A stretch of 33,308 bases of DNA from an uncultured Erysipelotrichaceae bacterium (GTDB lineage: Bacteria > Bacillota_I > Bacilli_A > Erysipelotrichales > Erysipelotrichaceae), in assembly GCA_900315225.1 (NCBI GenBank), contig OMYM01000464.1, forward strand, positions 1-33,308. The letters run 5' to 3'. The first letter of the stretch is position 1. Every line of letters begins with the position of its first letter. Positions 1-33,308 of this stretch are shown here, piece after piece. The notes under the pieces were generated by a model. The model was not told the origin of the DNA and did not search any database. It was given only the letters and a program-made list of their open reading frames with translations. The translations under genes were made by a program, and so were the position numbers.

Positions 1-523
1 GCTCAAGGAGTTTGTCAATGCACTGGATCTAGGCGAGCAAGAACGCGGTTTTTTCAGGCATGTTCCGCTCATGAATGGGAAAAATGCGTTGGCGGAAGCG
101 AAAGCTCTTTGTTTTGACGATGAGCTTCAGGCGATCGTAGAGCGTTTGGAGAGACTGGGCGATGGCTTGAAGCGACTGGGCTATGACAATATCGCGTTTG
201 ACCTGGGGAAGGCGCCAAGGCTGGAATACTACACCGGCATCATATTCGAAGCATATGTTGAAAACATTGGGACAGCGGTTCTCTCTGGCGGCAGGTATGA
301 CGGCATGCTGGCGAAACTTGGCAAGGATTGGCCTGCGTGCGGGTTTGGCGTTAAGCTCGACTATATACTGGATGTTCTTCCTGAGGAAAAGGATGCCACA
401 ATCAAGCTATGCTATCCAAAGGAACAGGTGCTTCAGGCACTGGAAAAAGCCAGGGAGCTGCGCAAGGAATACAATGTCGAAATGGTCCCATGGGACAGGG
501 AAGAAATGGAAGTGGAATTATGA
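1..523 (+). CDS. hisZ: ATP phosphoribosyltransferase regulatory subunit HisZ (3' part)
   Basis: HisZ is a catalytically inactive paralogue of histidyl-tRNA synthetase. It forms a complex with the short form of HisG and gives it activity and histidine feedback control at the first step of histidine synthesis. The gene enters from outside the window; the open frame runs from base 2 to the TGA at 521-523, leaving about 173 residues. The class II synthetase-like core is visible: LEYYTGIIFEAY, then the motif-3-like LSGGRYDGMLAKLG and ACGFGVKLDYIL. A short C-terminal tail ends in MEVEL. The stop overlaps the hisG start (ATGA), so the two are translationally coupled. The downstream HisG is the short type, which needs HisZ. 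An intact histidyl-tRNA synthetase is unlikely given this position and the short C-terminus. Confidence 0.93.
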   Translation, partial: LKEFVNALDLGEQERGFFRHVPLMNGKNALAEAKALCFDDELQAIVERLERLGDGLKRLGYDNIAFDLGKAPRLEYYTGIIFEAYVENIGTAVLSGGRYDGMLAKLGKDWPACGFGVKLDYILDVLPEEKDATIKLCYPKEQVLQALEKARELRKEYNVEMVPWDREEMEVEL

Positions 524-1155
524 GTCTATCGGTTGCGTTGACCAAAGGAAGGCTGGAAAAAGCGGTGGTGGATGCCTTGGAGAGAAAGGGATATGGCATT
601 GAGGCGTTGCGAAGCAAAGGGCGCCAGCTTGTCTTCCAGGACACAAAGAAAGATGTCAGCTATTTTCTGGTGAAATCCATGGATTGCATCACGTATGTGG
701 AACATGGTGTCGCGGACATCGGGGTCGTAGGGAAGGATACCTTGATGGAAGGCGGGGACGACTACTATGAAATGCTGGATCTTGGCATAGGCAGGTGTCG
801 TTTTATCGTTGGCGGAATCACAGGCAACAACCCTTTGGAAAAAAGCGGGCATATCAAGATAGGCACGAAATATCCCAATGTTGCAAGGAGTTATTTCCAA
901 TCTTTGGGGATGGACGTTGAAATCATCAAGATCGATGGATCGGTGGAACTTGCGCCCGTCATGGGTTTGTGCGATGGCATCGTGGATATCATGGAAACTG
1001 GGACAACGCTAAAGGAAAACGGGCTAGATGTGTTCGCAACGGTTGCCGAGATCAGCGCCAGGGTGATTGTAAACAAGGCGGCGTTCAAGATGAAGCGGGA
1101 TGAAGTGATGGCGTTTTTAAAGGATATGGAGGAAAGTCATGCTGAAGGAAATTGA
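520..1155 (+). CDS. hisG: ATP phosphoribosyltransferase catalytic subunit HisG, short form
   Basis: HisG condenses ATP with PRPP to make phosphoribosyl-ATP, the committed step of histidine biosynthesis. The product is 211 residues from the ATG at 520. This is the short form without the C-terminal ACT-like regulatory domain, matching the presence of hisZ upstream. The N-terminus (MSLSVALTKGRLEKAVVDAL) is typical, followed by VEHGVADIGVVGKDTL. The PRPP-binding segment is GIVDIMETGTTLKENGL near the C-terminus. The same frame stays open upstream to 409, but the ATG at 520 overlaps the hisZ stop and gives the family N-terminus. The 3' end overlaps hisD by 17 bases. Confidence 0.97.
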   Translation: MSLSVALTKGRLEKAVVDALERKGYGIEALRSKGRQLVFQDTKKDVSYFLVKSMDCITYVEHGVADIGVVGKDTLMEGGDDYYEMLDLGIGRCRFIVGGITGNNPLEKSGHIKIGTKYPNVARSYFQSLGMDVEIIKIDGSVELAPVMGLCDGIVDIMETGTTLKENGLDVFATVAEISARVIVNKAAFKMKRDEVMAFLKDMEESHAEGN

Positions 1156-2419
1156 AAGAGACAGCGGGAAACTCAGGAAATACCTGGACGAAAGAAGTCA
1201 GGAGATATCGGGCGATGTGCTTGTCGCTGCGATGGACATTATCAATGATGTCAAAAAGCGCGGCGACACAGCGCTTAAGGAATTGACGGAAAAGTTCGAC
1301 AAGGTTAGCTTGGAGGATTTGCGCGTAAGCGAAGAAGAGATCGACGAGGCTATCTCGCATTGCGATGCATTCTTCATGGAATCTATGCAGAAGGCAAAGG
1401 AAAATATCGTCTTCTTTCATCAAGCCCAGCTGAGCCAATCCATTCTTCTGCAGAAGGAAATGGGGATCTACCTAGGACAAAGGGTTTTGCCTCTTGACGC
1501 AGTAGGAATTTATGTGCCTGGAGGAAGGGCGCAATACCCAAGTTCTGTGTTGATGAACGCGATACCGGCCAAATGCGCTGGCGTGAAGCGCATTGTCATG
1601 GTGACTCCTCCGAATAAAAACGGGCTTGTCCACCCTAATATCGCATTTGCCGCAAGATTGGCAGGGGTAGATGAAATCTACAAGGTCGGTGGCGCGCAAG
1701 CAATCGCTGCTATAGCGTATGGAACGGAAACCATTTCGCCAGTAGACAAGATTGTAGGACCAGGGAACATTTATGTCGCGGCCGCCAAGAAGCTAGTCTA
1801 TGGAAAGGTGGACATCGACATGATCGCAGGACCAAGCGAGATTCTGGTCATTGCGGACGATGGCAGCGACCCTTCGTTTGTTGCGGCTGATCTGCTTTCG
1901 CAAGCCGAGCACGACCCAATGGCTTCACCGATTCTTCTTGCGACAAGCCAGGCATTGATCGATGCCGTGAACAAGGAGCTTGGAAGACAGTCGGCGCTTT
2001 TGCCAAAAAGGCAGATCGTTGAGGCATCCTTGCGCGGCTATGGTAAGTCGATATTGTGCGAGTCCATCGATGAAGCGATTAATTTCGCCAATTCCATCGC
2101 TCCAGAGCATCTGGAACTCATGGTTGAAGATCCGATGCGCTACCTGAACCAAGTAAAAAACGCTGGCAGTGTATTCCTGGGCTATTACACATGCGAGTCG
2201 ATCGGAGACTACTTTGGTGGCACCAATCATGTTTTGCCGACAAGCGGGACGGCACGTTTTTCCAGCGCGCTTGGGGTCGATGCTTTTGTCAAGCGCTCAT
2301 GCTACTTGTATTACACAAAAGAGGCACTTGAGGCATATGGGGACTATATCGTCTCTATGGCTACGCAAGAAGAGCTTCAAGGGCACGCCAATGCCGTTCT
2401 GGCGAGGTTGGGAAAATGA
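1139..2419 (+). CDS. hisD: Histidinol dehydrogenase
   Basis: HisD performs the last two oxidations, L-histidinol to L-histidinal to L-histidine, using NAD and a zinc ion. The 426-residue length is normal. Family segments are plain: AVGIYVPGGRAQYPSSVLMN, VGGAQAIAAIAYGT, VGPGNIYVAAAKK, IAGPSEILVIAD and, near the C-terminus, the zinc and substrate region SIGDYFGGTNHVLPTSGTAR. The start at 1139 lies inside the end of hisG and is preceded by GGAGG-like bases (ATATGGAGGAAAGTC). The stop overlaps hisC. Confidence 0.97.
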   Translation: MLKEIERDSGKLRKYLDERSQEISGDVLVAAMDIINDVKKRGDTALKELTEKFDKVSLEDLRVSEEEIDEAISHCDAFFMESMQKAKENIVFFHQAQLSQSILLQKEMGIYLGQRVLPLDAVGIYVPGGRAQYPSSVLMNAIPAKCAGVKRIVMVTPPNKNGLVHPNIAFAARLAGVDEIYKVGGAQAIAAIAYGTETISPVDKIVGPGNIYVAAAKKLVYGKVDIDMIAGPSEILVIADDGSDPSFVAADLLSQAEHDPMASPILLATSQALIDAVNKELGRQSALLPKRQIVEASLRGYGKSILCESIDEAINFANSIAPEHLELMVEDPMRYLNQVKNAGSVFLGYYTCESIGDYFGGTNHVLPTSGTARFSSALGVDAFVKRSCYLYYTKEALEAYGDYIVSMATQEELQGHANAVLARLGK

Positions 2420-3444
2420 AAGAATTTGCGACGTATGCATCCCATCGGCAGGAAGGCATGCTGTTGAATGCCAATGAATACTCGGAAAATGTAGATGATG
2501 CATTGATGGAGAAAATCAAGGATGCGGTGGCGATGGTCATGCTTAACCGCTATCCAGATACAACCCAGGCTGCACTTTTGAAGGCATATTCCAAGGTTGT
2601 TGGGCTTGGGGAAGGAATGCTGTTGGCGGGGAATGGATCCGACCAAATGCTAGGATACATGATCGCCAGACACTTAGCCAAAGGAAAGAAGCTGTACACG
2701 CTGGCACCGGATTTTTCCATGTACGACTACTATGCAAGCAGTTATGAAGCGGACGTGGTGCGGTTTAAGACCAATGAAGACGGCGATTTTGATATAGACG
2801 CATTCATTGAAAAAGGTTTGCGGGAGAATGTCGACATGGTAATATTCTCTAATCCCAACAACCCCACGGGGCATTTTGTCGGCAGCGAGGGGATTGAAAA
2901 GATTGCATATGCATTCCAAGACATTCCATTTGTGTGCGATGAGGCATATGTGGAGTTTGCTTCGCTGCCTTCCAGCGTTACATTGATCGAGCGCCATCCC
3001 AATCTATTTGTCACAAGGACATTGTCTAAAGCGTATGGATTGGCTGGCTTGCGGGTAGGCTTCCTTTGCGGGAATGAACAAGCAATGCAAAAGCTGAGAG
3101 AAGCGTATGTTCCGTACGCGTTGAATTCGGTGTCGATGAAGATCGCTGAAACAGTCTTGGATGCGTGTGGGGACATGCATGAAAGGATTGAGATGATCAA
3201 GTCGGAAAGGGAAAAGATGCAGGAATGGCTAAAGGAATGCAGGGGTCTTGAGGCATTTCCTTCCCAGGCGAATTTCATTTACGTCAAGGCGCAAGGCAAG
3301 GACAAGTTGATGGCGTTGTTCAAGGACGAAGGGATTTCCGTCAGAGACTATGCGCAAAGCCCATATCTTCGCATTACCGTTGGCTTGCCAAGGGAAAATG
3401 AAAGCGTAAGGAATGTCATTGCGAAATACGAGGAGGGCTTATGA
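2416..3444 (+). CDS. hisC: Histidinol-phosphate aminotransferase
   Basis: HisC is a PLP-dependent class I/II aminotransferase. It converts imidazole acetol phosphate and glutamate to histidinol phosphate. The product has 342 residues, within the usual 340-370. The cofactor-site motifs are visible: NPNNPTG in the middle, CDEAYVEFA (the Asp that contacts the pyridine nitrogen), and TLSKAYGLAGLRVGF, where the Lys forms the Schiff base. The N-terminal LLNANEYSENVD is the substrate-side segment. The ATG overlaps the hisD stop as ATGA. Operon context makes histidine specificity near certain. Confidence 0.96.
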   Translation: MKEFATYASHRQEGMLLNANEYSENVDDALMEKIKDAVAMVMLNRYPDTTQAALLKAYSKVVGLGEGMLLAGNGSDQMLGYMIARHLAKGKKLYTLAPDFSMYDYYASSYEADVVRFKTNEDGDFDIDAFIEKGLRENVDMVIFSNPNNPTGHFVGSEGIEKIAYAFQDIPFVCDEAYVEFASLPSSVTLIERHPNLFVTRTLSKAYGLAGLRVGFLCGNEQAMQKLREAYVPYALNSVSMKIAETVLDACGDMHERIEMIKSEREKMQEWLKECRGLEAFPSQANFIYVKAQGKDKLMALFKDEGISVRDYAQSPYLRITVGLPRENESVRNVIAKYEEGL

Positions 3445-4019
3445 GAGCCGCAGTCATTGAGAGAACGACAAAAGAAACATCGATCAAATGTATGTTGAAC
3501 ATTGATGGTACAGGAAGGGGAACCATTGACACAGGCATTGGCTTTTTCAATCATATGATGGAGTTGTTTGCGTTTCATTCCGGGTTTGAATTGACTCTGA
3601 CATGCAAGGGGGATGTGGATGTGGACGACCATCATTCCATCGAGGATTGCGGTATTGCGTTGGGTCAGGCATTGCACGCTGCGCTTGGCGACAAGCGTGG
3701 GATTGCTCGGTATGGGTTTATGTCATTGCCGATGGACGAGACGCTTGCAAATGTGTCGCTGGATATTAGCGGTCGCCCATGTCTTGTTCTGAATTGCCAG
3801 TTCCATCGGGAAAAGGTGGGTGAGATGGCGACCGAGATGGTTGAGGAGTTTCTTAGGGCGCTGTGCGTCCATGGCGGATTGACGCTGCATGTGAATGTGC
3901 CTTATGGGAAGAACGACCATCATCAGATCGAGGCGATTTTCAAAGGACTTGGAAGGGCGCTGAAAGCCGCCGTGAAAATCGAGGGAGATGCGCTTCCCTC
4001 GACAAAGGGGATGTTATGA
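3441..4019 (+). CDS. hisB: Imidazoleglycerol-phosphate dehydratase
   Basis: HisB is a manganese enzyme that dehydrates imidazole glycerol phosphate to imidazole acetol phosphate. The product is 192 residues, the monofunctional form without the phosphatase domain seen in enterobacteria. Metal-binding repeats are clear: DDHHSIEDCG in the first half and DHHQIEAIFKGLGRAL in the second. The GTGIGFFNHM-like segment is present as DTGIGFFNHMMELF. A GAGGAGG ribosome binding site lies just before the ATG, which overlaps the hisC stop. No histidinol-phosphatase activity is expected from this protein. Confidence 0.97.
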   Translation: MRAAVIERTTKETSIKCMLNIDGTGRGTIDTGIGFFNHMMELFAFHSGFELTLTCKGDVDVDDHHSIEDCGIALGQALHAALGDKRGIARYGFMSLPMDETLANVSLDISGRPCLVLNCQFHREKVGEMATEMVEEFLRALCVHGGLTLHVNVPYGKNDHHQIEAIFKGLGRALKAAVKIEGDALPSTKGML

Positions 4020-4624
4020 TTGGAATCATTGACTATGGCATGGGAAATCTGAGGTCGGTGGAGAACGCATTGCGTGCGATTGGACAAGAATGCGTCATCT
4101 CCAGCGATCTGGAAGTCCTTGGCAAGTGCGAAAAACTGATTTTGCCAGGCGTTGGCGCATTTGGCGACTGTATGAAAAACATCGTGGAAAGAAATTTGAA
4201 CGGGTTTATCAAGGATCAGGTCGCGCAAAACGTTCCACTGCTTGGGATATGCCTAGGCATGCAGATGTTGTTTGAGAAGAGCTATGAAAAAGGAGAACAT
4301 GAAGGATTTGGTTTCATGAAAGGCGAAATCAGGCGGATGGAAACCAGTCTGCCGGTTCCCGAAATTGGTTGGAATAACCTAGAGTGGGCGCAAGACCACC
4401 CATTGCGCGGCTTGCTTTCTCCTCGTGCGCATGCATATTATGTGCATTCATATTGCGCCATGGGATATGACAACGAAGATCTGGTGTGCTACTCGATGTA
4501 CGGGGATGTCTTGGTTCCTGGATTGGTCGTGAAAGGAAATGTCATGGGGACGCAGTTTCACCCCGAAAAGAGTGGGGAAGACGGCTTAAAAATCTTAAGA
4601 TACTTTGCGGAGGTGTTTGAATGA
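4016..4624 (+). CDS. hisH: Imidazole glycerol phosphate synthase, glutaminase subunit
   Basis: HisH is a class I glutamine amidotransferase. It releases ammonia from glutamine and passes it to HisF. The product is 202 residues from the ATG at 4016, which overlaps the hisB stop. The N-terminus MIGIIDYGMGNLRSVENAL is diagnostic. The oxyanion/nucleophile segment is LLGICLGMQMLFE with the catalytic Cys, and the His and Glu of the triad are in GTQFHPEKSG. The frame is open back to 3863 inside hisB, but the earlier start would add unrelated residues and lacks a good ribosome binding site; AAGGGG precedes the ATG chosen here. Confidence 0.97.
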   Translation: MIGIIDYGMGNLRSVENALRAIGQECVISSDLEVLGKCEKLILPGVGAFGDCMKNIVERNLNGFIKDQVAQNVPLLGICLGMQMLFEKSYEKGEHEGFGFMKGEIRRMETSLPVPEIGWNNLEWAQDHPLRGLLSPRAHAYYVHSYCAMGYDNEDLVCYSMYGDVLVPGLVVKGNVMGTQFHPEKSGEDGLKILRYFAEVFE

Positions 4625-5334
4625 TTATTCTGCCTGCAATTGATATGATCGCTGGCCAGCCAGTGAGACTGGTACAGGGAAACTACGAGGAAAAGACAGT
4701 TGTTGCTTCATCTGTCATTGAAACGGCACGCCACTTTGAAAAAGACGGAGCCAAATGGATACACATGGTGGACCTTGATGGTGCCAAGGCGGGGCATCCA
4801 GTCAATGACGCATTGATTGCCGAGGTTGCTTCAGAAACTGGCTTGCTTGTTGAAGCGGGAGGAGGAATCCGCTCCATGGAAGACATTGAGTGCTATCTTT
4901 CCAAAGGTGTCAAACGCATTATCCTTGGGACTGCCGCGATCAATGACGAGTTGTTCCTACGCCAAGCGCTTTGCGCCTATGGCGATGCCATCGCCATAGG
5001 CATGGATTGTAAAAATGGCTATGCGTGCGCAGATGGCTGGCTTTCGACTTCCAGCCTCTATTATTTGGATTTTGCGAAACGGCTTGCGTCAATGGGCGTA
5101 AAAAACATCATTTTCACGGATATCTCAAAAGACGGGACGCTCAAAGGACCAAACTTTGAGATGCTCCGAAACCTTTGCGAGGCGGTGGATGTGGATATCA
5201 CTGCTTCAGGGGGCGTCAAGGATATCGAGGATATCAAGGAGCTTGCTCGGATGGGGCTTTATGGTGCCATTGCGGGCAAAGCCATCTATCATGGGTCGCT
5301 TGATTTGGCTGAAGCGATCAAGGTGGTCGCATGA
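4621..5334 (+). CDS. hisA: ProFAR isomerase HisA
   Basis: HisA is a beta-alpha barrel enzyme. It isomerises ProFAR, the N-linked aminoaldose intermediate, to its ketose by an Amadori rearrangement. The product is 237 residues. The N-terminal [19 protein letters not shown] carries the first catalytic Asp. The phosphate-binding half motifs are seen as [13 protein letters not shown] and [12 protein letters not shown]. The start is preceded by GGAGG with seven bases of spacing and overlaps the hisH stop. HisA and HisF are distant homologues; the AIDMIAG start and barrel details fit HisA. Confidence 0.96.
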
Positions 5335-6092
5335 TCAAGAAAAGAATTATACCTTGCTTGGATGTGAAGGACGGCAAGACGGTCAAAGGGGTGAATTTCG
5401 TAGGCTTGAAGGAAGTTGGCGATCCGGTTGAGCTGGCGAAGAAGTATTATGCGCAATCAGCTGATGAGCTTGTGTTCTTGGATATTACCGCTACCCATGA
5501 ACATCGCGACACCATGGTTCACATTGTGGAGAAGGTTGCGGAAAACATATTCATGCCGTTTACAGTTGGCGGCGGGATCCGCACAACCGAGGATATTAGA
5601 AAGATCCTGCGCGCTGGGGCGGACAAGGTTTCCTTGAATTCCGCAGCGGTAAAAAATCCTGAACTACTGGCTGATGCGGCATCGCAATTTGGCGATCAAT
5701 GCGTTGTCTTGGCAGTCGATGGACGTATGCGTTCGGATGGCAGCGGGTGGAACGTCGTGATACATGGCGGGCGAATTGACACGGGGATCGATGCATTGGA
5801 ATGGATTGAACATGGTGTCTCGAAAGGAGCGGGAGAAATCTTGCTTACATCGATGGATGCAGATGGGACGAAAAAGGGCTTTGATATTCCATTTCTCAAG
5901 GCGGTTCGCCAAAGAGTACATGTGCCGTTGATTGCCTCTGGTGGATGTGGTTGCCTAGAACACTTTGCCGAGGTGTTTGAAGAAAATGCGGCAGATGCCG
6001 CCTTGGCGGCTTCGTTGTTCCACTATGGCGAGCTGACGGTTGGTCAGGTCAAGGAATATCTGGATGAAAGGGGGATTCCAGTAAGATGGTGA
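5331..6092 (+). CDS. hisF: Imidazole glycerol phosphate synthase, cyclase subunit HisF
   Basis: HisF is the barrel partner of HisH. It uses HisH-derived ammonia to cleave PRFAR into imidazole glycerol phosphate and AICAR. The product is 253 residues. The N-terminus [20 protein letters not shown] contains the catalytic Asp and is family-defining. Other landmarks are [43 protein letters not shown] and [11 protein letters not shown]. It overlaps hisA upstream by four bases and hisI downstream by seven. Confidence 0.97.
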
Positions 6093-6415
6093 AGATTGAC
6101 TTTGCTAAAGGAGACGGGCTTGTTCCATGCATTGTCCAGGACGTGGACAACGGTGATGTGCTGATGCTTGGTTACATGAATGAAAAAAGTCTTTCTATGA
6201 CAATTGAAACAGGCTTGGCTACCTATTGGTCGCGCTCAAGGCAAGAGCTTTGGGTCAAAGGTGAGACAAGTGGGCATTACCAGCATGTTGAAAAGATTCT
6301 GGTGGATTGCGATGAAGACACCATTCTCTTGAAGGTCAGGCAGGATGGGGCGGCATGCCACACGGGAAAGCGCAGTTGTTTCTACCGTGATATCAATGGG
6401 GAGGAAGTGCTATGA
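6086..6415 (+). CDS. hisI: Phosphoribosyl-AMP cyclohydrolase
   Basis: HisI opens the adenine ring of phosphoribosyl-AMP, the third step of the pathway, and is a zinc enzyme. The product is 109 residues, the stand-alone form. The typical segments are [38 protein letters not shown] and the metal site [20 protein letters not shown] followed by KRSCFYR. It overlaps hisF by seven bases and hisE by four. It is separate from HisE, unlike the fused HisIE of enterobacteria. Confidence 0.96.
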
Positions 6416-6735
6416 ATGAGTTGATGGAAATGTATGAAACGATCCTAGAACGCAAGGAATGCCCGGAAGAAGGAAGCTATACGAGCTACCTGTTCAACAA
6501 AGGGGTAGAAAAGATACTGAAGAAAGTCGGCGAGGAGTGTACCGAGGTGGTGATTGCCTCAATGGGCAACGATGAGGATGAGATTGCGAATGAAATCAAT
6601 GATCTTGTCTACCATCTACTGGTTTTGCTGGCGGCGAAAGACATACCGCTTTCAAAGATCCAGGAAGTCATGGCTCAGCGCAACCAAAAGACGCACAATC
6701 TGAAGGCGGAAAGAAAACCTGTCGTCAACCTGTAG
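6412..6735 (+). CDS. hisE: Phosphoribosyl-ATP pyrophosphatase
   Basis: HisE hydrolyses phosphoribosyl-ATP to phosphoribosyl-AMP and pyrophosphate, the second step. The product is 107 residues with the all-helical MazG-like fold. The metal-binding acidic residues are in [12 protein letters not shown] and [19 protein letters not shown] precedes the start, which overlaps the hisI stop. This is the last histidine gene. No hairpin is visible before the next gene, 19 bases on. Confidence 0.95.
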
Positions 6736-6742
6736 AAAGGGT

Positions 6743-6748
6743 TATACT
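6743..6748 (+). promoter_or_regulatory. Possible -10 element TATACT just upstream of the lactonase gene
   Basis: TATACT ends six bases before the ATG at 6755, so a transcript from it would begin at or next to the start codon. No convincing -35 is visible. An AAAGGG at 6736-6741 could be a distant ribosome binding site (13-base gap) for transcripts running on from the histidine operon. Confidence 0.3.
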
Positions 6749-6754
6749 GTAATT

Positions 6755-7678
6755 ATGAAAAAGACAATATTTGCGGGCACCTATACTGGAAACGGGAGCG
6801 AAGGGATCTATCGCTTTGACTTTGAAGATGGGATTCTTTCCAATCCAGCATTGTTTTGCCCTATAAAAAACCCAAAATATCTAAATTATACGGATGGCGT
6901 TATAGCAACGACTTGCGATCTTGAGAATGGCTCGGGAGTGGCATTGGTGGATGGCAATGGCAAGATCATTGACTCGCTTGCGTTTGAAACAGGCACGAGC
7001 TGCTACATTACTAGAAAGGACAACGCGTTGTATACAGCCAATTATCATGCCGGAACCTTCAGCATCATCGATATTGTCGATGGCAGGCTGAAGTTTAACA
7101 ACAGTGTCAAGATTCAAGATGGGGCAGGCTGCCACCAGGTGATTGCGCACAATGGCAAGCTGTATGTGCCAAGCCTTTTCCTTGACAGAATCGTCATTGA
7201 CGATGGTGAACGCTTCAAGAGTATTCGTTTTAACCAAGGGACAGGACCGCGCCATGGCGTTGTCACAAAAGATGGGAAATATCTCTACCTTGTTTCGGAG
7301 CTTTCCAATGAGCTGTTTGTCATTTCGCTTGAAAACAATGAAATTCTTGCGAGTACGTCAGTGTTGCCTTGTGGCGAGAAGCACAAGAGGGACACGGCGG
7401 CGATTCGCTTGAGCGAAGACGAGAAGCATGCGTATGTCTCGACAAGGACACTGGATATTGTCACGGTCATTGAAATGAACGATCATATCCCGAATGTCAT
7501 TCAGATTGTCGACTGTGGCGGCAAGCATCCAAGGGATTTCATTTTGCTGGATGGCTATCTTCTCTGCGCAAACCGTTTTTCTAACAATGTGGTTTCCTTT
7601 GCTATGCACGCAGATGGGACAATTGGCAGAAAGGTCTCGCAGGTTACGGTTCCTCAGGCTGTATCGCTGGTATATTGA
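6755..7678 (+). CDS. Lactonase-family seven-bladed beta-propeller protein (6-phosphogluconolactonase-like)
   Basis: This 307-residue protein belongs to the YbhE/Pgl lactonase family. Some members hydrolyse 6-phosphogluconolactone; others have unknown substrates. Seen in the sequence: an N-terminal FAGTYTGNGSEGIYRFDFE, NPKYLNY, YTANYHAGTFSIID, GAGCHQV, the conserved GTGPRHGVV and YLVSELSNELFVI, and repeated strand-turn blades ending in LCANRFSNNVVSF. No signal peptide is present, so it is probably cytoplasmic. It lies 19 bases after hisE and may be transcribed with the histidine operon or from its own weak promoter. A dedicated role in histidine synthesis is not implied. Assignment to the family is firm; the substrate is not. 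Confidence 0.8.
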   Translation: MKKTIFAGTYTGNGSEGIYRFDFEDGILSNPALFCPIKNPKYLNYTDGVIATTCDLENGSGVALVDGNGKIIDSLAFETGTSCYITRKDNALYTANYHAGTFSIIDIVDGRLKFNNSVKIQDGAGCHQVIAHNGKLYVPSLFLDRIVIDDGERFKSIRFNQGTGPRHGVVTKDGKYLYLVSELSNELFVISLENNEILASTSVLPCGEKHKRDTAAIRLSEDEKHAYVSTRTLDIVTVIEMNDHIPNVIQIVDCGGKHPRDFILLDGYLLCANRFSNNVVSFAMHADGTIGRKVSQVTVPQAVSLVY

Positions 7679-7685
7679 CAAGGTG

Positions 7686-7712
7686 AAAGGGAAGGTTTGT
7701 AGCCTTCCCTTT
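7686..7712. terminator. Hairpin between convergent genes
   Basis: AAAGGGAAGG (7686-7695) is the exact reverse complement of CCTTCCCTTT (7703-7712), giving a 10-bp stem with a seven-base loop. It lies between the lactonase gene and the convergent minus-strand gene ending at 7728. Neither side has a long uniform T run, so efficiency is uncertain; it may serve both strands. Confidence 0.65.
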
Positions 7713-7727
7713 GAATTTGATTGGGTT

Positions 7728-7970
7728 TTATGCGCCAAATATCGCAAGAACCACGAGGAAGAAGAAGCCACCGCAAATGAACGCTGCCAAGAACGTGCCA
7801 TGATGCGTGGAATCGCTTGTGTTGATCTCGGTCTTATCGAAATCGCGGTAATAATCGTAGTCTTCTTCAATGTTGAAACGCCTTTTTTCTGCCATTGGTT
7901 CTTCATTGCGCTTGGAAAGCAATAGGACCAAGAGGGTGGAGATGGCGCAAGCTGTCATCATCTTGAACAT
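7728..7970 (-). CDS. Small membrane protein with two predicted helices, unknown function
   Basis: I do not recognise this 80-residue protein. It has a hydrophobic N-terminal stretch (TACAISTLLVLLLS), a charged, tyrosine-rich middle (IEEDYDYYRDFDKTEINTSD) and a hydrophobic C-terminal segment (LAAFICGGFFFLVVLAIFG), so it looks like a hairpin membrane protein. It is supported as real by a consensus AGGAGGT on the minus strand at 7978-7984, seven bases before the ATG, by its own intergenic space on both sides, and by the hairpin after its stop. It is one of only two minus-strand genes in the window. A minus-strand TATAAT at 8042-8047 could be its promoter. Confidence 0.65.
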   Translation of the reverse strand: MFKMMTACAISTLLVLLLSKRNEEPMAEKRRFNIEEDYDYYRDFDKTEINTSDSTHHGTFLAAFICGGFFFLVVLAIFGA

Positions 7971-8041
7971 GACCTATACCTCCTATGTGCCTATATTGTT
8001 CCATGCTGAAAATGAATTTATTTTTGAACAATGAAGAGGTG

Positions 8042-8047
8042 ATTATA
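8042..8047 (-). promoter_or_regulatory. Possible -10 element for the small membrane protein gene
   Basis: On the minus strand this reads TATAAT, leaving a leader of roughly 65 bases before the ATG at 7970. No good -35 is visible at the usual distance, so support is limited to the perfect -10 and its position in a divergent intergenic gap. Confidence 0.3.
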
Positions 8048-8192
8048 GTGCTTCGAAAAGTTAAGCCGCACGCATGGAAGATCGTTTGTACACAGGAACG
8101 ATCAACTATCTGGAACAGATATTTACCGTCGTTTCGCATCTAGCTGTAGGCAGACAAAGCAGAATTCCACATAATTGTGCTTCTGAGTATAC

Positions 8193-8198
8193 TATAAT
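8193..8198 (+). promoter_or_regulatory. Probable -10 element for the threonine-aldolase-like gene
   Basis: A perfect TATAAT stands 25 bases before the ATG at 8224, with an AGAGGAAAAG ribosome binding site in between. No clear -35 is seen at 16-18 bases; TTGTGC at 8175-8180 is too close. The -10 is placed sensibly for a short leader. Confidence 0.45.
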
Positions 8199-8223
8199 AG
8201 ATGAGAAAGCAAGAGGAAAAGAA

Positions 8224-9255
8224 ATGATAGTGTTTGAAAGCGACTATAGCGAGGGATGCTTGCCAGAAATACTTGAAAGAATGAAAGAGACAAATTTGGT
8301 GCAGGTTTCTGGTTATGGCAATGATTGTTTTACGCAGAGCGCTGTAGAGCGCATACGAGAGGCATGTGGATGCCTGCAAGCGGATGTGAGGCTGTTAGCT
8401 GGAGGAACGCAAGCCAACCAGGTGGTCATTGATTCCATGCTTGAGAGTTTTGAAGGCGTTATAGCGACAGATACTGGACATATCGCATGCCATGAGGCAG
8501 GCGCAGTAGAGTTTACTGGTCATAAAGTGTTGACTGTTCCCAATCATGACGGCAAGATGAAAGCAGGTGATTTAAAGAACTTGCTGGAGACATTCTATGG
8601 CGATGGAAACCATGAACACATGGTGTATCCTGGAATGGTGTATATCACGTATCCGACAGAGTATGGAACGTTGTACAGTCGCGATGAGCTGCTTGCCATT
8701 GGCCAGGTGTGCAGGACATACGAGATTCCTTTGTATTTGGATGGTGCCAGGCTTTTTTATGGGCTTGCGGCGTGCAGGGACGTAGATTTGAAGCTGATAG
8801 CGGAAGTTTGCGATGCATTCTATATCGGCGGGACAAAGGCAGGAGCGCTTTTGGGTGAAGCGGTTGTTTTTACCCGCAAGGTGCCTAGCCATTGGATGAC
8901 GCGAGTCAAGCAACATGGCGCGTTGTTGGCGAAGGGAAGGGTGGTTGGCATACAGTTTGACGTCATGTTTGAGGACGACCTTGCATTGAAGTATGCGCGC
9001 AATGCCATCGAACTCGCGCGGTATATGAAGGAGGAACTTGTGCGGCTTGGCTATCGGCTGCACATGGATTCCCCAACCAACCAACAGTTTTTCGTCCTGT
9101 CCGACCAAACGATTGCACGTTTGAAGGGAAAGGTTGGCTACAGTTTCTGGGAAAAAGTGGACGAAGGACACACGGCGATCCGTCTTGCTACAAGCTGGGC
9201 AAGCACAAGAGAGAATGTGGATCGTCTGATGGAAGCAATGAAGGAGGCATTATGA
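8224..9255 (+). CDS. Low-specificity L-threonine aldolase-like PLP enzyme
   Basis: The 343-residue product belongs to the beta-eliminating lyase/threonine aldolase family. These enzymes cleave L-threonine or allo-threonine to glycine and acetaldehyde with PLP. Seen: N-terminal FESDYSEGCLPEILERM, GYGNDCFTQSAVERI, the glycine-rich LAGGTQANQVVID, the substrate His region DTGHIACHEAGAVE, the cofactor Asp in YLDGARLFYGLA, and the Schiff-base Lys at about residue 205 in YIGGTKAGALLGEA. The frame is open back to 8074, but the N-terminus, the -10 at 8193 and the ribosome binding site favour 8224. It overlaps the following lipoprotein gene by four bases. The exact substrate within the family (threonine, allo-threonine or another beta-hydroxy amino acid) cannot be read. 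Confidence 0.85.
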   Translation: MIVFESDYSEGCLPEILERMKETNLVQVSGYGNDCFTQSAVERIREACGCLQADVRLLAGGTQANQVVIDSMLESFEGVIATDTGHIACHEAGAVEFTGHKVLTVPNHDGKMKAGDLKNLLETFYGDGNHEHMVYPGMVYITYPTEYGTLYSRDELLAIGQVCRTYEIPLYLDGARLFYGLAACRDVDLKLIAEVCDAFYIGGTKAGALLGEAVVFTRKVPSHWMTRVKQHGALLAKGRVVGIQFDVMFEDDLALKYARNAIELARYMKEELVRLGYRLHMDSPTNQQFFVLSDQTIARLKGKVGYSFWEKVDEGHTAIRLATSWASTRENVDRLMEAMKEAL

Positions 9256-9806
9256 AAAAGTTTTTAGTGATCGCTTTGCTGGCAATGTCAATGGGTTGTA
9301 CGAAGAGCGAAAGCGGTGCAAGCACGGTGCAGGAGATTGTTTCGTCCGCTCCAGCCCCGACAGCGACACCAGCGCCCACGCCGTTGCCTGTGACAACTCC
9401 GCGTCCTGATGACATGGAGCCGATTCAGCCACTGGAAATTAACGTTTCACAGGTACAGGTGGAGGACAAGGTGTTTGCCTTGGGCGATAAGATTGAAGAT
9501 GTCATAGCCTTGATCGGTGAACCAAAGTATGTATCTGAATTAGAGGATGGAAAGATATACCTGTATACAGACTTGGAGGTTACCGAGCGAAATGGCAAGG
9601 TTGTGGATGTCATGCTACTGAGTGATCGGACTAGGATTGCAGGGGAAATCACGTTTGGCACCTCTTTGGATCTTGTCAAGGAAAAACTAGAAGGCGTGCA
9701 AGAGATCATCGGTGGGTATAGCTACAATGGCTACGAAGGGATTGTGGCGGAGTTTTATACCAACGATGGGGAAACAGTTGGTGGAATTCATGTGTATTTG
9801 CCATGA
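9252..9806 (+). CDS. Putative lipoprotein of unknown function
   Basis: The product is 184 residues. The N-terminus MKKFLVIALLAMSMGC is a short signal sequence with a probable lipid-modified Cys at position 16; the lipobox (SMGC) is not ideal. A proline/threonine-rich spacer follows (roughly residues 30-55), and then a compact domain from about residue 75 that begins FALGDKIEDVIALIGEPKYV. A related pattern recurs as ITFGTSLDLVKEKLEGVQEI, suggesting two copies of a beta-alpha unit like those in SmpA/BamE-type folds. That comparison is only a resemblance. GGAGG precedes the ATG, which overlaps the aldolase stop. It presumably sits on the outer face of the membrane. Confidence 0.7.
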   Translation: MKKFLVIALLAMSMGCTKSESGASTVQEIVSSAPAPTATPAPTPLPVTTPRPDDMEPIQPLEINVSQVQVEDKVFALGDKIEDVIALIGEPKYVSELEDGKIYLYTDLEVTERNGKVVDVMLLSDRTRIAGEITFGTSLDLVKEKLEGVQEIIGGYSYNGYEGIVAEFYTNDGETVGGIHVYLP

Positions 9807-9840
9807 AATAATGGTCTATGATCGCGTTTTTGTTATAAAA

Positions 9841-9846
9841 TATAAT
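9841..9846 (+). promoter_or_regulatory. Possible -10 element for the export/sortase cluster
   Basis: TATAAT stands 28 bases before the ATG at 9875, in the 68-base gap after the lipoprotein gene. The -35 region is not recognisable. It is the only promoter-like sequence before the coiled-coil, signal peptidase and sortase genes. Confidence 0.35.
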
Positions 9847-9874
9847 TTGCTCTAATGACAGGAAGGGGGGTTGT

Positions 9875-10618
9875 ATGCAAGACAAGGATTTGCAAAAACT
9901 AAGGCGTGCGGATCTTTTGGAAATGCTGGTTGAACTCAGCCGGGAAAATGACACTTTAAGAAAACAACTTGCGGCAGCCAATGCAGAAATCGCAAATCGT
10001 GAAATAATGATCCAGAATGCCGGCAGCCTTGCCGAGGCATCTATGCGCATCAATGGAGTCTTTGAAGCAGTGCAGAAAGCAGCCGATCAATATCTTGACA
10101 ACATACGTCACTTGGCAACGGGCGAAAGGGTGCAGCCTGCGCCGATGGAGTTGCCGAAGGAATCGTCCGCCGCAAGGCTTGGTGCTAGCGTGTTAAACGC
10201 TGCAGCCCATGGCGCGCTGGACACATCAAAGAGGTCTTTGGCGCAAAGGACGCAACAGGCTAGTGCAAAGACGGAACCAACGCGTACATCCACGGCAAGA
10301 GCGAACACTGGAAAGCAGGTTCAGCCAAGCCAGCCAGTGACGCAACGCACAGCCACCAAGACCCCAGGGCAACAGCCAGCGCGTGTCAGGCAGCCGGCAG
10401 TGCTGCCCAAGAGATCGGGAAACATTACGGCAGCGCAACAGGCTATGCCTGCGGGGACATCGCACTCTAGCGAACAACGTAAAACTTCCCAAGCTCAAAA
10501 AGGTCCACAGCAAAATATCGCCTTGCCTAACGCAGCCGGTACAAGGCGTGCAGGAGCAAAGCCTGCTTCTGCCGTATCGCAAAATGTAGACGGGGGCAGC
10601 AAAGATGCTAAACATTAA
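9875..10618 (+). CDS. Coiled-coil protein with low-complexity tail, first gene of the signal peptidase/sortase cluster
   Basis: The product is 247 residues. Residues 1-50 are a heptad-like helix (KLRRADLLEMLVELSREN and LRKQLAAANAEIANREI), followed by a conserved-looking helix AGSLAEASMRINGVFEAVQK and AADQYLDNI up to about residue 75. The remaining 170 residues are a basic tail rich in Ala, Gln, Thr, Pro and Ser, without cysteines or membrane segments. The N-terminal part resembles proteins that I recall beside signal peptidase and sortase genes in other Bacillota; a scaffold or export-site role is inference only. AGGAAGGGGGG precedes the ATG. The 3' end overlaps the signal peptidase gene by 14 bases. 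Confidence 0.7.
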   Translation: MQDKDLQKLRRADLLEMLVELSRENDTLRKQLAAANAEIANREIMIQNAGSLAEASMRINGVFEAVQKAADQYLDNIRHLATGERVQPAPMELPKESSAARLGASVLNAAAHGALDTSKRSLAQRTQQASAKTEPTRTSTARANTGKQVQPSQPVTQRTATKTPGQQPARVRQPAVLPKRSGNITAAQQAMPAGTSHSSEQRKTSQAQKGPQQNIALPNAAGTRRAGAKPASAVSQNVDGGSKDAKH

Positions 10619-11237
10619 AAAAAACACTGGAAAAGGTCGCCAGAAAAAAGGAACCCAGAGGAATGGCAGGCGTGAATTGCCTACGACAAAACAGCTGGAA
10701 AACGAGCTTGACCGTGAGAAGTACAAGTCGCGCTATGCCAGTGCCGTTAGAAGCACTATTTATATCTTGGTTACGGTCGCTGCGTTTGCCGTTCTTGTCG
10801 CAACCCTGATGCTTCCAGTGTTTAGGATCTATGGGAAATCGATGAATCCGACATTGAAAGAAGGGGATGTGGTTGTCGCCGTGCGTTCCACCAGGGTGGA
10901 ACATGGTGATTTGATTGCTTTCTATTATAACGGTAAACTTTTGGTAAAGCGTGTAATCGCCATTTCTGGCGAATGGGTGAATATCGACGAGGAAGGAAAC
11001 GTATATGTGAACAATGAGCTTCTGGACGAGCCGTATCTAACAGAAAAGGCATATGGAACCGTAGATATCACCTTGCCATACCAGGTGCCAGATGGTGCGA
11101 TCTTTGTCATGGGGGATCACCGTTCCACGTCCATTGACTCTAGAACAAAACAGATTGGTCCGATCCAAGAGGAATACTATGCTGGCAGATTAATCATGCG
11201 TGTGTGGCCATTAGATAGCCTTTCTGAGGTGAAATAA
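10605..11237 (+). CDS. lepB: Signal peptidase I
   Basis: Type I signal peptidases cut signal sequences from exported proteins at the outer face of the membrane. The 210-residue product has a basic cytoplasmic N-terminus, one membrane helix (roughly residues 49-70, YILVTVAAFAVLVATLMLPV) and the catalytic domain. The catalytic Ser is in YGKSMNPTLKEGD (S79) and the general-base Lys in LLVKRVIAISGE (K115). The conserved box GDHRSTSIDSR follows. It lies between a coiled-coil gene and two sortase-like genes, which suggests a dedicated role for surface proteins or pilins, although housekeeping activity cannot be excluded. The symbol is given for the family. Confidence 0.92.
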   Translation: MLNIKKNTGKGRQKKGTQRNGRRELPTTKQLENELDREKYKSRYASAVRSTIYILVTVAAFAVLVATLMLPVFRIYGKSMNPTLKEGDVVVAVRSTRVEHGDLIAFYYNGKLLVKRVIAISGEWVNIDEEGNVYVNNELLDEPYLTEKAYGTVDITLPYQVPDGAIFVMGDHRSTSIDSRTKQIGPIQEEYYAGRLIMRVWPLDSLSEVK

Positions 11238-11238
11238 C

Positions 11239-11781
11239 ATGAACCTAGTAAGGAAAGTGTTGTCATGGTTGTTGTTGGTCGCTGGATTTGCAGCGATTTT
11301 CCTTGGAATTCGGCTTGGCATGGCCATGATGCATGGTGAACAAGAGCAGGGTTATTTGGCAACCGAGATGGCAGATGTCATATACGATTGTTTTTCTGAG
11401 CCGCAGCGCGCCACAATCAATCGCGAGTTAGAAGGAAAGTCAATGCCTGCCGTAGAGTACAACGGCTTCAACGCAATTGGATATTTGACGTTTCCTTCGC
11501 AGGCAACGGCATTTGCCGTGCAAGCAAGCTATGAATCTTATGAAAAGGTTCCTCGCTATGTTTCAGGAGCAGCTTCCAATGGTACATTGCGTATTTCAAA
11601 CGTTGATGTCCAACAGCTTGCGGTAGGGGATGTGGTTGTTTTTACGGATGTTTTTGGAAGGCAATATGTCTATGCCGTCGAGGGAATTAGCACGCAAAGG
11701 GAGGAGGAAGCCAAGGCGGATCTTATTCTGCTTGCAAATGACAATACCCAGGCGATATGCATGGAGGCAATAAATCCGTGA
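11239..11781 (+). CDS. Membrane-anchored sortase-like protein lacking catalytic residues
   Basis: The 180-residue product has one N-terminal membrane helix (residues 9-28, WLLLVAGFAAIFLGIRLGM) and an extracellular domain. Its second half can be laid over the sortase downstream. The stretch VQQLAVGDVVVFTDVFGRQY with VYAVEGI matches the sortase run LQQGDEFELEVLGETYTYLV. LILLANDN sits where the neighbour has TLVTCTP, and VSGAAS sits where it has ISGHRG. The catalytic His and Cys are therefore apparently absent. It follows lepB after one base with GAGGTGA as ribosome binding site, and its stop overlaps the sortase start. A non-catalytic partner of the sortase or signal peptidase is one reading. 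The fold match is made by eye and may be wrong. Confidence 0.6.
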   Translation: MNLVRKVLSWLLLVAGFAAIFLGIRLGMAMMHGEQEQGYLATEMADVIYDCFSEPQRATINRELEGKSMPAVEYNGFNAIGYLTFPSQATAFAVQASYESYEKVPRYVSGAASNGTLRISNVDVQQLAVGDVVVFTDVFGRQYVYAVEGISTQREEEAKADLILLANDNTQAICMEAINP

Positions 11782-12761
11782 AGCGCAATAATAACCGGAA
11801 AAAGGGAATTTCCTCCGATTCCAGATCAACTCTGGTTTTGATGGTTCTATTTATCGTAGGCATTTCCTTGCTACTGTATCCATCGGTTGCGGACTATTGG
11901 AACAGTTTCCATCAATCGCGCGCTATTGCGGGATATGTTGAGCAAGTCGCTAACATGGACAATGGATATATGGAGCAGATGGTTACCGAGGCGCAAGGGT
12001 ACAACGCTATGCTGGTAGGGAACCAAGACCGCTTCAGTCCTAGCGAAGAGCAGAATGAATATTATAACTCGTTGCTAAATATCACCGGAACGGGCATCAT
12101 GGGATATGTCAAGATTGACAAAATCGGTGTATCTTTGCCGATATACCATGGAACCGATGATTCGGTTTTGCAAAGGGCAATCGGGCATATCGAAGGAACT
12201 TCCCTGCCAGTTGGAGGCACTGGGACGCATTGCGTCATATCTGGGCATAGGGGATTGCCTAGCGCCGTTTTGTTCACGCATATTGATGAACTCCAGCAAG
12301 GAGATGAGTTTGAGCTTGAGGTTCTTGGTGAAACATATACATACTTGGTGGATTTGATCAGTGTCGTTGAGCCGCATGATGTTTCCTTGTTGGAAATTGA
12401 TCCGCTTATGGACTATGTGACGCTTGTAACATGTACCCCATACGGCATCAATACACATCGTCTTCTTGTTCGTGGGCATCGCATTGACACAGAAATTATC
12501 TACCGTGTATCCGCTGATGCAATCCAGATGGATCCTGTATATGCTGAATTAGTGATCGGCGGAGGCGTATTGTTTGTGCTGCTGATTACATTGTTAATAA
12601 GGCATCGTCCTGGCAGAAAAAAGAAACCGATCGATGACGATGATTCTTTCCTGCCTTGGGAAGATGATGAACCAGATCTACCCGAAAGAGTCCAAACAAG
12701 ACGTGCTTCAGCTGGCAGAAGCTGGTCATCATCCGCGCCGAGTGTGCGAAGAAGAAAATAA
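11778..12761 (+). CDS. Class C-type sortase with C-terminal membrane anchor
   Basis: Sortases are cysteine transpeptidases that link surface proteins or pilins to the cell wall or to each other. The 327-residue product has an N-terminal helix (LVLMVLFIVGISLLLYPS), a catalytic domain and a second helix near the C-terminus (AELVIGGGVLFVLLITLLI), then a basic/acidic tail. This two-anchor layout is typical of class C pilin polymerases. The catalytic residues are H157 in VISGHRGLP, C219 in TLVTCTPYG and R232 in HRLLVRGHR. I chose GTG at 11778 because GGAGG (11763-11767) stands ten bases before it and it overlaps the previous stop; the ATG at 11757 has no ribosome binding site. No pilin or LPXTG substrate gene lies in the window. 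Confidence 0.88.
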   Translation: MKRNNNRKKGISSDSRSTLVLMVLFIVGISLLLYPSVADYWNSFHQSRAIAGYVEQVANMDNGYMEQMVTEAQGYNAMLVGNQDRFSPSEEQNEYYNSLLNITGTGIMGYVKIDKIGVSLPIYHGTDDSVLQRAIGHIEGTSLPVGGTGTHCVISGHRGLPSAVLFTHIDELQQGDEFELEVLGETYTYLVDLISVVEPHDVSLLEIDPLMDYVTLVTCTPYGINTHRLLVRGHRIDTEIIYRVSADAIQMDPVYAELVIGGGVLFVLLITLLIRHRPGRKKKPIDDDDSFLPWEDDEPDLPERVQTRRASAGRSWSSSAPSVRRRK

Positions 12762-12797
12762 GGGTGCTTGCCTGGGACAAGCACGCTCATTGGATAA

Positions 12798-12834
12798 ACA
12801 AAGAAAGCGAAGCACTGTGCTTCGCTTTCTTTGT
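12798..12834 (+). terminator. Strong terminator after the sortase gene
   Basis: Bases 12798-12815 and 12817-12834 are exact reverse complements, an 18-bp arm each side of a single base. The right arm is rich in T (CTTTCTTTGT). It ends the export/sortase cluster. Confidence 0.8.
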
Positions 12835-13068
12835 TTCCAGATGAGGGGTTCTCTTTATCCTAGGTCAATGACTTGGCTTTCAATCGATATATGAAAGCAG
12901 GCAGACAATGAACGATTCCACATATTTCCCGCTTGGCGAACCTACATGGTTGCTTCCGTTTCCTTGAATATCACATTGTTGAATTCCTCCATGAAATGTT
13001 CAAATGAAGTTTTGACATTCTCATAGACGAAGCAGGATTCCTTGAATAATTAGAGTACTTTCCTACGA
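12835..13068. other. Non-coding gap with possible minus-strand coding remnant
   Basis: The whole space between the sortase stop and the next start is 357 bases (12762-13118). Apart from the terminator and the promoter described separately, no intact gene is visible. On the minus strand, 13049 to 12942 reads as 35 codons that look coding (for example FVYENVKTSFEHFMEEFN) and end in TAG, without a start signal. A further short open stretch follows between about 12930 and 12860 in other frames. This may be the decayed end of a lost gene. I cannot name it. Confidence 0.3.
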
Positions 13069-13097
13069 TTGACAAAGATTTTTCGGTTGGATATATT
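13069..13097 (+). promoter_or_regulatory. Consensus-type promoter of the trigger-factor-like / GTPase-nuclease operon
   Basis: TTGACA (13069-13074), a 17-base spacer and TATATT (13092-13097) form the best sigma-A-type promoter in the window. The expected start is near 13104, giving a leader of about 15 bases with GAGGTG before the ATG at 13119. Confidence 0.8.
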
Positions 13098-13118
13098 AAA
13101 CAAAATGAGGTGTTTAAC

Positions 13119-13475
13119 ATGAAAGTAAAAGAAGAAAAAATCAGAAAAGGATATACACGGATCACAGTGGAAATAGAGAATGAAAAGTTTATTAGCGCAT
13201 GCAAAAGGGCATCCGTTGAGATATGCGGGAAGCTTTTGAAAGAAGATGGTACTCCCATGACCATGAAGGAAGCGGCGGGGATGTATGGCATGGCGATGTT
13301 TCATTCCAAGGCTTCGTCCATGTTGATACAGGAGACGCTGCCTTTGATCTTAGAAGAAAAAGGCATGAAAGATAATTATGGAGTAGCGACTGATGTCATC
13401 CAGATCGGCGATCAGGCGGATTTGATTTACACCGCAGTGGTGAATTTGGAACGATCTAAGGAGACGGATGCATGA
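13119..13475 (+). CDS. Small protein resembling the trigger factor N-terminal (ribosome-binding) domain
   Basis: The product is 118 residues. Its layout follows the trigger factor N-domain: a first strand (YTRITVEIENEKFISACKRA), a middle helix segment (SSMLIQETLPLILEEKGM) and last strands (DVIQIGDQADLIYTAVVNLE). In trigger factor the ribosome-docking signature GFRxGKxP sits between the first and middle parts. Here that position reads LLKEDGTPMTMKEAAG, so the signature is absent. The peptidyl-prolyl isomerase and C-terminal chaperone domains are also missing. The ATG at 13119 is chosen over the in-frame GTG at 13110 because of GAGGTG at 13107-13112. It is the first gene after a strong promoter and lies 52 bases before the GTPase-nuclease gene. 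The family link is a by-eye comparison. Confidence 0.55.
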   Translation: MKVKEEKIRKGYTRITVEIENEKFISACKRASVEICGKLLKEDGTPMTMKEAAGMYGMAMFHSKASSMLIQETLPLILEEKGMKDNYGVATDVIQIGDQADLIYTAVVNLERSKETDA

Positions 13476-13527
13476 TTTCTCTTTGCCCCAAAAATGCTTG
13501 TCTTCAGGAAAGCATGGGTGAAAATGA

Positions 13528-16068
13528 ATGAATAACATAGTGATAGGCATTTTGGCGCATGTTGACGCTGGAAAGACAACTTTGATCGAAAGAATGCTTG
13601 TTCGCTCCAAGGCAATCACTAAGGCTGGAAGTGTGGATGACCGCAACACGGTCTTGGATTTTGATGGTCAAGAGAGGAAACGTGGCATAACAATCTACGC
13701 CAAGGAAGTGGACTTTGTCTACAAGGACACGCATGTGTTTGTGATCGATACCCCAGGGCATGTGGATTTTTCATCGGAGATGGAGCGAAGCCTACAGGTC
13801 ATTGACATTGCTATTATGGTTGTCAATGCCAGGGAAGGGTTGGAAAGCCATACGGAGACAATCTGGAAATGCCTTGAGCATTATCAAGTGCCTACGATTA
13901 TCTTTGTTAATAAGATGGATCTGCAAAAGAATATCGATGTTCCAGAAGAGGATACGCACAAAGAGATCATGAATGAGCTTCATAGGCGTTGTTCACCTAA
14001 TTGCATCGATTATTGTGCAGAGGATCGGTTAGACCAGCTTGCTATGACATCGGAGGAAATGCTGGAGACGTTTGTCGAAAACATGGCCATCCCGGATCAT
14101 ATGGTCACAGAAGCTTTATATGCGCGCAAATGCTTCCCGGTTGTTTTTGGCACGGCATTGCATGACGAAGAGTATTCGTCTTTTGGTGAGGCGACAAGGG
14201 TCGACAGGCTCCTGGATCTTGTTGATGGTTTTTCGGGCTTCAAGGAATATGGCGATGAATTTGGCGCAAAGGTATATAAGATCACATACGATGATCAACG
14301 CACAAGGCTGACCCATGTGAAGGTGACAGGCGGTACTTTGCAGGCAAAGCAGCGTATTGGAGAGGATGAACAGGTTGATCAGATTCGCATGTATTTTGGC
14401 GACCGCTACAGGGATGCAAAGGTTGTCGAGGCTGGCATGGTGTGCGCAATCAAAGGGTTGGTGAAATATGAGGCGGGGCAGGGGATTGGGTGCGAGCCTG
14501 ATGGTGCCAAGCCTGTCTTGTCCGCGTACTTGGACTATGAGCTGATACTGCCTGATGGTGCCAATGCCTTGAACATGGCGCGCATTTGCCGAGAGATCGC
14601 GGACGAGGATCCGACCTTGGAAATCAATCTGGATGAAAAGGCGCGACAGATCCATGTGCGTATCATGGGTGATATGCAAAGAGATGTGCTTGCGCAGAAA
14701 ATCTATGAGCGTAGCGATGTACATGTCGGTTTTGGCAAGGAGAGAATCATCTATTGCGAGACGATTTCCCAATCGGTTGAAGGATATGGGCATTTTGAAC
14801 CATTGAGGCATTACGCCGAAGTACATGTAAGGCTTGATCCTTTACCTAGGGGAAAAGGAATTGTTGTTGAATCTGAGTGTCCAAGCGATATGTTGCCTAT
14901 GCATTGGCAAAAGTCAATTCTTTCCAATCTTTCGCATAAGAGGCACAAGGGTGTTTTGACTGGTGCCGATTTGACTGATGTCAAGATTGTTTTGACTGCT
15001 GGCAGAGGACATCTCAAGCATACTGAAGGCGGGGATTTTCGCCAAGCTGCCTTGCGCGCTGTGCGTCAAGGGTTGATGAAGGCAAATAGCCAATTGCTGG
15101 AGCCATATGTTTCCTATACCCTGAGCATTCCGGCGCAATATCTTGGAAAAGCATTGGCAGACCTAGAGACGAGGAAATGCTCGATGCAAACGGAAGAGGC
15201 AGGCGAGAAGATGATCGTGAAGGGACGAGGAAGCTTGCGCCATTTGATGTACTACGCCAATGATGTGAGGGTCTATTCCAAAGGAAAAGGAAGTTTTGGC
15301 TGGATTCCAGACGGATACGATGTATGCGAGGAAATGGAGAAAATCGTCATGGATGCCTGCTATGATCCCGAGGCGGACTTGCGCAATCCGACTGGTTCGG
15401 TTTTCTGCGCGCATGGTGCGGGATACTATGTCCCTTGGGATGAGGTGGAGGAACACCTTCACATCGACATTGCCAAGGATTCTTCCTTTTCTTCGTATTA
15501 CAGGTCAACCTACAAAGTGACGGAAAACGACTTGATGGCTATCCTGCAAGCTGCCGGGGGAAAAAACAAGAACGAAAAGAAAAAACCAAAGCCTAGGAAA
15601 GAGGAAGAGGATAAGAAAAAACAAAAGCCAACGCAGGCTTCCCATCTTGCGCCATGCTTGATCATCGATGGATACAATATGATGTATGCCTGGGATGAGT
15701 ACAAGGAATTGGCACGCGAGGATATTTCATATGCGCGCGACAAGCTTTCCGACTTGATTTTTAACTATCAGGGATTTACAGGTGATCTAACGATTCTTGT
15801 TTTCGATGGCTATCGTGTCAAGGACAACATAGGCTCGGTTTTCACACGAGGGAATCTTATGATTGTGTATACGCGCCATGACCAGACGGCAGATGCATAC
15901 ATAGAAAAACTGACATTTGACTTAAAAGGGAAATACCAGATGACGGTGGCGACCAGTGATGCGCTGGTGCAAAATGCTGCTTTTGCGCATGGCGCGTTGC
16001 GTATGAGCGCAAGGGAGCTAGAGACACGGATACAGCTTGCAATGGGAAAGCTTGAGTTTTCGATTTGA
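13528..16068 (+). CDS. Tet(M)/EF-G-like ribosomal GTPase fused to a Rae1/YacP-type NYN endoribonuclease domain
   Basis: The product is 846 residues. Residues 1 to about 650 follow the ribosomal protection protein/EF-G plan: P-loop in ILAHVDAGKTT, switch region RKRGITI, DTPGHVDF, and NKMD, then EF-G-like domains II-V (for example PLPRGKGIVVESECPS and LLEPYVSYTLSIPAQYLGKA). At the domain IV tip, where Tet(M) has a YSPVST-type loop, this protein has GRGHLKHTEGGDF (residues 492-504). A lysine-rich linker spans about 669-705. The last 140 residues are a NYN/PIN-like domain close to Bacillus Rae1 (YacP): LIIDGYNMMYAW (D714), ILVFDGYRVKDN (D760), DQTADAYIEKL (D789), VATSD (D811) and HGALRMSARELETRI. 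Rae1 cuts mRNA in the ribosomal A site. The fusion suggests a GTPase that brings a nuclease to the A site. Tetracycline resistance is possible but not shown. Confidence 0.88.
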   Translation: MNNIVIGILAHVDAGKTTLIERMLVRSKAITKAGSVDDRNTVLDFDGQERKRGITIYAKEVDFVYKDTHVFVIDTPGHVDFSSEMERSLQVIDIAIMVVNAREGLESHTETIWKCLEHYQVPTIIFVNKMDLQKNIDVPEEDTHKEIMNELHRRCSPNCIDYCAEDRLDQLAMTSEEMLETFVENMAIPDHMVTEALYARKCFPVVFGTALHDEEYSSFGEATRVDRLLDLVDGFSGFKEYGDEFGAKVYKITYDDQRTRLTHVKVTGGTLQAKQRIGEDEQVDQIRMYFGDRYRDAKVVEAGMVCAIKGLVKYEAGQGIGCEPDGAKPVLSAYLDYELILPDGANALNMARICREIADEDPTLEINLDEKARQIHVRIMGDMQRDVLAQKIYERSDVHVGFGKERIIYCETISQSVEGYGHFEPLRHYAEVHVRLDPLPRGKGIVVESECPSDMLPMHWQKSILSNLSHKRHKGVLTGADLTDVKIVLTAGRGHLKHTEGGDFRQAALRAVRQGLMKANSQLLEPYVSYTLSIPAQYLGKALADLETRKCSMQTEEAGEKMIVKGRGSLRHLMYYANDVRVYSKGKGSFGWIPDGYDVCEEMEKIVMDACYDPEADLRNPTGSVFCAHGAGYYVPWDEVEEHLHIDIAKDSSFSSYYRSTYKVTENDLMAILQAAGGKNKNEKKKPKPRKEEEDKKKQKPTQASHLAPCLIIDGYNMMYAWDEYKELAREDISYARDKLSDLIFNYQGFTGDLTILVFDGYRVKDNIGSVFTRGNLMIVYTRHDQTADAYIEKLTFDLKGKYQMTVATSDALVQNAAFAHGALRMSARELETRIQLAMGKLEFSI

Positions 16069-16081
16069 TATGGAGGAATAA

Positions 16082-16729
16082 ATGAAATACAGTGCAGTGG
16101 TTGTGGCGGCTGGAAGCGGCACGCGCATGGGGCTAGGTTATAACAAGGTATATGCTGTTTTGGATGATGGGCGCACGGTGCTGGAGAGGACACTGGGCAT
16201 TTTCATGGATGATCCGGATTGCGTTCAAGTTGTCGTTGTTTGCGATGCAGGTGAATTTCGCAAGCATGTGTTCCATGACCAGCCAGGAAAGATCACCTTG
16301 GCAAGCGGTGGCGCCACTAGGCAAGAAAGCGTGGCCAATGGCTTAATGGCTGTTGTGGCGGATACTGTCATGATTCATGATGGCGCGCGACCTTATCTTG
16401 GCGCGGATTGCCTTGAGCGTTTGAAGAAAGCAATGGAGACCGAAGATGGTGCGTTGTTGTGCGTGCCTTGCAAGGACACGGTCAAGCATGTCGAGGATGG
16501 TTATGTCATAGAGACATATGAGCGCAATACAATCATGGCGGCGCAAACGCCTCAAGCGTTTGCGACAAAGATCATCTTGGAATGCATGATTAAATCCTTT
16601 GCGGAAGGGTATGCATGCACAGACGACAGTTCTTTGTTTGAACGCTATGGATATAAGGTGAAAGTAGTGGAAGGGAGTTATGCTAACTTTAAGCTAACCA
16701 CGCCCGAAGATCTTGCAAAAGCAGCCTGA
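16082..16729 (+). CDS. ispD: 2-C-methyl-D-erythritol 4-phosphate cytidylyltransferase
   Basis: IspD transfers CMP from CTP to methylerythritol phosphate in the non-mevalonate isoprenoid pathway. The product is 215 residues, slightly short of the usual 225-240. The N-terminal nucleotide-binding loop is VVVAAGSGTRMGLGYNKVYA. Other landmarks are GGATRQESVANGL, MIHDGARPYL, PCKDTVKHVEDG, AAQTPQAF, CTDDSSLFERYG and the C-terminal NFKLTTPEDL. GGAGG precedes the ATG and the gap to the preceding GTPase-nuclease gene is 13 bases, so the two are co-transcribed. The related TarI/ribitol-phosphate cytidylyltransferases share the fold; IspD is preferred on motif grounds. Confidence 0.88.
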   Translation: MKYSAVVVAAGSGTRMGLGYNKVYAVLDDGRTVLERTLGIFMDDPDCVQVVVVCDAGEFRKHVFHDQPGKITLASGGATRQESVANGLMAVVADTVMIHDGARPYLGADCLERLKKAMETEDGALLCVPCKDTVKHVEDGYVIETYERNTIMAAQTPQAFATKIILECMIKSFAEGYACTDDSSLFERYGYKVKVVEGSYANFKLTTPEDLAKAA

Positions 16730-16742
16730 GGCTGCTTTTTTT
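16717..16742 (+). terminator. Rho-independent terminator at the end of ispD
   Basis: AAAAGCAGCC (16717-16726) pairs with GGCTGCTTTT (16730-16739) around the stop codon TGA. A run of seven T (16736-16742) overlaps and extends the right arm. The stem uses the last codons of ispD. Confidence 0.85.
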
Positions 16743-16766
16743 GAGGGTTTTTCGTTTTTGGGGCAA

Positions 16767-16775
16767 TGGTATAAG
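16767..16775 (+). promoter_or_regulatory. Possible extended -10 promoter of comFA
   Basis: TGG followed by TATAAG forms an extended -10 element 19 bases before the comFA ATG, just downstream of the ispD terminator. AAAGGAGG lies between it and the start. The -35 region is not recognisable. Confidence 0.4.
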
Positions 16776-16794
16776 CAAAGGAGGATTGCTGGAA

Positions 16795-17940
16795 ATGAAA
16801 TGTCCGAGATGTTTAAACGAAGACAAGAGCTATTTTGCCAAGGGACATAAAGGTTGGTATTGTCGCAAATGCATATCATTTGGACGCGTTATGCTTGAGG
16901 AAAGCAATGCGCCGGTGTCCTTGCATGAAATCAAGGATGAAGCAGAAGAATATTCCTTGAAATACCCACTTACCCCAAGGCAAAAAGAGATATCCGATGC
17001 GTGCCGAAAGGAGGCATGGCATGGCGATGTGTTGTTGCGATGTGTGTGCGGGGCGGGAAAGACGGAAATGGTTGTCGGGGTTGCGGCTGATTTCCTGAAG
17101 GCAGGAAAAAAGGTTTGCTTTGCAATTGCCCGCAGGCAGGTTGTCCTAGAGCTTGGCGCGCGCCTACAGGAGTATTTTCCTTATGCGGATGTTGCGACAG
17201 TGTGTGGTGGTCACACAGATCATTTGGATGGGGATTTAATCGTCTGCACGACACATCAGTTATATCGATACTATGGTGCCTTTGACCTATTGATCCTTGA
17301 TGAGCCAGATGCATTTCCTTTTCGAGGCAGCGATGTTCTGCACGGGATAGCGAAAACAGCTTGCCGAGGTCATACTGTTTATTTGACAGCTACCCCAGAC
17401 GCTGAATTGCTAAAAGCGGTGGAAACGGGAAAGATGAAAGAACTTGTGCTTAGCCAACGTCCCCATGGCAAGCCAATTCCAGTGCCTTCTGTCAAGGTTG
17501 GACCAATGTTCCTGTGCTTGTCATGGCTCATCGATTGGCTTGGCAAACATGATGCGCATCCAAGGATGGTGTTTGTGCCAACGATTGCGATGGCTAAATA
17601 TCTTCAGATATTTATCAGCTTGTTCATGCCATGTCATGCGTGTACATCCAAAACGGAGGACAGGGATGAAGTTATTGCTCGTTTTCGCCAAGAGGAAAAC
17701 GGAGTGATTGTTGCAACGACGGTATTGGAAAGAGGGGTGACGATACCTCGGGCGGATATCTGCGTCTACATGGCGGACCATGGCGTCTTCGATGAAGCGG
17801 GGCTGATTCAAATGGCGGGCAGGGCAGGAAGAAGCTTTGAGCATCCAACGGGAGATGTGGTGTTTTTATGCGGCAGTCGCAGCAGGCTTGTCGAAAAGTG
17901 CGTGAAGACTTTGCAGGAGGCAAATGCATGCGTTGCTTGA
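16795..17940 (+). CDS. comFA: ComFA-like DNA translocation ATPase/helicase
   Basis: ComFA is a DEAD-box-like ATPase on the cytoplasmic side of the membrane that helps drive single-stranded DNA into naturally competent Gram-positive cells. The product is 381 residues. It starts with a four-Cys zinc motif (C3, C6, C23, C26 in KCPRC and YCRKC). Walker A follows in CVCGAGKTEM, the DEAD-type box in LILDEPDAFPF, motif III in YLTATPD, and the C-terminal helicase motifs in VIVATTVLERGVTIP and QMAGRAGRS. The DEPDAFPF box resembles the ComFA form. The ATG at 16795 has AAAGGAGG nine bases upstream; a TTG at 16741 is rejected. It overlaps comFC by 13 bases. Whether the organism is competent cannot be told from this window. 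Confidence 0.9.
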   Translation: MKCPRCLNEDKSYFAKGHKGWYCRKCISFGRVMLEESNAPVSLHEIKDEAEEYSLKYPLTPRQKEISDACRKEAWHGDVLLRCVCGAGKTEMVVGVAADFLKAGKKVCFAIARRQVVLELGARLQEYFPYADVATVCGGHTDHLDGDLIVCTTHQLYRYYGAFDLLILDEPDAFPFRGSDVLHGIAKTACRGHTVYLTATPDAELLKAVETGKMKELVLSQRPHGKPIPVPSVKVGPMFLCLSWLIDWLGKHDAHPRMVFVPTIAMAKYLQIFISLFMPCHACTSKTEDRDEVIARFRQEENGVIVATTVLERGVTIPRADICVYMADHGVFDEAGLIQMAGRAGRSFEHPTGDVVFLCGSRSRLVEKCVKTLQEANACVA

Positions 17941-18590
17941 TGTGTGGGAAGGAAATGGGAGGCGGTGGCTTGCGCGACATTATTATTGGTGATGATGAAT
18001 TGTGTCAGGAATGCCGCAGCATGTGGATCAAGAAACGTCTTGCATTTGTCTTTGAAGGTGTCCAGGCAACTGCCTCGTATGTGTACAACGATGCTTTTTC
18101 ATCTTGCTTGATCCAATACAAGGAACTGTGTGACGAAGCTTTGAGAGATGTTTTTCTGCATGAAGAAAAACAATGGCTTAAACGCCGTTATAAGGGATAT
18201 GCAATATGCTTGATGCCCAGCTCGCTGTCCAAGCGAAAGGAAAGGGGGTTTGACCATCTTGAAGGAATCTTTGGGTGTCTGGGCATGAAAATGCTTTCGC
18301 CATTCGAAAAACATAGCGAAGCTTCGCAGAAAAAGCTGTCTTCAAAAGAACGTCTTGCGATGTCAGAGGCGATCATTCTGAAGCCAGACGTTGTCTTGCC
18401 TAGGAAGATTCTGTTGTGTGACGATACGATCACTACTGGCTCAACGATTAAGGGAGCGTTGCGGCAGATTGATTGTGTTAAACATTGTGTGAAAATATAC
18501 TGCGTGAGCGCAAACAAGAGCTGGCATGGAATAAAAACGCTTTCCTCGCAATATCAAAATGGATTGAACAGAAGCAAAAAAAAGCGCTAA
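17928..18590 (+). CDS. comFC: ComFC-like phosphoribosyltransferase-fold protein
   Basis: ComFC proteins are needed for natural transformation and pair with ComFA. The product is 220 residues. A zinc motif is made by C3, C6, C26 and C29 (RCLMC and LCQEC). A middle segment (AICLMPSSLSKRKERGFDHL) matches the PRTase-fold family, and the PRPP-loop motif is LLCDDTITTGSTIKGAL. The ATG at 17928 has GGAGG (17916-17920) seven bases upstream; an in-frame start at 17868 would lie deep in comFA and lacks support. The stop codon falls inside the -10 of the promoter for the RNA that follows. Confidence 0.88.
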   Translation: MRCLMCGKEMGGGGLRDIIIGDDELCQECRSMWIKKRLAFVFEGVQATASYVYNDAFSSCLIQYKELCDEALRDVFLHEEKQWLKRRYKGYAICLMPSSLSKRKERGFDHLEGIFGCLGMKMLSPFEKHSEASQKKLSSKERLAMSEAIILKPDVVLPRKILLCDDTITTGSTIKGALRQIDCVKHCVKIYCVSANKSWHGIKTLSSQYQNGLNRSKKKR

Positions 18591-18593
18591 AAT
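18564..18593 (+). promoter_or_regulatory. Promoter for the comFC-secA intergenic RNA
   Basis: TTGAAC (18564-18569), an 18-base spacer and TAAAAT (18588-18593) lie over the last codons of comFC. The expected start is about 18600, which coincides with the first paired base of the RNA described next. Confidence 0.6.
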
Positions 18594-18599
18594 CAAAGC

Positions 18600-18793
18600 G
18601 CGAGGGGTGTAGGGAACCACGCTTACAGGTGCCGCTTGGAAAATAGATTCGCATGGGCATCAAGTCCTGCTCTTTCCGTTGGTGGTGAATGTTGGTCCCT
18701 GTTGTGGATCTGCGGCATAAAATATAATTATGATCCAATCGCAAAGAAACCATATGCACGGATTATCGAAAGAACCCGCATAAATTGCGTTTT
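18600..18793 (+). ncRNA. Structured non-coding RNA between comFC and secA, probably raiA-motif RNA
   Basis: No protein gene fits here, but the sequence is not filler. AGGGAACCA (18611-18619) pairs with TGGTCCCT (18693-18700), with one bulge. GGAAA (18638-18642) pairs with TTTCC (18673-18677). TGGATC (18705-18710) pairs with GATCCA (18732-18737), and its loop holds GCGGCA (18712-18717), the complement of TGCCGC (18630-18635). The last pairing crosses the first, giving a pseudoknot. The 5' GCGAGG can pair with the 3' CCCGC at 18775-18779, closing the molecule at roughly 190 nt. A weak hairpin CGCA/TGCG with TTTT ends it (18777-18793). Its own promoter precedes it. The raiA-motif RNA of Bacillota is about this size and is found near hpf/raiA; that identity is from memory and context. 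The 3' end is uncertain. Confidence 0.65.
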
Positions 18794-18813
18794 GTCAACT
18801 GTAAGGATATAAT
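18785..18813 (+). promoter_or_regulatory. Promoter of secA
   Basis: TTGCGT (18785-18790), a 17-base spacer and a perfect TATAAT (18808-18813) stand before the secA ATG at 18842. GAAGGAGG lies between. The -35 overlaps the possible terminator of the upstream RNA. Confidence 0.6.
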
Positions 18814-18841
18814 AAATTGGCTTTTGAAGGAGGAATTTGAG

Positions 18842-21247
18842 ATGAATGTCTTGTCAAGACTGTTCAATGAAGACGCTAGGAAACTGAACCAGGTGAAGAA
18901 GAAAATCAAGCCTGTCTTGGATGCTGAACAGAAATTTAGAAACATGAGCGATGAAGAACTACAGGGGATGACCGAAAAGCTTAAGGCAAGATTAAAGAAC
19001 GGCGAGACACTCGATGATATTTTTGTGGATGCGTTTGCGACAGCAAGAGAAGCTTGCTATCGTGTATTGGGAACGGATGAGAACGGGGTGTTTCATGAGG
19101 ATAAGGCGGAATTCCCGTATGAAGAGCAGCTGATTGGCGCGGCGATCATGCAAGGCGGCGATATCGCCGAAATGAAGACTGGCGAAGGAAAGACGTTGAC
19201 TTCCGTCATGGCGGTTTATCTCAATGCCTTGGAGGGAAATGGCGTTCATGTCGTGACTGTCAATGAGTATCTAGCGCAGCGTGACTCGGAGTGGATGGGA
19301 AAAATCCACCGTTGGCTTGGTCTTACCGTTGGCTTGAACCTCAGGCAGATGAGCAAGGCGCAAAAGCGTGAAGCATATCTTTGCGATATAACATATACGA
19401 CAAACAGTGAACTAGGATTTGACTATTTGCGTGACAACATGGTCAAGAGCGTTGGTGAACGCGTATTGCGCAATTTGAATTTTGCGTTGATCGATGAAGT
19501 GGACTCCATTCTGATCGATGAATCAAGGACGCCATTAATCATTTCAGGCGGAATGAAGGAAACAGCCAACTTGTATCTACAGGCAGATCGGTTTGTCAAA
19601 AAGCTCAAGAAGGACCAAGAGTATGAAATTGATGTCAGGGCGCGCAATGTGCAGCTGACGGAACGCGGCGTTGCCAAGGCAGAGCGCGCATTCAGGGTCG
19701 AGAACCTTTATGATTTGAGCAATACCCAGAAACTTCACCACATCAACCAAGCGCTCAAGGCAAACTACATCATGACCCGTGACATCGATTATGTCGTTGA
19801 TGAAGATGCCGATGAAATTGTCATCGTTGACCCAAACACAGGTCGTCTCATGAAGGGAAGACAATGGTCGGATGGCTTGCACCAGGCGGTAGAGGCGAAG
19901 GAAGGGATTTCCATCAAGCAGGAAACAGTGACGCTTGCGACAATCACCTATCAGAATTTCTTCCGTCTGTACAACAAATTGGCTGGCATGACGGGAACAG
20001 CGAAAACGGAAGAGGAAGAATTCCTTGAGATCTACAATATGTATGTTTTTGAGGTTCCAACGCATAAGCCTGTTATCAGACAAGATATGCCAGATGCGAT
20101 ATATGGGACAAAAAAGGCAAAATTCGAGGCGCTTGTCAAGGAAGTAAAAGAGCGTCACGAAAAAGGCCAGCCAGTATTGGTGGGTACGATTGCCGTCGAG
20201 ACATCTGAGTTGATCGATCAAATGCTAAAGGATGCCAAAATCCCGCATGAGGTGTTGAATGCGAAAAACCATGCGAGGGAAGCTGAGATTATCGCTATGG
20301 CGGGACGCAAGGGCGCGGTTACGATCGCAACCAACATGGCTGGTCGTGGAACTGACATTAAGCTTGGCGAAGGTGTCAAGGAATTGGGCGGTCTTGCTGT
20401 GTTGGGTTCGGAAAGACATGAATCAAGGCGCATCGACAATCAGCTGCGCGGACGTTCTGGTCGTCAAGGTGATCCAGGTCTCTCCAAATTCTTTGTCTCC
20501 CTCCAGGACGACCTTATGGTAAGGTTTGGCTCGGAGAGGCTTGAGGGAGTGTTTAAGAGCATTGGCGATACGGCAGTAGAGTCGAAGACGGTCACCAAGT
20601 CCATTGGCAGCGCGCAGAAACGCGTTGAGGGTGTCAACTATGACGCGCGTAAGCAGCTTCTACAGTATGACGATGTCATGCGCCAGCAGCGCGAGACCAT
20701 GTATGAACAAAGAAACTTTATCCTTGAAAACAACGATGTTCACAAGGTGATCCACGATATGTTCAAGAGAGTTGTCTCTGATACCGTTTCTTCCTATACG
20801 GATTATGAGTCTAGGACACACTCGGTCGACATCCAAGGAGTTGTGAACGCACTTGAAAACAATTTCTTCAAGGGTGTCCCAAGCGTTGGCGCTCTTGCTG
20901 GCAAGAGCGAAGAGGAATTGGTGGATGCCATCCTAGAAGGCGTGTGGGGATGGTATGACAACCTGATTCAGCCGTTTAAGAACTGGGCGCTTGGAGCGGA
21001 AAAACAAATTGCGTTGAGTACGTTTGATCGCGTATGGTCCGACCACATTGACACAATGTCCAAGCTTAGAGATGGCATTGGCTTGCGCTCATATGCTGCA
21101 AGTAATCCGCTACAGGCCTATGTCAACGAGGGATATCAGCTGTTTGAGGAAATGTTGAGGTCTATTTCGACCGAGACTACCAACATATGCATGAATGTGA
21201 TGAAGAACCAAGCAGGAATAAATGATGAACAAAAAAAGGAGGACTAA
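18842..21247 (+). CDS. secA: Preprotein translocase ATPase SecA
   Basis: SecA is the ATP-driven motor that pushes preproteins through SecYEG. The product is 801 residues, shorter than the 840-residue Bacillus protein. The N-terminal MNVLSRLFNEDARKLNQ is followed by Walker A in AEMKTGEGKTLTS, the DEVD box in ALIDEVDSILIDE, RTPLIISGG, GTAKTEEEEF, ATNMAGRGTDIKLGEG and LRGRSGRQGDPG. The C-terminus ends in NQAGINDEQKKED and lacks the Cys-rich zinc tail that many SecA proteins carry. The ATG at 18842 has AAGGAGG just before it. prfB starts three bases after the stop. Confidence 0.98.
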   Translation: MNVLSRLFNEDARKLNQVKKKIKPVLDAEQKFRNMSDEELQGMTEKLKARLKNGETLDDIFVDAFATAREACYRVLGTDENGVFHEDKAEFPYEEQLIGAAIMQGGDIAEMKTGEGKTLTSVMAVYLNALEGNGVHVVTVNEYLAQRDSEWMGKIHRWLGLTVGLNLRQMSKAQKREAYLCDITYTTNSELGFDYLRDNMVKSVGERVLRNLNFALIDEVDSILIDESRTPLIISGGMKETANLYLQADRFVKKLKKDQEYEIDVRARNVQLTERGVAKAERAFRVENLYDLSNTQKLHHINQALKANYIMTRDIDYVVDEDADEIVIVDPNTGRLMKGRQWSDGLHQAVEAKEGISIKQETVTLATITYQNFFRLYNKLAGMTGTAKTEEEEFLEIYNMYVFEVPTHKPVIRQDMPDAIYGTKKAKFEALVKEVKERHEKGQPVLVGTIAVETSELIDQMLKDAKIPHEVLNAKNHAREAEIIAMAGRKGAVTIATNMAGRGTDIKLGEGVKELGGLAVLGSERHESRRIDNQLRGRSGRQGDPGLSKFFVSLQDDLMVRFGSERLEGVFKSIGDTAVESKTVTKSIGSAQKRVEGVNYDARKQLLQYDDVMRQQRETMYEQRNFILENNDVHKVIHDMFKRVVSDTVSSYTDYESRTHSVDIQGVVNALENNFFKGVPSVGALAGKSEEELVDAILEGVWGWYDNLIQPFKNWALGAEKQIALSTFDRVWSDHIDTMSKLRDGIGLRSYAASNPLQAYVNEGYQLFEEMLRSISTETTNICMNVMKNQAGINDEQKKED

Positions 21248-21250
21248 TCA

Positions 21251-22355
21251 ATGGAATTATTTGAAATGAAACAGGGTGTTTCCCGCAGCCAGGCCAAATT
21301 GGAGTCGCTTGGCTACTCTCTTTGACCTCGCGTCTAAAAAGAAGCAGGTAGAGGAAAACGAGGAATTGATGAACGCGGCTGATTTCTGGAACGACCAGAA
21401 AAAGGCACAGCGTATCATCAGGGAGACAAATAGTCTTAAGAATCTGGTCAAGACGCACGAAAAACTGACTTCCGAGCTGGCGGATTTGAATGAAAGCGTA
21501 AACGATCTTTCTGCATCCTTTGACGAAGAGCTTAACGAGCTTGTGCAGGAGGAATATGGTGAGGTGATGAAGGACTTTAGTGCCTTTGAGATCCAAGTGC
21601 TGTTGTCTGGTCCCTATGACGATCACAACGCGATTCTGGAAATCCATCCTGGCGCAGGCGGAACAGAGGCCATGGACTGGGCAGCAATGCTTTATCGCAT
21701 GTATGTCCGCTGGGCGGAGCGCAGGGGATTTAAAATTACCGTCATGGACTATCAGGAAGGCGAGGAAGCGGGCATGAAGTCATGCTCGGTTCAGATTAGC
21801 GGACCAATGGCATATGGCTATCTCAAGGCAGAGAATGGCGTGCATAGGCTTGTGCGCATTTCTCCGTTTGATTCGAATGCCAGAAGGCATACTTCGTTTG
21901 CCAGCGTGGAGGTCATGCCGGAATTTGACGACGACATGGAGATCGAGATAGATGAAAAGGATCTGGATGTCATCACGATGCGTTCTTCTGGCGCTGGTGG
22001 TCAGCACATTAACAAGACCGATTCGGCGGTGCGCATGACGCATAAGCCAACAGGCATCGTTGTTTTCTGTCAGACGCAGCGCTCACAGCTACAGAACAGG
22101 GAAGCATGTCTGAATATGTTGAAGTCAAAGCTGTTGCAGATTAAGATCAGGGAGAACGAACAAAGGATGAAAGACATCAAGGGCGAGGTAAAGGCAAATG
22201 AATGGGGTTCACAGATTCGCTCCTATGTCTTCTGCCCGTATACAATGGTCAAGGATTTGCGCACAGGCTACGAGGTTGGCAATATTCAAGGCGTTATGGA
22301 TGGCGACTTGGATGGATTTATCGATAGCTACTTGCGCAGCCAGATCTCTGCGTAA
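21251..22355 (+). CDS. prfB: Peptide chain release factor 2, with programmed +1 frameshift
   Basis: RF2 releases finished proteins at UGA and UAA. The reading frame starts at the ATG at 21251 (after AAAGGAGG), runs 24 codons to CTT and meets an in-frame TGA at 21323-21325. A +1 shift skips T21323 and continues in the frame that ends at 22355, giving about 367 residues. Beyond the shift the protein is typical: the SPF stop-codon recognition motif in ISPFDSNARRHTSFASV and the GGQ in SSGAGGQHINKTDSAVRMTH. The in-frame TGA is the normal autoregulatory device of prfB, which senses RF2 shortage, and is not a mutation. It is co-transcribed with secA. Confidence 0.96.
21320..21326 (+). promoter_or_regulatory. 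prfB programmed +1 frameshift site CTTTGAC
   Basis: The site reads CTT TGA C, as in most prfB genes. The usual AGGGGG-like internal Shine-Dalgarno element three bases before CTT is missing; the preceding codons are GGC TAC TCT. A GGAG at 21301-21304 is 15 bases away, too far for the known spacing. Confidence 0.9.
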
Positions 22356-23215
22356 TGAAAACCATGGAATTCAAGGGACAGGACGGACTTGCGGTCAAGA
22401 CCGTCCTGTCTTTGCATGGCTTTAGCCGCCATGAGATATCAAGGCTGAAATTTACCAAGGCGGGGATCATGGTCAATGGCATTGAGCGCCGCGTCGATTA
22501 TGTCATGGCAAAGGGAGATGTCTTAAGAATTACATTTGTTGACCCTTCCCGCGCTTATGGAGAAAGCCACATAGTTCCAAAGGTTCTGTATGAAGATGAA
22601 GATGTCATAGTCGTCCATAAGGACGCTGGCGTTGTTGCGCACCAAAGCCATGGTCATATGGACGACGACATGGTTACGGCGCTGAATATGCGGGATCCAT
22701 CGTTTGTCTATCGACCAATTGGCAGGCTGGACAAGGATGTGTCCGGCATCATGATGTACGCAAAAAACACACCCGCGGCTGCGCGTTTGAATCAACAACG
22801 CATAGATGGTGTTCTAAAAAAGACATATCTTGCGATTGTTTCTCCTGTCATGGATAAACCACAAGGGACATTGCGTTTTTTTCTCGCCAAGCAACAAGGT
22901 GTAAAGGCGCGTAGCGTTGGTGAAGAAGGCAAGTCTTGCGTGACACATTACTTTGTGCGGGAATCGAATGGCGTTTCTTCTTTGCTGGAAGTGTGGATTG
23001 AAACAGGAAGAACCCATCAAATTCGAGCGGGCTTTGCGTATGAAGGGCATCCTTTGGAAGGAGACGCCTTGTATGGCGGCAACGTTGCGCGCATCTTTAG
23101 ACCAGCCTTGCATTGCGCTAGCATTAGGTTCCTGTTGCCTTTTGTGCAAAAAGAAATCCGGCTGGAATGCCCCATGCCGGACGATATGACATTTTTGCTT
23201 CATTCAGGTTGCTGA
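22355..23215 (+). CDS. RluA-family RNA pseudouridine synthase
   Basis: RluA-family enzymes convert uridines in rRNA or tRNA to pseudouridine. The 286-residue product has an S4-like N-terminal part (SRHEISRLKFTKAGIMVNGI) and the catalytic domain with the Asp in PIGRLDKDVSGIMMYAK. Other family segments are VLYEDEDVIVVHKDAG, KKTYLAIV, ETGRTHQIRAGFAYEGHPLE, GDALYGG and LHCASIRF. The start shares one base with the prfB stop (TAATG) and has no ribosome binding site of its own, so translation depends on termination of prfB. The target uridine (RluD-like or another) cannot be told. Confidence 0.9.
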   Translation: MKTMEFKGQDGLAVKTVLSLHGFSRHEISRLKFTKAGIMVNGIERRVDYVMAKGDVLRITFVDPSRAYGESHIVPKVLYEDEDVIVVHKDAGVVAHQSHGHMDDDMVTALNMRDPSFVYRPIGRLDKDVSGIMMYAKNTPAAARLNQQRIDGVLKKTYLAIVSPVMDKPQGTLRFFLAKQQGVKARSVGEEGKSCVTHYFVRESNGVSSLLEVWIETGRTHQIRAGFAYEGHPLEGDALYGGNVARIFRPALHCASIRFLLPFVQKEIRLECPMPDDMTFLLHSGC

Positions 23216-23225
23216 ACATGTGTCA

Positions 23226-23259
23226 GCAGCCTTTGCGCATACTTATGCGCAAAGGCTGC
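23226..23259. terminator. Bidirectional hairpin between convergent genes
   Basis: Bases 23226-23240 and 23245-23259 are exact reverse complements (15-bp stem, four-base loop). It sits between the pseudouridine synthase stop and the stop of the convergent LtaS-like gene at 23263 and can act on both strands. T runs are weak on both sides. Confidence 0.75.
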
Positions 23260-23262
23260 CAC

Positions 23263-25287
23263 CTAATTGTTTCCATTCACATAGAAGAGGGCGTTTGCTC
23301 TCTTTTTATCTTCGCGCAGGTTGTTATACGCGGCTTTCCAGTATAGGTTGATGTCCTCGATGTAGGACAACGGGTTATCGGCGGGATAATACCGTCCATC
23401 CTTGTCGCGGCATCCCAAAGCGGTTATGACTGGCACTTTAGCAAACATGCCCTGTAGGAAACGCGTGTATTCCGTCATTTCAAGGCCAGTGTTTTCCAGC
23501 AGGAGAGGCGATAGGTAGTTGACGCTGATTTCATCAATCCATCCTTCCGGGATGTCGTAGTTCGCCCAAAGCATGAAACGAGTGATATACCTTTGCTGGT
23601 TTCTCTCATCGCTGAGCTTGTTCAATTGCTCGCCCATAACTTCCTGGTAGAAGCCATTTTCAATGAAGGGCTGATGGTCACCAAAAAACAACAGGATTGT
23701 AGGCTGTTCGACATGAGCAAAATAATCGACCAATGAAGCAAGGGCTTCATCGGTAACCTTGATTAATGAAAGGTATTGCTCAGTCTGCGGGTATTTGTTT
23801 TCTATCCCCTCAAGCGTTACTTCTTGTTCGAACGATGGGTAGACCTTTTCATAGCTGGAATGGTTTTGCATCGTGATGTTGAACAGATAGAATGGTTCGT
23901 TGGGATCGCGCTCTTCGTACAGGCGGATGATTTGCTGGAAATCGTATTCATCAGAAATAAAGCGGCGTAGGATGCGGGTGTTTTTCAACTGATCCTGGGC
24001 GATGAATGCATCAAAGCCCATGTAGTTGTATACGGCGATGCGATTCCAGCTGGACGAGTAGTACGGGTGAAGCGCCGTTGCGCTATAGCCTTGTCCTTTC
24101 AAGGTGGCGGTAAGACCTGGCTGCTCGTGGTCAATGTATAATTGGTAGGCATTGGATCCAATAGGCAGGAATGCCATGGAATTGCCTGTCAAGAATTCGT
24201 ATTCCGTGTTGGATGTTCCAGTTCCAATGGTCGAGACGTAGGCATTTCCTTCAATGACGTTCTCTGTCCCGACAAGGGAATTCAGGTAGGGCATATAGTC
24301 GATGTTTGTGTCAAAGTCGCCAATGACCGAAAGGTCTGAGAAAGCTTCATCCATAATGACGATGATGTTTGGGGACGTTTCTGGAGCGCCTGGTTGTTGA
24401 CCGAGCGCTGAAACACTGATTGGCAAGGGAGGTTCCTTCAATGCATCGGCTATTTCTTGCTCGATGTTGTCCGCATTGTATCCCTTTGGTGGGTTGAGCG
24501 AAAGATATTTGGTATTCACGATGAATTCAGCGATGGCGCCATTGTTTTCGTACCCGCGGGATTGGTTGAAGAAGTCTGGCGCAACGCCATATTCTTCCGC
24601 CATGTAGTCGGTCGTGTAGTAGAAAATGGCGATGCCTGTGAAAATCCCTAGGCATGCCGCCCTGCCTACCCAGCGAAGCAAAGTTGTCTTGCGATGGGGG
24701 ATCCAACAGGCAAAAGCAATGGAAAAGGCAACCGCCGCAACCGCAAAAACCACGGCATAGGTGATTTCGTACTCGAATGTCCCGGCAACATGGAGAGCTG
24801 TGCGCCAAGAGCCAAAGTCCCATGGCAACAATGGCGAACCTTTGTAAAGCTTGCAATACATGTTCACCAACCCAAAAATCAGCATTAACAAGTCTACGAG
24901 ACATACCGTGAAACGGATACTTCCGCATAAGGCGTAGATGCCTATGTGGAACAGCAGGAATACGAGATAGTTCATCCAAACGTTCTGGGCATAGTTGATC
25001 TCCCATATCAAGTTGTTGTTGAGGAGTTCGACGGCACATAGGCAAAGAAACGGCGCTAGGAACAACGCCATGAATCCTAGCACTGTTTTCAGCTTGTCGG
25101 GCATTTGCGGCCGCCACCATGAGAAAAGCGCAATCCCCAGTGCAAAACAACCAGTAATGGACAAAAGCGGCTGGCCAAAGGTCTCTCTATCCAAGAACTG
25201 TTGCTTGTGGATGGCAGCAAGTATCACAATGGCGCCGAATAATAGATTGCCGATGATGATCGGCAGGTTTTTCTTGATCTTTTGCAT
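23263..25287 (-). CDS. LtaS-family membrane sulfatase/phosphoglycerol transferase
   Basis: LtaS-family proteins move glycerol phosphate from phosphatidylglycerol to lipoteichoic acid or related cell-surface glycolipids. The 674-residue product has several N-terminal membrane helices (about residues 9-225; for example IIIGNLLFGAIVILAA and VFAVAAVAFSIAFACWI), a short linker and an extracellular sulfatase domain. The first metal Asp/Glu lie in PNIIVIMDEAFSDLSV. The catalytic Thr is probably T358 in GTGTSNTEYEFLTGNSM, matching the LtaS pattern. The second metal site is LLFFGDHQPFIE. The ATG has no Shine-Dalgarno sequence and an extended -10 ends seven bases before it, so its message may be leaderless. 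The exact polymer made is not known. Confidence 0.88.
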   Translation of the reverse strand: MQKIKKNLPIIIGNLLFGAIVILAAIHKQQFLDRETFGQPLLSITGCFALGIALFSWWRPQMPDKLKTVLGFMALFLAPFLCLCAVELLNNNLIWEINYAQNVWMNYLVFLLFHIGIYALCGSIRFTVCLVDLLMLIFGLVNMYCKLYKGSPLLPWDFGSWRTALHVAGTFEYEITYAVVFAVAAVAFSIAFACWIPHRKTTLLRWVGRAACLGIFTGIAIFYYTTDYMAEEYGVAPDFFNQSRGYENNGAIAEFIVNTKYLSLNPPKGYNADNIEQEIADALKEPPLPISVSALGQQPGAPETSPNIIVIMDEAFSDLSVIGDFDTNIDYMPYLNSLVGTENVIEGNAYVSTIGTGTSNTEYEFLTGNSMAFLPIGSNAYQLYIDHEQPGLTATLKGQGYSATALHPYYSSSWNRIAVYNYMGFDAFIAQDQLKNTRILRRFISDEYDFQQIIRLYEERDPNEPFYLFNITMQNHSSYEKVYPSFEQEVTLEGIENKYPQTEQYLSLIKVTDEALASLVDYFAHVEQPTILLFFGDHQPFIENGFYQEVMGEQLNKLSDERNQQRYITRFMLWANYDIPEGWIDEISVNYLSPLLLENTGLEMTEYTRFLQGMFAKVPVITALGCRDKDGRYYPADNPLSYIEDINLYWKAAYNNLREDKKRANALFYVNGNN

Positions 25288-25294
25288 GGGAATG

Positions 25295-25303
25295 ATTATA
25301 GCA
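25295..25303 (-). promoter_or_regulatory. Extended -10 promoter of the LtaS-like gene, at leaderless distance
   Basis: On the minus strand the sequence reads TGCTATAAT, a perfect extended -10. Seven bases (CATTCCC) separate it from the ATG, so transcription should start at or next to the start codon. No -35 is apparent. Confidence 0.6.
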
Positions 25304-25352
25304 CTGTTTTTAATCAGGCATAGCTTCTTAAATCCAATTTAATAATTGTGCG

Positions 25353-25361
25353 TGATAGAAT
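25353..25361 (+). promoter_or_regulatory. Possible extended -10 promoter of bcp
   Basis: TGATAGAAT is an extended -10-like element, giving a leader of about 110 bases before bcp. No good -35 is visible. Confidence 0.4.
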
Positions 25362-25391
25362 ATGTCAAGAGTCGCAAGCAGAACGGATTCT

Positions 25392-25418
25392 TGCCAAGCT
25401 TCTACTTGAGGCTTGGCA
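25392..25418 (+). other. Leader hairpin upstream of bcp
   Basis: TGCCAAGC (25392-25399) pairs exactly with GCTTGGCA (25411-25418) across an 11-base loop. GTGGTGCGGTTTTC follows. It may be a weak attenuator or a stability element in the bcp leader. I do not recognise it as a known riboswitch. Confidence 0.4.
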
Positions 25419-25478
25419 GTGGTGCGGTTTTCATGTTGATGATCTTTATGTAAACATGACCGCTAGGAGGAGAAAGAC

Positions 25479-25931
25479 ATGTTGTTGGTAGGCAGCCAGG
25501 CACCTGATTTTACCCTTTACGACCAAGACGGGAAGGAGCATTCGCTCTCAAGCTACCAGGGTCGCAAAGTCATACTGTATTTTTATCCAAAGGACTCGAC
25601 GAGTGGATGTACAACGCAAGCATGTGGTTTCCGCGACAGGTATCCCGCGATCAAGGAGAAGGGTGCGGTTGTGCTTGGGATTTCCAAAGATTCCATCAAG
25701 TCACACCAGAAGTTTGCGGCGAGTAACGATCTACCATTTCCCGTATTGTCCGATCCCCAATGCAAGGTCATTCAGATGTACGATGTTTGGAAGGAAAAGT
25801 CCATGTATGGAAAGAAATACATGGGTGTGGAGCGTTCAACGTATCTCATCGATGAAAATGGTGTCATTGTCAAGGCATTGAGCAAGGTTAAGCCTAAGGA
25901 TAACCCTGCGGATATGCTGGAGGCGCTATGA
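25479..25931 (+). CDS. bcp: Thiol peroxidase of the Bcp/PrxQ family
   Basis: Bcp-type peroxiredoxins reduce hydrogen peroxide and organic hydroperoxides with electrons from thioredoxin. The product is 150 residues. The N-terminus (LVGSQAPDFTLYDQDGKEHS) is typical. The peroxidatic Cys is C44 in PKDSTSGCTTQACGFRD, and C49, five residues later, is the resolving Cys of the atypical 2-Cys PrxQ type. The C-terminal half carries ERSTYLIDENGVI. GGAGGAG precedes the ATG. The stop overlaps the start of the HAD gene. Confidence 0.94.
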   Translation: MLLVGSQAPDFTLYDQDGKEHSLSSYQGRKVILYFYPKDSTSGCTTQACGFRDRYPAIKEKGAVVLGISKDSIKSHQKFAASNDLPFPVLSDPQCKVIQMYDVWKEKSMYGKKYMGVERSTYLIDENGVIVKALSKVKPKDNPADMLEAL

Positions 25932-26758
25932 TCAAGGCGGTGTTCATGGACATTGACGGGACATTGGTCTCGATGAAGACGCATGATATCCCTGATGGGA
26001 CATGGCATGCCTTGCATGCGCTTAAGAAAAAAGGGATTAAATTGTATATTGCTTCGGGAAGACCGCCAGTGCAGCTACAGTTGCTGAGCGAGAGGTTCAG
26101 GGAATTTCCGTGGGATGGCTTTGTCTTGATGAATGGGCAGTATGTGATGGATGCGAAAAAGAATCCAGCGTACGACTTGCCGATCGACAATGAAACATTG
26201 CGCGAGGTCGTCGATTGGCTCAAGGCAAACGCCGACTATCCAGTCACGTTCATGGAACTGGACTACACGTATGACATCATGTTCAATCCAGGAATGCACG
26301 AATATCTTTCAGCGATCGGGAGGCTTGACCAAATGCCTCCGATAGATGACCCCGAACGCGCCTTGTCGCATAAGACATATCAGATATGTCCCTACATACC
26401 TCCTAAGGATGACGAGGAATTTCTGTGTCATGCGCCAGGGTTGAAAAGCGCAAGGTGGATCGATGCGTTTGCGGATATGATACCTATCGCAGGTGGAAAG
26501 CCAGAAGGCATCAAGAAAGTGTTGGAAATGGAGGGAATTGCGCAAGAGGAATGCATGGCGTGTGGAGATGGAAACAACGATCTTTCGATGCTTGCGTTTG
26601 CTGGGATTGGCGTTGCGATGGGCAATGGCAGCGATGAAGCAAAGAAAGCGGCGGACTATGTGACCGATACATGCGAGAACGATGGACTGATGAAGGCGTT
26701 TATGCATTTCTCCCTGATTGATGAACGTGATATAATCAATCCTGTTTTTGGAGGATGA
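25928..26758 (+). CDS. Cof-type HAD-superfamily phosphatase
   Basis: Cof-type (subfamily IIB) HAD phosphatases remove phosphate from sugar phosphates, flavin mononucleotide, pyridoxal phosphate and similar small molecules. The 276-residue product has motif I at its N-terminus (VFMDIDGTLVS; nucleophile D8, acid/base D10), motif II in LYIASGRP, the Lys of motif III in IAGGKPEGIKKVLE, and motif IV in MACGDGNNDLSML. The C2-type cap lies between. It overlaps bcp by four bases. Substrate cannot be predicted. It is the only stand-alone phosphatase in the window that could in principle replace the missing histidinol phosphatase, but nothing here points to that. Confidence 0.9.
   Translation: MIKAVFMDIDGTLVSMKTHDIPDGTWHALHALKKKGIKLYIASGRPPVQLQLLSERFREFPWDGFVLMNGQYVMDAKKNPAYDLPIDNETLREVVDWLKANADYPVTFMELDYTYDIMFNPGMHEYLSAIGRLDQMPPIDDPERALSHKTYQICPYIPPKDDEEFLCHAPGLKSARWIDAFADMIPIAGGKPEGIKKVLEMEGIAQEECMACGDGNNDLSMLAFAGIGVAMGNGSDEAKKAADYVTDTCENDGLMKAFMHFSLIDERDIINPVFGG
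26728..26736 (+). promoter_or_regulatory. Possible extended -10 inside the end of the HAD gene
   Basis: TGATATAAT, a perfect extended -10, lies 26 bases before the ATG at 26763 and could give the membrane protein and WG-repeat lipoprotein genes a separate transcript. It encodes Asp-Ile-Ile codons of the HAD gene, so chance is possible. Confidence 0.35.
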
Positions 26759-26762
26759 CGAT

Positions 26763-27167
26763 ATGAACTCGATGATGATCATGTTAACGATTTTGAGCTC
26801 ATGGATACTTGGCTTGCTTGTTTTTGGTCAAATCGCCGCAATGAAGAATGCTTCTATCAAGACAATTGGGATTGTTGTCTGTGCCATGGTTTTGGTTGTG
26901 ACCTTGGCGGCGGTGTGGTTGACGCAGAATGTTGGCTTGATGGGTTTGGCTGTAGGAACCATAGGCGCTTTCTTGCAATGCTTTGACATTATGGGAATGA
27001 CGCAAAAAAAGGCAGATGAGATTGGCGCAATCGCAAAAGCCGAGGAAGATGCGAGGAAGCAGCGGGAAGAAGAAAAGAACGCTGCGAAGCGTGAAAGGGA
27101 CAAGGAGAAGAAAGAATTTGAAGATGCATTGGCGCATATGCGCAAAGAAGAAAGACAGGGCGGTTAA
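26763..27167 (+). CDS. Small membrane protein with charged helical tail, unknown function
   Basis: I do not recognise this 134-residue protein. It has two or three hydrophobic stretches: MLTILSSWILGLLVFGQIAA at the N-terminus, then IGIVVCAMVLVVTLAAVWL, then a weaker LMGLAVGTIGAFLQCF. From about residue 82 it is a highly charged, probably coiled-coil tail rich in Lys, Glu and Arg (KAEEDARKQREEEKNAAKRE). GGAGG (26750-26754) stands eight bases before the ATG at 26763. The 3' end overlaps the start of the following lipoprotein gene in another frame by about 44 bases, which argues for coupling. Confidence 0.7.
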   Translation: MNSMMIMLTILSSWILGLLVFGQIAAMKNASIKTIGIVVCAMVLVVTLAAVWLTQNVGLMGLAVGTIGAFLQCFDIMGMTQKKADEIGAIAKAEEDARKQREEEKNAAKRERDKEKKEFEDALAHMRKEERQGG

Positions 27168-28491
27168 GATTGCCTTGTGCTGTGTCTTGCTGGCGGGGTG
27201 CGGGAAAAAGGAAAGCGTGGTCTCAGAAGTTACCTCCAGTGTCTCGCAAGAACCTGTGAAGAAAAATATTGTCTGGGCGGTTGAGCCAACGATGGAATTC
27301 ACCGATGTCAAGAACATTGAGGCCTTGAGACAAGGACAGATGCTGGTGGAGCTGGAGGCAGGTGGCTATCAAGCAGTCATTGTTGATGCTGAGTTGACTG
27401 GGTATCCAGCACAATGGCTAGGCAGCGGGTATGCCGCAAATGCCGTTGCAGTGGAAAAGGCTGGAAAAGCAGGAATCTACGACTATTACGGCAATGAATT
27501 GTATCCAATACAGATCAGGGTCAATGCCACGCCGTTCTCCAAGGGCGTTTCTTCTGGTCTTTGGTTCAAGGAACAAGGGGATTCTGAAAGTGCGATTGGC
27601 TATGCGGATAGCTCAACGGGAAAATCATATGTTTTCTCCAAAGACTTCAAGGAAACCACCGAGGTAGCCTACGATGATTTTTTGCCTGATCCTTTCCGGG
27701 GATATGTTGATTATGGAACGCTTGCATATAAGAATGGGGTTCTTGGCGTGCTATACAGGCTGGTCGATGCCAATGGGCAGGTGAGTGCAACCCAGGCGTT
27801 TGAAGCTTGTCCAAGGGAAATATTGCCTTATAGGTGCATTATTGATACCATCGATGATTCGTTTGCCAGGCAATCCCGCCAGATCATCAGCAAAGATGGT
27901 TCGTTCTATGCGGGCATCGTCAACGGGCGCGGTAAATATCAGGAAAAGACGTATATCAATGGATTCTACATGTGCGGAACTGGAACTGAGAAGGCGTTTG
28001 TCAATGCGGCGAGCGCGACCCAGATTTCCCTTGACTACCATGACGGCTTGTATTTTGAAGATGGCTATGCGCCAGTCAAGAAGTATGGGAAGTGGGGCTT
28101 TATCAATGAGAACGGAGAGGAAGTAACCGACTTTATATTCGATGACGCAACTGCTTTATACGATGGTCTTGCGTGGGTGAAATACGATGACAAGTGGGGC
28201 GTGCTGAAGCTTGCCAAGTCTTTGGAAAGCGGCGTGGACATTACTTTATCGGAATGCTATGGATATGATTTGGATGAAGAAGTCATTGGACGCATCACCG
28301 TTTTGGTATCCAACCTGAATTTCCGCGACAATCCAGGCACGGGAGGAGCAAATTGCGGTATTGCCCGCGAAAACATCTCTTATCCTGTCTACGAAACGCA
28401 GCAGGATGAAAATTACACATGGTATAGGGTTGATGGTTCGCATTGGCTTGCGGACAAAAATGGCGAATGGCTTATGTTTGGGAATGAATGA
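27124..28491 (+). CDS. WG-repeat lipoprotein with C-terminal SH3-like domain
   Basis: With the ATG at 27124 the product is 455 residues. It has a basic N-terminus, a hydrophobic stretch and a good lipobox (VLLAGC, lipid Cys at 26), so it is probably anchored outside the membrane. WG-type repeats are visible, such as AGIYDYYGNELYPI, KKYGKWGFINENGEEV and VKYDDKWGVLKL. The last 70 residues look like a bacterial SH3 domain (VLVSNLNFRDNPGTGGANCG and YTWYRVDGSHWLADKNGEW), a module that often binds cell wall. The start is uncertain: the frame is open to 27016, but only a start near 27124 gives a signal peptide, and no ribosome binding site is well placed. The function is unknown. A terminator follows directly. 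Confidence 0.75.
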   Translation: MHWRICAKKKDRAVKIALCCVLLAGCGKKESVVSEVTSSVSQEPVKKNIVWAVEPTMEFTDVKNIEALRQGQMLVELEAGGYQAVIVDAELTGYPAQWLGSGYAANAVAVEKAGKAGIYDYYGNELYPIQIRVNATPFSKGVSSGLWFKEQGDSESAIGYADSSTGKSYVFSKDFKETTEVAYDDFLPDPFRGYVDYGTLAYKNGVLGVLYRLVDANGQVSATQAFEACPREILPYRCIIDTIDDSFARQSRQIISKDGSFYAGIVNGRGKYQEKTYINGFYMCGTGTEKAFVNAASATQISLDYHDGLYFEDGYAPVKKYGKWGFINENGEEVTDFIFDDATALYDGLAWVKYDDKWGVLKLAKSLESGVDITLSECYGYDLDEEVIGRITVLVSNLNFRDNPGTGGANCGIARENISYPVYETQQDENYTWYRVDGSHWLADKNGEWLMFGNE

Positions 28492-28516
28492 TATCTTGCG
28501 AGAGATATCATTTTTT
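28487..28516 (+). terminator. Rho-independent terminator
   Basis: AATGATATCT (28487-28496) pairs with AGATATCATT (28503-28512) over a six-base loop. A T run extends to 28516. It ends the run of genes that begins with bcp. Confidence 0.85.
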
Positions 28517-28519
28517 CTT

Positions 28520-28546
28520 TTGCTTTGCAATGCTTGCCCATATAAT
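28520..28546 (+). promoter_or_regulatory. Promoter of the YgiQ-family gene
   Basis: A perfect TATAAT (28541-28546) lies 20 bases before the ATG at 28567, just after a terminator. The best -35 is TTGCTT (28520-28525) with a short 15-base spacer. GGGGGTG between the -10 and the ATG is the ribosome binding site. Confidence 0.5.
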
Positions 28547-28566
28547 AAAAGCACGGGGGTGATTGA

Positions 28567-30423
28567 ATGCCAAAAGGTTTTTTGCCAATGAACCACAGTG
28601 AAATGATGGAAAAAGGATGGGAACAAGTGGACTTTGTCTATGTGTGCGGGGATGCCTATGTAGATCATTCGAGTTTTGGAATGGCCATTATCGCGAGGGT
28701 TCTTGAATCGCATGGATACAAGATTGGCTTGGTATGCCAGCCAGATTGGCGCAACAAGGAAAGCGTGCAAGAGTATGGCGAGCCACACTTAGGTTTTCTC
28801 GTCTCCGCAGGAAACATGGATTCCATGGTCAACCACTATACCGTGGCGAAGAAAAGAAGAAACATGGATGCTTATAGTCCTGGTGGCATAATGGGCAAAC
28901 GCCCAGACTACGCAGCAACGGTTTATTGCAATCTCATACGGCAGACATACAAGAAAACGCCGATTATTATCGGCGGCATCGAGGCAAGCCTGCGAAGGCT
29001 TGCGCATTACGATTATTGGTCGGGAAAGGTCAGAAGGTCAATCTTACTGGATGCTGGCGCCGATTTGATTTCATACGGCATGGGCGAAAGATCCATTGTG
29101 GAGATTGCGGATGCGTTGGATGCCGGGCTGGATATAAGGGATATTACGTTTATCGATGGAACGGTATACAAGACCCGCAACGAAGACAGCATCTACGATG
29201 CAATCAGGCTGCCAGACTATGAAGAAATCAGCACGGACAAGACGGCATACGCCAATTCCTTTCGCATCCAATATCAAAATACAGACGCATTTAACGGCAA
29301 GAGGCTATATGAATGCTATGGAGGAAAGACTTTTGTCGTACAAAATCCGCCCCAAAAGCCGCTTTCAACAGAAGAACTTGATGCAGTATACGCATTGCCA
29401 TACATGAGGGCATGGCATCCTTCATATGACGCGCAAGGCGGCATACCCGCCTTTGGGGAAATCAAGTTTTCCCTGACCTCAAACCGAGGATGCTACGGGG
29501 AGTGCAACTTCTGCGCATTGAATTTCCATCAAGGAAGAATTGTGCAGTCGCGCAGCCATGCATCGATTATCGCCGAAGCAATCCAATTTACCAAGGAAAA
29601 GGACTTCAAGGGCTATATCCATGACGTGGGAGGACCGACCGCCGAATTCCGCAAGCCCGCATGTCGGAAACAAATGGTTGCCGGCGCGTGCAAAAACAGA
29701 CGTTGCTTGTTCCCTAGACCATGTTCAAACATGGAGGTGAGTCACGAGGATTATATAGCTCTTTTGCGCAAATTGCGCGCGCTCCCCAAGGTGAAAAAGG
29801 TATTTGTGCGCTCTGGCATCCGGTTTGACTATCTGCTAGCGGACAAAGACAGGACATTCTTGACGGAATTATGCAAATACCATGTGTCTGGGCAATTGCG
29901 CGTTGCGCCAGAGCATATCACGGACAATGTCCTCTCCAAAATGGGAAAGCCACCCGTTAGTGTGTACAATGAGTTTGTGCGGGAATTTGAAAAGACAAAT
30001 GCCGAGCTAAAGAAAGAACAATACGTTGTACCTTATTTGATGTCATCGCATCCAGGCAGCAAGCTTGAAGATGCCATAGCACTTGCGGAATACCTGAACC
30101 AACACCACCTCAATCCACAGCAGGTGCAGGATTTCTATCCCACGCCTGGAACGGTCAGCACATGCATGTATTACACGGGTCTTGACCCATTGACGATGAA
30201 GCCGGTTTATGTCGCAACCAATCCTCACGAAAAAGCCATGCAAAGGGCGCTGATTCAATACCGTGACCCTAAGAACCATGCATTGGTCAGAGAGGCGCTG
30301 GAAAAAGCTGGTCGGAAGGATTTGATTGGAACCTCGCCAAAATGCCTGATACGTCCTCAAAGAACGGACGAAAATAGAAGACAAGGCAAGTTTAAGGCGG
30401 CGCCGAAGAGGCGCGCAAGGTGA
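28567..30423 (+). CDS. YgiQ-family radical SAM protein
   Basis: The product is 618 residues of the YgiQ family, radical SAM proteins of unknown reaction. The N-terminal B12-binding-like region includes FVYVCGDAYVDHSSFGMAII and KIGLVCQPDW, then KTPIIIGGIEASLRRLAHYD. The 4Fe-4S motif is CYGECNFC (C309, C313, C316) in SLTSNRGCYGECNFCALNFH. Further family segments are HDVGGPTAEFR, LRVAPEHITDNVLSKMGKP and DFYPTPGTVSTCMYYTGLDP. The basic C-terminus (KFKAAPKRRAR) is unstructured. Length and motifs are complete, so it should be functional. It is monocistronic or paired with the zinc-ribbon gene that follows. Confidence 0.9.
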   Translation: MPKGFLPMNHSEMMEKGWEQVDFVYVCGDAYVDHSSFGMAIIARVLESHGYKIGLVCQPDWRNKESVQEYGEPHLGFLVSAGNMDSMVNHYTVAKKRRNMDAYSPGGIMGKRPDYAATVYCNLIRQTYKKTPIIIGGIEASLRRLAHYDYWSGKVRRSILLDAGADLISYGMGERSIVEIADALDAGLDIRDITFIDGTVYKTRNEDSIYDAIRLPDYEEISTDKTAYANSFRIQYQNTDAFNGKRLYECYGGKTFVVQNPPQKPLSTEELDAVYALPYMRAWHPSYDAQGGIPAFGEIKFSLTSNRGCYGECNFCALNFHQGRIVQSRSHASIIAEAIQFTKEKDFKGYIHDVGGPTAEFRKPACRKQMVAGACKNRRCLFPRPCSNMEVSHEDYIALLRKLRALPKVKKVFVRSGIRFDYLLADKDRTFLTELCKYHVSGQLRVAPEHITDNVLSKMGKPPVSVYNEFVREFEKTNAELKKEQYVVPYLMSSHPGSKLEDAIALAEYLNQHHLNPQQVQDFYPTPGTVSTCMYYTGLDPLTMKPVYVATNPHEKAMQRALIQYRDPKNHALVREALEKAGRKDLIGTSPKCLIRPQRTDENRRQGKFKAAPKRRAR

Positions 30424-30484
30424 TCATGGATTTCTTTACGGGTAAATATGTTACAATGCTAGTGCATCTTGAAGGAGGTGGGCG

Positions 30485-30724
30485 ATGGCAAGCGACAAAG
30501 AAAAAAGAAGCGGTGTGCGTGTCACTGGAAACGAGCCGGCAATTGATGCCTTGAGAAAAACTGTTCCACATTGGGTTCATGACAAAATAAAGTATCCGGC
30601 ATCGGTCACGGGATTTCTATACACAAGGGAATGCACTTGCTCAGCATGTGGATATAGGGCTTCCTTTGAGAAGGCATCATGTCCCCATTGTGGAAGAAAA
30701 ATGGAAGAACTCAAAGGTCTTTAG
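30485..30724 (+). CDS. Small zinc-ribbon protein, unknown function
   Basis: The product is 79 residues with four cysteines as CTCSACGYR and CPHCGRK, a zinc-ribbon knuckle pair at residues 50-72. The N-terminal half is charged and has no membrane segment. GGAGGTGG just before the ATG and the terminator after the stop support a real gene. It lies 61 bases after the YgiQ-family gene; TACAAT at 30452-30457 might be a -10 of its own. No family is recognised with certainty. Confidence 0.7.
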   Translation: MASDKEKRSGVRVTGNEPAIDALRKTVPHWVHDKIKYPASVTGFLYTRECTCSACGYRASFEKASCPHCGRKMEELKGL

Positions 30725-30727
30725 AAT

Positions 30728-30749
30728 AAAGCGGCGGAAGCCGTTTTTT
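30728..30749 (+). terminator. Rho-independent terminator after the zinc-ribbon gene
   Basis: CGGC (30732-30735) pairs with GCCG (30740-30743) over GGAA. AAAG before the stem can continue the pairing with the T run (30744-30749) through one G-U pair. The following CTTTT adds further T. Confidence 0.75.
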
Positions 30750-30972
30750 CTTTTGTGTCAGAGATTCAAAATATTTGTGCGCGCATGATCAATAAGCATA
30801 TTGTTTCATCACCGTCAAGAATATTATTTATTCACTAATTCTTATATTAATAAATCAAGAAAATGCATAAAATGAGATCCTCCCTTTTTTGGCGGGGTTC
30901 TTTGGTTTTAATAACGATGCAGGTGGGAAACCTGTAAACAAACTAAAGAAATACAAAAGGAAGGTATTATGT

Positions 30973-31764
30973 ATGAACAATGAACTTGAAAATGTGAAAA
31001 TTGATTTGAATGATGAAATGGCTATGGAAGAGGTGTTGCGCATAGTAAAAAAAGACGAAAGACTTGCGCTGCCTGTCGTGAAGGCTTTGAGCTATTTGCC
31101 CCAGGCGAACGAGGCAATGTTTACGCTGGTGAAGTCTTTGCGCGGGATCGGCAGAATCCATGCGTTGCCTTATTTGGATGCAGACAATGATGAAAAGCGC
31201 AAATGGGTCTTGGAACACGGCGTGGACAATGACTTTGACCCATGCTTGAACGCGATTGCCTCGTGCATTTGCCTTGGCAACTTGCCGAAGCTTTTGGAGA
31301 ATGAGAAAACATATTGTTGTGCGGCGCGCATGGTGGAAAAGATGCTTGAAGACGAAATGATCCTTGAACTCGACGATGGCATTGACGTTATCAAAGGATA
31401 TGTGAAGTTCTCACGCATTCATGCGCGCGAAGACTGGCAGCTGCTGGCGCTTTTGAAAGCAGCATGGTTGTTGCGCGAAAATGGAGAGGATGTTTGCTTG
31501 CCAGAGATTCCATTGCGATTGCTCCATGACAACGAGACATTTAAGATGGCGCTTGACATAGGCATCGATGTCCAGGATGAAATGCTGGATAGGATTGCGG
31601 CAGATTTCACGCAATCATCAGAATTGTTTGAATTGCTGGATGCCCCGCACCTTGCCTTGGCAAAGGAGATTGTTCTTGGCGATGTGCAATGTGAAGACAT
31701 GGCGCCGGTACTCATGGCGCGCGCCATGCTGGAAAGATGTAGTGAAGCAGGGAACATTTCCTGA
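30973..31764 (+). CDS. Helical protein of unknown function
   Basis: I do not recognise this 263-residue protein. It has no signal peptide or membrane helix and is rich in Leu, Glu, Asp and Ala in a pattern of amphipathic helices, for example MEEVLRIVKKDERLALPVVK and LALLKAAWLLRENG. The segment NAIASCICLGNLPKLL and two adjacent cysteines (YCCAARM) are the only notable Cys groups. A helical-repeat scaffold is possible but not shown. The ATG at 30973 has AGGAAGG eight bases upstream; a TTG at 30889 would add 28 basic residues but has no ribosome binding site. The 223 bases before it (30750-30972) are A+T-rich, with a small hairpin CAGGT/ACCTG around 30925 and no clear promoter. Confidence 0.7.
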   Translation: MNNELENVKIDLNDEMAMEEVLRIVKKDERLALPVVKALSYLPQANEAMFTLVKSLRGIGRIHALPYLDADNDEKRKWVLEHGVDNDFDPCLNAIASCICLGNLPKLLENEKTYCCAARMVEKMLEDEMILELDDGIDVIKGYVKFSRIHAREDWQLLALLKAAWLLRENGEDVCLPEIPLRLLHDNETFKMALDIGIDVQDEMLDRIAADFTQSSELFELLDAPHLALAKEIVLGDVQCEDMAPVLMARAMLERCSEAGNIS

Positions 31765-31767
31765 CTA

Positions 31768-31798
31768 ATGAAAGCGGTCTTGAATAGACCGCTTTCAT
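31768..31798. terminator. Hairpin between the unknown helical-protein gene and cls
   Basis: Bases 31768-31780 and 31786-31798 are exact reverse complements (13-bp stem, five-base loop TGAAT). There is no T run after it on the + strand, but position and stem strength suggest a terminator. Confidence 0.7.
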
Positions 31799-31807
31799 GC
31801 ATTGATA

Positions 31808-31816
31808 TGATATACT
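31808..31816 (+). promoter_or_regulatory. Extended -10 promoter of the cardiolipin synthase gene
   Basis: TGATATACT is an extended -10 element, 19 bases before the ATG at 31836 and just after a hairpin. AGGATG lies in the short leader. No -35 is recognisable. Confidence 0.5.
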
Positions 31817-31835
31817 TTGGTAGGATGATACAATT

Positions 31836-33308
31836 ATGAAAAAGATTTTAAAAATAATTTTTGGTCGAGTAACTTTCATTGCCATTGCGGCTATTATCGA
31901 AATCTTGATTGTTGTCGGACTTTTGCATTGGTTTGGCGAAAAGGTTGCCTGGATCGAAGTGGTTTTGCGTGCGTTAAGCGTGGTGATTGTGCTTTTCTTG
32001 GTGAATAATAGTTCTCATCTTTCTAGCGATATGATATGGATTCTGGCGATCGTCTTGATGCCGGTGGCTGGAACTGTCGCATATTTGTTGATTGGTGCCA
32101 ACATGCTGACTTCCCGCACATTGCGGAACATCATTGTGAAGACAGAGTATGCCAAGCAGTATTACCGACAGGATCCAGAGGTTATGCGCGATGCTTGCCA
32201 AGCCGCTTTGGCAAATGCCGGACAGCTTCGCTACATATCTGGTCAGGCAGGCTTTCCTATCTACAGAAACGAAGGGTTCGACTACTATGGCTTGGCAGAC
32301 GAAGGCTATCCAGTCATGCTCGAAGAGATGAAAAAGGCGCAAAAGTTCATTTTCCTAGAATATTTCATCATCGAGGAAGGAAAGATGTGGAACGGAATGC
32401 TTGAGATCTTGAGGGAAAAGGCTAGGCAAGGACTGGATGTCAGGGTCATGTATGATGATTTCGGCAGTTTTATGACACTATCCGCAGACTATGCGAAGAA
32501 GTTAGAGGCAGATGGTGTGAAGTGTGTTCCGTTCAATCGCATCAATCCTGTCATAGGCATTATCATGAACCACCGTGACCATCGCAAGCTAATGGTCATT
32601 GATGGAAAGATTGCTTTCTCTGGCGGGGCAAACCTTGCGGATGAGTACATCAACGAAATAAAGCGTTTTGGACATTGGAAAGACAATATCATTCGGATCA
32701 AAGGCGAGGCTGTCTGGTCGTACACGGTCATGTTTTTGACGCATTGGTCGGCGATTTCCCAGACACAAGAGGATTTCGAAAGATTCCATGTGGCTTCCGT
32801 GAGTTCCGCTTTCGATGGATATATTGCGCCATATGGCGAGGTGCCGCTATATCCAGAGATCACAGCGCAGAATGTGTACATGAATATCCTCAACCAGGCT
32901 ACAGATTATTGCTATATCATGACACCGTACTTGATCATAGATACGGAATTGTCGAATGCCTTGCTGTTGTGCGCTAAACGTGGCGTAGACGTGCGCATTA
33001 TAACGCCTGGGGTTCCCGACAAAAAACTGATATGGCAGATTACGCGTAGTTTTTATCCTAAACTGATCAATGGGGGCGTGAAAATCTATGAATACACGCC
33101 AGGGTTTGTCCATTCCAAGGTGTTTGTTGCGGACGACATGATTGCTGTCGTTGGGACGATCAACCTGGACTATCGTTCTCTTTACTTGCACTTTGAAAAT
33201 GGTACATATCTCTTTGGCGCCAAAGCGGTCAAGGATGTTAAAGATGATTGCTTGAAGACGCTTGGTCAAAGCAAGCTCATTTCGCAAGGAGACATTCGCC
33301 AAGGTCCC
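31836..33308 (+). CDS. cls: Cardiolipin synthase, phospholipase D family (3' end outside the window)
   Basis: Cardiolipin synthase joins two phosphatidylglycerol molecules to make cardiolipin and glycerol at the membrane. The open frame gives 491 residues and runs off the window without a stop; most relatives have 480-515, so little is missing. Two N-terminal membrane helices are seen (IAAIIEILIVVGLLHWF and WILAIVLMPVAGTVAYLLIG). Two HKD motifs are present: HRKLMVIDGKIAFSGGANLA in the middle and HSKVFVADDMIAVVGTINLD near the C-terminus. The first is followed by ADEYINE, as in Cls. Phosphatidylserine synthase of the same superfamily lacks these helices. Confidence 0.93.
   Translation, partial: MKKILKIIFGRVTFIAIAAIIEILIVVGLLHWFGEKVAWIEVVLRALSVVIVLFLVNNSSHLSSDMIWILAIVLMPVAGTVAYLLIGANMLTSRTLRNIIVKTEYAKQYYRQDPEVMRDACQAALANAGQLRYISGQAGFPIYRNEGFDYYGLADEGYPVMLEEMKKAQKFIFLEYFIIEEGKMWNGMLEILREKARQGLDVRVMYDDFGSFMTLSADYAKKLEADGVKCVPFNRINPVIGIIMNHRDHRKLMVIDGKIAFSGGANLADEYINEIKRFGHWKDNIIRIKGEAVWSYTVMFLTHWSAISQTQEDFERFHVASVSSAFDGYIAPYGEVPLYPEITAQNVYMNILNQATDYCYIMTPYLIIDTELSNALLLCAKRGVDVRIITPGVPDKKLIWQITRSFYPKLINGGVKIYEYTPGFVHSKVFVADDMIAVVGTINLDYRSLYLHFENGTYLFGAKAVKDVKDDCLKTLGQSKLISQGDIRQGP

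Follow-up and report, generated by a model that had tools for sequence, protein, structure and literature searches.

A Translational GTPase Fused to a Rae1-Type NYN Ribonuclease Domain: a Candidate Ribosome-Targeted Factor of Gut Firmicutes

One gene of an uncultured Erysipelotrichaceae bacterium joins a translational GTPase of the EF-G type to a ribonuclease domain of the Rae1/YacP type. It lies on the forward strand, at positions 13528-16068 of the stretch analysed here (33,308 nucleotides of contig OMYM01000464.1, assembly GCA_900315225.1; the window below), where a single intact frame of 846 codons is open and followed by a stop, so that the gene is complete. We propose that the product is a ribosome-targeted factor, whose GTPase would read or open the ribosomal A site and whose tethered Rae1 domain would cut the mRNA there. 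A probability of about one half is given to this reading, in which we infer that the protein binds the ribosome, in what order its steps occur, which mRNA it targets and how it is linked to GTP hydrolysis.

The fusion itself has been known since 2015 and is not new. Ten Clostridiales species were described as having Tet proteins that had gained a YacP-like NYN RNase domain; a new form of resistance based on RNase activity, or cleavage of rRNA, was suggested (Atkinson, 2015; BMC Genomics 16:78, PMC4342817). In these clostridial proteins, as in the window protein, a single frame encodes a Tet/EF-G-like GTPase followed by a YacP-like NYN domain at the C-terminus. Judged from that paper's description, they were filed there as Tet proteins, whereas the sequences compared here point to a distinct subfamily without the Tet tip; in addition, the fusions are far more widespread here, unfused relatives occur, and the linker carries a conserved motif. 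Rae1 is described as an endoribonuclease that acts in the A site and depends on translation (PMC6613710, PMC10100781, PMC12320835). An earlier note, made from the window's sequence alone, knew of no experimental work on such a fusion, and none on any fused protein was found in the literature covered, mostly non-subscription papers.

Domain architecture and the proposed order of events

All features described below are on the forward strand. The protein begins with a GTPase (G) domain (residues 3-232, positions 13534-14223; Pfam GTP_EFTU, E 5.9e-50), which contains the AHVDAGKTT P-loop, DTPGHVDF and NKMD. It is followed by the EF-G-like domains II and III (residues 246-316 and 349-403, positions 14263-14736; Pfam EF-G_D2 and EFG_III, with an EF-G fold in the AlphaFold2 model), domain IV (residues 406-520, positions 14743-15087; Pfam EFG_IV, 2.7e-15) and domain V (residues 522-602, positions 15091-15333; Pfam EFG_C, 2.4e-14). 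Then come a C-terminal extension of the GTPase, 45 aa long, containing YDPEADLRNPTGSVFCAHGAGYYVPWDEVEEHLHID and recognized by its conservation in the subfamily (residues 603-647, positions 15334-15468), a disordered linker (residues 648-705, positions 15469-15642) and the NYN ribonuclease domain (residues 711-838, positions 15658-16041; Pfam NYN_YacP). The earlier note had claimed one frame holding both enzymes, with the three G-domain motifs above and an HGALRxSARE segment. The frame is open throughout, the Pfam domains stand in the order that it gave, all four motifs are present (the last as HGALRMSARE), and a domain search matched the GTPase as well as the NYN profiles.

The assignment of the NYN domain to the Rae1/YacP type is based on profile, fold and active-site residues. 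The NYN_YacP match reaches 133 bits (E 9.9e-39) against a Pfam cut-off of 24.6, the NYN part matches the Bacillus subtilis Rae1/YacP crystal sequence with E 5.7e-22, and a profile of 16 NYN domains matches only B. subtilis Rae1/YacP in the PDB. Folded alone, the domain is predicted with a pLDDT of 91 and superposes on Rae1 (PDB 5mq9) with Z 19.6 and an rmsd of 1.7 Å over 129 residues; the next unrelated structure has Z 8.8. The four acidic residues singled out by the earlier note, D714, D760, D789 and D811 (codons at 15667, 15805, 15892 and 15958), align with D7, D53, D81 and D104 of Rae1, which we take to be its catalytic residues, and are invariant in 92 homologues. B. subtilis Rae1 (PDB 5mq8, 5mq9) shares with the window domain the NYN fold, these four aspartates, the GALRxSAREL segment and 38-39% identity; it is, however, a separate protein of roughly 170 aa whose gene follows rlmB, whereas the NYN domain of the window is the C-terminal domain of a GTPase.

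AlphaFold2 modelling of the protein on an alignment of 54 homologues gave a mean pLDDT of 86 and one long disordered stretch (residues 650-705, pLDDT under 50). The structure search with this model took in residues 1-639 only, the NYN domain being folded and searched separately, and the GTPase part matched ribosome-bound EF-G (593 residues, Z 39.9). A different orientation of the domains probably accounts for the large rmsd of this match. The G motifs, domains II-V and the predicted EF-G fold place this half in the EF-G-type translational GTPase superfamily (EF2 family). EF-G shares with it the overall fold (Z about 40) and the G-domain motifs, while the window protein has other domain IV loops and an added extension, linker and NYN domain. 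The idea that two A-site-directed modules have been joined is supported by the structural matches of both halves.

Factors of the EF-G type insert their domain IV into the A site. In the subfamily studied here, domain IV is the most conserved domain (mean column identity 0.68), which suggests that A-site insertion is probably still in use. In the homologue alignment, the tip residues H498, T499, G501, G502, D503 and R505 are invariant, as are K16, H78, K129 and D131 of the G domain. The 38 full-length orthologues aligned have 33-55% identity to the window protein, and its nearest relatives, which belong to the same genus, reach up to 56%.

In the order of events that we propose, the EF-G-like half would bind the factor site of a ribosome with a free or blocked A site, and domain IV would be placed in the A site, probing or clearing it. 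GTP hydrolysis would withdraw domain IV, and the NYN domain, on its long flexible linker, would enter the vacated site and cut the mRNA. Since the tip of domain IV and the Rae1 domain cannot share one A site, either such a sequential hand-over or a second ribosome has to be assumed; in the latter variant, the NYN domain would act in the A site of a neighbouring collided ribosome. After the cut, the ribosome could be rescued and the mRNA degraded. In these bacteria the fusion would in this way replace free Rae1, an enzyme that in Bacillus has no GTPase of its own. The intact G motifs, the invariant nuclease residues and the high conservation of domain IV fit the model.

Fused forms, separate forms and the linker

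In the sample of the window's phylum, 39 genomes have an NYN_YacP domain over the cut-off, and 37 of them carry it fused, in frames of at least 823 aa. The two others have the fusion split into adjacent genes (L087) and internally deleted (L082), respectively; L- and G-numbers denote loci and genomes of relatives. No Rae1 from another locus was found over the NYN_YacP cut-off in this sample, and the fused gene is the only NYN_YacP gene of the window's own genome, which also encodes its own EF-G genes. That assembly (G000) totals 5.2 Mb, is spread over 591 contigs, shows 9% contamination and may be a mixed bin; the listed genomes of the same genus have 1.3-3.3 Mb.

The search was then extended with an alignment of NYN domains only, as the single window protein had found no match among genome contigs. 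It yielded 80 named loci in Lachnospiraceae, Oscillospiraceae and their relatives, most of which are fused, amounting to dozens of fusions. In a Clostridia-type class sample of 391 genomes, centred on the Mediterraneibacter massiliensis genome, the NYN domain occurs in 249. Among the best 150 NYN rows of this class, 78 belong to frames of 820 aa or more (fused) and 63 to frames no longer than 220 aa (stand-alone), and a single genome in these rows, G824, has both forms. Because fused and stand-alone copies so rarely share a genome, the fusion is normally the sole Rae1 and takes the place of the free one. Stand-alone rae1 is found in the cysS-rlmB-rae1 region of B. subtilis, Clostridioides difficile and Listeria. 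Human stool is also the source of an unverified record named "Bacteriophage sp." (MT835563.1) that contains a complete fused gene (878 aa frame) and is probably a bacterial contig labelled as phage.

These dozens of independent orthologues, some of them in single-contig genomes, rule out a sequencing or assembly artefact, and with it the sequencing error that the earlier note had named as one way in which two genes might appear joined.

Could the two halves nevertheless work independently? The protein would then be a specialised EF-G/EF4-like GTPase and an ordinary Rae1, the fusion setting only their stoichiometry or local concentration, with no gating of cleavage by GTP. Each half is indeed found alone in related genomes. 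About 16 Clostridia-class genomes among the matches listed encode unfused members of the GTPase subfamily, which have the C-terminal extension and neither linker nor NYN domain. An NYN gene is present in 11 of these 16 genomes, and five have none. In G485, G640 and G866 the unfused GTPase occurs together with a stand-alone NYN gene elsewhere in the genome. The GTPase therefore has a function of its own, which need not involve cleavage. The halves are also separate genes in L087 (positions 5027-7518, forward strand), where frames of 684 and 146 aa overlap by the four bases GTGA; the split follows an A-rich stretch of the linker, and it may be a true split, a frameshift site or a sequencing error. 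In addition, the long linker is disordered and varies over most of its sequence.

However, the history of the fusion and the linker itself argue against such independence. The NYN tree requires just two changes between fused and stand-alone forms; in it a single fusion event has persisted across wide divergence, and separations are rare. The exception is Clostridium sp. 12(A) (L174), whose free NYN domain falls within the fused clade and would most simply represent a later separation from the fusion. In the second of two GTPase trees, built in quick mode, L280 (G719) is tagged as unfused; it is a fused gene cut by the contig end and carries the linker motif described below.

The linker had been characterized in the earlier note as lysine-rich, which is correct for its second half; the lysine-rich stretch is only a part of it, and a conserved motif is also present. 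In 92 homologues the linker measures 57-139 aa, and 83 of the 92 contain the consensus D-[EK]-E-L-x-A-I-F-E-R-T-Y-G. After shuffling, the linkers gave 2 matches on average, a control that covers composition only for a pattern tuned on the same 92 sequences. In the window protein the motif comprises residues 666-679 (ENDLMAILQAAGGK; positions 15523-15564), with a short helix predicted by AlphaFold2 at residues 666-675. It is absent from the unfused GTPases, and stand-alone Rae1 leaves no room for it; on the sequences compared, the motif is new here and found only in fused forms. A long linker with one conserved motif would suit a mobile tether that carries a docking site better than it would an accidental read-through, and we regard the motif as a putative docking motif that positions the NYN domain. 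Given these features, we consider that two independent activities in one chain are rather unlikely.

Like the unfused GTPases, two natural variants from small genomes weigh against the proposed model. The domain IV tip is degenerate in L084, and the NYN domain is intact. In L082 (positions 7843-9627, reverse strand), 594 aa long, domains G-III are retained along with the linker motif and an NYN domain with all of its aspartates, and domains IV-V and the C-terminal extension are missing; its linker motif has thus been kept despite the loss of those domains. Cleavage in these variants therefore would not need domain IV, and the retention of the NYN domain speaks for delivery or tethering as the task of the remaining protein.

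The GTPase half, tetracycline resistance and gene context

The earlier note described the GTPase as Tet(M)/EF-G-like. The EF-G-type domains and fold bear out the second part of this description, while the identity with Tet(M) does not hold. Tet(M), Tet(O) and Tet(S) share with the window protein the EF-G-like G domain and domains II-V, a similar length of the GTPase half and about 29% identity; the window protein differs in having no YSPV tip, another C-terminal extension, a chromosomal location and the added NYN domain. The best NCBIfam match is tet_protect, and all Tet models remain below their cut-offs (tet_protect 335 bits vs. 775; Tet(M)/W 249 vs. 1100). In Tet(M), Pro509 of the YSPV loop overlaps the drug site (PMC7456112). 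An alignment with Tet(M/O/S) and EF-G indicates that the Tet(M) loop YYSPVSTPADFR is replaced in the window protein by the domain IV tip loop GRGHLKHTEGGDFR (residues 492-505, positions 15001-15042). The tip consensus HxKHTEGGDFRxA (HLKHTEGGDFR in the window) is near-invariant in the subfamily, as is a second signature, GHFEPLRHYAEVH.

A tree that included Tet(M), Tet(O), Tet(S), EF-G and LepA placed the fused GTPases in one clade with an unfused protein of Ligilactobacillus salivarius (support 100/99). Branches of 1.85 and 2.44 changes per site lie between this clade and the Tet clade, and the root falls on the very long Tet branch and is unreliable. The L. salivarius protein (WP_164920261, megaplasmid pMP118) shares the HTxGGDFRQA loop and the C-terminal extension, with about 51% identity to the Monoglobus GTPase half, and differs in ending after the extension, without linker motif or NYN domain. 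Its gene, which adjoins rpsN and a putative metal homeostasis protein, is annotated as a tetracycline resistance protein, the product bearing the "TetM/TetW/TetO/TetS family" name. The extension is common to fused and unfused members and absent from Tet(M) and EF-G. Sub-cut-off scores, a different tip loop and the position in the tree rule out Tet(M) identity; by its sequence the GTPase belongs to a separate, non-Tet subfamily, for which the label "Tet(M)" should be dropped.

Accordingly worded database names exist, as the earlier note had expected: the Agathobacter rectalis protein is called "TetM/TetW/TetO/TetS family" in GenBank, and other members are called "translation factor GTPase family protein". 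Together with tet_protect as the best NCBIfam match and the proposal of 2015 (PMC4342817), such names would speak for a ribosomal protection protein against tetracycline or another A-site drug, with the RNase as an accessory. This is improbable, given scores below every Tet cut-off, the replaced YSPV loop and the very long branch to Tet(M/O/S). Moreover, four genomes (G209, G188, G272 and G175) carry a separate Tet(M)-like gene beside the fusion, three of these four Tet genes having been placed in the tree. No Rfam-known leader element was found in the window, no mobile element was seen in the gene context there, and the fusion is almost absent from plasmids, since only 2 of 1247 matching records in a plasmid scan cover at least 80% of the query. 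On gene context and plasmid scan, a mobile resistance gene was rejected.

The neighbours of the gene in the window are ispD, comF-like genes, secA and prfB. None of the window gene's neighbours is consistently near the fusion in 52 loci of relatives, and therefore the context provides no functional clue. Directly upstream lies an open reading frame of 121 aa (13110-13475, forward strand), which has weak similarity to Trigger_N (E 5.7e-4, under the cut-off) and no counterpart near the fusion in the relatives examined. This small frame, and then the fused gene, are preceded by a promoter-like TTGACA-17-TATATT (13069-13097, forward strand), recognized solely as a consensus match (11 of 12 positions). 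The prfB gene (release factor 2; about 21250-22355, with an ATG start near 21250) has, near its beginning, the programmed frameshift site CTT TGA C in its classical form, and the lists of open reading frames give only its downstream GTG frame.

A further reading is that the GTPase recruits ribosomes on which the NYN domain would cut or mature rRNA or tRNA, in maturation or turnover instead of mRNA decay. It might be suggested by B. subtilis rae1, which adjoins rlmB and mrnC, both acting on rRNA, and by the order rlmB-rae1 in Listeria. It is very improbable, as no other solved nuclease resembles the domain nearly as much as Rae1, which cuts mRNA in the A site, and no rRNA enzymes were seen adjoining the window gene. 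As for anti-phage defence, PADLOC gives a weak match of the G domain only (LeoA, E 0.0016), and this candidate was rejected. We propose that the gene encodes a chromosomal, vertically inherited ribosome factor.

Significance of a possible motor-gated mRNA cutter

In the strictest form of the proposal, cleavage would be gated by GTP. The fused proteins would then represent an uncharacterised class of translational GTPase that acts as a motor-gated mRNA cutter, with the linker motif handing the A site over to the protein's own Rae1, and they would provide the main route of mRNA cleavage on stalled ribosomes in a large part of the gut Firmicutes. We put this form forward tentatively, as a possibility that is on balance doubtful.

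Gut Firmicutes very commonly carry the fusion. In databases, some of the fused proteins go under the name of tetracycline resistance proteins without having the Tet signature, and name-based surveys of resistance in the gut could miscount them. If the proposed reading is true, GTP-driven access to the A site and mRNA cleavage would be combined in one molecule, and how Rae1-type enzymes choose stalled ribosomes would become directly testable.
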